From: Gammaproteobacteria bacterium
Lineage (GTDB): Bacteria > Pseudomonadota > Gammaproteobacteria > DSM-19610
NCBI GenBank assembly: GCA_026197075.1
Contig: JAPHQV010000025.1
Location: 1-64,000 of the forward strand
DNA: 64,000 nt
Direction: 5' to 3'
Shown here: positions 1 to 64,000 of the stretch, piece after piece
Layout of the letters: every line of letters starts with the position of its first letter
How positions within the stretch are numbered: the first letter of the stretch is position 1
Made by a program: the position numbers and the translations under genes
The notes under the pieces: generated by a model
What the model was told of the DNA's origin: nothing
The model's input: only the letters and a program-made list of their open reading frames with translations
Databases searched by the model: none

Positions 1-147
1 GGTGCCCTTGGTGGCGATGATGGACATGGAAGGCGTGCGCGCCTCGTCGATTTCCTTCAGCTTGGTGGGCAGCAGCTCGTCCAGCTTCTGGTTGAGCCAT
101 GCGTCCATCTGAGCACTTCCCTTCATTTCTTCAGCTGTTGTTGACAT
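1..147 (-). CDS. dsrE2: DsrE2-like (DsrE/DsrF/DrsH family) sulfur-carrier protein, N-terminal part only
   Basis: The first 49 codons of a minus-strand gene that runs off the left edge of the window. The visible N-terminus ends in MSIIATKGT, which matches the beginning of the DsrE2 family, where it is followed by the first strand and helix of a DsrE fold. A strong ribosome binding site (AGGAGGAGG) lies just upstream of the ATG. In sulfur oxidisers DsrE2 proteins sit with rhodanese and TusA in a persulfide-trafficking cluster, and the next minus-strand gene upstream is a rhodanese, which supports the call. No tusA is seen in the 235 bases between the two genes. Most of the protein, including any conserved cysteines, lies outside the window, so the assignment rests on the N-terminus and context. 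Confidence 0.6.
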   Translation of the reverse strand, partial: MSTTAEEMKGSAQMDAWLNQKLDELLPTKLKEIDEARTPSMSIIATKGT

Positions 148-382
148 AAATGTCCTCCTCCTAGCCGTGTAATTGGTACTGTCATGTTATATAGCGAGGA
201 TGCCCATTGTGGGTGCTCACCTGTGTCACGCATTCAACCATCGCCTCTGGATACATCCGCCACAGCCGGGAGCTTGGGGCTGGTGCAATTGGCGCGACCG
301 GGTTCGATTCTATGGGCGATCAGTCGGACGGTCAATTCTGCCCACAATCCCCCCGGATTGCCAGTCCGGCCCCCGGGCCCGT

Positions 383-817
383 CTAGCACTGCTCCCAGGG
401 CAGACCGTGATAACGCCAGCCGCCACGACTGCTGCGGTGATGATGCTCGTCCAGATCACCCTCAAAACCCTCGTCGACGTGATAGATCTCCTGGAAGCCG
501 GCCGCCAGCAGGACGCGGCCCGCCTCCAGGGAACGCTTGCCACTGCGACAGATGAGGATGATGGGGGCACTGGCCCGGGGTTCATCGTGACTCAACCCCC
601 CCAGGATGAGCTTGCGTATATCGGTGACGAAGTGGGGATTGATGTCCCAGTCCGGCTCGTCGATCCAGGGAATATGCACGGCACCGATCGGGTGCCCCAC
701 GAACAGGAACTCGATATTGGAGCGAATATCCACTAACAGGGCGCGCGGGTCCCTCTGCAGCAATTCCCAGGCCTCGCGCGGCCCGATATCCTTCACTTCC
801 GGTATGTTCTGCTTCAT
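383..817 (-). CDS. Single-domain rhodanese (sulfurtransferase)
   Basis: A 144-residue cytoplasmic rhodanese. The active-site loop CRSGKRS (Cys near residue 91) follows the strand PIILI. The protein begins with the IGPREAWELL region and LVDIRSNIEFLFVGHPIGA, typical of single-domain rhodaneses, and ends in a His-rich tail (DEHHHRSSRGGWRYHGL) found in the versions linked to tusA/dsrE2. The expected reaction is transfer of sulfane sulfur from a donor to the active-site cysteine and on to carrier proteins such as TusA or DsrE2. It lies upstream of the DsrE2-like gene on the same strand and is divergent from a TtcA-like gene 77 bases away. I used the ATG at 817 because the longer open frame upstream runs into the TtcA-like gene. 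Confidence 0.85.
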   Translation of the reverse strand: MKQNIPEVKDIGPREAWELLQRDPRALLVDIRSNIEFLFVGHPIGAVHIPWIDEPDWDINPHFVTDIRKLILGGLSHDEPRASAPIILICRSGKRSLEAGRVLLAAGFQEIYHVDEGFEGDLDEHHHRSSRGGWRYHGLPWEQC

Positions 818-894
818 CGCCTGCTCCCGAGCCCCCTTGCCTGCAGTATAGCGGCACTTGCCAGCCTTCTGTCCGCCACGTACCTTTCGTCCCC

Positions 895-1632
895 ATGCAC
901 GCACCCCCTCCCAAGGCCCTGCTACGCCCGGTCGGTCGCGCCATAGCCGACTATGACATGATCCGCGCCGGCGATCGCGTCCTGCTGGGCGTATCGGGCG
1001 GCAAGGACTCCCTGGCACTGCTGCACATCCTGCTGCACTTGCAGCAACGCGCACCGATCCGCTTTGATCTTGGTGTTATCAGCGTCGATCCCATGGTCGA
1101 CGGTTTCGACCTGACACCTCTCGAGGCCTATATGGCCGATCTGGGGGTACCCTACTTCCGGGTCCGGGAACCCATCCTGGAACGGGCCCGCAGCCATATG
1201 AGCGGCGACTCCTACTGCAGCTGGTGCGCCCGCATGAAACGGGGAACCATGTATGCCACGGCGCGCCGCGAAGGGTACAACTGCCTCGCCCTGGCCCAGC
1301 ACCTGGACGACCTGGCGGAAAGCTTTCTCATGTCCTCCTTCCATGGTGGCCAGCTGCGCACCATGAAGGCCCACTACCGCAACGATGCGGGCGATCTGCG
1401 CATCATCCGCCCCCTCGTCTATGTGCGTGAACGCCAGACCCGCGAATTTGCCCGGTCCGCGGCCCTGCCGGTGATCGGCGATAACTGCCCGGCCTGCTTC
1501 CGCATGCCCACCCAGCGTCAGCACATGAAAGAACTGCTGGCCCGGGAAGAGACGCAGAACCGGCTGCTCTTCAAGAGCTTGCTGGCCAGTATGCGCCCAC
1601 TCATGGTGGAACAAGACCCGAAAACGATATAA
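895..1632 (+). CDS. TtcA-like PP-loop ATPase (tRNA 2-thiocytidine synthetase family)
   Basis: A 245-residue N-type ATP pyrophosphatase of the TtcA/TilS group. The PP-loop SGGKDS is near residue 34. A CSWC pair follows in the middle and a second pair, NCPAC, lies near the C-terminus; TtcA uses three such cysteines to hold a 4Fe-4S cluster. TtcA activates C32 of tRNA with ATP and adds sulfur. The protein is shorter than E. coli TtcA (about 311 residues), and the C-terminal motif (CPACFRMPTQR) differs from the usual CGSQ form, so it may be a paralogue with another thiolation substrate. Divergence from the rhodanese/DsrE2 pair suggests shared sulfur delivery, which is inference. Confidence 0.7.
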   Translation: MHAPPPKALLRPVGRAIADYDMIRAGDRVLLGVSGGKDSLALLHILLHLQQRAPIRFDLGVISVDPMVDGFDLTPLEAYMADLGVPYFRVREPILERARSHMSGDSYCSWCARMKRGTMYATARREGYNCLALAQHLDDLAESFLMSSFHGGQLRTMKAHYRNDAGDLRIIRPLVYVRERQTREFARSAALPVIGDNCPACFRMPTQRQHMKELLAREETQNRLLFKSLLASMRPLMVEQDPKTI

Positions 1633-1683
1633 AAACTCCACTTTTATTTTATTAATGACGAAGTGGTTAATTTTGTACGATTA

Positions 1684-1713
1684 TTACCGTATTTTCACAG
1701 TAAAGGGTTTTTT
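1684..1713 (+). terminator. Weak possible terminator after the TtcA-like gene
   Basis: TTACCGT pairs with ACAGTAA (one mismatch) and is followed four bases later by six T. The stem is weak. It lies in a strikingly AT-rich patch of about 110 bases (1630-1740) in an otherwise GC-rich region. Confidence 0.3.
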
Positions 1714-1753
1714 ATTGAACATTTTCCCTACTTCGCCCCTCCCAAAAGGCAAA

Positions 1754-1845
1754 CTCATCCACCTGTCGGCGGGACGCCGTAAACACATCCCTGTGGGCTT
1801 GACGGCCGCATCCCTGCGGCCGACACCCGCCGACAGGTGGATGAG
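1754..1845. repeat. 92-bp inverted repeat with perfect 20-bp arms
   Basis: The arms 1754-1773 and 1826-1845 (CTCATCCACCTGTCGGCGGG and its reverse complement) match perfectly, and the similarity extends a few bases outward with mismatches (GGCAAA against GGCAAG). The interior holds a second palindrome, CGGCCGCATCCCTGCGGCCG. This looks like a REP/BIME-type extragenic palindrome. The right arm contains an in-frame GTG for the next gene, but coding sequence more probably starts beyond the repeat. Confidence 0.8.
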
Positions 1846-1875
1846 CTTGCCAGCGCACAGCCCGGCACCCGGTCC

Positions 1876-2751
1876 ATGCGCGCGCGACTGATCCGGGCCG
1901 GCCTGCGCCTGTTCGCCGCCCTGCCCCTGCCCTTGAACCACGCCCTGGGCGCCAGCCTTGGCTGGCTGCTGGCCCTCCTTCCCAACGACCTGCGTGGCAC
2001 CACGCGGGACAATCTGCAACGCTGCTTCCCGGACCTGGATCCGCGTCAGCGGCGCCGCCTGGCGCGGCGCAGCCTGATGGAAACGGGCAAGACCATCACC
2101 GAGACCGGACCCCTCTGGTGCTGGCCCGGGGAACGGGCCCTGGCGTTGATGCGGGAGGTGCGCGGCCGGGAATGGGTCGATGCGGCCCTGGAGAAGGGGC
2201 GCGGCCTGATCCTGGCCACCCCTCACCTGGGAGCATGGGAACTGGCCGGACTATGGGGCGCGGCAAACCTGCCCATGACCACCCTGTACCGCCGGCCGCG
2301 CATGGGCGAGCTCGATCAGCTGGTGCGCGCGGCGCGGGAGCGCATGGGCGCGCGCTATGTGGCGGCCGACGCCAGCGGGGTGCGCGCCCTCTACCAGGCG
2401 CTGGCGGAGAACCGGGTGGTGGGCATGCTGCCGGACCAGGATCCCCGCGACAGCGGTGGCGAGTTCGCCCCATTCTTCGGCATGCCCGCCTACACCATGA
2501 CCTTCCTGTCCCGGCTGGCGCGCAAGACCCAGGCCCCAGTGGTGTTCGCCTACTGTGAACGCCTGCCGCGGGGCCGCGGTTACATCCTGCACTTTCTCCC
2601 CACCCCCGCCACCATCCACGGCGCCCTGCCGGAATCCCTCGCCACGGTAAACCAGATGGTGGAACAATGCGTGCGCGCGCTGCCCGAGCAGTACCAATGG
2701 AGCTACAAGCGTTTCAAGACACGCCCCGGGGACATCGCGGCACGGAAGTAA
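1876..2751 (+). CDS. LpxL/HtrB-type lysophospholipid acyltransferase (lipid A late acyltransferase family)
   Basis: About 291 residues from the ATG at 1876. The protein has an N-terminal membrane segment (LRLFAALPLPLNHALGASL) and the acyltransferase signature TPHLGAWELAG with the catalytic HX4E pair (His and Glu). GMLPDQDPRDSGGEFAPFFG and the late YQWSYKRFKTRP motif are both typical of LpxL/LpxM. These enzymes add a secondary acyl chain to Kdo2-lipid IVA at the inner membrane. An in-frame GTG at 1837 would add 13 residues, but it falls in the inverted repeat, so I preferred 1876, although its ribosome binding site is poor. The gene stands alone, followed by a second repeat. Which acyl chain it transfers cannot be read from the sequence. 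Confidence 0.85.
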   Translation: MRARLIRAGLRLFAALPLPLNHALGASLGWLLALLPNDLRGTTRDNLQRCFPDLDPRQRRRLARRSLMETGKTITETGPLWCWPGERALALMREVRGREWVDAALEKGRGLILATPHLGAWELAGLWGAANLPMTTLYRRPRMGELDQLVRAARERMGARYVAADASGVRALYQALAENRVVGMLPDQDPRDSGGEFAPFFGMPAYTMTFLSRLARKTQAPVVFAYCERLPRGRGYILHFLPTPATIHGALPESLATVNQMVEQCVRALPEQYQWSYKRFKTRPGDIAARK

Positions 2752-2761
2752 TAGCGAAACC

Positions 2762-2868
2762 ACCCTGTAGGAGCGGCCTTCGGCCGCGAACATTCGCGGG
2801 CATAGCCCGCTCCTACAGGGTACTTCGCGGAAACGAACATTCGCGGCCGCAGGCCGCTCCTACAGGGT
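2762..2868. repeat. Cluster of REP-like palindromes (ACCCTGTAGGAGCGG family)
   Basis: ACCCTGTAGGAGCGG at 2762 is inverted as CCCGCTCCTACAGGGT at 2806-2821, and a third copy, GGCCGCTCCTACAGGGT, ends at 2868. Shorter GGCCTTCGGCC palindromes lie inside. A single copy of the same family recurs at 19125-19153. Elements of this sort are common between genes in gammaproteobacteria. Confidence 0.8.
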
Positions 2869-2891
2869 GACGCAGGACGGGGGCAAACGCC

Positions 2892-3218
2892 TCAAGCGCT
2901 CCCGAGTTGCTTGCGCAGACGCTTCAGGAACACCTGCATTTCCTTGACCGCCTGTTTGTCGCCCCGGGTTTCGGCGGCCTCGATGCCTTTTTCGTATACC
3001 GCCATCGCCTGGGCATCGCGGCCCAGTTCGGTGAGCACCTTACCGTAGAGCTTCCAGGCGGCGGAATAGCCCTTGTCCAGCTGCACGGCACGGGCCAGGT
3101 GCTCCACGGCCATGAGGGCATCGCCCTTCTTGAAATACTCGTTGCCCAGGCTGTAACGCAGCAGCGCGTTATCCTGGCCGGAGGCCAGCATTTTTTCGAA
3201 GTTCTCGATCATCCCCAT
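2892..3218 (-). CDS. Small TPR-repeat protein
   Basis: A protein of about 108 residues made of TPR-like helical pairs. The segments ALLRYSLGNEYFKKGDALMAVEHLARAVQLD and SAAWKLYGKVLTELGRDAQAMAVYEKGIEAA fit the TPR pattern of small residues at positions 8, 20 and 27. There is no signal peptide, so it is probably a cytoplasmic protein-interaction module. It is the last gene of the minus-strand operon after trkH, whose stop codon lies only 10 bases upstream. The start is uncertain: a GTG at 3227 and ATGs at 3218 and 3212 are all in frame. Confidence 0.7.
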   Translation of the reverse strand: MGMIENFEKMLASGQDNALLRYSLGNEYFKKGDALMAVEHLARAVQLDKGYSAAWKLYGKVLTELGRDAQAMAVYEKGIEAAETRGDKQAVKEMQVFLKRLRKQLGSA

Positions 3219-3228
3219 GGCTGGCACC

Positions 3229-4680
3229 CTAGCGCCGCCAGAAGGCCGGGGTCAACAGCACCAGGGCCGTGAAGATCTCCAGGCGCCCCAGCAGCATGGC
3301 GAAGCAGAGCACCCACTTGGCCAGGTCATTGATGCTGCCGTAGTGCGCCCCCACCTCACCCAGGCCGGGGCCCAGGTTGTTGATACAGGCCGCCACGGCG
3401 GAAAAGGCCGTGATCTGGTCCAGGCCGCTGGCCATGAGGATCAGCATCATGACCGCGAAGCTGGCCACATAGGCGGCGAAGAAACCCCACACCGATTCCA
3501 CCACCCGGTCCGGTACGGCCTTGTTGCCGACCTTGACGGGGATCTGGGCATTGGGGTGCACCAGGCGCGTGATCTCGCGCAGGCCCTGTTTGAGCAGCAG
3601 CAGGAAGCGGATCACCTTCATGCCACCGCCGGTGGAATTGGCGCAGGCGCCAATGAAGCTGGCGAACAACAGCAGCACCGGCAGGAAACCCGGCCAGGCG
3701 GAATACGCGACGGTGGTGAAGCCGGTGGTGGTGCCGATGGACACGGCCTGGAACAGGCCGTGATGCAAGGCCTCGTAACCGGTGGCGAAGGTCTGGGTGA
3801 GGTAGAGATAGCCCACCGTGATCACCGACACCAGCAGCAGTATGATGAGATAGGTCTTCACCTCCGAGTCGGCGAGGTAGGGGCGCAGACTCAGGGAGCG
3901 CCAGGCCATGAAATGCAGGGCGAAGTTCATTCCCGCCAACACCATGAACACCACGGCGATCATCTCGATCAGGGCACTCCCGAAATAGCCCATGCTGGCG
4001 TCGTGGGTGGAAAAGCCGCCGATGGCGACGGTGGAAAAGCTGTGGGCGATGGCGTCGAAACCGCTCATACCCGCCAGCCAATAGGCCCCGGCACAGGCGA
4101 TGGTCAGGGACAGGTAGATATACCAGAGCGCCTTGGCCGTTTCGGTGATGCGCGGGGTGAGCTTGTTGTCCTTCATGGGCCCGGGCGTCTCGGCGCGAAA
4201 CAGCTGCATGCCACCGACGCCGAGCATGGGCATGACCGCCACCGCCAACACCACGATGCCCATGCCGCCCAGCCATTGCAGTTCCTGGCGGTAGAACAGG
4301 ATGGAGGGCGGCAGGTGATCGAGGCCGACAAGGACGGTGGCACCGGTGGTGGTCAGCCCGGACATGGATTCGAACACCGCATCGGTAAAGCTCATCAGCG
4401 GTTGCTCGGACAGGTAAAATGGCAGCGCCCCCACCAGGCCGAGCACCGACCAGAACATCACCACCACCACGAAGCCGTCGCGCACGCGCAGCTCGCGGCG
4501 CATGCCGCGCACCGGCAGCCAGAACAGGAAGCCCGTCACCAGGACCAGCGCGAACCCTGTCAGGAAGGGCGTCATGGCACCGTCCGCATACCACCAGGAA
4601 ACCAGCACGGGCGGCAGCATGGTGGTGCTGAACACCATCATGAGCAGGCCGAGGATGCGTTGAATGGAGGTGAAGTGCAT
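3229..4680 (-). CDS. trkH: TrkH potassium uptake channel subunit
   Basis: A 483-residue polytopic inner-membrane protein with four pore-loop motifs of the Trk/Ktr family. In order they are SGLTTTGATVL, VAIGGFSTHD, GTTTGFTTVAY and INNLGPGLG. STGGGMKVIRFLLLLKQG lies between pores 3 and 4, in the intramembrane gating loop. Together with TrkA it forms a potassium uptake system. It is six bases downstream of trkA on the same strand, so the two are clearly co-transcribed. The length equals that of E. coli TrkH. Key glycines of each filter are present. Confidence 0.95.
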   Translation of the reverse strand: MHFTSIQRILGLLMMVFSTTMLPPVLVSWWYADGAMTPFLTGFALVLVTGFLFWLPVRGMRRELRVRDGFVVVVMFWSVLGLVGALPFYLSEQPLMSFTDAVFESMSGLTTTGATVLVGLDHLPPSILFYRQELQWLGGMGIVVLAVAVMPMLGVGGMQLFRAETPGPMKDNKLTPRITETAKALWYIYLSLTIACAGAYWLAGMSGFDAIAHSFSTVAIGGFSTHDASMGYFGSALIEMIAVVFMVLAGMNFALHFMAWRSLSLRPYLADSEVKTYLIILLLVSVITVGYLYLTQTFATGYEALHHGLFQAVSIGTTTGFTTVAYSAWPGFLPVLLLFASFIGACANSTGGGMKVIRFLLLLKQGLREITRLVHPNAQIPVKVGNKAVPDRVVESVWGFFAAYVASFAVMMLILMASGLDQITAFSAVAACINNLGPGLGEVGAHYGSINDLAKWVLCFAMLLGRLEIFTALVLLTPAFWRR

Positions 4681-4686
4681 GCCGGG

Positions 4687-6060
4687 TCAGAAGAAGGTCA
4701 CGCCCACCTGGAACAATCGTTCCACGTCGGGGATGTAGCGCTTGTCCACCAGGAACAGGATGACGTGATCCTCGGTCTGGATGACCGTATCGTGGTGGGC
4801 GATGATGACCTCCTCGCCCCGCACCACGGCACCGATGGTGGTACCCGGTGGCAGCTTGATCTCGGCCACGGCGCGACCCACCACCTTCGAGTTACCACGG
4901 TCGCCATGGGCCACCGCCTCGATGGCCTCGGCGGCGCCACGGCGCAGGGAGTGCACATTGACCACGTCGCCACGGCGCACATGGGCCAGCAGACTGCCAA
5001 TGGTGGCCTGCTGGGGCGAGATGGCGATATCGATGACATCACTCTGCACCAGATCCACGTAGGCGGCCCGGTTGATGAGCGACATGACCTTGCGGGCACC
5101 GAGGCGCTTGGCCAGCATGGCGGAGAGGATGTTTGCCTCCTCGTCGTTGGTGAGCGCGCAGAAGATATCGGTATTCTCGATATTCTCTTCCAACAACAAT
5201 TCCTCGTCGGCGGCGTCACCGAGCAGCACGATGGTGCGCCCCAGTCGCTCCGACAGGCGCCGGGTGGTCTCCGGGCTGCAGTCGATGATCTTCACCTGGT
5301 GACGGGATTCGATGGCCTCGGCCAGGCGCAGTCCGATATTGCCGCCACCGGCGATGATGATGCGTTTGACCGGCTTGTCCAGCTTGCGCAGTTCACCCAT
5401 CACGGCCCGGATATTCTTGCGCGCGGCGATGAAGAACACCTCGTCATCGGCCTCGATGACGGTCTTGCCTTCGGGGATGATGGGGCTGCCGCGGCGGAAA
5501 ATAGCCGCCACCCGCGCCTCGATGCCGGGCATGTGCTTGCCCAGCTCCTGTAGCTCATGGCCCACCAGCGGGCCACCGTACACGGCGCGTACCGCCACCA
5601 GCTGCACCCGGCCGTCAGCGAAATCCAGCACCTGCAGGGCGCCGGGATGCTGGATCAGGCGCTGGATATAATCGGTCACCAGCTGCTCGGGGCTGATGAG
5701 CACATCGATGGGCAGGGCTTCCTGGTTGAACAGTTTGGCGTGATTCAAATATTCCAGGGCCCGCACCCGGGCGATCTTGATGGGGGTATGGAACAGGGTG
5801 TAGGCCACCTGGCAAGCGATCATGTTGGTTTCATCGCTGTTGGTCACGGCGATGATCATGTCCGCATCCTCCCCCCCGGCACGACTCAATACCTCGGGAT
5901 AAGAGGCAGCCCCCACCACGGTGCGAATATCCAGCCGGTCCTGCAAGTCCAGCAGCAGGGTCCGATTGGTATCCACCAGGGTGATGTCATTGGCCTCGCT
6001 GGCCAGGTTATGAGCCACGGAGGAACCGACCTGGCCGGCGCCCAGAATGATGATTTTCAT
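4687..6060 (-). CDS. trkA: TrkA, NAD-binding regulatory subunit of Trk potassium uptake
   Basis: A 457-residue cytosolic protein with two RCK units. The first begins [16 protein letters not shown] (Rossmann GxGxxG) and the second repeats it as [19 protein letters not shown]. Each is followed by an RCK_C domain ([38 protein letters not shown]). TrkA gates TrkH in response to nucleotide binding. It lies between ntrX and trkH in one minus-strand operon, and ntrX ends 27 bases upstream of the trkA start. The full two-domain length is kept. Confidence 0.96.
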
Positions 6061-6087
6061 AGATGATTACCGGAAGGGTCGACCCAC

Positions 6088-7458
6088 TCAGTCGCCCCCC
6101 TTCTTGAAATCGATACCGAGCCCGCGCAGCTTGCGGTACAGGTGGGTGCGTTCCATGCCCACTCGCTTGGCGAGCTTGCCGACACTGCCGCCCACCTCCT
6201 GCAGCTGGTGGGCCAGGTATTGTTTCTCGAACTGCTCGCGCGCTTCCCGCAACGGCATGTCGTAGGCCAGGCTTTCCACCGTGACGGTTTCGCCGCGGAG
6301 CAGCTGGCTGCTCACCGCCATGTCCACCTCCTCGGCTTCCACCATGTCGCTGCTGCCGAGAATCAGCAGCCGCTGCACCAGGTTACGCAGTTCGCGGATG
6401 TTCCCCGGCCAGCTGTAGTGACGCAGGCGGTTCTGGGCCGCCACGCTGAACTGCCGGTAGGGCAGGTTTTCATGGGTCACATAATAATCGGTGTAGAAAT
6501 TGAGCAGCTCCGGCACGTCCTCGCAGTGCTCGCGCAGGGGCTTGATGTGCAGGGGCACCACATTGAGATGGTAATAGAGGTCCTCGCGAAAACGCCCGGC
6601 GCGCACCTCTTCCTCGAGATTGCGGTGGGTGCTGGCGACGATGCGCAGGTCCACCTGGACCGGCACGGTGCCGCCCACCCGCAGGAAAGACCGGCTTTGC
6701 AGCACGCTCAGCAGGCGCGACTGGGTCTGGGCATCCATATCGGCGATGTCGCCGATGTACAGGGTGCCGGCGTTGGCCTGCTCGAAACGCCCGTAATGCA
6801 ACTCGTCCCCTTCCTCGCTGCCGAACAGCTCCACGGTGGAGTTCTCCCGGGACAGGGAACCCACTGCCGCCTCGATGAAGGGACCGCCGCGCCGCTGGCT
6901 GTGCTCGTGGATATAGCGTGCGAACACCTTCTTGCCGACACCGGGCTCGCCACTGATCAGAACCCAGCTGTCGTGCTGAGCGATGCGCAACGCCTGCTGG
7001 CGCAGCTGCTGCATGACCGCGCTCTTGCCAACGGGCTCCGCCAGAGGCTGTATGCGACGACGCAGGCCGACGTTTTCCCGCGCCAGGCGATCGCTTTCCA
7101 GGGCCCGCTCCACGGTCAACAGCAGCTTGGCCAGGGAAATCGGCTTTTCGATGAAATCGTAGGCGCCGAGGCGGGTAGCCTCCACGGCGGTCTCCACCGT
7201 GCCATGGCCGGACATGATGATCACCGGACAGGGCAGGCTGCCGCCCTCGGACCATTCGCGCAGCAGGGAGATGCCGTCGATGTCCTCCATCCAGATGTCG
7301 AGCAGGATGAGATCGGGCCGGCGCTGTCGGCGCGCCTCGCGGGCACGCTCGCCACTTTCGGCGACGGCCACCTCGTAGCCCTCGTCCTGGAGGATCTCCT
7401 GGACCGTGCTGCGGATGTCCGGTTCGTCGTCCACCACCAGGATGTGGCTGGCCGTCAT
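6088..7458 (-). CDS. ntrX: NtrX-type response regulator of the sigma-54 activator family
   Basis: 456 residues from MTASHILVVDDEPD. The receiver domain comes first (phosphoacceptor Asp in LILLDIWMEDIDG), then an AAA+ domain with Walker A GEPGVGKK, then a Fis-type HTH (GSVGKLAKRVGMERTHLYRKLRGLGI). It pairs with NtrY encoded just upstream and probably responds to nitrogen or envelope/redox signals. The GAFTGA loop that contacts sigma-54 is absent: the region reads LFGSEEGDELHYGRFEQA. This is a known trait of many NtrX proteins and suggests it does not activate sigma-54 polymerase. I chose the start at 7458 because the receiver domain begins there; the frame is open 22 codons further upstream. 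Confidence 0.92.
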   Translation of the reverse strand: MTASHILVVDDEPDIRSTVQEILQDEGYEVAVAESGERAREARRQRRPDLILLDIWMEDIDGISLLREWSEGGSLPCPVIIMSGHGTVETAVEATRLGAYDFIEKPISLAKLLLTVERALESDRLARENVGLRRRIQPLAEPVGKSAVMQQLRQQALRIAQHDSWVLISGEPGVGKKVFARYIHEHSQRRGGPFIEAAVGSLSRENSTVELFGSEEGDELHYGRFEQANAGTLYIGDIADMDAQTQSRLLSVLQSRSFLRVGGTVPVQVDLRIVASTHRNLEEEVRAGRFREDLYYHLNVVPLHIKPLREHCEDVPELLNFYTDYYVTHENLPYRQFSVAAQNRLRHYSWPGNIRELRNLVQRLLILGSSDMVEAEEVDMAVSSQLLRGETVTVESLAYDMPLREAREQFEKQYLAHQLQEVGGSVGKLAKRVGMERTHLYRKLRGLGIDFKKGGD

Positions 7459-7556
7459 GATGCCGATACGCCTCGTTGTGATGATGACTGCAGGGAGCCT
7501 GTCGGAATTGCTGCGAACATGCAAGCCCGCATTGCGCGCATTATAGCCCAGCCGCC

Positions 7557-9749
7557 CTAGCTGCCAACCTCGTCGAGCCCGGCATCACCTGCGATGGCGG
7601 CAACGGTCTGCAGGCGGACGCGCATCCGGGCACCTCCTCCCTCGCCGGATTCCGCCTGGATGACGCCACCGTGCTCCTCGACGATCTTCTTCACAATGGC
7701 CAGCCCAAGGCCGGTACCGCGCGGTTTGGTGGTGACATAAGGTTCGAACAGGTGCTCCATCACCTCGGCGGAAAATCCCGGGCCATTATCCTCCACCACC
7801 AGGTCCACGTAGACCAGATCCGGCTGCAGTACCTGCTCGGTGCTGATCCGTACCCGTGGCGACGCCACCTGGGCGCAGGCCTCCAGCGCATTCTTGATGA
7901 GATTGTGTAATACCTGGCGCATGCGCCCGGCATCCACCTCCACGAGCACCCCCGCGGCGGCCCCGTCGAATTCCAGCTCCACCCCGGTGGTCATGCCGCG
8001 GTACAGGTCCAGCACCTCCTGCACCAGGAGGTTCAATTCCAGCCGCACTGGACGCATGCGCGGGGCGCGCGCGTACTCGGTGAAGGCATTGACCATCTCC
8101 TTCATGGTTTCCACCTGCTGGACGATGGTGTGGGTGGCACGGTCCAGTATCTCGGCATCCTCGCCCTGCAGGGTGTGGAGATAGCGCCGGCGCAGGCGTT
8201 CGGCCGAAAGCTGGATTGGGGTAAGCGGATTCTTGATCTCGTGGGCAAGGCGACGCGCCACCTCGCCCCAGGCGGCATCGCGCTGCGCCTGCAGCAAGGC
8301 GGTGACATCATCGAACACGATCACATGTCCTTCACCATCGGGCAAGCCGGTGCCACGGCACATCAGCACGCGACGTCCGCCCTGCCCCATCAGGGTGACC
8401 TGCTCCTGCCACTCCCGGGGCAACAAAGGGGTATGTTGCCGCACCACATCCAGGAAGGGCTGCAGGAACTCATGCTCCGCCACCACTTCCTCCAGGGTGT
8501 TCCCCTGGTAGGCCGTCAGGTCGACACCGAATATCTGGGCCGCCGAATCATTCACCGTGCGCACCCGCTGCTCGACGCTCAGGCTCATCACCCCGGAAGA
8601 CAGGCTGCCCAACACCGTCTCCAGGTAGGCGCGCTGCCCCTCGACGAGACGTTGACTGCGGCCCGCCTGATCGCGGGCCTTGGCGATCCGCCGGGTCATG
8701 TCGTTGAAGGACTGCACCAGGAAGCCGAGCTCGTCCTCGCCGGCCACCGGCAGGCGCTTGCCATAGTCACCCTCCGCCACAGCGCGAGTACCTTCCGCCA
8801 GATCGGCGATGGGCGCCACCAGCCGCCGCGCCGAATGGAAGGCGGCCCAGACCGCGGACAGCAGGCTGAGCATGAGCACCAGGGACAGGGTCAGGGTGTA
8901 GCTGTACTTGAGGGGCTGGCGCAGGTAGGCCAGCTCCTTGTAACGGGAAAACTCATTCTGCACCGTCTCGGCAAGATCGCTCAGGCGCTCGGGGATACTG
9001 TACAGCGCCTGCAGCACATAGCGCTCCTCGTCGGGCCGGCCGATACGCAAGGGCACCACGGCACGCACATAGATGACATCGTCGATGGGGTCCAGGCTCA
9101 CATAGGACTGCCGGGTATCCAGTGGCATATGCAGCTCCGCGGTAGGGTGGAGTGGCAGGATCGCGGTGGGGTCGATGCTGCTGCTGGCGATGATGCGCCC
9201 ATCGCCACGGGTCACGGACAGTTCCACGGCGCCACTGCGTACCCGCAGGTCATACAGGCCCATGGGGATCAGCGCCGGCTGCTGGCCGCTCAATTCCACG
9301 GCCAGCCGTTCGGTGATGCGCAGTTGTTCCCGCAGGCGCGCATCCAGTGCCGAACGACTCAGTTCCAGGGCACTCTCCAGGGCATGTTCGATGCGCACGT
9401 CGAACCAGCTGTCCAGGCCACGGTGCAGAAACTGCAGGGAAAAGTAATAGACGATACTGACCGGCGCCACCGCCAGCACCATGAACATCACCACCAGGCG
9501 CCGGGTGAGACGCACCCCCGGCGCACGCCGTCGTGATTGGGCAAACAACCAGTAGAGATTGGTGCCGATCAGGGTGACCAGCACCACCAGGCCCAGGGCA
9601 TTGATGAGCAGCAACCAGGTGTAGAGCTGGCCAAAGCGTTCGGAATTATGGGTGGCGCTGCTCATGAAGCTGAGGGAGACCAGCAGCAGCAGGAACAGTC
9701 CCAGCATGGGCCAAATGCCCAGGCGCCGACTCAGGGCTCCAGTGGCCAT
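7557..9749 (-). CDS. ntrY: NtrY-type membrane sensor histidine kinase
   Basis: A 730-residue inner-membrane kinase. Two N-terminal membrane segments (WPMLGLFLLLLVSLSF and LLLINALGLVVLVTLIGTNLYW) precede a third near residue 90, a periplasmic region of about 190 residues and another membrane segment (LTLSLVLMLSLLSAVWAAF). Then come HAMP (EGDYGKRLPVAGEDELG), PAS (LSSGVMSLSVEQRVRTVND), HisKA with the phospho-His in RRLAHEIKNPLTPIQ, and HATPase_c (NLIKNALEA, VEDNGPGF, GTGLGLAIVKKIVEEHGG). It overlaps the 3' end of the DUF4390 gene by 19 bases and is followed by ntrX. The signal sensed is not evident. Confidence 0.93.
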   Translation of the reverse strand: MATGALSRRLGIWPMLGLFLLLLVSLSFMSSATHNSERFGQLYTWLLLINALGLVVLVTLIGTNLYWLFAQSRRRAPGVRLTRRLVVMFMVLAVAPVSIVYYFSLQFLHRGLDSWFDVRIEHALESALELSRSALDARLREQLRITERLAVELSGQQPALIPMGLYDLRVRSGAVELSVTRGDGRIIASSSIDPTAILPLHPTAELHMPLDTRQSYVSLDPIDDVIYVRAVVPLRIGRPDEERYVLQALYSIPERLSDLAETVQNEFSRYKELAYLRQPLKYSYTLTLSLVLMLSLLSAVWAAFHSARRLVAPIADLAEGTRAVAEGDYGKRLPVAGEDELGFLVQSFNDMTRRIAKARDQAGRSQRLVEGQRAYLETVLGSLSSGVMSLSVEQRVRTVNDSAAQIFGVDLTAYQGNTLEEVVAEHEFLQPFLDVVRQHTPLLPREWQEQVTLMGQGGRRVLMCRGTGLPDGEGHVIVFDDVTALLQAQRDAAWGEVARRLAHEIKNPLTPIQLSAERLRRRYLHTLQGEDAEILDRATHTIVQQVETMKEMVNAFTEYARAPRMRPVRLELNLLVQEVLDLYRGMTTGVELEFDGAAAGVLVEVDAGRMRQVLHNLIKNALEACAQVASPRVRISTEQVLQPDLVYVDLVVEDNGPGFSAEVMEHLFEPYVTTKPRGTGLGLAIVKKIVEEHGGVIQAESGEGGGARMRVRLQTVAAIAGDAGLDEVGS

Positions 9750-10351
9750 GTGTACCAGTCGCTTTTCACACCCCAGCCCGAGGACAGGTAGGCCCAGAGG
9801 CGGATCGGGGTGGGTAATTCCTCGATATCGAGGTCCGCGCGCAAGCGCAATTCATACTCGCCTTCGGGCTCCAGCAGGCGGGCATCGAGCAGGGGCAGGT
9901 CATACAGGGTACCGATGGCCTGCAGCGCGTCCTCGAGATACTGGAAACTGTGCTGTACCCCGGTATTGAAGCTATGCACCAGGTAGCGTCGGCTCAAGGC
10001 GTGGTAACGGAGCTGATAGCGCTGGCGCAGCTGTGCCACCTGCTCGCTCCACAGCCATTCCCGCTGGCGATAGACCTGGATCTTGATCTCCAGCACCAGG
10101 GGCACGCCGTGCTCCAGGGCCTCCAGCGCCTGGTCACCCAGCTGGTAATCCACCTGGGCGCTGATCCGGTAGACCCCGTTGACCAGCAGGCTGCGTGCCT
10201 CGTGTACGGTAAAGCTGCTGTCCCGCACCGCCTGATCGGCCGCCATGGCAACCATGGCAGGACACAGCAGCAGGCAACACATGCACAGCAGCCAGCCCCG
10301 CACCGGGACACGACTAGACCTGTTTTTGAATACAAGCGTAATAGAAGCCAT
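9731..10351 (-). CDS. DUF4390 secreted protein of the ntrYX locus
   Basis: About 206 residues from the ATG at 10351. The N-terminus has a basic stretch and a hydrophobic core ending in PAMVAMAADQ, so it should be exported. The mature part contains YRISAQVDYQLGDQALEALEHGVPLVLEIKIQVYR and the C-terminal LSSGWGVKSDWYTWPLEP, both characteristic of the DUF4390 proteins that precede ntrY in many beta- and gammaproteobacteria. Function is unknown; context suggests a role in envelope sensing with NtrY. It overlaps rsmB upstream by 38 bases and ntrY downstream by 19, so the three are translationally linked. A shorter start at 10282 would still leave a signal peptide. Confidence 0.8.
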   Translation of the reverse strand: MASITLVFKNRSSRVPVRGWLLCMCCLLLCPAMVAMAADQAVRDSSFTVHEARSLLVNGVYRISAQVDYQLGDQALEALEHGVPLVLEIKIQVYRQREWLWSEQVAQLRQRYQLRYHALSRRYLVHSFNTGVQHSFQYLEDALQAIGTLYDLPLLDARLLEPEGEYELRLRADLDIEELPTPIRLWAYLSSGWGVKSDWYTWPLEP

Positions 10352-11624
10352 CCATATCCTGCTCACCCGGCAGGCGTTGTCGCCCCACGGCACAGGCATG
10401 TCCCCAGTCCGCGCGGATAGGCTGTTCCTCCGCCTCGGGGTGATCCTGCAAAAAGGCCTGGAGCTGTTCAGTGTTTTCCGCGCGCAGTACCGAACAGGTA
10501 CAGTACTCGAGCATACCGCCTGGCACCAGCAAGGGCCACAGGGCCTCCAATAGTCGCCGCTGTTGCATCACCAGGCCGGCCACGTCGTCGCTCCGGCGCA
10601 GGACCTTGATGTCCGGGTGACGGCGGATCACGCCGCTGCCACTGCAGGGAGCATCGAGCAGGATGCGTTCGAATGGACGGCCGTCCCACCAGCGCTCAAC
10701 GGCCGCGGCATCGGCGGCGACGAGTTCTGCCCGCAAGCCGAGCCGGTCCAGGTTCTCCCGCACCCTCCGCAGGCGTTCGGCATCCTGGTCCAGGGCCACC
10801 AGTTCCGCCAGCTCCGGAAAGCGCTCCAGGATATGACCGGTCTTGCCGCCGGGGGCGGCGCAGGCATCCAACACACGCATGCCCGGCCGCACCTCCAGCA
10901 ACTGGACCGCCAGCTGGGCGGCGCCGTCCTGCACCGACACCAGGCCATCCGCAAAGCCAGGCAAGGCCTCCACGGCCAGAGGGACGCTCAGGCGTATGCC
11001 CTGTTCGGTGTCGCTGATCGCTGCCGCGCCAGGGTCCAGGACGGCCAGGCGTTCCAGGTACTCGGCGCGGGTCTGGCGTCTCGCATTGACCCGCAGGCTC
11101 ATGGGCGGGCGCTGGTTGCCCGCCGCGGCGATGTCTTGCCAGTGTTGCGGCCAGTCCCGCCGCCACTCCCGCAGCAGCCAGTCCGGGTGGGCATGGCGGC
11201 CCGCCTCGCTGGCATCGGCACGGGCCTCGATCGGCTCGCGCTGACGCTGGAAATTGCGTAACACGGCATTGACCAGCTTGCCGGCCCAGTCCTTGCCCAG
11301 CTGGCGGGCCGCCTCCACGCTGTCATGCACCACGCCATGGGGTGCCAGGGACAGCCAGCCCAGCTGGTACAGGCCTACCAGCAACAAGGCCCGCAGCTCC
11401 CGCTCCTTTTCCTTGAGCGGCTTCTGCAGCAGGCTGGCCAGCATGATCTCCAGGCGCGGATACCAGCGCAGGGCGCCGAAGGCCAGTTCCTGCACCAGGG
11501 CCCGATCCCGCACCGGGGCCTGGTCCAGCAGGGCCGGCAACACGGCGTTCAAGGAGCGGCCCTGGCCCACCACCTCGGCCACGGCCAGCGCCGCCAGGGC
11601 CCGGGCATTGAACTTCACGGCCAT
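10314..11624 (-). CDS. rsmB: RsmB, 16S rRNA (cytosine-967 C5)-methyltransferase
   Basis: A 436-residue enzyme with an N-terminal NusB-like RNA-binding domain (ALVQELAFGALRWYPRLEIMLASLL) and a C-terminal RsmB/Nop2 methyltransferase domain. The SAM loop is VLDACAAPGGKTGHILE. The two catalytic cysteines are in LLDAPCSGSGVIRRHPDIK and in EYCTCSVLRAEN. It methylates C967 of 16S rRNA. It lies 24 bases downstream of fmt in the def-fmt-rsmB operon, the usual gammaproteobacterial order. Confidence 0.95.
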   Translation of the reverse strand: MAVKFNARALAALAVAEVVGQGRSLNAVLPALLDQAPVRDRALVQELAFGALRWYPRLEIMLASLLQKPLKEKERELRALLLVGLYQLGWLSLAPHGVVHDSVEAARQLGKDWAGKLVNAVLRNFQRQREPIEARADASEAGRHAHPDWLLREWRRDWPQHWQDIAAAGNQRPPMSLRVNARRQTRAEYLERLAVLDPGAAAISDTEQGIRLSVPLAVEALPGFADGLVSVQDGAAQLAVQLLEVRPGMRVLDACAAPGGKTGHILERFPELAELVALDQDAERLRRVRENLDRLGLRAELVAADAAAVERWWDGRPFERILLDAPCSGSGVIRRHPDIKVLRRSDDVAGLVMQQRRLLEALWPLLVPGGMLEYCTCSVLRAENTEQLQAFLQDHPEAEEQPIRADWGHACAVGRQRLPGEQDMDGFYYACIQKQV

Positions 11625-11648
11625 GAGGATGGGGGTGACGACGAGCGG

Positions 11649-12578
11649 CTATTCGCCAAGACGCACCCCGGCCACCGAGTGGGCGTTGAGGAAATCCGCC
11701 ACCGCCATGGGCCGTTTGCCCGGCATCTGCACCTCCAGCAGGCGCAGCACCCCGCTGCCACAGGACACGCGGATACCCGCGCGGTCGGCGTCCAGCACCG
11801 TGCCGGGTGGCGCATCCTGATCATCCGCCTCGGGCCGGCTGCGCCATACCCGCAGCACCTGGCCCCCATAGCGCGTCTGGGCCACGGGCCAGGCATTGAA
11901 GGCGCGCACCTGGCGATCCAGCTCCCCGGCATCGCGCCCCCAGTCCAGCTCCGCCTCGCGCTTGTCGAGCTTGCGGGCATAGGTGGCCTGGGCATCGTCC
12001 TGGGGCTGCCCCTCGAGTTCACCGGCGAGGATGGCCTCCAGGTGTTGCGCCAGCAGCTCCGCCCCCATCTGTGACAGGCGATCGTGCAGGCGGCTGCCGG
12101 TATCCTCGTCCCCGATGGGGCAGGCCGCCTTGGCCAGCATGGGACCCGTATCCAGGCCAGCCTCCATGCGCATGAGGGTGACGCCGGTTTCCGCGTCCCC
12201 GGCCAGGATGGCGCGCTGGATGGGAGCCGCCCCGCGCCAGCGCGGCAACAGGGAGGCATGGACATTGACACAGCCACGGGCCGGGATATCCAGTACCGCC
12301 TGCGGCAGCAGCAGGCCATAGGCCACCACCACCAGCAGGTCGGGGCGCAGCGCTGCCAGGACCTGCTGCTCCTCCACCCCCTTGAGGCTGGCGGGCTGCA
12401 ACACGGCAATGCCCTGCGCCTGCGCCAACGCCTTCACCGGACTGGCACGCAGTTGACGACCGCGTCCCGCCGGCCGGTCCGGCTGGGTGTAGACGGCCAC
12501 CACCTCATGGGGACCGTCCAGCAGCACCTGCAGCACGGGCACGGAAAAATCGGGCGTGCCGGCGAACACGATCTTCAT
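11649..12578 (-). CDS. fmt: Methionyl-tRNA formyltransferase
   Basis: 309 residues from [17 protein letters not shown]. The N-terminal formyl transferase fold carries the 10-formyl-THF motif [16 protein letters not shown] (here [19 protein letters not shown]) and the substrate loop [16 protein letters not shown] in the form [16 protein letters not shown]. The C-terminal domain (LRVWRSRP, then [21 protein letters not shown]) binds the tRNA. It formylates initiator Met-tRNA. The frame extends 14 codons upstream, but the start at 12578 matches the family exactly. It lies 129 bases downstream of def; the gap contains a repeat. Confidence 0.96.
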
Positions 12579-12605
12579 GGGTATTCCTGCCTGGGGTCCG
12601 GGTTC

Positions 12606-12625
12606 GTCATTCCGGCGCATGCCGG
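12606..12625. repeat. Dispersed GTCATTCCGGC palindrome (copy 1)
   Basis: GTCATTCCGGCGCATGCCGG in the def-fmt gap. Related copies occur at 25496-25519 and 31957-31977. This motif is a common extragenic repeat in proteobacteria. Confidence 0.6.
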
Positions 12626-12707
12626 CTTGGACCCGGGGCCCACTGATGTGTATGAAATTCAGAGATTTTTCTGCGTGCTTCCGTGACCGGTATGTCCCTT
12701 GGAATGC

Positions 12708-13247
12708 TCAGATCACCTTATCGGCCTCACGGGCCGGGGCGGGTGGCGTGTGCTCGCGCTGCTGTTTTTCCAGTTTCTTGCGAATGCGCTGGCGCTTGAG
12801 GCCGGACAGGTAGTCCACGAACAGCTTGCCGTCCAGGTGGTCGATCTCGTGCTGGATGCAGACCGCCAGCAGGCCCTCGGCATCCAGCTCGAAGGGCTGG
12901 CCATCGCGGCCCAGGGCGCGCACCTTGACGGAATCGGCGCGGGTCACCTTCTCGAAGAAGCCCGGCACCGACAGGCAGCCCTCCTCCATTTCCTCGATAC
13001 CATCCCGGGCGACGATCTCCGGATTCACCAAAAATAAAGGTTGGTCCTTTCCCTCCGATATATCAATGACGACGAGGCGCTTGGCGATATTCACCTGGGT
13101 GGCCGCGAGACCGATCCCGGGGGCCTGGTACATGGTTTCCAGCATGTCATCCAGCAAGCCACGGATCTCGTCGTCCACCTGCGCCACGGGCTTGGCCATG
13201 TTGCGCAGGCGGGGGTCTGGAAAGTGCAAAATATTCAGAATAGCCAT
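12708..13247 (-). CDS. def: Peptide deformylase
   Basis: A 179-residue metalloenzyme that removes the N-formyl group from nascent proteins. All three signature motifs are present: [16 protein letters not shown] (metal-ligand Cys) and QHEIDHLDG (HEXXH zinc/iron site). It is the first gene of the minus-strand operon, divergent from a LysM protein gene. The C-terminus carries a charged tail ([16 protein letters not shown]). A -10 element sits 33 bases upstream of the start. Confidence 0.97.
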
Positions 13248-13279
13248 GTGAACATCATCACGATTCGGGACGGTCGTAC

Positions 13280-13285
13280 ATTATA
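13280..13285 (-). promoter_or_regulatory. Candidate -10 element for the def operon
   Basis: A consensus TATAAT reads on the minus strand at 13285-13280, about 33 bases from the def start, giving a leader of roughly 25 bases. No good -35 hexamer lies 16-18 bases upstream, so the call rests on the -10 and its position. Confidence 0.45.
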
Positions 13286-13483
13286 GACTGCAACACAATG
13301 ATCATACTGGGTTTCGACAGGGCATTTCCATACTTTGTACGGTACGGTTTTTCCGCTACACTCGCCACCCAGGACGCAGAATTACAAAGAGTTACCGGTA
13401 CCCACAGCGTTGCGGAAACCGGTACGTGGGGCGCGGAGCCACTGGCCGCGTCACGAACAACGAACGACTGAAAGGGACGCCCT

Positions 13484-14515
13484 ATGGCCATCAAGAAACT
13501 CCTGGGTCTGGCGACGGCCATGCTCTTTGCCGCCAGCCTGTACGCCGACCAGATCGCCCTCGCGCCGGACCACCCGGACCGTTACGTGGTGGTGAAGGGC
13601 GATACCCTCTGGGATATTTCCGGTCGTTTTCTGCAGCAGCCCTGGCTGTGGCCCGAGGTCTGGTACGTCAATCCCCAGATCGAGAACCCCCATCTCATCT
13701 ATCCCGGTGATGTCATCACCCTGGTCTATGTGGATGGCAAGCCCCAGCTGCGCATGGAGCGGGGTCATTCCACCGTCAAGCTCTCTCCCACGGTACGCGA
13801 GGAGCGCATCGACCAGGCCATCCACACCATCCCCATCGATGCGATTCGTCAGTTCCTGACCCAACCGCTGGTGGTGGACGAGGACGAGCTGCGCACCGCC
13901 CCCTATCTGCTCACCGCCGCCGACGAGCATGTGATCGCCGGCGCCGGGGACCGCATCTACGTACGCGGGGTAGAAGACGAAAGCGCGAGCAACTTCAGCC
14001 TGTACCGTACCGGCGGCCAGTACCAGGACCCCGATACGAATGAGGTCCTGGGATACAAGGCCCAGTACATCGGCGATGCCCGCCTCAATCGCTTTGCCGA
14101 GGTGAGCACCATGACCCTGGTGCGCACCAACCGCGAGGCGCGTACCGGTGACCGCCTGAAGCCGGTGTCGCAGGACGAGGTGCATACCCACTTCACCCCG
14201 CGCGCCCCGTCCAGCCTCATCGAGGGCCGTATCATCGACGTGGTGGATGGTGTCAGCCAGATCGGCCAGTACCAGGTGGTGGCCATCAACCGTGGCGCCC
14301 GCGAGGGCATGGAACCGGGTCATGTGCTGGCCGTGTACCAGGCCGGCGCCATGGTGCGGGATCCCGTCAGCGACAATGGCCGCGAGCTGGTGCAACTGCC
14401 CGATGAACACGGTGGCGAGCTGATGATCTTCCGGGTCTTCGACAAGGTCAGTTTCGGCCTGGTCATGAAGGCCACCCGCTCGTTGCACGTCCTGGATCAC
14501 GTGCGCAATCCTTGA
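13484..14515 (+). CDS. Secreted LysM-domain protein of the def/dprA locus
   Basis: A 343-residue exported protein. It has a signal peptide (MAIKKLLGLATAMLFAASLYA) followed at once by a LysM domain (RYVVVKGDTLWDISGRFLQQPWLW, IYPGDVITLVYVDGK). The remaining 250 residues resemble the conserved C-terminal part of LysM proteins found between def and dprA throughout the gammaproteobacteria. LysM binds peptidoglycan, so it probably acts in the periplasm at the cell wall. A good ribosome binding site (AAAGGGACG) precedes the ATG. It is divergent from def and 52 bases upstream of dprA, with which it is probably co-transcribed. Confidence 0.88.
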   Translation: MAIKKLLGLATAMLFAASLYADQIALAPDHPDRYVVVKGDTLWDISGRFLQQPWLWPEVWYVNPQIENPHLIYPGDVITLVYVDGKPQLRMERGHSTVKLSPTVREERIDQAIHTIPIDAIRQFLTQPLVVDEDELRTAPYLLTAADEHVIAGAGDRIYVRGVEDESASNFSLYRTGGQYQDPDTNEVLGYKAQYIGDARLNRFAEVSTMTLVRTNREARTGDRLKPVSQDEVHTHFTPRAPSSLIEGRIIDVVDGVSQIGQYQVVAINRGAREGMEPGHVLAVYQAGAMVRDPVSDNGRELVQLPDEHGGELMIFRVFDKVSFGLVMKATRSLHVLDHVRNP

Positions 14516-14567
14516 CCCACGGGACGGTTCCCGTCCACGGGTCAGGCGCGGCCAGGGAACGGCCGCG

Positions 14568-15692
14568 ATGAGCCAGGCTCCCGCCAACCCTGAAATCCTG
14601 CGTCACTGGCTGGCGCTGTACCGTGCCCCGGCCCTGGGCCCGGCGGGATTCCGCTGCCTGCGCACCGCCTTCCCCGATCCCGCCCGGGCCCTGGCCGCCA
14701 GTCCGGACCGGCTGCAGTCCCTGGGCCTGTCCCCGGCGGCCGCCGCCGGCGTGCGTCAGCCCGACTGGGCCGGGGCCGAGGCCGATCTGTGCTGGCTGGA
14801 CGCCGCGGACCACCACCTGGTTCTGCTCGGGGACGAAGACTACCCGCCCCTGCTGGCGGAGATCCCCGACCCCCCGCCCCTGCTGTTCGTGCATGGCGAC
14901 CCTGGCCTGCTGTCCCTGCCGCAGCTGGCCCTGGTGGGCAGTCGCAACCCCACGCCCACGGGCCAGCGCAGCGCCCGGGACTTCGCCGCCCACCTGGCGC
15001 GGGCCGGCCTGGCCATCACCAGCGGCCTGGCCCTGGGCATCGACGGCGCCGCGCACCAGGGGGCACTGGAGGCCGGCGGTGTGACCCTGGCCGTCATGGG
15101 CACGGGTCCTGACCGCATCTACCCGGCCCGCCACCGGGACCTGGCCCATGCCATCGTGGAACGGGGCGCCCTGGTGACCGAGTTCCCCACCGGCACCCCA
15201 CCGCTGCCCGATCATTTCCCGCGCCGCAATCGCCTGATCAGCGGCCTCAGCGTCGGCACCCTGGTGGTGGAGGCGGCGCTGCGCTCCGGCTCCCTGATCA
15301 CCGCCCGCTTCGCCCTGGAACAGGGCCGCGAGGTATTCGCCATTCCCGGCTCCATCCACAACCCCCTGGCCAAGGGTTGCCATGCCCTGATCCGCCAGGG
15401 CGCCAAGCTGGTGGAGACCGCCCGGGATATCGCCGAGGAACTGGGTGCCCTGTGCGGCGCCTGCGCCACAGCCGGACCCGAAGAGACCTCGCCCGAGGCC
15501 GGGGAAATGGCCGAGGATTATCGACAACTGCTTGATTTGATGGGTTATGATCCCGTCAGCGTGGACGAGCTGGCGGACCGGAGTGGATTGACGGCGCAGG
15601 CGCTTTCCTCCATGCTCCTGCTCCTAGAGCTACAGGGCCACGTGGTCCCCGGCGCCGGCGGACGTTATGTCCGCACCGAAAAGAGAGCCTGA
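14568..15692 (+). CDS. dprA: DNA processing protein DprA (Smf)
   Basis: A 374-residue protein of natural transformation that loads RecA onto incoming single-stranded DNA. The Rossmann-like core is clear: LALVGSRNPTPTGQRSARDFA, ITSGLALGIDGAAHQGAL, VMGTGPDRIYPARHRDLA, LISGLSVGTLVVEAALRSGSLITA and REVFAIPGSIHNPLAKGCHALIRQGAKL. The C-terminus ends with a winged-helix (DLMGYDPVSVDELADRSGLTAQALSSMLLLLELQGHV). It is followed one base later by smg, the standard pairing. Confidence 0.95.
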   Translation: MSQAPANPEILRHWLALYRAPALGPAGFRCLRTAFPDPARALAASPDRLQSLGLSPAAAAGVRQPDWAGAEADLCWLDAADHHLVLLGDEDYPPLLAEIPDPPPLLFVHGDPGLLSLPQLALVGSRNPTPTGQRSARDFAAHLARAGLAITSGLALGIDGAAHQGALEAGGVTLAVMGTGPDRIYPARHRDLAHAIVERGALVTEFPTGTPPLPDHFPRRNRLISGLSVGTLVVEAALRSGSLITARFALEQGREVFAIPGSIHNPLAKGCHALIRQGAKLVETARDIAEELGALCGACATAGPEETSPEAGEMAEDYRQLLDLMGYDPVSVDELADRSGLTAQALSSMLLLLELQGHVVPGAGGRYVRTEKRA

Positions 15693-15693
15693 A

Positions 15694-16173
15694 ATGAAAG
15701 AGAACCTGTTCGATGTCCTCATCTACTTGTTCGAGAATTACTATATGGATGAAGAACATATGCCGGGCACCGACCGCGAGTCCCTGCAACTGGAACTGAA
15801 CGAAGCCGGCTTTCCCATCCACCAGGTGAATCAGGCCTTCGACTGGCTGGACGGCCTGTCCACCCAGTCGGTTACCCCGAACACGGGGCACCAGACCCGA
15901 CATGCCATGCGGGTCTATCATGGCCCTGAACTGGAGCGTCTGGACACGGAATGCCGTGGTTTTCTGCTGTTTCTCGAACAAATGGGCATCCTCACACCCG
16001 TCAGCCGCGAACTGGTGGTGGACCGGGTGATGGCACTGGGCACCGACGACCTCGACCTGGAACAATTGAAGTGGGTGGTATTGATGGTGCTGTTCAACCA
16101 GCCGGGGGAAGAAGCCGCCTATGCCTGGATGGAAGACCTGGTGCTGGACAGCATGACCGGCAGCCTGCACTGA
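15694..16173 (+). CDS. smg: Smg family protein (DUF494)
   Basis: 159 residues, close to E. coli Smg (157). Motifs MKENLFDVLIYLFENYY, LELNEAGFPIHQVNQAFDWLDGL, RGFLLFLEQMGIL and WVVLMVLFNQPGEEAAYAWMEDLV match the family along the whole length. The molecular function is not established. The ATG at 15694 lies one base after the dprA stop, so the pair is translationally coupled; the open frame extends 9 codons upstream inside dprA. Confidence 0.9.
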   Translation: MKENLFDVLIYLFENYYMDEEHMPGTDRESLQLELNEAGFPIHQVNQAFDWLDGLSTQSVTPNTGHQTRHAMRVYHGPELERLDTECRGFLLFLEQMGILTPVSRELVVDRVMALGTDDLDLEQLKWVVLMVLFNQPGEEAAYAWMEDLVLDSMTGSLH

Positions 16174-16246
16174 GCCCCGCCTCCCGCGCCTTCCCCCCGG
16201 GACCCCGGGGCATCCCGTCCGCGACCCTGAATCACCACACCTGATT

Positions 16247-18530
<2,284 letters not shown>

Positions 18531-18547
<17 letters not shown>

Positions 18548-19118
18548 GCCCCGTGGCCACATCCCGCGCTGGCACCTGCACCAGGTGGTGCGGGTACTGC
18601 GTGCCGGCGGCATCGTCGCCTACCCCACTGAAGCCGTGTACGGCCTGGGCTGCGATCCGTTGCGGGGCGAGGCAGTGCAGCGGTTGCTGGCACTCAAGCA
18701 ACGGCCCATGGAGAAGGGCCTGATCCTCATCGCCAGCGACTGGACGCAATTGCAGCCTTTCCTGTTGCCATTGACGCCCGCCCGCCAGCAACGCCTGTTC
18801 GCCACCTGGCCGGGTCCCCATACCTGGGTCCTGCCCTGCCGTCCCGAGGTACCCCAATGGCTGCGCGGCAACCATGACAGCCTGGCGGTTCGCATCACCG
18901 CCCACCCGCTCGCCGCCGCCCTGTGCGATGCATGGGGCGGTGCACTGGTCTCCACCAGCGCCAATCGCAGCGGACTGCCCCCCGCGCGCAGCCCGCTGCG
19001 GGTGCGCCAGCAGTTCGGTGACGAAATCGATTACCTGCTGCCCGGTGCCCTTGGTGGCCTCGCCACACCCACCACCATTCGCGATGGCGTGACCGGTAAA
19101 ATCCTGCGCGACGCTTGA
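18531..19118 (+). CDS. tsaC: Threonylcarbamoyl-AMP synthase (TsaC/YrdC family)
   Basis: 195 residues from an ATG that overlaps the end of topA. The YrdC fold shows VRVLRAGGIVAYPTEAVYGLGCDP, the KQRPMEKGLILIA substrate loop, WPGPHTWVLPC and VSTSANRSGLPPA, with a C-terminal TTIRDGVTGKILR. It makes threonylcarbamoyl-AMP for the t6A37 modification of ANN-decoding tRNAs. The length fits TsaC (190) rather than the longer Sua5. Confidence 0.94.
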
Positions 19119-19124
19119 TGATCC

Positions 19125-21077
<1,953 letters not shown>

Positions 21078-21088
<11 letters not shown>

Positions 21089-21114
21089 CTATCAAAGTAA
21101 TAATAACAATCCAT
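21078..21114 (+). promoter_or_regulatory. OxyR operator
   Basis: Four tetrads with exact 7-base spacing: ATAG at 21078, CTAT at 21089, ATAA at 21100, CCAT at 21111. The consensus is ATAG-N7-CTAT-N7-ATAG-N7-CTAT, so 14 of 16 positions match. The site overlaps the oxyR stop codon and ends directly against the -35 of the rubrerythrin promoter, the position expected for activation. Confidence 0.8.
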
Positions 21115-21143
21115 TAGATATATCAATCTCCAACCCCTAGTAT
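21115..21143 (+). promoter_or_regulatory. Candidate sigma-70 promoter of the rubrerythrin gene
   Basis: TAGATA (21115-21120) and TAGTAT (21138-21143) are 17 bases apart. The -35 is weak (4 of 6), as expected for an activator-dependent promoter touching the OxyR site. The leader would be about 60 bases. Confidence 0.5.
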
Positions 21144-21212
21144 GTCCTCCAAGCCGCACGACCCGCGGTGCCGGACCCAACCCGATCCATTGAAGCAAAC
21201 AGGAGCGACATC

Positions 21213-21692
<480 letters not shown>

Positions 21693-21743
21693 ACCGAATA
21701 CCGCTAAAATCCGACAAATGTCATTAAACTGAGGTAAACCGTA

Positions 21744-21911
21744 ATGAAAAAGTGGGAATGTATTGTATGTGGTTTCATCTATGACGAAGCCGAGGGCCTG
21801 CCGGACGAAGGCATCGCGCCGGGCACGGCCTGGGCGGATATCCCCGAGGACTGGGAATGCCCCGATTGCGGCGTCTCCAAGGCCGACTTCGAAATGGTGG
21901 AAGTGGCCTGA
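21744..21911 (+). CDS. Rubredoxin
   Basis: A 55-residue rubredoxin. It reads [20 protein letters not shown] at the start, with the second iron-binding pair in [14 protein letters not shown] near the end; the two CxxC pairs (Cys6/Cys9 and Cys39/Cys42) hold one iron. Length and the conserved aromatic core (Trp4, Tyr13, Trp30, Trp37) are normal. It should pass electrons from the flavoprotein reductase downstream to rubrerythrin upstream. GAGG lies 8 bases before the ATG. Confidence 0.95.
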
Positions 21912-21913
21912 TC

Positions 21914-22097
21914 CTAGCCTGGACGATTCATGAGCTGCCGTAGCGAGGGCGTCGAGATGCCTGGAAAGAGCGCGTGGCGCGGACCGGAAGGCGCGCAGGC
22001 ATACTCGACAGTATGTCGAGCACCTGGAGGGAGCACGCGCGCGCTTTCCAGGTATATCGGCGGCCGCAGTAGGTCGTTCATGAATCGTCCAGGCTAG
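21914..22097. repeat. 184-bp palindromic element with perfect 20-bp terminal arms
   Basis: CTAGCCTGGACGATTCATGA (21914-21933) is perfectly inverted at 22078-22097. The inside is also arranged symmetrically: GCCTGGAAAGAGCGCG near 21960 is mirrored imperfectly by GCGCGCTTTCCAGG near 22045, and a hairpin ACTCGACA/TGTCGAG sits at the centre. No reading frame is seen. It looks like a MITE or a large compound REP, inserted between rubredoxin and the reductase gene. Confidence 0.85.
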
Positions 22098-22148
22098 ATG
22101 TCTCCGGGGGCGTACTCGCCCCCGCCTTTTTCCCGACTGGAGCCCACC

Positions 22149-23321
22149 ATGGACCCCCTAGTGATCATTGGCACCGGCCTGGCCGGCTACAGCCTGGCCA
22201 AGGAACTGCGCAAGCTGGACGCAGAACGACCCCTGGTGCTGCTCAGCGCCGACGACGGACGCTTCTATTCCAAGCCGCTGCTGTCCAACGCCCTGGCCAA
22301 GGGCAAGGAGGCCGACGCGCTGGCCACCGCCAGTGCCGCAGAGATGGCGGAGCAGCTGCAGGCCGAAATCCGCAGCCATTGCCCGGTTCAGGCCCTCCAC
22401 CCCGCCCACCGCGAAGTGGAGCTGGCAGACGGCGAGCGCCTCGCCTACGACCGACTGGTGCTGGCCCTGGGGGCCGACCCCATCCGCATCCCTTTCGCGG
22501 GTGATGGCGCCGATGAGGTGCTGTCGGTGAACGATCTCGCCGACTACGCCCGTTTCCGGGCACGACTGGAAGGCGCCCGGAAGGTGATGATCCTCGGTGC
22601 CGGCCTGATCGGCTGCGAGTTCGCCAACGATCTCTGCCAGGCCGGCTACCGGGTGGCGGTGGCCGACCTGGCCGACCAGCCCCTGGGGCGCCTGCTGCCC
22701 CCGGAATCCGGTGCCGCCCTGCGCGATGCCCTGGCGAAGGCCAGGGTGGAGTGGCACTTGGGCACCGGCGCCACACGCATCGACCGGGCCGGCGACGGCT
22801 ACCGCGCCACCCTCGCCAACGGCGAGACCGTGGAGGCGGATCGGGTGCTGTCGGCCATCGGCCTGCGGCCGCGTACCACCCTGGCCCGGGACGCGGGGCT
22901 CAAGGTGGAACGGGGCATCGTCACGGACCGGCTGCTACGCAGTTCCGATCCCCATATCCACGCCCTCGGCGATTGCCTGGAGGTGGAAGGCCTGGTGCTG
23001 CCCTACGTGATGCCCATCATGAACGGGGCCCGCGCCCTGGCCCGGACCCTGACCGGGACGCCCACGGAGCTGGTGTACCCGGCCATGCCCGTGGTGGTGA
23101 AGACCCCGGCCCACCCGGTGGTGGTGTCACCGCCGCCCATGGGAAGTGAGGGAAACTGGCGCACGGAGGTGGATGCCGAAGGCACGGCAGGGTTCTTCGA
23201 GTCAGCGGACGGCGCGCTGCTGGGCTTTGCCCTGACCGGGTCGCGGGTGGCCGAGAAGCAGGCCCTGACCAAACGGCTGCCCGCGGTGCTGGCGGCGTCC
23301 GGGCGGGCGGACGCGGCCTAG
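22149..23321 (+). CDS. FAD/NAD(P)-dependent rubredoxin reductase
   Basis: 390 residues. An FAD-binding Rossmann motif starts the protein (PLVIIGTGLAGYSLAKELRKLD). A second NAD-binding motif, VMILGAGLIGCEFANDLCQAGY, lies near residue 155, and the FAD-contacting IHALGDCLEVEGLVLPYVMPIMNGA near 290. The fold and length match NADH:rubredoxin reductases of the Pseudomonas/Acinetobacter type. Context with rubredoxin and rubrerythrin makes electron supply to rubredoxin the likely role. The ATG at 22149 (TGGAG upstream) was chosen; an in-frame ATG at 22098 lies at the edge of the palindromic element. Confidence 0.85.
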   Translation: MDPLVIIGTGLAGYSLAKELRKLDAERPLVLLSADDGRFYSKPLLSNALAKGKEADALATASAAEMAEQLQAEIRSHCPVQALHPAHREVELADGERLAYDRLVLALGADPIRIPFAGDGADEVLSVNDLADYARFRARLEGARKVMILGAGLIGCEFANDLCQAGYRVAVADLADQPLGRLLPPESGAALRDALAKARVEWHLGTGATRIDRAGDGYRATLANGETVEADRVLSAIGLRPRTTLARDAGLKVERGIVTDRLLRSSDPHIHALGDCLEVEGLVLPYVMPIMNGARALARTLTGTPTELVYPAMPVVVKTPAHPVVVSPPPMGSEGNWRTEVDAEGTAGFFESADGALLGFALTGSRVAEKQALTKRLPAVLAASGRADAA

Positions 23322-23334
23322 CCGCGCCTGGTAG

Positions 23335-23352
23335 GTCGGGCTTCAGCCCGAC
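23335..23352. repeat. GTCGGGCTTCAGCCCGAC palindrome
   Basis: A perfect 18-base palindrome just after the rubredoxin reductase stop. Related copies are at 56825-56843 and 60173-60190. It may also act as a terminator stem but has no T run on the plus strand. Confidence 0.7.
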
Positions 23353-23359
23353 AATGCCC

Positions 23360-23407
23360 AAAAAAAAGCCCCACCTTGTGGGTGGGGCGAAAAACGCTTT
23401 TCAGCGT
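23360..23407 (-). terminator. Two tandem intrinsic terminators (minus strand)
   Basis: On the minus strand, ACGCT-GAAA-AGCGT (23407-23394) followed by TTTTT comes first. Then GCCCCACC-CACAA-GGTGGGGC (23388-23368) is followed by eight T (23367-23360). The second is a strong rho-independent terminator. The nearest minus-strand gene ends 343 bases upstream at 23750. Confidence 0.8.
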
Positions 23408-23572
23408 CGGAGGAGTCGTTGACACTACACCTTGCACAGGAATTTCGATTTCGGGATGCGCCCGGGAACTGGCGGGGACATTCCGAAGCCGACTCCATGC
23501 AGAGGTTATCGGCCATCCTTCTCGTAACTGTAGCGCACCTGCGCCGATCCTTTTCCTCCCTGTTATCCAGTA
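23360..23572 (-). ncRNA. Candidate small RNA ending at the tandem terminators
   Basis: A possible promoter reads on the minus strand: TTTACA (23608-23603), 18-base spacer, TCTATT (23584-23579). It would give a transcript of about 210 bases ending at the tandem terminators. No convincing reading frame lies in it and I do not recognise a known RNA family. The alternative is a long 3' UTR of the 23750-24307 gene. Confidence 0.35.
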
Positions 23573-23749
23573 AGAGCAAATAGAGTGCCAGTTTATTCCA
23601 TTTGTAAACTACCTCATTGAAACCAGATAGTTAGCGTATCCCCGCCCTGACCTCACGCGGCAGGATCCGGAGCAAAAATGCACGGTAGCCGGATATCTGG
23701 CGCAATTTGCACCAGAAAGCGTCAGTTCCCGTCAGTAAATGGCCGGTCT

Positions 23750-24307
23750 TCAATCCAGGGTATCCAGGTGGGAACCCTCGGTACCCCGGGGCCGCGGTTC
23801 ACCGGGCCCCCGCAGCCGCCGGATCACGGCGGCCTCCCGCAGCAGGCTTGCCAGATCCTGGGGGCTGGCGGGCAGGGCATGCCAGGTCAGATCGCGCAGG
23901 ACCGCGTGGCGCTTGAGCACCTGGAAATAGGCCTCGGGATTCAAGAGACTCGAGGCCAGGGCGAAACCGGCATCGAGGCGCGCCAGGGCCCCCTGGCGCC
24001 GCACGGCCGCCAGCAATTGACCATGGACCAGCAATACCAGGGCGCGAGCAGACGGGTCGTCGGCCACGGCCAGCAGGTTCTCGACCTCGGCCGCCACCTC
24101 CCGGCCCCGCCAGAAACGGGCGATCAGCCACTGCAACCGGCAACGCAGGGGCGGGCCGCCCGGGAAACGCCGGTGCAGGCATTCCCGTGCCTGCCGGTCC
24201 AGTGCTTCAGCCTGCGCCTGTGTCATGGGCTGCCCGTACCAGCCGGCCAGTGGCAGCTCCGACTCCGGCCAGTGGGCGATATCGATGATGAAGGCATCCG
24301 CATCCAT
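23750..24307 (-). CDS. Conserved-looking hypothetical protein, unknown function
   Basis: 185 residues, not recognised. It starts MDADAFIIDIAHWPESELPL and is rich in Leu, Ala and Arg in the middle, probably all-helical (RLQWLIARFWRGREVAAEVENLLAVADD, then two further helices). There is no signal peptide or membrane segment. It is divergent from hemB with 132 bases between them. Codon use and GC resemble the neighbours, and the frame is full length without competing long frames with better signals, which supports a real gene. Confidence 0.55.
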   Translation of the reverse strand: MDADAFIIDIAHWPESELPLAGWYGQPMTQAQAEALDRQARECLHRRFPGGPPLRCRLQWLIARFWRGREVAAEVENLLAVADDPSARALVLLVHGQLLAAVRRQGALARLDAGFALASSLLNPEAYFQVLKRHAVLRDLTWHALPASPQDLASLLREAAVIRRLRGPGEPRPRGTEGSHLDTLD

Positions 24308-24424
24308 GCTGACATCCTATCCGGATGCGGCCGTTGTCAGCCATATCCCCAACGTACGCGGCATGCGGCGGCCGTGCCCTCAGCCGCCGGTTCGCGGTAC
24401 ACTCCGGCCCTGTTCGCAACGTAA

Positions 24425-25456
<1,032 letters not shown>

Positions 25457-25458
25457 GC

Positions 25459-25540
25459 GGGGACAGACCCCGGTTTCCCGTCCTTACTTACATTGGATTC
25501 CGGCATGCGTCGGAATGACGGGAAACCGGGGTCTGTCCCC
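25459..25540. repeat. 82-bp inverted repeat with perfect 24-bp arms
   Basis: The arms 25459-25482 and 25517-25540 (starting GGGGACAGACCCCGG) match perfectly, in opposite orientation. A copy of the ATTCCGGC/GCCGGAAT-type repeat (25496-25519) lies between and partly overlaps the right arm. The GGGGACAGACCCC motif is a widespread extragenic palindrome, often linked to RAYT-type transposases. It could double as the hemB terminator. Confidence 0.85.
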
Positions 25541-25594
25541 TTTTCCCCCTTTTTCATTACAATCCCGTTACACATCCCAGGTACAAGGATCCCC

Positions 25595-26272
25595 ATGCCC
25601 CGCACCACGATCACCAGCCTGTTCGGTACCTCGCCGGTCAAACCCCTGCAGCAGCACATGGAAGCGGTGCAGATCTGCGTCAATGAACTGGTCCCCTTCA
25701 TCGAAGCGGTGCTGGAGAAGGATTGGGACCGCGCCCGGGAGCAGCAGGGCCGTATCTCCCGCCTGGAGCAACAGGCCGATACCCTGAAGCGGGAATTGCG
25801 CCTGAACCTGCCGCGCAGCCTGTTCATGCCGGTATCACGCCGCGATCTGCTGGAAGTGCTGCGCATGCAGGACTACATCGCCAACACCGCCAAGGACGTG
25901 GCCGGCCTCATGCTCGGCCGCAGGATGGAGATCCCAGAGCATATCGGCGCGGATTTCCTGGGCTTCGTGAAGCGCGGCATCGACGCCTCCCGACAGGCCC
26001 AGACCGCCATCAACGAACTCGATGAACTGGTGGAGACCGGCTTCCACGGCAACGAGGTCAAGCTGGTGGAGTCCATGATCAAGACCCTGGACGAGATCGA
26101 GGGCGATGCCGACGAAATCGAGGTGCGCATTCGTGCCGGGCTGCTCAGTGTCGAGAAGTCGCTGCACCCGGTGGACGTGGTCTTCCTCTACAAGGTGATC
26201 GACACGGTGGGGAAACTGGCCGACTACGCACAGCGGGTCGGCAGCCGTCTCGAACTGATGCTGGCACGCTGA
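25595..26272 (+). CDS. DUF47/PhoU-like regulator of phosphate transport
   Basis: 225 residues from MPRTTITSLFGTSPVKPLQQH. Long helices give a PhoU-like bundle (MEAVQICVNELVPFIEAVLEKDW, RISRLEQQADTLKRELRLNLPRSLFMPVSRRDLLEVLRMQD, and late VVFLYKVIDTVGKLADYAQRVGSRLELMLAR). DUF47 proteins are regularly encoded next to Pit transporters and are thought to control them. The pit gene begins 10 bases downstream. The frame is open further upstream into the repeat, but the ATG at 25595 fits the family. Confidence 0.9.
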   Translation: MPRTTITSLFGTSPVKPLQQHMEAVQICVNELVPFIEAVLEKDWDRAREQQGRISRLEQQADTLKRELRLNLPRSLFMPVSRRDLLEVLRMQDYIANTAKDVAGLMLGRRMEIPEHIGADFLGFVKRGIDASRQAQTAINELDELVETGFHGNEVKLVESMIKTLDEIEGDADEIEVRIRAGLLSVEKSLHPVDVVFLYKVIDTVGKLADYAQRVGSRLELMLAR

Positions 26273-26282
26273 GGGGGTCGGC

Positions 26283-27539
26283 ATGGAATTCGAATACGGC
26301 ATGATCCTCATCACGCTGGCCGTGATCTTCGGCCTGTTCATGGCCTGGGGCGTGGGCGCCAACGATGTCGCCAATGCCATGGGCACCTCGGTAGGCTCCG
26401 GGGCCGTCACCATCCGCCAGGCCGTCATCATCGCGGCCATCTTCGAGTTCGCCGGCGCCTACCTGGCCGGCGGCCAGGTCACCCAGACCATTCGCAGCGG
26501 CATGATCGACACCGGGGTGCTGTCCCAGACTCCCGAGCTGCTCGTCTATGGCATGCTGGCCTCCCTGCTGGCGGCGGGTATCTGGCTGCTGGTGGCCTCG
26601 CATCACGGCTGGCCGGTCTCCACCACCCATACCATCGTCGGCGCCATCGTCGGCTTCGGCGCCGTGGGCATCGGCCTGGGCGCGGTGCAGTGGAACAAGG
26701 TGGGCACCATCGCCATGAGCTGGGTGATCTCGCCGGCCCTGGCCGGCATCATCTCCTACTGGCTGTTCGTCAGCGTGCAGCGGCTGATCCTCAACGCGGA
26801 CCAGCCACTGGAGGCCGCCAAGCGCTATGTGCCCTACTACATGTTCCTGGTGGGCTTCATCATCTCCCTGGTGACCCTGTTCAAGGGCCTCAAGCATGTG
26901 GGCCTGGAACTGCAGGCCCACGAGAGCTATCTCCTGGCCTTCGCCATCGGCGTGGCCACCATGTTGCTGGGACGGGTCTTCATCCGCCGCCTGCGCTTCG
27001 ACCCCAGTGCCGACCGCGACTTCCATTTCACCAACGTGGAAAAGGTGTTCGCGGTGCTGATGATGGTGACCGCCTGCGCCATGGCCTTCGCCCACGGCTC
27101 CAACGACGTGGCCAACGCCATCGGACCCTTGGCGGCAGTGGTCAGCATCGTCCAAACCGGTGAGGTGGCCAGCAAGAGCGCCATCCCCCCCTGGATCCTG
27201 CTGCTGGGCGCCGTGGGTATCGTGGTGGGGCTGATCACCTTCGGCCGCAAGGTCATCGCCACCATCGGCAGCAACATCACCGCCCTGACCCCGAGCCGTG
27301 GCTTCGCCGCCACCCTGGCCGCCGCCACCACCGTGGTGCTGGCCTCGGGCACCGGCCTGCCCGTGTCCACCACCCACACCCTGGTGGGCGGCGTGCTCGG
27401 GGTAGGCCTGGCACGCGGCATCGCGGCCCTGGACCTGAACGTGGTACGCACCATCTTCCTGTCCTGGATCGTGACCCTGCCCGCCGGCGCACTCATGTCC
27501 ATTTTCTTCTTCTACATCCTCATGGCCATCTTCGGCTGA
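26283..27539 (+). CDS. pit: Pit-type low-affinity inorganic phosphate transporter
   Basis: 418 residues, about ten membrane segments. The two family repeats are plain: GVGANDVANAMGTSVGSGAVTIRQA near the N-terminus and FAHGSNDVANAIGPLAAV in the second half, with further copies GWPVSTTHTIVGAIVG and GLPVSTTHTLVGGVLGVG. It imports metal-phosphate with protons. It is co-transcribed with the DUF47 gene and followed three bases later by aroE. Confidence 0.95.
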   Translation: MEFEYGMILITLAVIFGLFMAWGVGANDVANAMGTSVGSGAVTIRQAVIIAAIFEFAGAYLAGGQVTQTIRSGMIDTGVLSQTPELLVYGMLASLLAAGIWLLVASHHGWPVSTTHTIVGAIVGFGAVGIGLGAVQWNKVGTIAMSWVISPALAGIISYWLFVSVQRLILNADQPLEAAKRYVPYYMFLVGFIISLVTLFKGLKHVGLELQAHESYLLAFAIGVATMLLGRVFIRRLRFDPSADRDFHFTNVEKVFAVLMMVTACAMAFAHGSNDVANAIGPLAAVVSIVQTGEVASKSAIPPWILLLGAVGIVVGLITFGRKVIATIGSNITALTPSRGFAATLAAATTVVLASGTGLPVSTTHTLVGGVLGVGLARGIAALDLNVVRTIFLSWIVTLPAGALMSIFFFYILMAIFG

Positions 27540-27542
27540 GCC

Positions 27543-28367
27543 ATGACCGATCTCTACGCGGTCATGGGCAACCCCATCGCCCACAGCCTGTCGCCGCGCA
27601 TCCATGACTGGTTCGCGCAGCAGACTGGGCAGGACCTGCGTTACGAGGCGCGCCTGGTGGCAGTGGACGGCTTTGCCAACGCCGTCGCGGCGTTCCGGGA
27701 AGAGGGTGGCAAGGGGCTCAATATCACCGTGCCCTTCAAACAGGAAGCCTGGAAACTGGCCAACACGCGCAGCCCGCGCGCGCAACGGGCGGGCGCGGTG
27801 AACACCCTGGTGATCGGTGAAAATGACTCCCTGTATGGCGATACCACCGATGGCGTGGGCCTGTTGCGCGACCTCACCGTCAACCTGGGTCTGAACCTCG
27901 CCGGCATGGACATCCTGCTGCTGGGCGCCGGGGGCGCGGTGCGCGGGGTACTGGAACCCCTGCTGGCGCAGGGACCACGCCGTCTGTTGATCGCCAACCG
28001 TACGGCGGAGCGGGCCGCGACCCTGGCGGCGGACTATCGCACCCTGGGCGCGGTGGAAGGCTGTGGTTTCGATGACCTGGCCGGACAGGACTTCGACCTG
28101 GTGATCAATGGCACGGCGGCCGGCTTGCAGGACGAGGTGCCGGCGATACCCGGCACGGTGCTGAAAAGGGGGGGCTGCGGCTACGACATGATGTACGGCA
28201 CGGAGCCCACGGCCTTTGTGCGCTGGTGTCGGGAGCAGGGGGCCGGGCGGACCGCGGACGGCCTCGGCATGCTGGTGGAGCAGGCCGCGGAGTCCTTCTT
28301 TCTATGGCGCGGGGTGCGCCCCGGAACCGTGCCGGTGATTGCCCGTCTACGCGGCGACGGTGTGTAG
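27543..28367 (+). CDS. aroE: Shikimate dehydrogenase
   Basis: 274 residues. The N-terminal substrate domain reads YAVMGNPIAHSLSPRIHDWFA, then GLNITVPFKQEAW with the catalytic Lys, and GDTTDGVGLLRDL. The NADP domain has LLLGAGGAVRGVL, LLIANRT and, late, CGYDMMYGTEPTAF and GLGMLVEQAAESFFLWRG. It reduces 3-dehydroshikimate in aromatic amino acid synthesis. Its last 21 bases overlap the convergent RRM protein gene. Confidence 0.96.
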   Translation: MTDLYAVMGNPIAHSLSPRIHDWFAQQTGQDLRYEARLVAVDGFANAVAAFREEGGKGLNITVPFKQEAWKLANTRSPRAQRAGAVNTLVIGENDSLYGDTTDGVGLLRDLTVNLGLNLAGMDILLLGAGGAVRGVLEPLLAQGPRRLLIANRTAERAATLAADYRTLGAVEGCGFDDLAGQDFDLVINGTAAGLQDEVPAIPGTVLKRGGCGYDMMYGTEPTAFVRWCREQGAGRTADGLGMLVEQAAESFFLWRGVRPGTVPVIARLRGDGV

Positions 28368-28715
28368 GATCGACTCCGGATGGCTCAGCATGGAGCGTCG
28401 CTCGTCCTGGCGACGTTCCTCGCCTGGCCAGTCCAACTGGCGCCAGTCGAGCCGGCGACGCTCATTGCCGGCGACACGCGACTGATATTCCCGCGCCACC
28501 AGCCGGGCGTCCAGGAAGCGCTTGCCCGCCAGTCGACCTACCAGCTTCTGGGCCTGTTTGGCGTCCGAGGTCTTCAACAGGGCGAAACGGACCAGCTCAC
28601 CTTCGCGTGTTTTCTTCTTGATGATGCGCAGGTGCGCACCGGTCGGCAGTCGCGCCAGTCCACACAGGTCCGACTCGGTGGCCAGCGGGGGCAGATTTCC
28701 GATGAATATGACCAT
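28347..28715 (-). CDS. RRM-fold RNA-binding protein
   Basis: 122 residues. It begins MVIFIGNLPPLATESDLCGL, a classical RNP2 strand and helix, followed by LRIIKKKTREGELVRFALLKTSDAKQAQKLVGRLAGKRFLDARLVAREY, which fits strands 2-4 of an RRM. RNP1 is poorly conserved (GELVRFALL), so RNA affinity may be modest. The C-terminal 40 residues are charged and probably disordered (ERRRLDWRQLDWPGEERRQDERR). It is convergent with aroE. TATACT at 28755-28750 on the minus strand may be its -10. Confidence 0.7.
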   Translation of the reverse strand: MVIFIGNLPPLATESDLCGLARLPTGAHLRIIKKKTREGELVRFALLKTSDAKQAQKLVGRLAGKRFLDARLVAREYQSRVAGNERRRLDWRQLDWPGEERRQDERRSMLSHPESILHTVAA

Positions 28716-28809
28716 GGCGGCATACCTGTTTGGTTGGTGGTTCGGAAAAAGTATACTCCAGAATCCACCAGACTACCGAACAGCGCATAACTACATGATT
28801 ATATGAATT

Positions 28810-29352
28810 TTATTCCGGGCTTTCCCGACTGGCATGGCGCCTGGCCAGGGCCACGTAATAGTTGGCGGAATAGTCCAGGTACTGCTGTTCGCGCGCCGAG
28901 AGCGGGCGTACCCGCCGCGCGGGGGATCCCAGCCACAGATACCCGCCTTCCAGCACCTTCCCCGGGGATACCAGCGTGCCGGCACCGACCATGGCGCCGC
29001 GGCACACCCGTGCACCATCCATGACGATGGCGCCCATGCCGATCAGGCAGCGATCCTCCAGGATGCAACCGTGCAGGATGACCCGGTGGCCCACGGTCAC
29101 GTCGTTACCCACCTGCAGGGCGAAACCACCAGGCGCATGCTCGCCGTCATGGGTGACATGCAGCACCGAGCCATCCTGGATATTGCTGCGCGCGCCGATG
29201 CGGATGCGATGGATATCCCCGCGCGCGACCGTCATGGGCCAGAGGGAACTGTCGGCGCCGATGTCCACGTCTCCCAGCACCAGGGCGCTGTCCGCCACAT
29301 AGGCCGTGGGGTGAAGCCGGGGCATCCGCCCCTCGAAGGTCTGCACGGTCAT
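28810..29352 (-). CDS. Gamma-class carbonic anhydrase family protein (YrdA-like hexapeptide protein)
   Basis: 180 residues with left-handed beta-helix hexapeptide repeats (VADSALVLGDVDIGADSSLWPMTVARGD). The metal-ligand histidines are present in VLHVTHDG and VGHRVILHGC. Family members bind zinc or iron at trimer interfaces; many, like YrdA, have no proven anhydrase activity. The C-terminal helix (REQQYLDYSANYYVALARRH) is typical. It lies downstream of the Usp and SulP genes on the same strand, 87 bases after Usp. A bicarbonate-related role with SulP is possible. Confidence 0.88.
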   Translation of the reverse strand: MTVQTFEGRMPRLHPTAYVADSALVLGDVDIGADSSLWPMTVARGDIHRIRIGARSNIQDGSVLHVTHDGEHAPGGFALQVGNDVTVGHRVILHGCILEDRCLIGMGAIVMDGARVCRGAMVGAGTLVSPGKVLEGGYLWLGSPARRVRPLSAREQQYLDYSANYYVALARRHASRESPE

Positions 29353-29439
29353 GGCCGCTCTTCCTCCCGAATGAATGAGAACATCCAGATCCAGGCACCC
29401 GCCTGGAGGTTTCCCGCCGTGACGGACCGCAAACCGCGC

Positions 29440-30282
29440 TCAGCGCAATAGCAATACCGGCACCGAGGCGTTACGAATCACGTTGGTGGTGGTACTGCCC
29501 ACCAGGAAACGACGGATCACCGAGTGGCCGTAGGCGCCCATGATGAGCAGGTCGATGTCCTGTTCCTGGCGATAGCCGCACAACACCCGCTCCACCTCGC
29601 CCTGGCGCAGCACTGCGGGGGCCTCGAAGCCGGCGGTCTCCAGGGTGCCGCGTGCCCAATCCAGCTGGGCACGGGATTCCTCGTTGTCACTGCCCACCAT
29701 CACCAGGTGGCAGGGCAGACCGCGAAACAAGGGACTGCCAGCCACCATTTCCACGCCCTTGCGGGTGGTGGCACTGCCGTCGAAGGCCAGCATCACCCGC
29801 GTCGGTGGCCGGTATTCATGTGTGGTGACCAGGATGGGCCGGTGCAGGGTGCGCACCACGTTCTCCAGGCGACTGCCGATGTGCTCGCCGAGGTTTTCAT
29901 CGTGCTTGCCCATGACCAGCAGTCGGGTCTCGGGTTCCAGTTCCTCGAGGGTCTCCACCAGGTTGCCGTGCCGCTGCAGTACCGTGGAATCACCGACCCC
30001 ATCGGCCACGGCCCTTTCCCGGGCGGCCTCCAGCAACAGGCGGCCCTGCTCCAGGGCCAAACGGCCGCGCTGTTCATCCAGGGTGGCGAGTTCCTCCAGC
30101 AGCGCCTCGCGGCTGCCCATGCCGATATTGCCGCTCAGGTTACGCTCGATGGGGTATTCCGACTTGTCCAGCACATGCAGGAACAGCAGCGGCGCCTCCA
30201 GGCGCAGGCTGACCCAGGCGGCGTAGTCGCACACCGCCGGTGAGACGCCGGTGCCGTCGATACAGGCCAATACCTTGCTCAT
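29440..30282 (-). CDS. Tandem universal stress protein (two Usp domains)
   Basis: 280 residues from MSKVLACIDGTGVSPAVCDYAAWVS, with CAGGAG just upstream. The first Usp domain ends in TRLLVMGKHDENLGEHIGSRLENVVRTLHRPILVTT and the second in DLLIMGAYGHSVIRRFLVGSTTTNVIRNASVPVLLLR. The second keeps the G-2X-G-9X-G(S/T) nucleotide loop (GAYGHSVIRRFLVGST). It lies 13 bases after sulP, so the two share a transcript. Such Usp/SulP pairs suggest regulation of transport or a stress response, which is inference. Confidence 0.9.
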   Translation of the reverse strand: MSKVLACIDGTGVSPAVCDYAAWVSLRLEAPLLFLHVLDKSEYPIERNLSGNIGMGSREALLEELATLDEQRGRLALEQGRLLLEAARERAVADGVGDSTVLQRHGNLVETLEELEPETRLLVMGKHDENLGEHIGSRLENVVRTLHRPILVTTHEYRPPTRVMLAFDGSATTRKGVEMVAGSPLFRGLPCHLVMVGSDNEESRAQLDWARGTLETAGFEAPAVLRQGEVERVLCGYRQEQDIDLLIMGAYGHSVIRRFLVGSTTTNVIRNASVPVLLLR

Positions 30283-30295
30283 CTTGATTCTCCTG

Positions 30296-31774
30296 TCAGT
30301 GGTCGAGCAGCTTATCCACGGCATCCGGCTTGTCATGGATGCAGAAGCGATCGACGATGGTGGCACTGGCTTCATTGAGACCGACAATCTCCACCTGCGT
30401 GCCCTCGCGACGGAACTTTAGCACCACCTTGTCCAGGGCGCTGACGGCGGTGATATCCCAGAAGTGGGCCTGGCACAGGTCGATTACCACCCGGTCGATG
30501 GCCTCCTTGAAATCGAAGGCTGCCACGAACTGGTCCCCAGAGGCGAAGAATACCTGACCCACCACCCGGTAGGTACGCTCGTTGCCGTCCTCGCTCAGTG
30601 CCGATTTCACATACTGGAACTGGGCCACCTTGTTGGCGAAGAACAAAGCCGCCGTCAACACCCCCACGAACACGCCAAAGGCCAGGTTATGGGTCAGCAC
30701 CACCACCACCACGGTGCTGGCCATGACGATACTGGAGCTGGGCGGGTGCTTGCGCAGGTTGCGCAGCGACTCCCAGCTGAAGGTGCCGATGGCCACCATG
30801 ATCATCACCGCCACCAGGGCGGCCATGGGGATCCGACCTACCCAGTCGCCCAGGAACACCACCATCAGCAACAGGAACACCCCCGCCGACAGGGTCGACA
30901 GGCGCGTACGACCACCGGATTTCACGTTGATGATGGACTGGCCGATCATGGCGCAGCCGGCCATGCCGCCCACCAGGCCGGAGGCGATGTTGGCCATGCC
31001 CTGGCCCTTGCACTCGCGGTTCTTGTCGCTGCCGGTGTCGGTCAGGTCATCGATGATGGTGGCCGTCATCAGGGATTCCAGCAGGCCGACGATGGCCAGA
31101 GACAGGGAGTAGGGCAGGATGATGAACAGGGTCTCCAGGTTCAGCGGCACCTCGGGCCAGAGGAACACCGGCAGGGTATCGGGCAGCTCACCCATGTCGC
31201 CCACGGTGCGGATGTCCAGCTGCAGCACCATGGCGATGGCGGTCAGCACCACGATGGTCACCAGCGGCGAGGGCACCGCTTTGGTGATGTAGGGAAACAG
31301 GTAGATGATGCCGAGCCCGGCGGCGGTCATGGCATAGACGTGCCAGGTGACATTCGTCAGCTCCGGCAACTGGGCCAGGAAGATGAGGATCGCCAGGGCA
31401 TTCACGAAGCCGGTGACCACCGCACGCGATACGAAGCGCATCAGCGAGCCCAGTTGCAGGTAACCCGCGATGATCTGCAGCACCCCGGTCAGCAGGGTGG
31501 CCGCGAGCAGGTATTCGAGGCCATGGTCCTTCACCAGAGTGACCATGAGCAAGGCCATGGCGCCGGTGGCGGCGGAAATCATGCCGGGCCGTCCGCCGGT
31601 GAAGGAAATCACCACGGCGATGCAGAAGGAGGCATAGAGCCCCACCTTGGGATCGACGCCGGCGATAACGGAGAAGGCGATGGCCTCGGGGATCAGGGCC
31701 AGGGCCACCACGAGGCCGGCGAGCAGGTCGCCGCGGAGATTGGAGAACCAGTGGGTTCGAACGGAACGAATCAT
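30296..31774 (-). CDS. SulP family anion transporter with STAS domain
   Basis: 492 residues from [34 protein letters not shown]. About 10-12 membrane segments precede a C-terminal STAS domain ([43 protein letters not shown]). Core motifs include [34 protein letters not shown] and [25 protein letters not shown]. SulP proteins carry sulfate, bicarbonate or other anions; the sequence alone does not decide. The adjacent Usp and carbonic-anhydrase-like genes would fit bicarbonate. A GTG or ATG up to 13 codons upstream is also possible. Confidence 0.88.
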
Positions 31775-32215
31775 ATGACCATCACATACCGGTGCCACCA
31801 CCGGGGACGGCACATAAATTCAAGACAATTTCACGAAGCGGCCAATGGGTGGTGATAATCAGGGCCGATTCCCGGGGATGCACTACGGCAGGTTGCGGAC
31901 CAGGTGGTGGGGCAGCCGCCGGCGGAGAAGAGGCCAGTGGAAGGCCGGTTCCAGCCGTCATTCCGGCATGCGCGGGACGGCATCAAGAATCCGGGGGATT
32001 GCTATGGTGGCGTGGCACTCATGAGGCGCGCAAGTCTAGTCGATCGGGCCGGTACGGGCAAGCCGGCGGGGCCTGCGTGGGCGACGCGTCCAATGGCCGC
32101 TGATCCTTTGCGCATACAAGCGCTTGGCCTGACTGACACCCTTCACGGCGTGTCACCGGAACCTGCTATCCTCTGAGGGACAGAGACCGCCAGATCCACA
32201 ATCCGGGAGATACAG
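31775..32215. other. 441-bp gene-free stretch between divergent sulP and thiamine-binding genes
   Basis: It holds a copy of the GTCATTCCGGC repeat at 31957-31977 and must carry promoters for both flanking genes. I see no convincing gene or RNA. Short open frames here have no family resemblance. Confidence 0.6.
31957..31977. repeat. Dispersed GTCATTCCGGC repeat (copy 3)
   Basis: GTCATTCCGGCATGCGCGGGA; related to copies at 12606 and 25496. Confidence 0.55.
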
Positions 32216-32494
32216 ATGCGCGCCACCGCGGAATTCCAGGTCGTACCCATTGGCGACGGCGTGTCCGTGCGCAACGAGATTCTGCGTGTCGTGGAATTGC
32301 TGAAAATGCATGACTTCCTGGTCGAAACCCATGCCTCGGGCACGAACATCGAGGGTGAGCTGGGCGATATCCTGGCCGCTGTCGCCCAGGTGCACGAGAC
32401 CCTGCACGAGGGCGGCACCATCAGGCTGGTCAGTTACCTGAAGCTGGAAACACGTACCGACAAGCCACCGACGCTGGCCGGCAAACGGCTGTAG
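32216..32494 (+). CDS. MTH1187/YkoF-type thiamine-binding protein
   Basis: 92 residues: RATAEFQVVPIGDGVSVRNEILRVVELL, VETHASGTNIEGELGDILAAVAQVHETLHEGG and VSYLKLETRTDK match the MTH1187 (DUF77) family along its length. These small ferredoxin-like proteins bind thiamine or related ligands and form tetramers. GGGAG is placed well before the ATG. The gene is divergent from sulP and 94 bases ahead of the pyruvate-kinase-like gene. Confidence 0.85.
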   Translation: MRATAEFQVVPIGDGVSVRNEILRVVELLKMHDFLVETHASGTNIEGELGDILAAVAQVHETLHEGGTIRLVSYLKLETRTDKPPTLAGKRL

Positions 32495-32588
32495 ACCCCG
32501 ATCGGGACAGTAACCTAGCGCCCGTTTCCTGACCATCGGTGGCTGGGCTGTAACCAATTTGTCATGCAAAGCTGGTATCCAGCAAGGT

Positions 32589-34490
32589 ATGCCGTACCCT
32601 GCTCATCCCGACCTGTCGCCGGAACAACTCCTAGACCGCCTGCTGGCACTGCGTGAGCAGGTGCGCCAGGGGGCGCAGCGTTGGCTGGCCCCTTTTGCCG
32701 ACCGTTATCCGGATTCCTTCAGTTCCGGGGCCACCAATCTCGCCCACTACCTGACCCTGCGGGCCATCGACCTCCGTCCCCTGCAGGCGGCCCTGGCGCG
32801 CCAGGGCCTGTCTTCTCTGGGCCGCACCGAGGCACAGGTGCTGACGGGGCTCAACCGCGTCATTCATGCCCTGCAACGCATTACCAGCCGTGAACCCGAG
32901 TCGGTGGAAGGTGATACCGCAAATCCCGGGGCGTCGGAGTTGGCCCACAACAGTGCGGCCCTGTTCGGCGCGCCACGGCAAGGCCGCGACGCACAGATCA
33001 TGGTCACCCTCCCCAGCGAAGCCGCCGATCAACCGGAACTGGTGCAGCGGCTGCTGGAGGCGGGCATGGATTGCGCCCGCATCAACTGCGCCCACGACGA
33101 CGCCCGGGCCTGGGAGCGAATGATTCGCCACCTGCGTCAGGCGGAGCAGGCGCTGGGCCGCCAATGCCGCCTCCAGATGGACCTGGCAGGCCACAAGCTG
33201 CGCACCGGGTCTCTGGCCCTGGAACCCGCCGTGGTACACCTCAAGCCCCGGCGCGATGCCCTCGGGCGCGTGGTGGAACCGGCCCGCATCGAACTGCTGC
33301 CCGAGAACGAGGCCGACGCGCCACTGCCCGCGCCGGGGCACGCGCGCCTCACCCTGAAATACGAACAGTTGTTGGCACTGCGACCCGGCGATCGGCTGTC
33401 CTTGCGGGACGCCCGTGGCAAGACGCGCAGCCTGTACATCACCATGCGCATGAACCACGGACTGCTGGCGGAATGCCATGGCGGATGCTACATCACACCC
33501 GAGACCACCCTGGCCGTGGAGCGTCCCCAGGGCAAGCAACAGTGGCTGCGGATCGCGGAGGGCCTGTACCTGGGCGGCTTCTCGCGGGAAACGGTGGAGA
33601 TACGTCTGTTCAAGGGCGACCGGCTCCTGCTTGCCCGTAACAACCTGCCGGGCGAACCGGCGCGCCTGGACACCGACGGGCGGGTGACCCGCCCGGCCCA
33701 TGTGGGCTGCACCACACCGGAGGTGCTGGATCGCCTGCAGCCCGGGCAGGCGGTCTGGCTCGATGACGGCATGCTGGGCGGCATCATCGACCGTATCGAC
33801 GAGGCCGGTGCGCAGCTCATCATTACCCATTGCCGGCCACGAGGCGTGCGCCTGCTGGAGGACAAGGGTCTGAATTTTCCCGGCGCCGACCTGGGCCTAC
33901 CCCCCCTCAGTCGCCAGGACCTCGACGACCTGGATTTCATCGCCAGCCATGCCGACCTGGTGGGCTTCTCCTTCGTGGAAAGCCACGCGGACATGCTGGC
34001 CCTGCAACAGGCGTTGGCGGAGCGGGGCGCCACGAAGCTGGGCATCGTGGCCAAGATCGAGACCCGCCGCGCCTTCGAGCACCTGCCCGAGATCCTGCTC
34101 GGCAGCCTGGGCGATCAGCGCCTGGGTATCATGATCGCACGCGGCGATCTGGCGGTGGAGATGGGCGGCGAGCGCCTGGCTGAAGTGCAGGAAGAAATCC
34201 TGTGGCTGTGCGAAGCCGCCCATGTTCCCGTGATCTGGGCCACCCAGGTACTCGAGAGCCTGGCCAAGAAGGGTATCGTCAGTCGCCCGGAACTCACCGA
34301 CGCCGCCATGTCCGGGCGCGCCGATTGCGTCATGCTCAACAAGGGGCCCTATATCCTCCAGGCGGTTCACACCCTGGACGACATCCTGCGTCGCATGCAG
34401 GAGCACCAATGCAAGAAAACCGCACACCTGCGCGGCCTGCGCCTCGCGGGCTATGGCGCCCCCTCGTCCGGGTATCGCGCGGCGGGCTGA
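32589..34490 (+). CDS. Atypical pyruvate-kinase-family protein
   Basis: 633 residues from an ATG at 32589 (a TTG at 32559 is also open). The first 130 residues are a helical region with no resemblance to pyruvate kinase. The PK-like barrel follows: AQIMVTLPSEAADQPELVQRLLEAGMDCARINCAH (R164-I-N instead of RINFSHG), an unusual expanded B-domain region, then GIVAKIETRRAFEHL (Lys489, Glu491), LGIMIARGDLAVEMGG and VPVIWATQVLESLAKKG. The protein ends soon after RADCVMLNKGPYILQAVHTLDDIL, so the C-terminal allosteric domain of ordinary pyruvate kinase is missing. Catalytic residues look retained, but substrate and direction are uncertain. Confidence 0.75.
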   Translation: MPYPAHPDLSPEQLLDRLLALREQVRQGAQRWLAPFADRYPDSFSSGATNLAHYLTLRAIDLRPLQAALARQGLSSLGRTEAQVLTGLNRVIHALQRITSREPESVEGDTANPGASELAHNSAALFGAPRQGRDAQIMVTLPSEAADQPELVQRLLEAGMDCARINCAHDDARAWERMIRHLRQAEQALGRQCRLQMDLAGHKLRTGSLALEPAVVHLKPRRDALGRVVEPARIELLPENEADAPLPAPGHARLTLKYEQLLALRPGDRLSLRDARGKTRSLYITMRMNHGLLAECHGGCYITPETTLAVERPQGKQQWLRIAEGLYLGGFSRETVEIRLFKGDRLLLARNNLPGEPARLDTDGRVTRPAHVGCTTPEVLDRLQPGQAVWLDDGMLGGIIDRIDEAGAQLIITHCRPRGVRLLEDKGLNFPGADLGLPPLSRQDLDDLDFIASHADLVGFSFVESHADMLALQQALAERGATKLGIVAKIETRRAFEHLPEILLGSLGDQRLGIMIARGDLAVEMGGERLAEVQEEILWLCEAAHVPVIWATQVLESLAKKGIVSRPELTDAAMSGRADCVMLNKGPYILQAVHTLDDILRRMQEHQCKKTAHLRGLRLAGYGAPSSGYRAAG

Positions 34491-34496
34491 GCCCGG

Positions 34497-35846
34497 CTAG
34501 CGCATGGTCACCAGTTCCTCGGCGCTGGTGGGATGGATGGCCACGGTGTCGTCGAGGTCCTGCTTGGTGGCGCCCATGCGGATGGCCACGGCGAAACCCT
34601 GCAGCATCTCGTCGGCGCCGTCGCCGATGATGTGGCAGCCCACCACCTTCTCCTGGGCACCCACGGTCACCAGTTTCATGGCGGTCTGGCGCTTGTGCTC
34701 CACCGGCGCGTAGTACATGGGGGTGAAACGGGTCTGGTAGATCTTCACGGCGTCGCCATGGGTGGCGCGCGCCTCGTCCTCGGTCAGCCCCACCGTGCCG
34801 ATGGGCGGGTGGCTGAACACCACGGTGGAGATGTGTTCGTAGACCAGGCGCCGCTCCTTCATGCCACCGAACAGGCGGTCGCCAAGGCGGCGCCCGGCGG
34901 CGATGGCCACCGGGGTGAGGGCCGGCTTGCCGGTGACGTCACCCACCGCGTAGATACCCGGCACATTGGTGTTCTCGAAGTCATCGGAGGGCACGAAGCC
35001 GTCCTCCGTCATCGCCACACCCGCTGCGGCGAGGTCCAGATCGGCCGTGAGCGGGTTGCGACCGATGGCCCAGACGATCTGGTCGAAGCCTTCCAGGCGC
35101 TGGCCGTTGGTGGTCTCGATGCACAGGCTGCCATCGTCCTGTTTCGTCACCGCCGCCACCTGGCTGCCCGCCAGGATGCCGATGCCGTCGTTGAGCATCT
35201 CTTCCATCAGGCTTTCGCGCAGCATGGCGTCGAAGTTGCGCAGCAGGTGTTCCTTGCGCAGCAGCATGGTGACGTCGGAGCCCAGGGCGTTGAGGACGCC
35301 GGCCAGCTCCACGGCGATGTAGCCGGCGCCCACCACCGCCACGCGGCGTGGCAGGGCCTCCAGGTCGAAGAAGCCATCGGAGGTGATGCCCAGTTCGGCA
35401 CCGGGGATGTCGGGCAGGGCAGGGGTACCACCCACGGCGATAACGATGTGATCGGCGGTGTAGCGCTGCCCCTCCACCTCCAGGGTATGGGCATCGACGA
35501 AGCGGGCCTGGCCGGGGATCTCATCAATATCGGAGTCGGCGAGGTAGGTGTGGTACCAGCCGTTGATGCCCTGCACGTAGCCGTCGCGGGCCTGTTTCAG
35601 TGTCGCCCAGTCGAAGCTGGGGGTATCGAAACGGAATCCGTAGCCGGCGGCGTCCTGCAGGGTATGGGCGATGGAGGCCCCGAACCACATCACCTTCTTG
35701 GGCACGCAGCCGACGTTGACGCAGGTGCCACCGAGCGGACCCTTCTCGATGACGGCGCATTTCGCACCATGTTTGGCGGCGCGCTCGGCCACGGACAGGC
35801 CGCCGCTGCCGGCACCGATGGCGATGAGATCATAGTGATTGGGCAT
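34497..35846 (-). CDS. gor: Glutathione reductase
   Basis: 449 residues, as in E. coli Gor. [24 protein letters not shown] binds [16 protein letters not shown] holds the redox disulfide, [17 protein letters not shown] binds the nucleotide, [22 protein letters not shown] contacts FAD and the C-terminal [12 protein letters not shown] contains the active-site His-Glu pair from the partner subunit. It keeps glutathione reduced with NADPH. It is convergent with the pyruvate-kinase-like gene (six bases apart) and divergent from phoX. The frame extends 17 codons upstream but the chosen start fits the family. Confidence 0.95.
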
Positions 35847-35954
35847 ATAGAGGCCTTCGCATTCCGGGTACCGAAAACCGCATTCTACTGGCTGCACCGC
35901 ACCAGCGACAGGGGCTCACTGGATTGGGTAATACCCGCGGGTGCTCAACGACCA

Positions 35955-35983
35955 TGTCATCCCATTGTAATGACTCTTTAATG
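35955..35983 (+). promoter_or_regulatory. Candidate PHO box upstream of phoX
   Basis: TGTCAT (35955) and TGTAAT (35966) are 11 bases apart, the spacing of PhoB half-sites in the consensus CTGTCAT-N4-CTGTCAC. A third, weaker unit TTTAATG follows at 35977, again 11 bases on. A possible -10 TAGAGT is at 36004. The gene served is a predicted secreted phosphatase, which fits PhoB control. Confidence 0.55.
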
Positions 35984-36056
35984 GTCCAGTCGCAATGACT
36001 GACTAGAGTTCCAGATTCCAGCTCTTCCCAACCTTCATGCCGCAGGGAGTCACATC

Positions 36057-38087
36057 GTGAAAGACAACAGCCGTGATCTGATGCTCGCCGACAATGGCGA
36101 CGAGGAACTGAGTAACCATTCCGGCAACCCCGATTTCGCCTCCGTCCTGGAAAAACGCATGTCGCGCCGTGACATAATGCGCGGCAGTCTGGCCGCCGCC
36201 GTGGCTGGCGTATTCGCCGCCAGCGGCGCCGGAACCGCCCTTGCCCGGCCCGGCTTCCTGCCACCCCAGGCCAAGGGTCGTCCGCCCTTCGGCCTCAAGG
36301 GTGAACTGGGCTTCACCCCGGTGCCCGTGTCCATCGCAGACACCACCGTCGTGCCCGCTGGCTATAGCGCCAAACCCTTCCTGCCCTGGGGTACACCCAT
36401 CTGTGGCCATTATCCTGCGTACCTTGAGGGTGGTCTGAACAGTGGTGCCGATCAGGAATGCCAGATCGGGATGAACCACGACGGCATCCACTACTTCCCC
36501 ATGGGCCGTGGTGACAAGGCAAGCCGCCATGGTCTCATCTGCATGAACCACGAATACATCGACCAGCCCAAGCTGCACCCCAACGGCCCCACGGTGGTCA
36601 ACGGTGTGCGCGTGGTCGAGGACGAGGTACGCAAGGAAATCGCCGCCCATGGCGTGTCCGTGGTGGAAGTGCGCGAAGTCGCCCATGGCAACTGGGAAGT
36701 GGTCAAGGGCCAGTACAACCGCCGCATCACCGCTGGCACCCCCATGGAGATCCGCGGCCCCGTGCGTGGTTCCGACCTGGTCAAGACCCAGTACAGCCCC
36801 AAGGGCACCATGACCCGCGGCACCATCAACAACTGCGCCCATGGCTATACCCCCTGGGGCACCTACCTCACCTGCGAGGAAAACTGGGCCGGCTACTTCA
36901 CCAACAAGACCGGACGCCCGCGTGAGCACAGCCGCTACGGCGTGCGCACCGGTTCCACCCGCTACGGCTGGGATAGCGTCTCCCACATCGACGAGTACGC
37001 CCGTTTCGATGCCTCCGCCCTTGGCAACAGCGCCGTGGAAGACTATCGCAACGAACCCAACGGTCAGGGCTGGATCGTGGAGATCGATCCCTTCGATCCT
37101 GCCAGCACCCCGATCAAGCGCACCAGCATGGGCCGTTTCGCTCACGAGGGTGTGGTATTCGCACCGGCGAAGGCCGGCCAACCGCTGGCCTTCTACTCCG
37201 GTGACGATGCCCAGAACGAATACATCTACAAGTTCGTCACCGAGGGGCGTTACCAGCCCGGCCGCACCAGTGGTGACATCCTGGACAAGGGCACCCTGTA
37301 CGTGGCCGTGTTCCACGACGACGGCAGTGGTGAATGGCGCGCCCTGGATCTCCGTGACCCGCGCTTTCGTGCCGCGGCCGCCTCCGCCGGCGTCGAGTTC
37401 AAGGACCAGGCCGATGTACTGGTGAACACCCGCCTGGCGGCCGACGTGATTGGGGCCACCAAGATGGACCGCCCGGAATGGGGCGCGGTGCATCCCCAGA
37501 CCAACGAGGTCTACTTCGCACTGACCAACAACTCCAGCCGTGGCGGCGCGAGCAACCCGGTGGATGCCGCCAATCCCCGCGCCAACAGCGCCTTCGGCCA
37601 CATCATCCGCTGGCGCGAACGGGGCAACCGTCCCTGGGCCCTGCAGTTCAACTGGGACATCTTCCTGCTGGCGGGACCTGCGGACGACAGCCGCAAGCTG
37701 GATGGCGAGCCGCTGGACGACACCAACATCGTGGCCAGCCCCGATGGCCTGTGGTTCGACCACCAGGGCGTGCTGTGGATCCAGACGGACATGGGCGGCA
37801 GCCAGCAGCGTGCCGAACAGGGCCGCTTCGGCAACAACCAGATGCTGGCGGCGAATCCCTACACCGGTGAGATGCGGCGCTTCTTCGTCGGCCCCCTGGG
37901 GCAGGAGACCACCGGCGTCATCACCACGCCGGACAGCCGCACCATGTTCGTCAACATCCAGCACCCCGGCGAGAGCGGCGAGGTCTACCCGCAAGTCGCC
38001 TCCCACTGGCCCGATGGCGGCAATGCCCGCGCCCGCTCCGCCACGGTGATCATCACCAAGGATGATGGTGGCGTGGTCGGCAACTGA
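36057..38087 (+). CDS. phoX: PhoX-family (DUF839) Tat-exported alkaline phosphatase
   Basis: 676 residues from a GTG start with GGGAG upstream. A twin-arginine signal, SRRDIMRG at residues 36-43, precedes a hydrophobic stretch ending ALARPG. The mature protein has PhoX landmarks: FLPWGTPI, IGMNHDGIHYFP, HGLICMNHEY, NNCAHGYTPWGTYLTCEENWAGYF, GRFAHEGVVFAP, AFYSGDDAQNEYIYKFV, RLAADVIGATKMDRPEWGAVHPQTNEVYFALTNN and LWIQTDMGG. PhoX enzymes use calcium and iron to release phosphate from organic esters and are exported folded. A candidate PHO box lies 100 bases upstream and a terminator follows the stop. Confidence 0.93.
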   Translation: MKDNSRDLMLADNGDEELSNHSGNPDFASVLEKRMSRRDIMRGSLAAAVAGVFAASGAGTALARPGFLPPQAKGRPPFGLKGELGFTPVPVSIADTTVVPAGYSAKPFLPWGTPICGHYPAYLEGGLNSGADQECQIGMNHDGIHYFPMGRGDKASRHGLICMNHEYIDQPKLHPNGPTVVNGVRVVEDEVRKEIAAHGVSVVEVREVAHGNWEVVKGQYNRRITAGTPMEIRGPVRGSDLVKTQYSPKGTMTRGTINNCAHGYTPWGTYLTCEENWAGYFTNKTGRPREHSRYGVRTGSTRYGWDSVSHIDEYARFDASALGNSAVEDYRNEPNGQGWIVEIDPFDPASTPIKRTSMGRFAHEGVVFAPAKAGQPLAFYSGDDAQNEYIYKFVTEGRYQPGRTSGDILDKGTLYVAVFHDDGSGEWRALDLRDPRFRAAAASAGVEFKDQADVLVNTRLAADVIGATKMDRPEWGAVHPQTNEVYFALTNNSSRGGASNPVDAANPRANSAFGHIIRWRERGNRPWALQFNWDIFLLAGPADDSRKLDGEPLDDTNIVASPDGLWFDHQGVLWIQTDMGGSQQRAEQGRFGNNQMLAANPYTGEMRRFFVGPLGQETTGVITTPDSRTMFVNIQHPGESGEVYPQVASHWPDGGNARARSATVIITKDDGGVVGN

Positions 38088-38175
38088 TCAGGACGACCTC
38101 CCGGGGAAGGGATTCCCCGTCTCCTCGCTTCAGCCGACCCGCAACGGGCGGATACAGGATCCCACCTGAAGCCCT

Positions 38176-38204
38176 GATGGCCCGCTTGCCGGGCCATCTT
38201 TTTT
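38176..38204 (+). terminator. Intrinsic terminator downstream of phoX
   Basis: GATGGCCCG (38176-38184) and CGGGCCATC (38190-38198) form a perfect 9-bp stem with a 5-base loop, followed by six T. Confidence 0.9.
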
Positions 38205-38284
38205 GCCCGTGGTCCTTGTGGTGGTTTCCGGGCCGGGAATTGCTACAGTAGCCTGCATCGCAAGCCCAATATCGGACAACCGCC

Positions 38285-40324
38285 ATGGACAACCCCCTGC
38301 TCGACCTCCAGGACCTGCCACCTTTCAGCCGTATCCGCCCCGAACAGGTGGAACCGGCCATCGACCAGCTGCTGACCGAAGCGCGCCAGGCCATCGAGGT
38401 CCTGCTGGCGGCCAACGAGACCTATAGCTGGGACAACCTGGTACGTCCCCTGGAGGACATCGAGGACCGCCTCAACCGCGCCTGGTCGCCGGTCGGCCAC
38501 CTAAACGCCGTCATGAACAGCGACGCCCTGCGCGCCGCCTACAATGCCTGCCTGCCCAAGCTGAGCGCCTACGGCACCGAGTTGGGCCAGCACGAGGGGC
38601 TGTTCCGTGCCTACCGGCAGATCGCCGAGGGGGAGGAGTACACACGCCTCGACGCGGCCCAGCGCCGCGTCATCGACAACGCCCTGCGTGACTTCCGCCT
38701 GTCCGGCATCGAGCTGGAGCCTGCCCAACGGGAACGCTACAAGGTCATCCAGCAGGAGCTTTCGGCGCTGCAATCGAAATTCTCCGAGAATCTGCTCGAC
38801 GCCACCCAGGCCTGGACCCGGCAGGTGCTCGACGAGAGCGAGCTGGCCGGCCTTCCCGACAGCGCCAAGGCCCTCGCGCACCAGACGGCCGAACAGCGCG
38901 ACATGGAAGGCTGGGTGTTCACCCTGGAATTCCCGTCCTATTACCCTGTGCTCACCTATGCCGACAACCGCCACCTGCGTGAGGAACTCTATACCGCCTA
39001 CGTGACCCGTGCCTCGGACTCCGGCCCCCATGCCGGGCGCTGGGACAACGGCCCGCTGATGGAGAGGATCCTCGCGCTGCGCCATGAAGTGGCACGGCTG
39101 CTTGGCTACGACAACTATGCCGAGCGCGCCCTGGCCACACGCATGGCGGAGACCACCGACCAGGTGCTGGGTTTCCTGCAGGATCTCGCGGATCGTTCCC
39201 TGCCGGCGGCGCGCGAGGACCTGGAGGCGGTGCGCGCCTTCGCCGCGGACGAATTCGGCGTGAACGAGCTGGAGGCCTGGGACGTACCCTACTATTCGGA
39301 AAAGCTGCGCCAGGCCCGCTATGCCATCTCCCAGGAGGAGCTGAAACCCTATTTCCCCGTCACCCGCGTGCTGAGCGGCATGTTCGCCGTGGTGGAACGC
39401 CTGTACGGCATCCGCATCCAGGAACGCGGTGGCGTCGATGTCTGGCACCCGGACGTGCACTTCTACGAGATCGAGGATGCCGACGGACGACTGCGCGGCC
39501 AGTTCTACCTTGACCTCTTCGCCCGCCCCAACAAGCGCGGCGGCGCCTGGATGGATGAATGCATCTCACGCCGGGTGCGCGACGAGCAGGTGCAGACCCC
39601 GGTGGCCTACCTGACCTGCAATTTCTCGCCACCCATCGGTGCGCAGCCGGCCCTGCTCACCCACGACGAGGTGACCACCCTGTTCCACGAGTTCGGCCAC
39701 GGCCTGCACCACATGCTCACCCGCATCGATTACCTGCCGGTGGCCGGCATCAGCGGCGTGCCCTGGGACGCGGTGGAACTGCCCAGCCAGTTCATGGAGA
39801 ACTGGTGCTGGGAGCGCGAGGCCCTGGACCTCATCGCCGGCCATTTCGAGACCGGCGCCAAACTGCCGGATAACCTCTATCAACGCATGATGGAAGCGCG
39901 CAACTTCCAGTCTGCCATGCAAATGGTGCGGCAGCTGGAGTTCTCCATCTTCGACTTCCGCATCCACCATGAATACGATCCGGCTCGCGGTGGTCGCGTC
40001 TACGACATCCTCGACGAGGTGCGCCGGCAGGTGGCGGTCATGCAACCGCCTTCCTTCAACCGTTTTCCGCACAGCTTCTCGCACATCTTCGCCGGCGGCT
40101 ACGCGGCGGGCTACTACAGCTACAAGTGGGCCGAGGTACTGAGTGCCGATGCCTTCTCCGCCTTCGAGGAAACCGGCATCTTCGATCGCGAGACCGGCCT
40201 GCGCTTCCTCGCCAGCGTGCTGGAGCAGGGCGGTTCGCGCGAACCCATGGAGCTGTTCATCGAGTTCCGTGGACGCGAGCCCAGCATCGACGCATTGCTG
40301 CGTCACAGCGGGCTGGCGGCCTGA
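38285..40324 (+). CDS. prlC: Oligopeptidase A (M3 metallopeptidase)
   Basis: A 679-residue cytosolic zinc peptidase. The HEXXH motif is in LFHEFGHGLHHML, with the third ligand downstream in the GISGVPWDAVELPSQFMENWCWE region. The helical N-terminal domain (FSRIRPEQVEPAIDQLLTEARQAIEVLL) and C-terminal FSHIFAGGYAAGYYSYKWAEVLSADAFSAF are family hallmarks. It degrades short peptides, including cleaved signal peptides. The length equals E. coli OpdA (680). Confidence 0.96.
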   Translation: MDNPLLDLQDLPPFSRIRPEQVEPAIDQLLTEARQAIEVLLAANETYSWDNLVRPLEDIEDRLNRAWSPVGHLNAVMNSDALRAAYNACLPKLSAYGTELGQHEGLFRAYRQIAEGEEYTRLDAAQRRVIDNALRDFRLSGIELEPAQRERYKVIQQELSALQSKFSENLLDATQAWTRQVLDESELAGLPDSAKALAHQTAEQRDMEGWVFTLEFPSYYPVLTYADNRHLREELYTAYVTRASDSGPHAGRWDNGPLMERILALRHEVARLLGYDNYAERALATRMAETTDQVLGFLQDLADRSLPAAREDLEAVRAFAADEFGVNELEAWDVPYYSEKLRQARYAISQEELKPYFPVTRVLSGMFAVVERLYGIRIQERGGVDVWHPDVHFYEIEDADGRLRGQFYLDLFARPNKRGGAWMDECISRRVRDEQVQTPVAYLTCNFSPPIGAQPALLTHDEVTTLFHEFGHGLHHMLTRIDYLPVAGISGVPWDAVELPSQFMENWCWEREALDLIAGHFETGAKLPDNLYQRMMEARNFQSAMQMVRQLEFSIFDFRIHHEYDPARGGRVYDILDEVRRQVAVMQPPSFNRFPHSFSHIFAGGYAAGYYSYKWAEVLSADAFSAFEETGIFDRETGLRFLASVLEQGGSREPMELFIEFRGREPSIDALLRHSGLAA

Positions 40325-40372
40325 ATCCGATTTCCGGTACCCAGAACCGCTATAGAGGACTTGTACGCAGGC

Positions 40373-40543
40373 TCAGGGCGCGGGCGGACGCCGGCGCCCG
40401 AAGATCAATGCCAGCACGAACAGCACCAGGAAGATAAAGAAGAGAATCTGCGCGATCCCGGCCGCGGCGCCGGCAATGCCGCCAAAACCGAGTACCGCCG
40501 CGATCAGGGCGATGACGAAGAATGCGATGGCCCAGCTCAACAT
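40373..40543 (-). CDS. DUF1328 small membrane protein (YtjA family)
   Basis: A 56-residue protein, [20 protein letters not shown] at the start, with two hydrophobic segments ([24 protein letters not shown] and [17 protein letters not shown]) and a basic RRR-PP tail. This is the standard pattern of DUF1328. A consensus AAAGGAGGTG lies upstream. Family members are often stress-induced, but the function is unknown. It is downstream of a small lipoprotein gene on the same strand with a terminator between them. Confidence 0.88.
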
Positions 40544-40571
40544 GAGCACACCTCCTTTGTGACGGGAAAAA

Positions 40572-40624
40572 CAGGTGCCGTAATGGCCGGACGCCGCACC
40601 GGTGCCCGGCCATTACGGCACCTG
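40572..40624 (-). terminator. Strong hairpin with T run after the small lipoprotein gene
   Basis: Perfect 19-bp arms CAGGTGCCGTAATGGCCGG (40572-40590) and its complement (40606-40624). Read on the minus strand it starts seven bases after the lipoprotein stop and is followed by GTTTTT with no spacer, as expected for rho-independent termination. Confidence 0.85.
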
Positions 40625-40631
40625 CGCGATA

Positions 40632-40829
40632 TCAGGGCTTGTCCGTGGCATCCTCAATGGCGTCGCCGGCCTCCTCCATCGCCTCTTCGGCCTTGTCGCC
40701 GGCCTCTTCCACGGTCTCATCGATGTTACGTCCGGCCTCCTCCATGGGGCCTTCCTGCCGTTCACAGCCGCTCAGCAACAATGCCAGCAACCCGGCGGCG
40801 AGCATCCATTTCCATGTCAGTCGGTTCAT
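40632..40829 (-). CDS. Small Glu/Ala-rich lipoprotein
   Basis: 65 residues. A lipoprotein signal MNRLTWKWMLAAGLLALLLSGC has a good lipobox (LLSGC). The mature 44 residues are a repeated acidic helix (MEEAGRNIDETVEEAGDKAEEAMEEAGDAIED), probably a single amphipathic coiled coil. GGGAG precedes the ATG. The function is unknown; small acidic lipoproteins of this type accompany DUF1328/CsbD stress proteins in other genomes. Confidence 0.8.
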   Translation of the reverse strand: MNRLTWKWMLAAGLLALLLSGCERQEGPMEEAGRNIDETVEEAGDKAEEAMEEAGDAIEDATDKP

Positions 40830-41067
40830 CTTGATCTCCCAAAGGTTTGGTCAGCGATACGTCATGATCATCATATCCATTCCAGACTAACCATAGCAGA
40901 TCCTGCGGGCTCCCTAAGGTGACGCGGACAGGGTTACATCAGAGAGTCCTTACACGTATCAAGAAATTTTGTGGTATTTTCCTGCTCGTTCATTGTCGCG
41001 CGCCACACGGGGACAACCCGGCCGTCTTTCCCTACAATGTCCCACCGGACCCTGCCCTGGAAACGCC

Positions 41068-42534
41068 ATGCAATACCGTGACCTGCGCGACTTCATTGCC
41101 CAGCTGGAAAGCCGCGGCCTGCTCAAACGCATCCAGGCCGAGGTGGATCCCTGCCTGGAGATGACCGAGATCTGCGACCGCACCCTGCGCGCCGGCGGAC
41201 CCGCGCTGCTGTTCGAGAATGCCAAGGGGCATTCGGTCCCGGTGCTCGGTAACCTGTTCGGCACGCCGGAACGGGTTGCACTGGGCATGGGCGAGGAATC
41301 GGTCGACGCGCTGCGCGAGGTGGGCCGGCTGCTTGCCTTCCTCAAGGAACCGGAACCGCCCAAGGGCTGGCGCGATGCCCTGGACAAGCTGCCCCGCTAC
41401 AAGAAGGTGCTCGACATGGCACCGAAGGTGGTGAAGAAGGCCCCCTGCCAGGAGGTGGTGCTGGAAGCCGAGGCGGTGGATCTGTCCCGCCTGCCCATCC
41501 AGACCTGCTGGCCCGGTGATGCCGGCCCGCTCATCACCTGGGCGCTGGTGGTCACCCGGGGACCGTACAAGGAGCGGCAGAACCTGGGCATCTACCGCCA
41601 GCAGGTCATCGGTCGCAACCGGGTCATCATGCGCTGGCTGGCGCACCGTGGCGGCGCGCTGGACTACCGTGACTGGCAGGAGGCCCACCCCGGTGAACGC
41701 TTCCCCGTGGCCGTGGCCCTGGGTGCCGATCCTGCCACCATCCTCGGTGCCGTCACGCCAGTGCCCGACAGCCTGTCGGAGTACGCCTTCGCCGGCCTGT
41801 TGCGCGGCTCGAAAACCGAACTGGTACAGTGTCTGGGCAGCGAACTGCAGGTACCGGCCAGCGCCGAGTTCGTGCTGGAAGGCTACCTGGAACCGGGCGT
41901 CGAGGCCGACGAGGGACCCTTCGGCGATCACACGGGCTACTACAACGAGGTGGACCGCTTCCCGGTGTTCACCATCGAGCGCATCACCCACCGCCGCGAT
42001 CCCATCTACCACAGCACCTACACCGGCCGCCCCCCCGACGAGCCGGCGGTGTTGGGCGTGGCACTGAACGAGGTGTTCGTGCCCCTGCTGCAAAAGCAGT
42101 TCCCGGAGATCACCGATTTCTACCTGCCGCCTGAGGGCTGTTCCTACCGCATGGCGGTGGTGAGCATGAAGAAACAGTACCCCGGCCACGCCAAACGGGT
42201 GATGTTCGGCGTCTGGTCCTTCCTGCGCCAGTTCATGTACACCAAGTTCGTCATCGTCACCGACGACGATGTCAACGTGCGCGACTGGCAGGACGTGATC
42301 TGGGCCATGACCACGCGCATGGACCCGGTACGCGACACCCTGCTGGTGGAGAACACCCCCATCGACTATCTCGATTTCGCCTCGCCGGTATCCGGCCTGG
42401 GTGGAAAGATCGGCTTCGACGCCACCAACAAACTGCCCGGGGAAACCAGCCGCGAGTGGGGCCGTCCCATCGTCATGGACGAGGCGGTTAAACAGCGCGT
42501 GGATAGCCTCTGGAACGAGCTCGGTATCGACTGA
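41068..42534 (+). CDS. ubiD: UbiD, 3-octaprenyl-4-hydroxybenzoate decarboxylase
   Basis: 488 residues from [19 protein letters not shown] (E. coli 497). The prFMN-dependent decarboxylase signature runs throughout: [105 protein letters not shown] and [28 protein letters not shown]. It removes the carboxyl group in ubiquinone synthesis. The frame is open 33 codons upstream, but the chosen ATG matches the family. The 3' end overlaps a convergent gene by 47 bases. Confidence 0.96.
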
Positions 42535-43156
42535 CGTATCGGACACCGCCCAACATGGCCACACCTGCCAGCAGCAATCCAGCGGCGGGGGGCAGAGGCA
42601 CGAGAGCCTGCGGTGTCCCGTTCACGCTCTGGACATTGATCGATGAGTGAAGCACCAGGCCACGGTCTTCCGTCAATTCGGGAAGCCCCGACCAGGGCGG
42701 GGGGTGGCCAAGCTCCAGGCTCATGCCCTGGTCGCCGGTGAACGCCACCATCGCATCGGTCAGTGACACGAAAGGTTGCGCAAGCTGTTGCTGAAGATCG
42801 CGCGTGAAGGAATCGTCCTCCGCCTGTCCTCCATCATTCGATGACCAAGGCAGGTTTGGAGACAGCACGAGCAGTGAACTCGCACTCCCACGCAGCATCG
42901 GCAATAAAGTCGCGTTCTGCTCACCGGAAAGTATGCGCTCCTTCAAGATCTCCTTCATGTCATCCAGGCGTATATCCACCACACAGGTGGCTGCGATGAT
43001 GCCGGCACCAAACCGATCATCGCGAATGGCATGCACACTTTTGCAGACTTGTCTGACGTCGTAGCCGACAGTCGCTGCACTGGTGTTCGCGGGGAAGGCA
43101 AGAAGCATGGAATGGTAAAGTACTGCGGAAATGGCGGTGCAATATCGGTGTTTCAT
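42488..43156 (-). CDS. Secreted protein with VPxxP-type C-terminal sorting signal
   Basis: 222 residues from [21 protein letters not shown] (GGAGG upstream), with a probable signal peptide ending near TSAA. The body is not recognised. The C-terminus has the tripartite form of PEP-CTERM/VPxxP sorting signals: VPLPPAAG, then a hydrophobic helix ([15 protein letters not shown]), then a basic tail ([12 protein letters not shown]). Such proteins are processed by an exosortase and often belong to extracellular matrix. No exosortase is in the window. It overlaps ubiD at the 3' end and lies at the border of the Fap-like locus. Confidence 0.65.
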
Positions 43157-43767
43157 TGCAGACCTCCTGTCGTGGTGAATGATTTCACCCCGATTCCTAG
43201 CCTTGCACACTTCGCATCAAATGCAAGCGTTCACCTTAGTCGGGACGATCGTCGATCTGAACGCATGATCAACGAACATCGCAGCGACATTTCACTCATG
43301 CATCAAACCTGTGACAAATGGATGCACGCAGTCAGCGCATTGATAATCAGTCTTTTCCGGGCCAATGCTTCAGCATGGATTGAGTTTTATGTCACACGTC
43401 AGTGACAACAGCGTATGCGTACCGGCAAATACCTTCCTTGTCATGATGCCTGCACGTCAATCATGCAAGGCACGGTAAGAAACTGATTATTCATCGCTTT
43501 GATGCACCACAGGCGACCACGCCTTTATCGCGATGGCGCTGATAGCACAGATTTCAGCCCGTTCCACTTGTCGCAATTCGGGATCGTTCATCGGAATCCT
43601 CAATAGCCACTGTACCGTGGCCACCAATCAATCACCTTGAAATACAGAAGCTTCGCTACGAAACCTGTCAATGGCACGATGCTTGCTGGCTGCTTACTTC
43701 TCGGTTGCATAGCGCGCCTGAGAATGATCCATACAGAACGGCAACCTCAAGGAACAGGAGAATTCCA
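43157..43767. other. 611-bp upstream region of the Gly-rich gene, gene-free
   Basis: AT-richer than the flanks. It carries the sigma-54 promoter at 43672-43687. At 43626-43640, about 45 bases before the -24 element, AATCAATCACCTTGA resembles an IHF site but has one extra base in the spacer. No credible reading frame was found. The size leaves room for activator binding sites. Confidence 0.6.
43672..43687 (+). promoter_or_regulatory. Sigma-54 promoter (-24/-12)
   Basis: TGGCACGATGCTTGCT matches the consensus TGGCAC-N5-TTGCW at every fixed position, with the correct GG-to-GC spacing. Transcription would start near 43698, giving a leader of about 70 bases to the Gly-rich gene at 43768. A VpsR-like sigma-54 activator is encoded 4.5 kb downstream. 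Confidence 0.88.
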
Positions 43768-45324
43768 ATGATCAAACATCAATATCTCGTTGCGGGATTA
43801 TCAGCCGTTGCCATGGCGGTACTGACCGCCACGGCAACTGCAAATCCAAAGGCCAAGTTCGGTGACAACAACGACCTGGCCGTGACAGCCACTGCAAATG
43901 CGAGCGCCGACGGTGGACAGGGCGGTGTCGCAGATGGCGGAAGTAGTGGTGACGTCTACGGCGGGGATGGCGGCGAAGGAGGCTATGGCGGCACCGCCAA
44001 TGCCAGCGACAGCACTGGTGGCGACGGCGGAGACAGCAACAACAGCGCCAGCCAGGCCCAGTCGGACGAATCGACGACCAACGACAACAATACCACCAAC
44101 TCAGGTACCGGTGGCGCCGGGGGTGCAAGCACCAATACCGCCGGCACCGCGGGTTCCGGCGGCGGTGGCGGCGCCGGTGGAACCGCCGGGAATTCCACCG
44201 GCGGAGTCGGTGGCAACTCCTATGGTGGTGCGGGAGGGACCGCGGAAGCCTATGCCGAGTCCTTCAACACCGACATCGAGGTAATCGCCTACCAGGAAAT
44301 GCACTCCAATGTCACGGGGGCACCCATCACCATCCACGGTGGTGTTTCCGGTAATGGTGGCATGGGAGGTAACGGTGGTAATGCCGGTAATGCCGGTGAT
44401 GGTGGCTATGGAGGTGATGCCGACTCCTACAGCTACGGAGATGCCGGGGACGGCGATGCCGGCGGTGATACCGACAGCGCAACCGCCTGGGGCGATGGTG
44501 ATGGCGGCTACAGCGGCATGACCGGGAATGCCGATTCCTACGGCGACGGTGACGGCGGAGACAGCAACAACAATGGCAATGCTGATGCCGCGGGCCATGG
44601 TGACGGTGGCTATGGCGGCAGCGGTGGCGAGGGCGGCTATGCTGATGCCTATGGAGACGGTGACGCGGATGGCGCCATGGGTGGCAGTGGTGGCAGTGGC
44701 GGAAATGCCGGTACAGGTACCGACAACAACGCCAATGACGATGCAGTGGACACCGCGGGCGACGACCGCGCAGGCAACGACAACAACCAGGCCAATGGCG
44801 CGGCTGGCGCAGCCGGTGGTGCCGGAGGATCCACCAGCAACGGAGCCAATACCGCAAGCGGTGGCGGCGGAGGTGCCGGCGCAAGCGGTGGCGCAACCGC
44901 CAATGGCACTAACACGGCCATGGGTGGAAATGGTGGTGCAGGTGGATCCAGCACCAATGGATCCAACACAGCCACATCCGGTAACAGTGGTGCTGGCGGC
45001 GCAACCTCCAATGGCGGCAACACCGCATCCACCGGTGACGGCGGTGATGGTGGTGCTGGCGGCTCCACCGCCAATGGCAATAACACGGCCATGGCCGGAA
45101 ACGGTGCGGCTGGCGGCAATGGTGGCAATGGCGGCAACGGCGGTGCCGGCGGCGACAGCGGCGATGCCGTTGGCGGTGCCCTGACCACCGGCGCGGTCAG
45201 CGTCAACGTGGGTGCTGGCACCTTCGGCGGCATCAACAACCTCAACATCTCATCGGGTCTCTACAACTCGACACTTGGCGGTGTAGCCGTGGCGGCACAC
45301 TCCGGTGTCAGCATCGGAAACTGA
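43768..45324 (+). CDS. Secreted Gly/Asn/Asp-rich repeat protein (putative matrix or fibre subunit)
   Basis: 518 residues from MIKHQYLVAGLSAVAMAVLT with CAGGAG upstream and a signal peptide cleaved near TATAN. The mature protein is glycine-dominated, acidic, free of cysteine and nearly free of Lys/Arg. The first half is built of GGxGG and (D)GDGG blocks (YGGDGGEGGYGG, YGDGDGGDSNNNGNA). The second half has five imperfect 18/21-residue repeats of the form NG-x-NTA-xx-G-xx-GAGG. The last 45 residues are not repetitive (GTFGGINNLNISSGLYNS, VAAHSGVSIGN). It is the first gene behind the sigma-54 promoter. I recognise no family; a Fap-like extracellular fibre or matrix protein is inferred from its neighbours. 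Confidence 0.75.
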   Translation: MIKHQYLVAGLSAVAMAVLTATATANPKAKFGDNNDLAVTATANASADGGQGGVADGGSSGDVYGGDGGEGGYGGTANASDSTGGDGGDSNNSASQAQSDESTTNDNNTTNSGTGGAGGASTNTAGTAGSGGGGGAGGTAGNSTGGVGGNSYGGAGGTAEAYAESFNTDIEVIAYQEMHSNVTGAPITIHGGVSGNGGMGGNGGNAGNAGDGGYGGDADSYSYGDAGDGDAGGDTDSATAWGDGDGGYSGMTGNADSYGDGDGGDSNNNGNADAAGHGDGGYGGSGGEGGYADAYGDGDADGAMGGSGGSGGNAGTGTDNNANDDAVDTAGDDRAGNDNNQANGAAGAAGGAGGSTSNGANTASGGGGGAGASGGATANGTNTAMGGNGGAGGSSTNGSNTATSGNSGAGGATSNGGNTASTGDGGDGGAGGSTANGNNTAMAGNGAAGGNGGNGGNGGAGGDSGDAVGGALTTGAVSVNVGAGTFGGINNLNISSGLYNSTLGGVAVAAHSGVSIGN

Positions 45325-45345
45325 CCCGCGCGATGTTTCCTGTTT

Positions 45346-45377
45346 CTGGCGGGCCATCCCCGGCCCGCCAGTTTTTT
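45346..45377 (+). terminator. Intrinsic terminator between the Gly-rich gene and the rest of its operon
   Basis: CTGGCGGGCC (45346-45355) pairs perfectly with GGCCCGCCAG (45362-45371) and is followed by six T. It lies 22 bases after the Gly-rich stop and 38 before the next start. If it works partially it would give high expression of the Gly-rich protein and low expression of the processing genes. Confidence 0.88.
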
Positions 45378-45414
45378 CATGGTAGCTAGCTCGGCAAACA
45401 AGAGGTAAAGCACG

Positions 45415-45792
45415 ATGAAAACGAAATGCTGGGAACAAGCGTGTGAAAGATTGCCTGCCAAGATCCTGGCCGCACTCCTGACGACGGCAAGCAGCAACCT
45501 ACTGGCTGATGATCATGCCAGTGACCTGGATTCCCTGAACGTGGCCAATTCCATCGAGCTCGACGCGTTGCGCGGCATGAATGGCGACACGCGCATTCGG
45601 GTGGAAACCAATCAGCAATTGAATGCCAGCGTGACCGGCAGCAGTTTCACGGCGGGCACGATCACCGGGGGCTCGGTCACCTTTGCCGAGAATGCCCTGG
45701 AAAATTTCAGCGGTATCGGCCTTTTCAATGTGGTGACCGGGAACAATAACGCGGTGGACTCGGCCATCGGTGTCACTTTCAACATGCAATAA
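45415..45792 (+). CDS. Small secreted protein of the Fap-like locus, with ELDALRGM motif
   Basis: 125 residues with AGAGG before the ATG. A weak N-terminal hydrophobic segment (PAKILAALLTTASSNLLA) may be a signal peptide. At residues 48-55 ELDALRGM resembles the ELEAQRGG leader motif of the protein encoded at 46517, with GM instead of GG. The C-terminal part is rich in Asn, Thr, Ser and Gly with alternating hydrophobics (ASVTGSSFTAGTITGGSVTF, NVVTGNNNAVDSAIGVTFNM), fitting beta-strand or fibre-like sequence. It is seven bases upstream of the C39 peptidase gene. No known family recognised; it may be a minor fibre component or peptidase substrate. Confidence 0.65.
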   Translation: MKTKCWEQACERLPAKILAALLTTASSNLLADDHASDLDSLNVANSIELDALRGMNGDTRIRVETNQQLNASVTGSSFTAGTITGGSVTFAENALENFSGIGLFNVVTGNNNAVDSAIGVTFNMQ

Positions 45793-45799
45793 CCGAAAC

Positions 45800-46513
45800 A
45801 TGCAAACCGTACATTTGTCATTGCGGGTCTGTTGCTTGTTCACATTCCTGCTGATTGCCGGACAGGCCAACCACGCCCTTGGCGGCCAGGTATTGATTCA
45901 GGGTTTCCCCGGATCCTTTTCGGTGCCGGTAAAAAGTCTCAAGGAAGCGCGCTGGGACAGGGTAATCCGACAGCAATATGATTTCAGTTGCGGCTCGGCG
46001 GCGGTCGCCACCTTGCTGAGTCACCACTACGGGATGAAGATCGATGAGGCGGAGGTTTTCCAGGCCATGTTCAAGGCCGGCGACCAGGCCAAGATCCGCG
46101 CCGAAGGCTTTTCCATGCTCGACATGAAACGCTTCCTGGACAGCCAGGGACTTCAATCCGATGGCTTCCGCATGACGCTCGACCAGCTACTCAAAATAGG
46201 CGTTCCCGGCATCGTCCTGGTCAATACCCAGGGATACCGGCACTTCGTGGTACTGAGAGGCATGCGTGATGGGACCATACTCCTCGCCGATCCGGCCATC
46301 GGCTCGATTACCGTCCCACGCGCCCAGTTCGAAGCGATCTGGGATGGGACCGTCCTGGCTGCCCGCGCAAACCTTCAGGTGGCCAGAAATCATTTCAACA
46401 GCATCCGTGACTGGGAGCCCTGGCCTAGCGCGCCCATCACCCGGGGCATGGATCGATCCGGCTTGGGCATGTTCGTATTATCGTTGCCAGGACGCAACGA
46501 ATTAGGGAGATAG
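45800..46513 (+). CDS. Secreted C39-family peptidase, FapD-like
   Basis: 237 residues from MQTVHLSLRVCCLFTFLLIAG, a signal peptide. The C39 papain-like core has its catalytic Cys64 in RQQYDFSCGSAAVATLLSHHYG, His148 in GYRHFVVLRG and Asp164 in ILLADPAIGS. C39 enzymes cleave after double-glycine leaders; most are domains of ABC exporters, but FapD of the Pseudomonas Fap amyloid operon is a free, exported version with this same motif. Here no ABC domain follows, and the neighbours are a FapF-like barrel and secreted proteins with double-glycine-like motifs. It is tightly packed in an operon (7 and 3 base gaps). A frame-compatible GTG at 45770 lies within the preceding gene. Confidence 0.82.
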   Translation: MQTVHLSLRVCCLFTFLLIAGQANHALGGQVLIQGFPGSFSVPVKSLKEARWDRVIRQQYDFSCGSAAVATLLSHHYGMKIDEAEVFQAMFKAGDQAKIRAEGFSMLDMKRFLDSQGLQSDGFRMTLDQLLKIGVPGIVLVNTQGYRHFVVLRGMRDGTILLADPAIGSITVPRAQFEAIWDGTVLAARANLQVARNHFNSIRDWEPWPSAPITRGMDRSGLGMFVLSLPGRNELGR

Positions 46514-46516
46514 GCC

Positions 46517-47158
46517 ATGGACAATCCGTCACAATCGTATATGGATTACTGCCGTCTGGGTTCACTGGCGACACTCACCTGGCTGTCATGCAGCGTGACT
46601 GCCATTGCGTCACCTGCTGCTTCCGGCGGGTTTGCCTGTACCAGCTGTTCAGTGCTGTCCCAGCTTGAGCTCGAGGCGCAACGAGGCGGTTTTTCATTCG
46701 CCGGTCTCAACTTCGAGTTCGGCGCCAATATACGTTCCTTTATCGATAACCGCCTGGTCCTGGAAAGCATCATCACCATCACGCAAGAGGGGACCATTCA
46801 GCACCAGGCCGTCTCACTGCCGGACAACATGCCAGATACCACCCAGGTCACGAGCGTCGCGCCGCAGCCGGGGACATCCACTCCCAAGTCCACCATCACG
46901 AACGCACCATCCAACGTGGATCTTTCCGGGCTCGATAATGCCCTTGGCGTGAGCGTAAATGACCACAAGGGTTTCACCGCCGCCCTGCACGAAGCGACCC
47001 GTCAGCGCATCACCAGCACCCTCATCAATACCGCAAATCACCGTGATTTGCGTCAGGAACTCGAGGTCAGGGTCAATGTGGAGAACTTCCGACAGTTTCA
47101 CCAGGACGTGCGCCAGAGCCTGCTGAACAACCGCCTCGAATCTTCACGACTACGCTGA
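46517..47158 (+). CDS. Secreted protein with double-glycine leader motif (possible FapE-like component)
   Basis: 213 residues; AGGGAG precedes the ATG. The hydrophobic N-terminus (LGSLATLTWLSCSVTAIA) suggests export. Residues 47-58 read LSQLELEAQRGG, matching the double-glycine leader consensus LSxxELxxIxGG at all fixed positions but one. A CxxC pair lies just before (Cys41, Cys44). After the GG come FSFAGLNFEFGANIRSFI and IITITQEGTIQHQAVSL, a linker rich in Thr/Pro, and a helical C-terminus (FTAALHEATRQRITSTLINT, NFRQFHQDVRQSLLNN). It is the last plus-strand gene of the cluster. It may be processed by the C39 peptidase upstream. A FapE relationship is possible but I could not verify it. Confidence 0.65.
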   Translation: MDNPSQSYMDYCRLGSLATLTWLSCSVTAIASPAASGGFACTSCSVLSQLELEAQRGGFSFAGLNFEFGANIRSFIDNRLVLESIITITQEGTIQHQAVSLPDNMPDTTQVTSVAPQPGTSTPKSTITNAPSNVDLSGLDNALGVSVNDHKGFTAALHEATRQRITSTLINTANHRDLRQELEVRVNVENFRQFHQDVRQSLLNNRLESSRLR

Positions 47159-47193
47159 ACCCGGGGCTACGCCCTCGATCATCCTGCGCGCCC

Positions 47194-48254
47194 TCATATC
47201 GCATAGGGCAGACGCAGGGTGATCCCCACGTCTGGGGCGTCCGCGGTTATCCCCAGCTCCAGGTTCACATTGGCATTGAGTCGATCACTAATGCGGTGAC
47301 TGAAACCCAGCAGCAAGGAGCCCACGTCCAGACTGGAACTCGACAGGTTCACACCGTTGATCGTGGTGCTACTCGAGCGGATGAAATCGTGCTTGTACCC
47401 GAGCGAGAACGAGGCGCGTGAATTGATCGAATAGGCCATACCGAAACTGAAGCGGACCACGTCACCCGGATCCACATTGCCAATGGTCTGGTCATCGCTC
47501 CCCTCAACCACGAAGGTCTTGTTGACGTCCTCGTCGAAATTATACAGATACCCAAGGTTTGCATAGAACACCGCGGGATCGGATGGGTACAGCGCCGTCA
47601 CGCTGGGCTCCACCGCATGGAAACCGGATCCGGTGGGCAGGCTGGTCTGTATCCCCGCGCTGTTGCGTGACACATCATAGGGACCCTCACCCGTGGTGGA
47701 CTTGTAGCGCAAGTTTCCAATGAAGATCGGCCAGCCATTCCTTCCGGCATTCATCTGGTAGTGCAGGGCCAGCTCCATATCTCCGATGCCATCACCTTCC
47801 AGGTCACGGGTGACTTGTGGTTCGCTGACGACGGAGGGAATGGTGGCCCGCAAAGTATCGTCACGCCAGATATAGGGCAGCCTGCCTTCTATTTCCAGCC
47901 TGGGTGTTATCCCATAGCGCAAGGTAAGCGCTGGTGAGATCAGGTTGCGGTCGGCATCCTCGGCTTCCAGTATACCGATCAGAAAGGTTTCCAGGATCTC
48001 GACGCCCAGGAACGACAGGCGGTTGATCTGGGAATTGGAGAATTGCAGGGAAGGCTCGATGACCCATGTTCCCTTCGGCGTCAGGACGCCGCCGATATTG
48101 GCGATCGCCTGTATCTCCGGTCGCGTCTCGACCGTGGGTTCAGGCGGCGCCTGGCCAACGGGCTGGTCCGGTGGCGGGACATCCGCCCAGGCCGCGGCAG
48201 GAAACATTATGGTCGTCACCAAAACGAATGAAAGGGAGTAATCATTTTTTTTGT

Positions 48255-48258
<4 letters not shown>
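47194..48258 (-). CDS. Outer-membrane beta-barrel protein, FapF-like transporter
   Basis: 354 residues. A signal peptide (ending MFPAAAWA) is followed by a Pro-rich segment (VPPPDQPVGQAPPEPTVETRP) and then GGVLTPKGTWVIEPSLQFSNSQINR, the start of a barrel. Amphipathic strands alternate to a C-terminal aromatic-poor strand, VGITLRLPYAI. The pattern TLRYGITPRLEIEGRLPYIWRDD belongs to the phenol-MetA-degradation/FapF superfamily. FapF is the trimeric pore that exports Fap amyloid subunits. The long coiled-coil plug helix of Pseudomonas FapF is not evident. The ATG overlaps the regulator stop (ATGA), so the two are translationally coupled. Confidence 0.7.
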
Positions 48259-49700
<1,442 letters not shown>

Positions 49701-49874
49701 GCATCAGCCTCCTGTATTGTGTGACCCACTCGGTCAGGGCAAAGCAGGTGGTGCGGCAGGCCATATACCGGCGCCCATCGACACACCACCTGAAGTGCAG
49801 ATTGACCAGGAGTAATTTTTATTATGTAAAACAACAAGAAAGAATGTATCCGCAGGCGCGCGGAAAAGAATATG

Positions 49875-49898
49875 AAAAATGCAGTTTACCCCTGCATT
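49875..49898 (-). terminator. Intrinsic terminator after the SDR epimerase gene
   Basis: On the minus strand AATGCAG (49898-49892) pairs with CTGCATT (49884-49878) across a 7-base loop, followed by a T run. It lies about 30 bases after the stop at 49929. Confidence 0.65.
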
Positions 49899-49928
49899 CG
49901 TTGAGTGTAGTCCAGGATACGTGCTTTG

Positions 49929-50798
49929 CTATGGATCAAGGAAACAGCTGTCCAGCCCCGCTTCCAGGTGCGGGAATCGCAGCTCGATACCCAGTTCCTT
50001 CAGCATGCGCTCGTTCCTGAGCCGCTTCGATTCCCGCATATATCCCAGCATACCCGGGGTGAGCTGCTGTTCCGCTTCCGCTCGATCCAGCGTGGGAGGA
50101 CGCGGCAGGCCGGCACGATCGGCGATGCGGTTGAAGTAGTCGACCATGTTGGAAGGATGGCCATCGCTGACGTTGTAGGCCGTGCCGGGTACACCACGCG
50201 CCATGGCGGCACGGCAAATCGCGGCCAGGTCGTCCGCGTGAATGCGATTGGTGTAGGGACACTGGTCCTCGCGCAACAGCGGCAGACCCTTGCGCAAACG
50301 CTCCAGGGGCAGGCGTCCGGGTCCGTAGATACCGGGTACGCGCAGGATCACCACGGGGATCCCGGTGCGTTCCGACCAGGCCTGCAGCTGGCGTTCTGCA
50401 TCGAGACGACGCAGACCGCGCGTGGTGTCCGGCCGCAGGGGCGCGTCCTCGTCGATCCAGGCGCCAGCGCAGTCACCGTACACGGCACTGGTGCTGATGT
50501 AGACGATGCGCCGCGGCAAGCCGTCCCGCTCCAGGGCGGCCAGCACCGCGGACATGCGCGGATCGCGGTCTCCACTGGGCGGTGGCGGGGCGAAATAATA
50601 GAGTTCGGTACCCGCGGAGGCCAGTGACGGCAAGGGCAGGTCCAGGTCCGCCACCAGTGCCTCGATGCCCAGGTCCCGCAGTTGCGCCGCGCTCGGCGGC
50701 GAGCGCACCAGACCCGTGACCGCGGCACCGGACGCCTGGCAGGACCGGGCCACGCGCCGGCCGACATCACCACAGCCCAGGATTAGCACAGCGTTCAT
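49929..50798 (-). CDS. NAD-dependent epimerase/dehydratase-type SDR protein (YeeZ-like)
   Basis: 289 residues. The extended-SDR fold starts MNAVLILGCGDVGRRVARSCQ (GxxGxxG-like) and has VYISTSAVYGDCAG (Tyr of the active-site triad region, although the usual YxxxK is not obvious), VVILRVPGIYGPGRLPLERL and NRIHADDLAAICRAAM. The substrate is unknown. A good match exists to short epimerase-like proteins encoded near hem genes in gammaproteobacteria. It is divergent from the 2Fe-2S reductase gene. Confidence 0.8.
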   Translation of the reverse strand: MNAVLILGCGDVGRRVARSCQASGAAVTGLVRSPPSAAQLRDLGIEALVADLDLPLPSLASAGTELYYFAPPPPSGDRDPRMSAVLAALERDGLPRRIVYISTSAVYGDCAGAWIDEDAPLRPDTTRGLRRLDAERQLQAWSERTGIPVVILRVPGIYGPGRLPLERLRKGLPLLREDQCPYTNRIHADDLAAICRAAMARGVPGTAYNVSDGHPSNMVDYFNRIADRAGLPRPPTLDRAEAEQQLTPGMLGYMRESKRLRNERMLKELGIELRFPHLEAGLDSCFLDP

Positions 50799-50863
50799 CG
50801 GTTTACCTCACTTCACAAATCAGCCAGACTGGACGACTTTTGTCGGATCGGGGAATGGGCGAC

Positions 50864-51901
50864 ATGGCCTACCGGGTACAGATTCAGCCGAGCGGCCACC
50901 AGTTCGAGGTGCGCACGGGTGAAACCCTGCTGGATGCCGCCCTGCGCCAGGGCCTGGCATTGCCCTATGGCTGCCGTAACGGCAGCTGCGGCAGTTGCAA
51001 GGGACGCGTGCTCACCGGGCAGTTCCAGTATAGCGGCGGAGAACGCCCGCCTGGTCTCGACGCCCAGGAAGAGGCCAAGGGTCTCGCCCTGTTCTGCCAG
51101 GCAATACCCGGGAGCGATATGAGTATCGAAGCACGCGAAATCCACCGTGTCGGTGACCTCCAGGTCAAGATCCTGCCCTGCCGGGCGGAAGAATTGCGCC
51201 AGGCGGCCCATGACGTCATGGTCATCCAGCTCAAGCTGCCGGCCGCGGAGCGCATGCAGTTCCTGGCCGGCCAGTACCTGGAGATCCTGCTCAAGGACGG
51301 ACGCCGGCGCGCCTTTTCCATCGCCAACCCGCCCCACGAGGATGCCAGGATCGAACTGCACATCCGCCATGTGGAAGGCGGAACCTTCACCGACCATGTG
51401 TTTGCGGACATGAAGGCGCGCACCCTGCTGCGCATCGAGGGTCCCTTCGGCAACTTCTTCCTGCGCGAGGAGTCCGACCGGCCCATGCTGCTGATCGGCG
51501 GCGGCACCGGTCTGGCACCCCTGAAGAGCATGATCGAACATGCCTTCCATGTGGGCCTGAAGCGGCCCATGCATCTGTTCTGGGGGGTACGCGCACGCCG
51601 CGACCTGTACATGGATGAACTGCCCACGCGCTGGGCAGCGGAGCACGATGACTTCCAGTACACCCCCGTTCTCTCCGAACCCCGTCCCGAGGACGCCTGG
51701 GCGGGGGAGACAGGCACGGTGGTGGAAGCGGTACTGCGCCGCTATCCCGACCTCAGCGGTTTCGATGCCTATATCGCCGGCCCCCCCGCCATGTGCGAAG
51801 CCGCCCGCGACGCCTTCCGGGAGCAGGGTCTGCCGGAGGAGCGCATGTTCTCCGACGCCTTCGAATATGCCGCCGACAACCCGGTGGTCGATTCGAAATA
51901 A
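50864..51901 (+). CDS. 2Fe-2S ferredoxin/FAD reductase (CDP-6-deoxy-delta-3,4-glucoseen reductase-like)
   Basis: 345 residues. An N-terminal plant-type ferredoxin domain has GCRNGSCGSCKGRVLTG with a fourth Cys in LFCQAIPG. Then come an FAD domain (RRAFSIANPPHED) and an NAD(P) domain (PMLLIGGGTGLAPLKSMIEHA, AYIAGPPAMCEAARDAF). Homologues are often annotated as AscD-type deoxysugar reductases, but no deoxysugar genes lie here, so a general flavin or oxygenase reductase role is more likely. Starts at 50855 and 50840 (TTG) are in frame. It converges on hemY across a palindromic terminator. Confidence 0.82.
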   Translation: MAYRVQIQPSGHQFEVRTGETLLDAALRQGLALPYGCRNGSCGSCKGRVLTGQFQYSGGERPPGLDAQEEAKGLALFCQAIPGSDMSIEAREIHRVGDLQVKILPCRAEELRQAAHDVMVIQLKLPAAERMQFLAGQYLEILLKDGRRRAFSIANPPHEDARIELHIRHVEGGTFTDHVFADMKARTLLRIEGPFGNFFLREESDRPMLLIGGGTGLAPLKSMIEHAFHVGLKRPMHLFWGVRARRDLYMDELPTRWAAEHDDFQYTPVLSEPRPEDAWAGETGTVVEAVLRRYPDLSGFDAYIAGPPAMCEAARDAFREQGLPEERMFSDAFEYAADNPVVDSK

Positions 51902-51902
51902 C

Positions 51903-51928
51903 AATGCACCAGGCCGGCCTGGTGCATT
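51903..51928. terminator. Bidirectional palindromic terminator between convergent genes
   Basis: AATGCACCAGGCC followed directly by its reverse complement, a perfect 26-base palindrome filling the gap between the reductase gene and hemY. The T run is short on either strand. Confidence 0.6.
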
Positions 51929-51938
51929 TCAGCGTTAC

Positions 51939-53237
51939 CTAGAGGGATCCAGACGGCTTTTCCTCCCGCGCCTCCGATGAAGGCTCGGTCTCCACCGCGG
52001 CATGCGCCATCGGGAGTGTTGGCGTGGCGCGGCCCAGCACATCGGAGCCGCGCTTGCCCAGGGTGGGGACGCCCACCGCCAGGCCCATGCCCTGACGGTA
52101 ACAGGCCATGGCCTTGTCGGTCTCCCCCAGTTTTTCCAGCAGGGTACCCAGCACCTGGCAGGTCTCCACCGTGGGGGCCAGCTGAACACTGGCCTCCAGG
52201 TAGGCACGGGCCTTGCCCCACAGGCGGTTGGCCAGGCACAGACGCCCCAGGGTCAGCAGCAGCACCGGATCCTTGTCGTGATCCCGCAGCCAGGCCTCCG
52301 CCTCGTCGAGCCGGCGCCCCGCGTCGCCCCCTTCCAGCTGGCCGAACAGGTATACCAGTCGCTGGCTCCAGTGGCGGCGGATGGCGGAACGCAGCAGTTC
52401 CTGGGCCTCGTCCACCAGGCCATGGCGCTGCAGCTGGGTGGCCTGGATGACCAGCAGGGACTCGTCCTGGGCCAGTGCGCGCGGCAACCAGCCCCAGGCC
52501 TCGCGCAAGGCCTCCAGATCACCGCGCCGCGCCGCCAGTTCCAGCAGGGCACGGTGGATCTCCAGGCTGAGCCGCTTCAGCTCCTCCTCGCCCACCACCT
52601 TGCGCCGTCGCAGCTCCGGCAGCAGGTCGCGCAGGCTCTGCCAATCCTGCAGGCGCTGGTAGAGCTTCATCAACATTTTCAGTACGTAGGCGTGGCGCGG
52701 GGCGATCTGGCGCAGGTGACGCAGGGTAGCCAGTGCCTGCTCCAGCTGGCCATGGGCCATCTGCAACTCCGCCTGGCTGAGCCCCACCGCCACATCGGCC
52801 TCGGGCATGCTGCCGTGGGCCAGGCGCAGATAATGGTCACGCCGATCATGCGCACCCTGCTGCTGGGCGGCGCGGGCGGCGGCCAGATAGGTGATCAGGG
52901 CGTTGTCGCTGGTGGCGGCGTGGCGCACCAGGCGTTTTTCCGCCGCCGCCCATTGCCCCTCCGCCAATTCGATGAGACCACGGTTGAGGGCCGAGCGGGC
53001 GCGCCGTTCCCGGCGCAGGCGCCGCCAGTGCAACAACCGGCCCGGCAAGCGGCGCAGACCCGCCAGAAAACGCACCACCAGGTACAGGCCCGCCAGCACC
53101 GCCAACAGCACCAGGAGGGTGGTCTCCAGGCTCCAGTCCCCGTAGCCAATGAGCACATAGCCGGGATCGGGAAGCGTCAGCAGAGCCACCCCGACGGCCA
53201 CCAGCAGGGCGATCATGGCGTAGACCAGGTACCTCAT
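51939..53237 (-). CDS. hemY: HemY, inner-membrane TPR protein of heme synthesis
   Basis: 432 residues. Two N-terminal membrane segments (YLVYAMIALLVAVGVALLTL and TLLVLLAVLAGLYLVVRFLAGLR) precede a basic linker and TPR-like repeats (RGLIELAEGQWAAAEKRLVRHA, VGLSQAELQMAHGQLEQALATLR, GRLCLANRLWGKARAYLEASVQL). The family is encoded after hemX and helps heme biosynthesis, perhaps as a scaffold. It overlaps hemX by ATGA. The C-terminal 40 residues are low-complexity. Confidence 0.92.
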   Translation of the reverse strand: MRYLVYAMIALLVAVGVALLTLPDPGYVLIGYGDWSLETTLLVLLAVLAGLYLVVRFLAGLRRLPGRLLHWRRLRRERRARSALNRGLIELAEGQWAAAEKRLVRHAATSDNALITYLAAARAAQQQGAHDRRDHYLRLAHGSMPEADVAVGLSQAELQMAHGQLEQALATLRHLRQIAPRHAYVLKMLMKLYQRLQDWQSLRDLLPELRRRKVVGEEELKRLSLEIHRALLELAARRGDLEALREAWGWLPRALAQDESLLVIQATQLQRHGLVDEAQELLRSAIRRHWSQRLVYLFGQLEGGDAGRRLDEAEAWLRDHDKDPVLLLTLGRLCLANRLWGKARAYLEASVQLAPTVETCQVLGTLLEKLGETDKAMACYRQGMGLAVGVPTLGKRGSDVLGRATPTLPMAHAAVETEPSSEAREEKPSGSL

Positions 53238-54475
53238 GGCTGCGCTTCCACCGGGGTGGCGGACTCGTCCACGGTCGCCCCGGGGGCGACCGGCTCATCC
53301 ACTGCCGGACCGGCCGGGTCCGGCAGGCGCTGGCGCAGCAGGCGCAGGGAGGTCGAGATATCGGGCAACTCGGGCCGGATCTCCTGGCGCAGGAGGTGAT
53401 GCAGCTCGTTGGCCATGCTGGCGGTGGCCGGGTGATCGGCATCGAAATGCCGCTCCAGCCAATCCCGCGCCATCTCGAGGCTGGTGCGATACTGCTGCGC
53501 TTCAGCCTGCAACAGGGCCAACCGTGCCGTCTCCAGCGCCAGGCGCAGGTTCTGCACCAAAAAGTATTCCTGCTCCGGTGGCAGCATGGGGGTGGCTGGT
53601 TCCTGGTGGGAACGCACCACCAGCAGGCGGCGCACCGCCTGCCAGACGATGCCCGGAATCTCGCGCCAATCCCGGGCGGTCAGGGGATCACGCGCCTCAC
53701 CGGCACGTTCTTCGGCGGACAGGTAACGCGCCCCCGCCGGCCGCAACTCGTCGACCCGCCCCTCCAGGCTGGCCAGCTTCAGGGCCAGGCCGCCCGTATC
53801 CGGGACGGGCACGGCCTGCAATTCGGTCATCTCCCGGGCCAGGGCCTCGCGTACCGCCAGGTAACCGGGATCGGAAAGGTCGTGGAGCCGGGCATCGGCG
53901 GCCCGCAGGGCCGCCAGGGCGGTGCCCACATCCCGTTGCAGTTGCAGGCGCTGGTTGGCGATGCGCAGCAGGTATTCCACTTCCGCCAGCAGCCAGCCGT
54001 CCTGGCCGCGACCGAGCTGGGCGCGCAGCTGGGACACGGAGCGCTCCACCGCCTGCTGGGTCTGCTGCAGGCGTTCCAGGGCCGCCTGCTGTTCGCGCCG
54101 TGCCGCATCCAACTGGCGTTCCACCTCGCCCTGGATGCCATCCATGCGCCGCGCCATGTCGTCCAACCGACCCTCCAGCCCGGTGGCACGGGCCTCCACC
54201 TGCTGCTGGTCCTGCAGCCGGGCGCCCGCCAGCCGGTCGAGATCGTGCCAGATGAAGAAACCCGCCACCGCCAGGGCGATGGCGAGCACCAGGGCCGCCA
54301 GCGCCAGGAGCAACGGGGCCCGGCCGGGCGACCCGGGCTCGCGCTGCGATGCCTTGTTTCCCGCGCCCCCCGGCTGAGGAGGGCGCCCAGGACCACCGCC
54401 GCCCTTGCCTCCGGAGCCGCCCTTGGGCTTCGGTTTTTCGTCGGGTGCAGGGGCTTTTTGTTCCGGCTCGCTCAT
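53234..54475 (-). CDS. hemX: HemX-family protein
   Basis: 413 residues from [21 protein letters not shown] disordered Lys/Gly/Pro-rich N-terminus precedes one membrane segment (APLLLALAALVLAIALAVAGFFIW), then a long coiled coil (ARATGLEGRLDDMARRMDGIQGEVERQLDAARREQQ) and the HemX domain (LLAEVEYLLRIANQRLQLQRDVGTAL, AREMTELQ). Often annotated as uroporphyrinogen methyltransferase, but it lacks that domain. It overlaps hemD and hemY by ATGA, so hemD-hemX-hemY are translationally coupled. An upstream extension of the frame lies in hemD and was discarded. Confidence 0.92.
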   Translation of the reverse strand: MSEPEQKAPAPDEKPKPKGGSGGKGGGGPGRPPQPGGAGNKASQREPGSPGRAPLLLALAALVLAIALAVAGFFIWHDLDRLAGARLQDQQQVEARATGLEGRLDDMARRMDGIQGEVERQLDAARREQQAALERLQQTQQAVERSVSQLRAQLGRGQDGWLLAEVEYLLRIANQRLQLQRDVGTALAALRAADARLHDLSDPGYLAVREALAREMTELQAVPVPDTGGLALKLASLEGRVDELRPAGARYLSAEERAGEARDPLTARDWREIPGIVWQAVRRLLVVRSHQEPATPMLPPEQEYFLVQNLRLALETARLALLQAEAQQYRTSLEMARDWLERHFDADHPATASMANELHHLLRQEIRPELPDISTSLRLLRQRLPDPAGPAVDEPVAPGATVDESATPVEAQP

Positions 54476-55269
54476 GGCTTGCTTCCTTCCTCTGATCGGC
54501 GCCAGCGCCGCAGGGCCGCCAGCATGGCGGCGTCGGTGGCGTCGTCCGCGACTTGCAGCGGGCCCCGGCAACCCAGCTCCAGGGCCACCCGACGCACCGC
54601 TTCACTGGCCAGCAGCAACGGGGTCGACTGTAACAGGGGCTGGCCTTCCGGGCCCAGCAGTCGCCACAGGTTACGCAAAGTCTGGCCACTGGTCACGGTC
54701 ACCAGGTCCAGGCCATGCTCGCCCCAGGTTCGCAACAGTGACGCCACATCCGCGCGCGGCAGTTCGCGCCGGTAGACCTCTGCGTAGACCACCTCGGCCC
54801 CCCGCTCGCGCAGGGTGGCGGCCAGGGTCTCACGGCCACCGTCGCCGCGCACGATCAGCACCCGTCTCCCCTGCAGGTCGTCCAGCCCGGGCAGGGCCAG
54901 CAGGGCCTCGCTGTTGTGATCCCTGGCGGGCACCCAATCCACCCGCAAGCCCCACGCCGCCAGCTCTTCGGCCGTGCGGCTGCCGATGGCGGCGATGGCG
55001 GTACCGGCCGGCCAGTTCCCGTCGGGACATAGCTGCGGCAGGCCGCGCTGTACGGCATTGGCGCTGATGAAGATGGCCAGGTGGAAGTCCGCCAGTCCGG
55101 CGGCGACTTCGGCCACCGCCCGCGCATCGGGCGGCGGTCCGATCGCAATGGCGGGAAAACGAATGGCGCGGGCACCGGCGTGCTCCAGTGCGGAACAGAA
55201 TGCCTCCGCCTGATGGGCCGGGCGGGTCACCAGGACCTGCAGGCCCTGCAGGGGCGCCTCACTGGCCAT
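54472..55269 (-). CDS. hemD: Uroporphyrinogen-III synthase
   Basis: 265 residues from [24 protein letters not shown]. The two-lobed HemD fold is supported by [73 protein letters not shown] and [20 protein letters not shown]. It cyclises hydroxymethylbilane. The start overlaps the hemC end by 11 bases; an ATG two codons earlier (55275) is an alternative. Confidence 0.94.
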
Positions 55270-56200
55270 CCGCATCGGCGTAGACGGCCGCAAGGATCTC
55301 CCGGGCGCCCCGTGACAGCAGGTCATCGGCCAGCACCTGACCCAGTTCCTCGCCATCCTCGGGCCGGCCGCTGATCACACCCTGTACCAGTTCGCTGCCA
55401 TCGGGCCGGCCGACGATGGCGCGCAGCACGATGACACCATGGTCAAAATCAGCATAGCCGCCGATGGGAACCTGGCAACCGCCCTGCAAGCGCTCGTTCA
55501 GGGAACGCTCCGCCTGCACCCGCACGAAGGTCTTGTGATCATGCAATGGCTGGATCAGGTTCTGTACCCGCACATCGTCGGCGCGGCATTCGATGCCGAT
55601 GGCGCCCTGCCCGATGGCGGGTACGAAATTCTCCGGCGTCAGGGGAGTGGCGATGCGCTCTTCCATGCCCAGGCGACGCAGACCGGCGCAGGCCAGCAGG
55701 ATGGCGTCGTACTCGTCGTCATCGAGCTTCTGCAAGCGGGTATTCACATTGCCGCGCAGGTCGAACACCCGCAGGTCCGGGCGCAGCACCCGCAGCTGGC
55801 ACTGGCGGCGCAGGCTGGAGGAACCGACCCGCGCGCCCTGGGGCAGTTCATCTAGGGTCTTGTAGCGGTTGGACACGAAGGCATCGCGGGGGTCCTCACG
55901 TCGGAGGATGGCGCCCAGGATCAGGCCCGGGGGCAGGTCCACGGGCACGTCCTTCATGGAATGAACGGCGATGTCGGCACGTCCTTCCAGCATGCCCTGT
56001 TCGAGCTCCTTGACGAACAGGCCCTTGCCGCCCACCTTGGCCAGCGGGGTATCGAGGATCTTGTCGCCCTGGGTGGTCATGGTGACCAGTTCCACCTCCA
56101 GGCCGGGGTGATGGGCCTGCAGGCCCGCGCGCACGTGTTCGGCCTGCCACAGGGCAAGGGGGCTCTTTCGCGTTGCAATACGCAGGATATTCTCAGCCAT
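55259..56200 (-). CDS. hemC: Hydroxymethylbilane synthase (porphobilinogen deaminase)
   Basis: 313 residues from [23 protein letters not shown]. Signature regions are [77 protein letters not shown] and the cofactor cysteine in [17 protein letters not shown]. It assembles four porphobilinogens. The frame is open about 90 codons upstream, but the family start is clear. It heads the minus-strand hemCDXY operon. Confidence 0.96.
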
Positions 56201-56300
56201 GATGATCGGGTATTCTGTCAGGGTTACCGCGCGCCACGGGATCCTGCGGCGGCAAAGTGGTAAAATGGTGCAGGATTCAGCAGTTGGAGCATAGCGAGTC

Positions 56301-56825
56301 GTGAAGAGTACTGGCAAGTGGAATCTGGCCTTCCGAGCCCTGGCTCTGGTGCTGTTCAGCGCCAGCCTGGCGGCGAATACCGCGGTGGAAGTGCCCCTGG
56401 GCGAGAACCTGCAGGCGGACGGTCGCCAGTCGGCGCGCAATGACCGCCCCATCGTGCTGGTCTTCTCGGCCCGCAACTGCAGCTACTGCGAACTGCTGGA
56501 GGCGAACATCCTGCGCCCCAACATCATCAGCGGCTATTACGACGACCAGATCATCATGCGCAAGCTGATGCTGGACAATGCACTGCCGATCCGTGACTTC
56601 GATGGCCAGCGGCGCACCCCCTCCGCCCTGTCCAGCCGTTACCAGGTTCATGTCACGCCGACCGTGCTGTTCGTGGACGCCCAGGGCAATGAACTGGCCC
56701 CGCGCCTGGTGGGCATCAACACGGTGGAGATGTACGGTGGCTATCTCGATGCCGCCATCCAGGAGGCGCGCCGCAAGCTGGCACAGCCACGGCACGCCCA
56801 GGCCGCGGGTCGGGAAACCCTGTAG
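56301..56825 (+). CDS. Periplasmic thioredoxin-fold protein (SoxW-like)
   Basis: 174 residues from a GTG start with TTGGAG upstream. A signal peptide ([21 protein letters not shown]) precedes a thioredoxin fold with redox pair Cys60/Cys63 in [16 protein letters not shown] and the cis-Pro loop [17 protein letters not shown]. It should reduce or exchange disulfides in the periplasm. The gene is inserted, in opposite orientation, between algR and hemC, which are neighbours in Pseudomonas. It is divergent from hemC. Confidence 0.83.
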
Positions 56826-56843
56826 ATCGGGCTTCAGCCCGAC
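56825..56843. repeat. ATCGGGCTTCAGCCCGAC palindrome overlapping two stop codons
   Basis: Related to the palindrome at 23335. It starts at the thioredoxin stop and contains the convergent algR stop, so the whole 8-base gap lies in the palindrome. Confidence 0.65.
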
Positions 56844-57574
56844 ACCCCGCCACGCAACCAGCGCCGCAGCTCCGGCGCATGACGCCGGCTGACCTCCAGT
56901 TTCTCCTCCACCCCCTCCAGCACCACCAGGCAGCGCCCCTCGGCATCCTTCTCCAGGGCCTTCACATAGGCACTCGCCACCAGGGCATTGCGGTGGATAC
57001 GCAGGAAACGGTCGGCGAACTCCTCCTCCAGGGCCTTGAGGGGGTCTTCGATCAGCAGGGACTGGTCCGCGTCCCGGGCGATGACGTACTTGCTGTCGGC
57101 CTGGAAATAGCGGATACCCGCCACGGGCATCACCTGGAGGGTGCCGCGCACCCGGGCACAGATATGGGAGCGGACCTGTGATTCCGGCAGCCCGGCGAGG
57201 GCCACGGACGACCCCTGGGTGATGCGTCGCACCCGCTCCAGGGCCTGTACCAGACGTTCGCGGCGCACCGGCTTCAGCAGGTAATCGAGGGCATGGGTCT
57301 CGAAGGCCTCCAGGGCATGCTCCCCGTAGGCGGTCGTGAAGATCACCGCCGGCGGCCGTTCCGCGCTGGCCAGGTGGCGCGCCGCCTCCAGACCATCCAT
57401 GACCGGCATGCGAATATCCAGGAACACCAGGTCGGGCTGCAGGGTCTCGCACTGCAGCAGGGCATCGCGACCGTTGGCCGCCTCGCCACAGACCTCCAGG
57501 CCCGCCACCTCCTCCACCAGGGAACGCAACCGTTCCCGCGCCAGCGCCTCGTCATCGACGATGACACACCTCAT
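56834..57574 (-). CDS. algR: AlgR/LytTR response regulator
   Basis: 246 residues. The receiver domain has the acidic pocket VDDEA and phospho-Asp in [21 protein letters not shown]. The C-terminal LytTR DNA-binding domain reads [23 protein letters not shown] and [23 protein letters not shown]. It overlaps the AlgZ-type kinase gene by four bases. In Pseudomonas AlgZR controls alginate and twitching; targets here are unknown. Confidence 0.92.
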
Positions 57575-58644
57575 GGGGTCACCTCGCGCGGCAGACGCAG
57601 CTCCACCTCGTAACGATCATCCTTCTGCCCGGCCCGCAGGCTGCCCCGCTCCCCGTAGGCCAGCGCCAGGCGCTGGCGGATATTGTCCTGAGCGATGCGA
57701 TTGCCATCGTGCCCCTTACCGCTCGGTTCGCCCGCGGTGGGATTGCTCACCCGGATGATCACCTGGTGCTCGTCGGCGCGCGCCCACACGCGGATCACGC
57801 CGCCTTCGGCCAGGGGCTCGATGCCATGGTAGATGGCGTTCTCCACGAGCGGTTGCAGCATCAGGGAGGGCACTTGCAGGTGCTCGGGCAGATCGATCAG
57901 TTCCCAGTCCACGTCCAGGCGCTCGCCCAGGCGCAGGGTCTCCAGCTGCACGTACTGGCGGGTGATGGCGATCTCCTCGGCGAGGCTGACACGATCGCGG
58001 GCATCGCCCAGGGTGGCGCGAAACAGATCCGCCAGGTCCTGCACCGCTTCCTCGGCCACCGCCGGCCTGCTGCGGGTGAGGGCGGCGATGGTGTTGAGGC
58101 TGTTGAACAGGAAATGGGGCCGAATGCGCGCCTGCAGGGCCTGCAGGCGCGCCAGGGCCTCGGCCTCCACCTGGCGGCGCCACTGGTGTTGCACATAGAG
58201 ATAGCGCAGCACCAGGGCATGAACGATGACCCCGATGGCCAGGTTGCGCAGCAGGAACTCGCCATGGCCCAGGCCGCGCAGCTCCGCCTGCAGATCCTGC
58301 AGGAGCAGGATGCGGAAGGCGAACTCGCTCAGTACCGCCGTGATCAGCAACAGCAACAGGTAACTGGCGGTGGCGGTGGCGGTGTTGCCCATGCGGGCAA
58401 ACAGGGGGCGCAGGCCGCACAGAAAGGCGGCGCTGGTCAGCCCCACCCACTGGATGAACAGGGAGACCAGGCCGAGACGGTGCCAGAAATTGGCGTCGGG
58501 CAGGTCCACCAGCACCAGCACGAAGGCCAGCAGCTCGGCGATGACCACCACCCCGAACACCAGGCGTATATTGCAGAAGTCGGGCAGGAACAGGGTATCG
58601 TCCCGGGCACTGGAGGGGGCACCCTGCCGGCTTATGGTTTTCAT
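57571..58644 (-). CDS. algZ: AlgZ/FimS-type histidine kinase
   Basis: 357 residues. Four or five membrane segments ([82 protein letters not shown]) precede the His_kinase domain with [18 protein letters not shown] (phospho-His region) and an ATPase domain ([37 protein letters not shown]). It belongs to the LytS-like kinases that pair with LytTR regulators. An upstream start at 58683 is possible. Confidence 0.9.
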
Positions 58645-58767
58645 GACGGCAGTGTCCGACGGAAACGGGTGGCGCGCAAGCATCGGGCTCCCGGGGGGCG
58701 GGGCGCAAGGCGGGAGCGGGGTTTTGGTTTATACTGGCGCCCTTTGCCAAGCGAGTCAGCGGTCACC

Positions 58768-60159
58768 ATGAGCGAGCACAGCAGCGACAAGCCCTGGGGT
58801 GGGCGTTTCACCGAATCCACCGATGCCTTCGTGGAGGCCTTCACCGCCTCGGTCGGCTTCGACCGTCGGCTGTATCGCTACGACATCGCCGGCTCCAGGG
58901 CCCATGCGCGCATGCTGGCCCGCGCCGGCATCCTGACCGAAGCCGAGTGCGACCAGATCCTGAAGGGCCTGGACAGCATCCAGGCGGACATCGAGGCAGG
59001 TCGCTTCGAATGGTCGGTGGCCCTAGAAGACGTGCACATGAACATCGAGGCGCGCCTCACTGCCGCCATCGGCGAGGCCGGCAAGAAGCTGCACACCGGC
59101 CGTTCGCGCAATGACCAGGTGGCCACCGACCTGCGCCTCTACCTGCGCGACGAGATCGATGCCGTGCGTGCCGAGCTGCTGCGCCTGCAGCAGGGCCTGC
59201 TGGAGCTGGCCGAGCGCGAGGCCGACACCATCCTGCCCGGCTTCACCCACCTGCAGGTGGCCCAGCCGGTGACCTTCGGCCACCACATGCTGGCCTGGTT
59301 CGAGATGCTGGAGCGCGATCGCCAGCGCCTGGCCGATTGCCGCACGCGCGTCAACATCATGCCCCTGGGCGCCGCCGCCCTGGCCGGCACCAGCTATCCC
59401 ATCGACCGTGCCTACACCGCCGAACTGCTGGGTTTCGATGCCCCGGCGGAGAACTCCCTGGACGCGGTCAGCGATCGCGATTTCGTCATCGAGTTCAATG
59501 CCTGCGCGGCACTGGTGATGACCCACCTGTCGCGCTTCTCCGAGGAACTGATCCTCTGGTCCTCGGCGCAATTCGGTTTCGTCGACCTGCCCGACCGCTT
59601 CTGCACCGGCTCCAGCATCATGCCGCAGAAGAAGAACCCGGATGTGCCGGAGCTGGTGCGCGGCAAGACCGGGCGCGTGTTCGGTCACCTGATGGGCCTG
59701 CTCACCCTGATGAAGGGCCAGCCGCTGGCCTACAACAAGGACAACCAGGAAGACAAGGAACCCCTGTTCGACACCGTGGATACCCTGAAGGGTTCACTGC
59801 GGGTGTTCGCCGACATGATGCCGGCCCTGCGGGTCAAGCCCGCCGCCATGCTGGCGGCGGCGCGCAGCGGCTTCTCCACCGCCACCGATCTGGCCGACTA
59901 CCTGGTGCGCAAGGGCCTGCCGTTCCGCGACGCCCACGAGGTGGTGGGCCGCGCGGTGCGCCACGGGGTGGAGCAGGGCCGTGACCTGGCGGACATGAGC
60001 CTGGCGGAACTGCGCGGGTTCTCGGAGCGGATCGAGGAGGATGTGTTCGCGGTATTGACGCTGGAAGGCTCGGTGGCCGCGCGCAATCACATCGGCGGTA
60101 CGGCACCGGAGCAGGTGCGTGCCGCCATCGCACGCGCACGCACACGGCTGAAGGCATGA
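58768..60159 (+). CDS. argH: Argininosuccinate lyase
   Basis: 463 residues from [25 protein letters not shown]. Family motifs: [56 protein letters not shown] and the fumarase-superfamily signature [20 protein letters not shown]. It splits argininosuccinate to arginine and fumarate. The same frame is open for 350 codons upstream, but that is antisense to algZ. Confidence 0.97.
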
Positions 60160-60172
60160 TTTCGGGAGCAGT

Positions 60173-60190
60173 GTCGGGCTGAAGCCTGAC
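60173..60190. repeat. GTCGGGCTGAAGCCTGAC, diverged palindrome
   Basis: A degenerate copy of the 23335 palindrome, between convergent argH and the GGDEF-EAL gene. Confidence 0.5.
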
Positions 60191-60226
60191 CTGCGGAGCG
60201 GTTACAACCCGACGATTCCGGTCCTC

Positions 60227-62983
60227 TCAGCCCACCAGCACCTGGGTGGAAACTTTGTCGGGCGGAGGCAGCCGCAGCTCCAGGTTGTGGCGCGGCTTGC
60301 CCAGGTAATACCCCTGCACATAATCCACACCCAGCCGACTCACGAGCCGGTATACCGCTTCGTTCTCCACGAACTCGGCGATGGTCTTGATGCCCATGCC
60401 TCGCGCCACGTCCACCAGCGCCTTCACAAACAACTGGTCGGCATTGTTCTCGTGGATCTCGCGAATGAAACTGCCGTCGATCTTCAGGGTATCGACCCGC
60501 AGGTGCTTCAGGTAGGAGAAGGACGAAAAGCCCACGCCGAAATCATCCAGGGAGATGTGGCAGCCGAGCTTGCGTACCTTGGCGATGAAATCGATGGCAT
60601 CGTTGAGCTTCTCGCAGGCAGCCGTCTCCGTGACCTCGAAGGTAAAGCGTTCCGGCGCCACGCCCGATGCGCGGATCTCACGGGCGATGAGCTCGAACAT
60701 CTCCTCGTTGCCCACCGACATGCCAGACAGATTGATGGAGAAACCGGCATCGGGATTCTCGTCCCGGTGCTCCGCCAGATAGCGGATGGCCTTGGTGACG
60801 ATGATACGGTCCACCTGGTGGATGAGACCGAACTGCTCGGCGGTGGGTATGAACTTGCCGGGCGGGAACAGGGTGTCGCCCGGCGCTTTCATGCGCACCA
60901 GCACTTCGTAATGATGCACCCGCCCGCTGGTCACGCTGACGATGGGCTGGAAGGCAAGCACGAACAGGTCCTGCTCGATGGCCTCCACCAGGCGATCCTT
61001 CCAGGCCAGCTGCGAATTCATGCGCTCCTGGGCCATGGCCGCCTCATCGAACAACAAGGCGCGGTTGCGTCCGGCATCCTTGGCCGCATACATTGCGGTA
61101 TCGGCCTTGGCCAGCAGTTCCACCGGTGCATTGCCATGCTGCGGGAACAGTGCCACCCCGATGCTGGCGGAGAGATTGACGGTACGATCGCCGAGCCGGG
61201 GCTTGAGTTCCTGGATGCGATCCAGCAGCTGGCGGGCCTTTTCCATGGCGTGGGTCTCGTCCATGGCCGGGAAGGCAAGGGCGAATTCATCGCCACTCAG
61301 GCGGGCGATGAGATCCTCGTCGCGTGACAGGCGCTTGAGCAGACCGGCCACCTGCACGATCATTTCATCGCCGGCAAAATGCCCGGAGGTATCGTTGATC
61401 AGCTTCAGGTGATCCAGGTCCACCAGCATCAGGGCGCCGGACTGGCTCACGCGCTCGACACGACGCACCTCGTGCTCCAGGTCCTTGAGAAAGCGGCTGC
61501 GATTGCTGAGACCGGTGAGATGATCCTGGTTGGCCAGCACCATCATGTTCTGCTCATCCTGCTTGGACTTGGTGATGTCCCGCGCCGTGCCGCGGTAGCC
61601 CTTGTGTTGATCACCTTCGCGCACCGCCATGGCATTGAGGCGCAGGCAGTGGCGCTCCCCCTCGTTGTCACTGACCCAGCATTCCACATCCTTGAAGTTG
61701 CGCATCTCGTGCTGTCCGGGGCGCAGCAGGGACATCAGTTCCACCAGGTTGTTGCCCGGGAACACGTCGGCAAAGGTGCGTCCGAGCAATTGCTCGGCAC
61801 CGAAGCCGAGGTTGTCGCGTACTGTCTCGGACACGAACAGGAAACGGCCGTTGCGGTCGGTCTCCCAGAGCCAGTCGGAAGAGCTGCCGGCAAAATCGCG
61901 GAAGCGCCGGCGCGAGCGCTCCACCTCCTCGCGGGAGGAGGACAGGCTGGCGATCATGCCCTTGAAGGAGGTGGCCAGCTCGCCCAGTTCGTCGTTGCGC
62001 TGGATGGCGATACGCTGGTCGAAATTGCCCTCGGCGATGGCGCGGGTGGCCTTCACCAGGGACTGGATGGGACGGGTCAGGGTGCGGCGGCTGATGCCGA
62101 TCCCCACCAGGGCTGCCAGCAACAGGATCAGGGCGGAGGCGATCAGGGCGCTGCGCACCAGTTCCTGGTAGGGCCCCCAATAGGCGGACAGGGGTCGGGC
62201 CAGCAGCAGCTGGGCCGCCGTGCCACCGCCACCCGCGGTAGCCAGGATCCGATGCAGGCGGCCCACATGGGCCTTGCCCTCCACGTCGAAGCGCAATACC
62301 GCGCTGTTGCCGTCGGCAGGCATGCGCCGCGCGATATCCGCCAGGCCGGGCTGGCTGCTGCCCAGCACCAGGTCGTCACGGAATACCACCACCTCGGCCT
62401 GTACCAGCGAATGAATGCGTTCCACGTCCCGCTGGGCGAATTCCTCGCCCACCAACATGACCCCCAGGTGTCCGCCCAGGGGATGTTCGATGGGAATGGC
62501 CACCAGGCGCAGCAGGTTGTCGTACACCATGCCATTGCCGAAGGCCGCCTCGACGCCGCCGCTGGTCAGTTGCTGTACCAGGTCCTGCAAGACCTTCGAG
62601 GACAACACTTGCGGTGAGGTAAAGTGGGGTTTGCGCCCCTGTCCGACGGCACCGCCTGCGCCGTCGTCCAGGTAAATGGCCATCATGTCCACGCCGGGCC
62701 GGCCATGCAGGTCTTCGAGCATGCTGCGCACCGTGTGCAAGTCGCCGGTCAGGGTCGCGGCCACCAGGCTGGGCTCGCCGCGCATGCCGCGCGCGGTGGT
62801 CAACAAACGGCCAAAGGCGCTCTTCTCCGATTCCACGTAGATTTCATGGGCGCGTTCCAGGTCGGTGGCGCTGGCCTGGTGTACATGGTCGTCAAGCAGG
62901 AAATAGCCGAGCAGGCTTACGCTGCACAGCACCGCCACCACCAGCAGGGTGACAAATAGCGTGTTCCGGGCCTCCAGGTTCAT
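60227..62983 (-). CDS. Membrane HAMP-PAS-GGDEF-EAL cyclic di-GMP protein
   Basis: 918 residues. A membrane segment (LFVTLLVVAVLCSVSLLGYFLL) precedes a periplasmic sensor region of about 250 residues and a second segment (SALIASALILLLAALVGIGI). Then come HAMP (IAEGNFDQRIAIQRNDELGELATSF), PAS (SSDWLWETDRNGRFLFVSETVRDNLGF), GGDEF with SGDEF near residue 563, and EAL with the signature EVL near residue 690. EAL loop residues such as DDFGVGFSSFSYL, LKIDGSFIR and NLSGMSV are kept, so phosphodiesterase activity is likely. The cyclase site differs from the consensus by one residue and may still work. It follows a cupredoxin-like gene by nine bases. Confidence 0.92.
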   Translation of the reverse strand: MNLEARNTLFVTLLVVAVLCSVSLLGYFLLDDHVHQASATDLERAHEIYVESEKSAFGRLLTTARGMRGEPSLVAATLTGDLHTVRSMLEDLHGRPGVDMMAIYLDDGAGGAVGQGRKPHFTSPQVLSSKVLQDLVQQLTSGGVEAAFGNGMVYDNLLRLVAIPIEHPLGGHLGVMLVGEEFAQRDVERIHSLVQAEVVVFRDDLVLGSSQPGLADIARRMPADGNSAVLRFDVEGKAHVGRLHRILATAGGGGTAAQLLLARPLSAYWGPYQELVRSALIASALILLLAALVGIGISRRTLTRPIQSLVKATRAIAEGNFDQRIAIQRNDELGELATSFKGMIASLSSSREEVERSRRRFRDFAGSSSDWLWETDRNGRFLFVSETVRDNLGFGAEQLLGRTFADVFPGNNLVELMSLLRPGQHEMRNFKDVECWVSDNEGERHCLRLNAMAVREGDQHKGYRGTARDITKSKQDEQNMMVLANQDHLTGLSNRSRFLKDLEHEVRRVERVSQSGALMLVDLDHLKLINDTSGHFAGDEMIVQVAGLLKRLSRDEDLIARLSGDEFALAFPAMDETHAMEKARQLLDRIQELKPRLGDRTVNLSASIGVALFPQHGNAPVELLAKADTAMYAAKDAGRNRALLFDEAAMAQERMNSQLAWKDRLVEAIEQDLFVLAFQPIVSVTSGRVHHYEVLVRMKAPGDTLFPPGKFIPTAEQFGLIHQVDRIIVTKAIRYLAEHRDENPDAGFSINLSGMSVGNEEMFELIAREIRASGVAPERFTFEVTETAACEKLNDAIDFIAKVRKLGCHISLDDFGVGFSSFSYLKHLRVDTLKIDGSFIREIHENNADQLFVKALVDVARGMGIKTIAEFVENEAVYRLVSRLGVDYVQGYYLGKPRHNLELRLPPPDKVSTQVLVG

Positions 62984-62992
62984 GGCCGCTCC

Positions 62993-63712
62993 TCAATCCC
63001 TGGGAAACAGTGCATCGATCCGTCCCTCCATGGGCGCGGCCTGGCGCTGCTGGCCTGCCGCGCCGCCACCGCGGGTATCCAGCTCGATCCGCAAGGGTGG
63101 AGGCTCTGTCATGGCCACGGTCTTGAGCAGCCGGGTCTCGGCGCCCAGGGCCGCTGCCCGCAACTGCCATTGTCCCGCCGCCAGCCCCTCGAAGCGAAAC
63201 ATCGAGCCGGGCTCCACCATGCGGAGCAGGGGGGTGGTGACCGCATCCACACGCGCGAAGCTGCGGCTGTGGATACGACAGAACAGGTGCCAGACGCCCT
63301 CGCTGGCAAGCCGGAACTCGGCCTGGGCCGCGGCACCGGTGCTGTGCTTGTCCAACACGGCCTCGATGGGCTGGGTGGCGGAAAGGGCGAAGATTTCATG
63401 GTGGACCTCATCCTGATTGAGGATCTGCAGGCTGTCGCCGACCTGCAGGGTAAGAAAGGCCGGACGCATCTGGCCGTCCTTCAGCAGCAAACGGTGCTGT
63501 CGCGCGGGGCCGCGCGGCGGCAGTGGCTGCCCCTCCAGGGGTTGCAGGCTCACACTGATGCCGCCCGTGGGTGCCACGGCAGAATCCTGGAACAACCCGG
63601 TCTGGCGCAGGTGCACCACACCCACCATCTCGGCCGCATGACCAGCAGAGGCCGCCAGCAGCATTCCTGCCAGGCAGCCCCATGTCAGTTCCCTTATTCC
63701 CGCCGTGCACAT
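62993..63712 (-). CDS. Periplasmic cupredoxin-like protein (methylamine utilisation protein type)
   Basis: 239 residues with a signal peptide (CLAGMLLAASAGHAAEM). The fold resembles small copper proteins: SLQILNQDEVHHEIFALSA supplies a His and GVWHLFCRIHSRSFARV supplies a Cys and His, with PxxMFRF later. Proteins of this type are called methylamine utilisation protein in many genomes, often just before a GGDEF-EAL gene as here. The pairing suggests the cupredoxin senses metal or redox state for the membrane protein. This is inference. Confidence 0.7.
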   Translation of the reverse strand: MCTAGIRELTWGCLAGMLLAASAGHAAEMVGVVHLRQTGLFQDSAVAPTGGISVSLQPLEGQPLPPRGPARQHRLLLKDGQMRPAFLTLQVGDSLQILNQDEVHHEIFALSATQPIEAVLDKHSTGAAAQAEFRLASEGVWHLFCRIHSRSFARVDAVTTPLLRMVEPGSMFRFEGLAAGQWQLRAAALGAETRLLKTVAMTEPPPLRIELDTRGGGAAGQQRQAAPMEGRIDALFPRD

Positions 63713-63794
63713 GACGTCCGCTTTCGGTACCCTTGGGGTTTACACCTCACGCTAGCGGCGCGTGGCCCGGAAACCTGAAGCCGCGGGAGCCCCG

Positions 63795-64000
63795 ATGAAC
63801 CATCCCTCCGACAGCCTGGAAGACCTGCGCCAGCGCCTCGCCGAGTTTGCGCGCCAGCGCGACTGGGAACAATTCCATTCTCCCAAGAATCTGTCCATGG
63901 CCCTGATCGCCGAGGCCGCCGAGCTGGTGGAACACTTCCAGTGGCTCACGGAATCCCAGAGTCTCCAGCTCGACGCGGACCAGCTCGCGGCGGTACGGCT
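63795..64000 (+). CDS. MazG-like nucleotide pyrophosphohydrolase, N-terminal part
   Basis: The first 68 codons before the window ends. It starts MNHPSDSLEDLRQRLAEFA with GGGAG upstream. DWEQFHSPKNLSMALIAEAAELVEHFQWL matches the all-alpha NTP-pyrophosphatase family (dCTPase/RS21-C6 type), with the metal-binding ExxE in EAAELVEHF. It should hydrolyse non-canonical or excess dNTPs. Divergent from the cupredoxin gene. Confidence 0.82.
   Translation, partial: MNHPSDSLEDLRQRLAEFARQRDWEQFHSPKNLSMALIAEAAELVEHFQWLTESQSLQLDADQLAAVR

Follow-up and report, generated by a model that had tools for sequence, protein, structure and literature searches.

Transcription of fapA-E in Pseudomonas fluorescens PF07 begins at a start, mapped by 5'-RACE, that lies behind a −24/−12 element, and deletion of rpoN or of brfA, the adjacent gene in reverse orientation, lowers fap expression (PMC9207406). 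BrfA has been described as a c-di-GMP sensor (PMC13101488). In Burkholderia cenocepacia, the biofilm matrix is connected with c-di-GMP and RpoN through BerB, an enhancer-binding protein that carries a GAFTGA motif (PMC5552954). The GAFTGA motif of VpsR from V. cholerae is defective, and that protein is probably not sigma-54 dependent (PMC3162934). By term search, the main text of a 2013 survey of Fap loci mentions neither sigma nor RpoN (PMC3792158), and the titles and abstract openings reached by our literature search, whose coverage leaves out most subscription papers, describe neither the co-occurrence across lineages nor the dyad reported below.

Here we analysed a 64,000-nucleotide stretch of DNA from a gammaproteobacterium (contig JAPHQV010000025.1, positions 1 to 64,000; hereafter the window). 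Its fibre-export locus resembles the BrfA/RpoN/fapA-E arrangement in that an apparent RpoN-type −24/−12 promoter precedes the putative fibre genes and an activator gene lies adjacent, in reverse orientation, at the far end, and in that export genes of the FapD and FapF types are present, as in PF07. We consider it highly probable that 43672-43687 is a working sigma-54 promoter of a gene for a Gly-rich protein and that the VpsR-type gene at 48255-49700 encodes its dedicated activator, a reading that draws on promoter match, gene order, the GAFTGA motif, conservation and co-occurrence, all of which can be read from the DNA itself.

The −24/−12 element ahead of the Gly-rich gene

Sigma-54 promoters follow the consensus TGGCACG-N4-TTGCW. 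The element TGGCACGATGCTTGCT (43672-43687, forward strand) agrees with it at every fixed base, the GG and GC being at their fixed spacing, which confirms the initial annotation of a perfect, correctly spaced match. Counted from the GC at 43685-43686, the predicted transcript would start near 43698 and carry a 70-nt leader up to the ATG at 43768. GG and GC are likewise given as the elements of sigma-54 promoters in the study of PF07 (PMC9207406). The match exceeds chance: a single strand of the intergenic region (611 bases) is expected to hold 0.00025 perfect sites, and the 2.99 Mb genome, in which RpoN is encoded, contains 15 perfect sites (7 + 8) versus 2 with the reversed pattern, only two of the 15 being in the window. 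At up to two mismatches the window holds 47 sites against 39.7 expected, which is chance level, so that loose −24/−12 matches carry no meaning and we counted only perfect or high-scoring sites ahead of secreted genes.

The surroundings of the 13 other perfect genomic sites were inspected, 4 kb each. Several of these sites lie directly ahead of co-oriented genes, namely flgB and genes for PilZ-like, PAS-GGDEF and outer-membrane proteins, where the flgB and PilZ-like names were read from translations and GGDEF was confirmed by a domain test. The PilZ-like case is a small protein, assigned by eye, behind a perfect site at G000:C2:55975-55990 (minus strand; L043). Three other sites (L046, L047 and L054) fall within long ORFs and are probably chance matches, which gives some footing to the view that the window match is also accidental and that the Gly-rich gene owes its transcription to sigma-70 or to read-through. 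We regard this as very improbable, given the low expectation and the conservation of the element: in a sister species (G001) all 16 promoter bases are identical, compared with 200 of 264 in the stretch between the promoter and the candidate dyad described below. In addition, among the 49 loci with an adjacent activator (first set, below), 44 have a counterpart of the site ahead of a gene for a secreted protein, a scan of 42900-50900 gave no sigma-70-like promoter ahead of the Gly-rich gene (its sole match was at 45954), and the upstream gene is divergent. This divergent gene (42488-43156, minus strand) encodes a secreted protein of 222 aa with a weak VPLPA-CTERM-like tail (NCBIfam, 13.2 bits; cut-off 25.35), and it bounds and shares the regulatory region with the Gly-rich gene.

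No ORF follows the second perfect site in the window (23575-23590, minus strand). Some 200 nt past it there is a strong terminator together with a conserved GACTCCTCCGACGCTGAAAAGCG block, and 23360-23562 (minus strand) is a candidate for a conserved sigma-54-driven small RNA. A −24/−12 site was located at −182 to −207 from the GACTCCTCCGACGCTGAAAAGCG block in all ten loci read (L214-L223). The candidate region has any match in 17 of 56 relatives, and its resemblance to Rfam anti-hemB is weak (28.1 bits against 49.5).

Organization of the export locus and its activator gene

The Gly-rich gene (43768-45324, forward strand) encodes P0001, a secreted protein of 518 aa with 31% Gly and a putative fibre subunit, which falls in no Pfam or NCBIfam family and whose C-terminal tail resembles the tails of its Halomonas and Thiohalobacter counterparts. 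It is followed by an intrinsic-terminator-like hairpin with a T run (45346-45377, forward strand; 10 pairs, 9 of them G-C). A hairpin of this sort follows the subunit gene in only 11 of 54 loci, and a post-subunit terminator was rejected as a general feature. Three further genes lie on the same strand. P0002 (45415-45792) is a small secreted protein of 125 aa, possibly a minor subunit or nucleator, that reaches no family cut-off and recalls in position the small genes of loci L033 and L035. P0003 (45800-46513) is a FapD/FilB-like C39 peptidase (Pfam C39, 8.8e-23), and P0004 (46517-47158) is a secreted protein of 213 aa in a FapE-like position, with no family in Pfam or NCBIfam and with look-alikes, judged by eye, after the C39 gene in L031-L035. 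On the minus strand, P0005 (47194-48258) is a FapF/FilC-like outer-membrane barrel that matches the NCBIfam FapF model and the solved FapF structure 5o67 (E 8e-24).

Neither export protein reaches the equivalog level, with 145 bits for P0003 against the C39_FapD cut-off of 330 and 133 bits for P0005 against the FapF cut-off of 700. No FapC-type subunit or FapA was found, since P0001, P0002 and P0004 have no NCBIfam match at E ≤ 1 in a library whose coverage of FapA and FapC is unconfirmed. As the peptidase and the barrel are homologous to the Fap proteins yet stay below the equivalog cut-offs, the locus is best called Fap/Fil-like rather than strictly Fap. The product had earlier been described as matrix; we replace this wording with a Fap/Fil-like secreted fibre, which is what the homology of the export genes suggests.

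The sigma-54 activator that the initial annotation had placed at the opposite end is indeed encoded there, with its GAFTGA motif intact. P0006 (48255-49700, minus strand) has a sigma-54 interaction AAA+ domain (PF00158, 233 bits) with Walker A and GAFTGA motifs and a Fis-type helix-turn-helix. Its gene and that of the barrel overlap, at the stop codon of the former and the start of the latter, and the two are probably co-transcribed, which would place the barrel outside the switch of the promoter. The proposed resemblance to VpsR holds in that P0006 has the Pfam VpsR domain (PF20161, 33.5 bits; cut-off 23.7), while its N-terminal part alone matches solved VpsR only at E 0.077. As a model for P0006, V. 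cholerae VpsR is less apt, and because of its defective GAFTGA motif we take BrfA and BerB to be the better ones. In an alignment of 48 activators, which leaves aside L075, L077 and L116 with their cut or split regulator ORFs, GAFTGA is present in 44, GSFTGA in three and GAFTNA in one; the VpsR domain is found in 41, and a recognition helix with the pattern S-R-x-T-L-Y-R recurs in most. By analogy with BrfA, c-di-GMP is probably the signal for P0006. The FleQ-type c-di-GMP-binding residues are mostly absent from P0006 in the alignment. W240 was considered as a c-di-GMP residue of VpsR and dropped, since it belongs to VpvC in the paper checked.

Co-occurrence across loci and a candidate operator

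A scan with a C39 alignment gave 80 loci in named genomes, which together with the window and five earlier loci made 86. The first set comprised the 77 in which 1500 bp or more of sequence preceded the peptidase gene, the other nine having been left out beforehand. Sites were scored by a −24/−12 scheme of our own at a score of at least 9.4, one of four thresholds computed, and were counted when they lay outside a secreted ORF and were followed, at a distance of 25-230 nt, by a start whose product had a signal peptide by a crude criterion; any ORF of the locus matching P0006 at E < 1e-20 was taken as an adjacent activator. A site preceded a secreted-protein gene in 44 of the 49 loci with an adjacent activator and in 8 of the 28 without (6 of 25 when L087, L095 and L113, which have short right flanks, are excluded). 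The reversed-pattern control gave 0/49 and 0/28, and the opposite strand 3/49 and 0/28. Halomonas or close kin account for 20 of the 80 scan loci, so the test by genus, with labels typed from record titles, is the fairer one; it showed the site in 24 of 27 with activator versus 5 of 19 without (Fisher p = 2.5e-5). A second set of 26 loci, made up of a class sample and earlier-collected loci, pointed weakly in the same direction and was not significant alone (10/18 with activator versus 1/8 without, p = 0.084; reversed control 1/18). Synteny, co-occurrence in other lineages and a common upstream dyad support the pairing of the promoter with the far-end activator that the initial annotation had put forward.

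Five of the eight site-bearing loci without an activator in view belong to Ralstonia or Burkholderiaceae and have full flanks. These loci (L110, L118, L124, L126 and L129, from Ralstonia and a Burkholderiaceae relative) have a conserved −24/−12-like site of the TGGCACCGATTATGCA type before the fibre gene and no activator within about 10 kb; their activator may be encoded elsewhere. That such loci exist, and that the window's own genome has 13 matches to P0006 at E ≤ 1e-60, P0006 included, would suit a true sigma-54 promoter driven by another activator, for example a response regulator of the NtrC or PEP-CTERM type, with the VpsR-type gene acting elsewhere. We consider this improbable in view of the co-occurrence of site and adjacent activator and of a dyad tied to these promoters; moreover, among the matches listed, the others in the genome lack the N-terminal part of P0006, as their alignments with it begin only at residue 102.

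The dyad in question, at 43390-43407, is TGTCACACGTCAGTGACA, with the arms TGTCAC and GTGACA around the spacer ACGTCA. From its gap-8 enrichment and conservation, we predict it to be the probable site of the activator, which narrows the candidate binding region from 515 bases to 18. It is the only exact copy of TGTMAC-N6-GTKACA in the genome. In the 44 first-set loci with activator and site, within the 350 bp ahead of each site, the palindrome TGTMA-N8-TKACA occurred exactly, at gap 8, in 8 loci and, at each of the remaining gaps between 0 and 20, in no more than one; in shuffled sequences the exact gap-8 dyad averaged 0.025 and never exceeded 1. With at most one mismatch it was present in 14 of the 44, most Halomonas loci being without it and having mostly weaker forms. 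Of the 10 second-set loci that have both activator and site, on which the motif was checked next, 7 had it at gap 8 with at most one mismatch and none exactly, and other gaps (4-7 and 9-12) gave 0-2 loci. Two of nine site-bearing loci without an activator in view have an exact dyad, both near contig ends. In G001, both arms are unchanged and the spacer differs at one position (17/18 overall), against identities of 164/233 and 200/264 on either side.

The dyad is separated from the −24 element by 264 bp, a rather long distance for an activator site, and no IHF-type site, by match to the consensus, was found between the two. Inverted TGTCA/TGACA repeats could suit other regulators. This, together with the finding of a dyad at one mismatch or fewer in only 21 of 54 loci across both sets, fits the alternative that the dyad belongs to another regulator and that the activator binds elsewhere in 43157-43671. 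The alternative deserves some weight but appears unlikely to us: ahead of these promoters gap 8 is favoured in different lineages, the S-R-x-T-L-Y-R helix is common to most of the activators, and no second exact copy of the dyad occurs in the genome.

A one-mismatch dyad also lies 100 bp upstream of the promoter of a PAS-GGDEF diguanylate cyclase gene (L044 889-1857; G000:C5:38891-39856, minus strand), which is preceded by a perfect sigma-54 site (G000:C5:39902-39917, minus strand) that is kept in G001. One arm of this dyad is broken in G001, and we do not claim the gene as a second target of P0006.

With P0006 as the dedicated activator, the locus would work as follows. P0006 would most likely bind the dyad at 43390-43407, and looping of the DNA would bring its GAFTGA-bearing AAA+ ring into contact with sigma-54 RNA polymerase at 43672-43687, so that the promoter opens and much Gly-rich subunit is made. 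At the hairpin beginning at 45346, only part of the transcription would continue into the genes for the small subunit, the peptidase and the fourth protein. The strength of this hairpin suggests that the subunit is kept in excess over the export genes.

Comparison with known control circuits

We tentatively propose that a module of a VpsR-type sigma-54 activator, TGTMAC-N6-GTKACA and a −24/−12 promoter may have stayed with fibre-export loci in Alpha-, Beta-, Gamma- and delta-type Proteobacteria, even as the secreted subunits changed in their bodies between Gly-rich and Asn/Ser-rich. Still more weakly, in this genus it may also drive the PAS-GGDEF diguanylate cyclase and so form a positive c-di-GMP loop. 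The same control is suggested in Halomonas, Thiohalobacter, Thauera, Geobacter relatives and others, and the promoter and operator code is testable in any of these species. A search for Pseudomonas-type loci with the FapD equivalog model placed none of 369 genomes above its cut-off.

Among characterized regulators, VpsR shares with P0006 the N-terminal VpsR domain, the AAA+ domain, the Fis-type helix-turn-helix and a role in biofilm control, which for P0006 is predicted; unlike VpsR, P0006 carries an intact GAFTGA, and its own locus contains a perfect sigma-54 site. BerB is likewise an enhancer-binding protein with GAFTGA, but it has no N-terminal input domain and activates the regulator gene berA rather than a fibre gene (PMC5552954). 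The putative Fil pilus system (NCBIfam FilB and FilC) combines a C39 peptidase with a barrel as here, although the FilB and FilC scores of 131 and 75 bits are below the 145 and 133 bits of the Fap models.

The closest parallel is with PF07, where P0006 is likened to BrfA by published description and gene order. In PF07, fapF is outside the induced set (PMC9207406), just as the barrel here appears to be outside the reach of the promoter. The two loci differ in that the subunit here is Gly-rich and without a FapC match, no fapA is seen, the peptidase and the barrel remain below the NCBIfam FapD and FapF cut-offs, a terminator follows the first gene, and the barrel lies beside the activator on the other strand. 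The present locus, divergent and encoding a putative Gly-rich fibre, would extend the c-di-GMP/RpoN/amyloid circuit beyond the one Pseudomonas from which this kind of circuit is known. By sequence comparison the scheme of control appears more widespread; what is new here is a testable operator and a wide distribution.

Follow-up and report, generated by a model that had tools for sequence, protein, structure and literature searches.

Two exported proteins encoded in the window, the 64,000-nucleotide stretch of a gammaproteobacterial contig analyzed here, are likely to be precursors that leave the cytoplasm by Sec and have, as a second signal, a C39-type leader that is cut in the periplasm by a neighboring exported C39 peptidase. 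In the mechanism we propose, Sec would take the precursors encoded at 46517 and 45415 across the inner membrane, and each would have two successive N-terminal signals. The first would be an ordinary signal peptide, lost after export. The second would be a C39-type leader, in which a helix from -10 to -4 would present the hydrophobic residues at -12, -7, and -4 and would be followed by R-G-X. The Sec-exported peptidase encoded next to them (Cys64) would bind this leader in the periplasm and cut at RG(X), and the mature protein would be freed for assembly at, or passage through, the FapF-like barrel. The same rule would hold for FapD acting on FapE in Pseudomonas Fap and probably for FilB acting on FilA. 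Export and C39 recognition are suggested by sequence and by structural models; we infer that the leader is bound and cleaved, which bond is cut, and that processing is linked to passage through the outer membrane. Our analysis supports the original prediction that C39 leaders are cleaved in the periplasm at this locus.

The locus begins with a sigma-54 type -24/-12 box (TGGCACGATGCTTGCT) at 43672..43687 on the plus strand, an exact match to TGGCACGN4TTGCW and the sole exact one within the window. It lies 5′ of a plus-strand gene (43768..45324, with 54-nt tandem repeats) for a Gly/Asn-rich exported protein, recognized as an ORF with a hydrophobic N-terminus and degenerate repeats, which we regard as a candidate matrix or fiber component. 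A terminator-like hairpin of the intrinsic type (45346..45371, plus strand; 10 pairs, 9 of them G-C, then T6) forms the boundary between the Gly-rich gene and three closely spaced genes on the same strand. These encode a small exported protein of 125 aa, the putative second substrate (45415..45792; C-terminus GIGLFNVVTGNNNAVDSAIGVTFNMQ), an exported FapD/FilB-like C39 peptidase of 237 aa (45800..46513; Pfam Peptidase_C39, E 8.8e-23), and a FapE-position exported protein of 213 aa, the putative main substrate (46517..47158). On the minus strand are the genes for a FapF/FilC-like outer-membrane barrel without an N-terminal coiled coil (47194..48258) and for a sigma-54 activator with a VpsR-like N-terminal domain (48255..49700; Pfam Sigma54_activat 1.9e-69, VpsR 3.8e-8), the stop of the latter gene overlapping the start of the former. 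The barrel scored 133 bits against the NCBIfam FapF model (NF058560, cut-off 700) and 75 bits, also below cut-off, against FilC, and its gene is linked to the peptidase gene in most loci compared. The exact sigma-54 box, taken with the adjacent sigma-54 activator and its VpsR-like domain, suggests one regulon. Searches of Pfam and NCBIfam matched the 45415, 46517, and 43768 products to no family above cut-off, the FapB and FapC models being included for 43768. Signal peptides were assigned by a simple hydrophobicity rule. Elsewhere in the window, a minus-strand protein (42488-43210) has a VPLPA-CTERM-like C-terminus that scores under the curated cut-off.

The 45800 peptidase has a hydrophobic N-terminal signal and a C39 domain with Gln58, Cys64, His148, and Asp164 (precursor numbering), all four of which are invariant across 44 diverse homologues. 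The catalytic spacing is that of LahT (Q21, C27, H101, D117), and LahT with bound leader (6MPZ) was the top PDB profile match (4.4e-17). The AlphaFold2 (AF2) model of the peptidase (pLDDT 91) is predicted to be nearest in fold to the peptidase domains of PCAT1, ComA, and LahT. In a HMMER alignment, the PCAT1 pocket residues A55 and I59 appear to correspond to Met/Leu and Lys in the window peptidase family, so that a conserved leader groove is only a possibility. NCBIfam scores stayed under the cut-offs for both FapD (NF058616; 145 bits, cut-off 330) and FilB (NF050078; 131 bits, cut-off 475). In the peptidase tree, the window clade (24 rows, 100/99) is sister to a FapD clade (11 rows, 99/98), and FilB-type rows lie outside both. 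The residue at -1 of the motif described below differs by clade, being G or T in the window clade and R or K in the FapD clade, a link that may be mere inheritance by common descent. Other exported C39 genes were also encountered. In loci L147 and L152, whose C39 peptidases fall outside the Fap and window clades, small proteins encoded 5′ of the exported C39 gene have more classical sites (LNEQQLDSIYAG and LSNAQMDGVAAG, each followed by G). A single genome (G065, loci L160-L164) has seven exported C39-type matches, and several of these genes come directly after those for proteins of 270-350 aa in which sites of the form LSxxEMxxxxG(D/E/K/R) occur, for example LSEEEMQKITGE.

Residues 47-58 of the 46517 protein read LSQLELEAQRGG and are followed by F59 (46655..46693, plus strand; predicted helix at residues 49-55). 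PCAT1 substrates follow the C39 consensus L(-12)xxxE(-8)L(-7)xxxxG(-2)G(-1), in which residues -10 to -4 form a helix that lies on a hydrophobic groove (PMC6959990). All consensus positions agree in the 46517 motif. Its lone deviation is Q at -4, where a hydrophobic residue is common, and the claim that these residues fit a double-glycine leader at all but one position is confirmed in both ORF and sequence. The 45415 product, in which ELDALRGM had been noted, has ANSIELDALRGM at residues 44-55 (45544..45579, plus strand). That stretch is indeed present and its core positions fit (E at -8, L at -7, L at -4, and G at -2), but it is degenerate, with Ala at -12 and Met at -1. When scored with a matrix built from homologues, the 46517 site falls within the top 0.2-0.8% of controls, slightly flattered by the presence of its own site in the matrix, and the 45415 site falls within the top 4-5%. 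A motif match in a single sequence is only suggestive, and the case therefore rests on comparative evidence. For the 46517 protein, AF2 (mean pLDDT 69, about 71-86 near the motif) predicts an N-terminal coil, a helix at residues 49-55 that corresponds to -10 to -4, an extended RGG, and then a beta-rich domain; a fold search with the resulting model returned nothing significant. A leader helix from -10 to -4 is also found in PCAT1-CtA (PMC6959990) and, roughly so, in the LahT-leader complex (PMC6363468). Directly before the motif, the window protein has a CxxC pair (46631-46654; ACTSCSV-LSQ), as do two Geotalea FapE-position proteins from loci L046 and L060 (ECRDCSA-LAS and ECNDCRA-IAG).

For the comparison, a peptidase scan of 84,980 species genomes yielded 529 relatives, of which the best 80 of 529 were retained, and whole-genome searches supplied further FapD-like, FilB-like, and true Fap loci. 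Loci were collected by similarity to the window peptidase and FapD, and the neighboring genes were not picked by their sequence. Our test used position only: the next same-strand gene 3′ of the peptidase was taken in 115 loci from the window clade and its sister FapD clade. Such a gene was found directly 3′ of the peptidase in all 115. The strict motif [LM]x3R[GA]x[FYML] was present in 111 of these 115 downstream genes, as against 20 (3.5%) of 570 exported ORFs taken as controls from these loci. As for the exceptions, L209 has the variant LAQLRGKA, L051 and L057 bear the motif later in the protein, at residue 258-260 (LDTLRGGF and LDSLRGGF), and only a remnant (MAEKRGGF) is left in L049 because its start was wrongly called inside the motif. 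The original prediction had hinged on the motif being conserved where the peptidase is kept, and it is so, strictly in 111 of the 115 loci and on inspection in the remaining four.

The 115 loci form 36 clusters at 60% peptidase identity, and the alignment was weighted by cluster. In this alignment, R(-3) and L/M(-7) are each at 100%, G(-2) is at 97% with Ala making up the rest, a hydrophobic residue at -12 is at about 96%, and F/Y(+1) is at 92%. The columns for -3, -2, and -7 rank with the best-conserved ones of a divergent protein, most members of which share 11-41% identity with the 46517 product. By organism label, the loci come from alpha-, beta-, and gammaproteobacteria and from Geobacteraceae; two MAG contigs labeled Ignavibacteria (L052) and Akkermansia (L074) may have been binned wrongly. 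The motif starts anywhere from residue 29 to 256, and its distance to the signal peptide covers a wide range. The motif is real and does not arise by chance. A pattern drawn from the literature only (hydrophobic -12, L/M -7, hydrophobic -4, G-[GAS]) was dropped for poor separation of the classes, since -4 and -1 vary. Among the individual loci, the FapE-position proteins of alphaproteobacterial L048 and L068 begin with a lipobox (ISLSGC and VALSGC), so that a C39 cut there would release the protein from its lipid anchor. The peptidase gene is duplicated in L206 and L212, and each copy in L206 has its own downstream motif protein.

The motif also occurs on a second set of proteins. In the window clade, small exported proteins encoded just 5′ of the peptidase usually bear it (LDSAGLDALRGR, VPSQDLATMRGR, VDIETLAEQRGG, and VSEAELGHQRGT). 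With a matrix built from downstream proteins only, 65 of 80 upstream proteins lay beyond the 95th percentile for controls (Mann-Whitney p 1.5e-40, which overstates independence because the loci are related). FapF, and also some small first-gene proteins, bear the motif and contaminated the first controls; a later control set was free of FapF. Upstream proteins may have R, T, S, or N at -3, and R is frequent at -1. Small first-gene proteins of fap-type operons bear the motif as well (L127, LNDDQLGQVRGL; L128, IADEELSSMRGT; L132, LDDRALAGIRAR). Local profile similarity between the upstream and downstream families is weak outside the motif. The occurrence of one motif on otherwise different proteins is easily explained by shared recognition and hardly by a shared fold.

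The link that had been drawn to FapD-like enzymes holds for the Fap system itself, as true FapE proteins bear the motif. True Pseudomonas FapE has it as LKDQELATLRGRY and LKDQELATLRGR, and the L200 protein matches the NCBIfam FapE model (NF058559) at 2.8e-64. The form LKD(Q/A/S)E(L/M)AxLRG(R/K)Y is encoded by the gene that follows fapD in six Pseudomonas-type loci whose peptidases exceed the FapD cut-off. An active Cys peptidase of the periplasm, FapD is required for secretion, and a Cys-to-Ala change abolishes FapC secretion (PMC5557850). Its substrate has been described as undetermined (PMC5557850, PMC6173800) and is only "thought" to include the FapE N-terminus (PMC12822426). Rouse et al. 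reported Fap proteins to be without canonical C39 sequences (PMC5557850), and we found no paper in the open-licence literature that names the motif. In published MS data, FapE alone was without peptides over its first ∼70 residues (PMC5557850), which agrees with the position of the motif within residues 29-50 of the FapE sequences compared here. Since trypsin would cut within R-G-R, these peptide data cannot fix the bond. Pseudomonas FapA (L200, L204, and L205) has a degenerate leader-like stretch (LSDGDFASVASG or LSDSDFAGVTSG); FapA peptides were detected throughout by MS (PMC5557850).

Like Pseudomonas Fap, the window combines an exported C39 peptidase, an adjacent exported protein with L-x3-E-L-x2-L-R-G-X, and a FapF-type barrel. 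Unlike Fap, the window peptidase belongs to a well-supported sister clade of FapD and scores far under the FapD cut-off, and no FapE, FapA, FapB, or FapC model matches within the window, the 46517 protein itself being unmatched in NCBIfam with the FapE equivalog NF058559 included. Furthermore, the window barrel is without the coiled coil and is encoded convergently, a Gly-rich protein occupies the place of FapB/FapC, and the window motif has G at -1 where FapE has R/K. Comparison of the mature FapE-like sets of both clades by hhalign gave weak local similarity outside the motif, and what ties the 46517 protein to FapE is thus its position and motif and not the remaining sequence.

A similar set of parts is found in the putative FilA/FilB/FilC pilus (NCBIfam names), which has an exported C39 peptidase, a barrel homologue, and an exported neighbor with a leader-like motif. 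FilB-type loci were analyzed apart, and early "best site" picks in them were discarded because they were not true neighbors. The FilA-type proteins recognized 5′ of FilB-type peptidases read LxxxxLxxVTG(Q/R)xG, as in IADEELGGVTGQAG (L218 is FilA by NF050077). In contrast to the window, FilA lies upstream of the peptidase, its positions -3 to -1 are T-G-Q, and FilB belongs to another peptidase clade. With the PCAT/AMS exporters (PCAT1-CtA, LahT, and ComA), the window system shares the C39 fold, the catalytic spacing, the leader consensus, and the predicted helix from -10 to -4. It differs from them in that the peptidase is a stand-alone, single-domain exported protein of 237 aa with no ABC transmembrane or ATPase domains, the putative substrates are exported by signal peptides, Arg stands at -3, and the range at -1 goes beyond small residues.

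Four other explanations of the motif were weighed against periplasmic leader cleavage. It is unlikely, in our judgment, that R-G-G-F is a conserved structural element that opens the mature FapE-like domain and not a cleavage site. Conservation does extend 3′ of the motif, with F/Y at +1 and then F68-G69, so that part of it could be structural, and the AF2 model predicts that the motif leads straight into a strand. However, the motif is shared by small upstream proteins that are elsewhere only weakly similar and by the small fap-type first-gene proteins of L127, L128, and L132, with a related form in FilA. Its spacing is also that of a C39 leader, and it stands at variable distances from the signal peptide. 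The idea that the likeness arose by chance in an N-terminal region of low complexity gains from the odds of a single match, which are a few per cent for each exported protein, but it is refuted by the presence of the motif throughout 36 clusters in Pseudomonadota and Geobacteraceae.

The remaining explanations concern the peptidase. It could act as a chaperone or tether that binds the motif without cutting it, like the degenerate C39-like domain of HlyB, and HlyB-type domains are structural relatives. Because all 44 homologues keep the catalytic residues and secretion needs the FapD active-site Cys (PMC5557850), we find this very unlikely. Lastly, the FapF-like barrel could be the real target, through its periplasmic linker, with the motif elsewhere having another use. 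Cleavage of the FapF linker was in fact proposed (PMC5557850), and leader-like sites (LKEQLLSQSRGG, VSSADLDTQRGG, VPDSELERLAGR, and LDDEVLASARAR) occur at the end of the N-terminal coiled coil of FapF-like barrels in several loci, at residue 72 in L020, 67 in L142, 89 in L127, and 76 in L004 and L011; those of L066, L056, and L073 are at residues 73-81. Most barrel homologues nevertheless lack such a site, as does the window barrel, which has no coiled coil, and the FapE-position gene bears the motif practically always. These facts make the barrel linker an extremely improbable target.

For periplasmic leader cleavage, our preferred reading, the exact bond can be narrowed. A double-glycine cut had been anticipated. 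The leader consensus stands, but "GG" is not its constant part, which is instead R(-3) with G/A(-2). Since FapE has R/K at -1 and FilA has Q/R, as against G in the window clade, the cut may fall after RGX or after RG. The variability at -1 (G, R, K, T, M, A, or Q), set against the narrow double-Gly cleft of PCATs, means that the register may differ by one. More tentatively, and as a possibility that we hold to be somewhat doubtful, the exported C39 peptidases (window clade, FapD, and FilB) might form a general periplasmic "second leader" system. Here the C39-type leader, and not the mature protein, would route the cargo to a FapF-type barrel, and cutting would hand the cargo into the channel, making this an outer-membrane counterpart of PCATs without the ABC transporter. 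If leader cleavage occurs as we propose, the motif rule would name the FapD substrate and narrow the cut to two bonds, and it would predict substrates for many uncharacterized exported C39 peptidases, FilB included.
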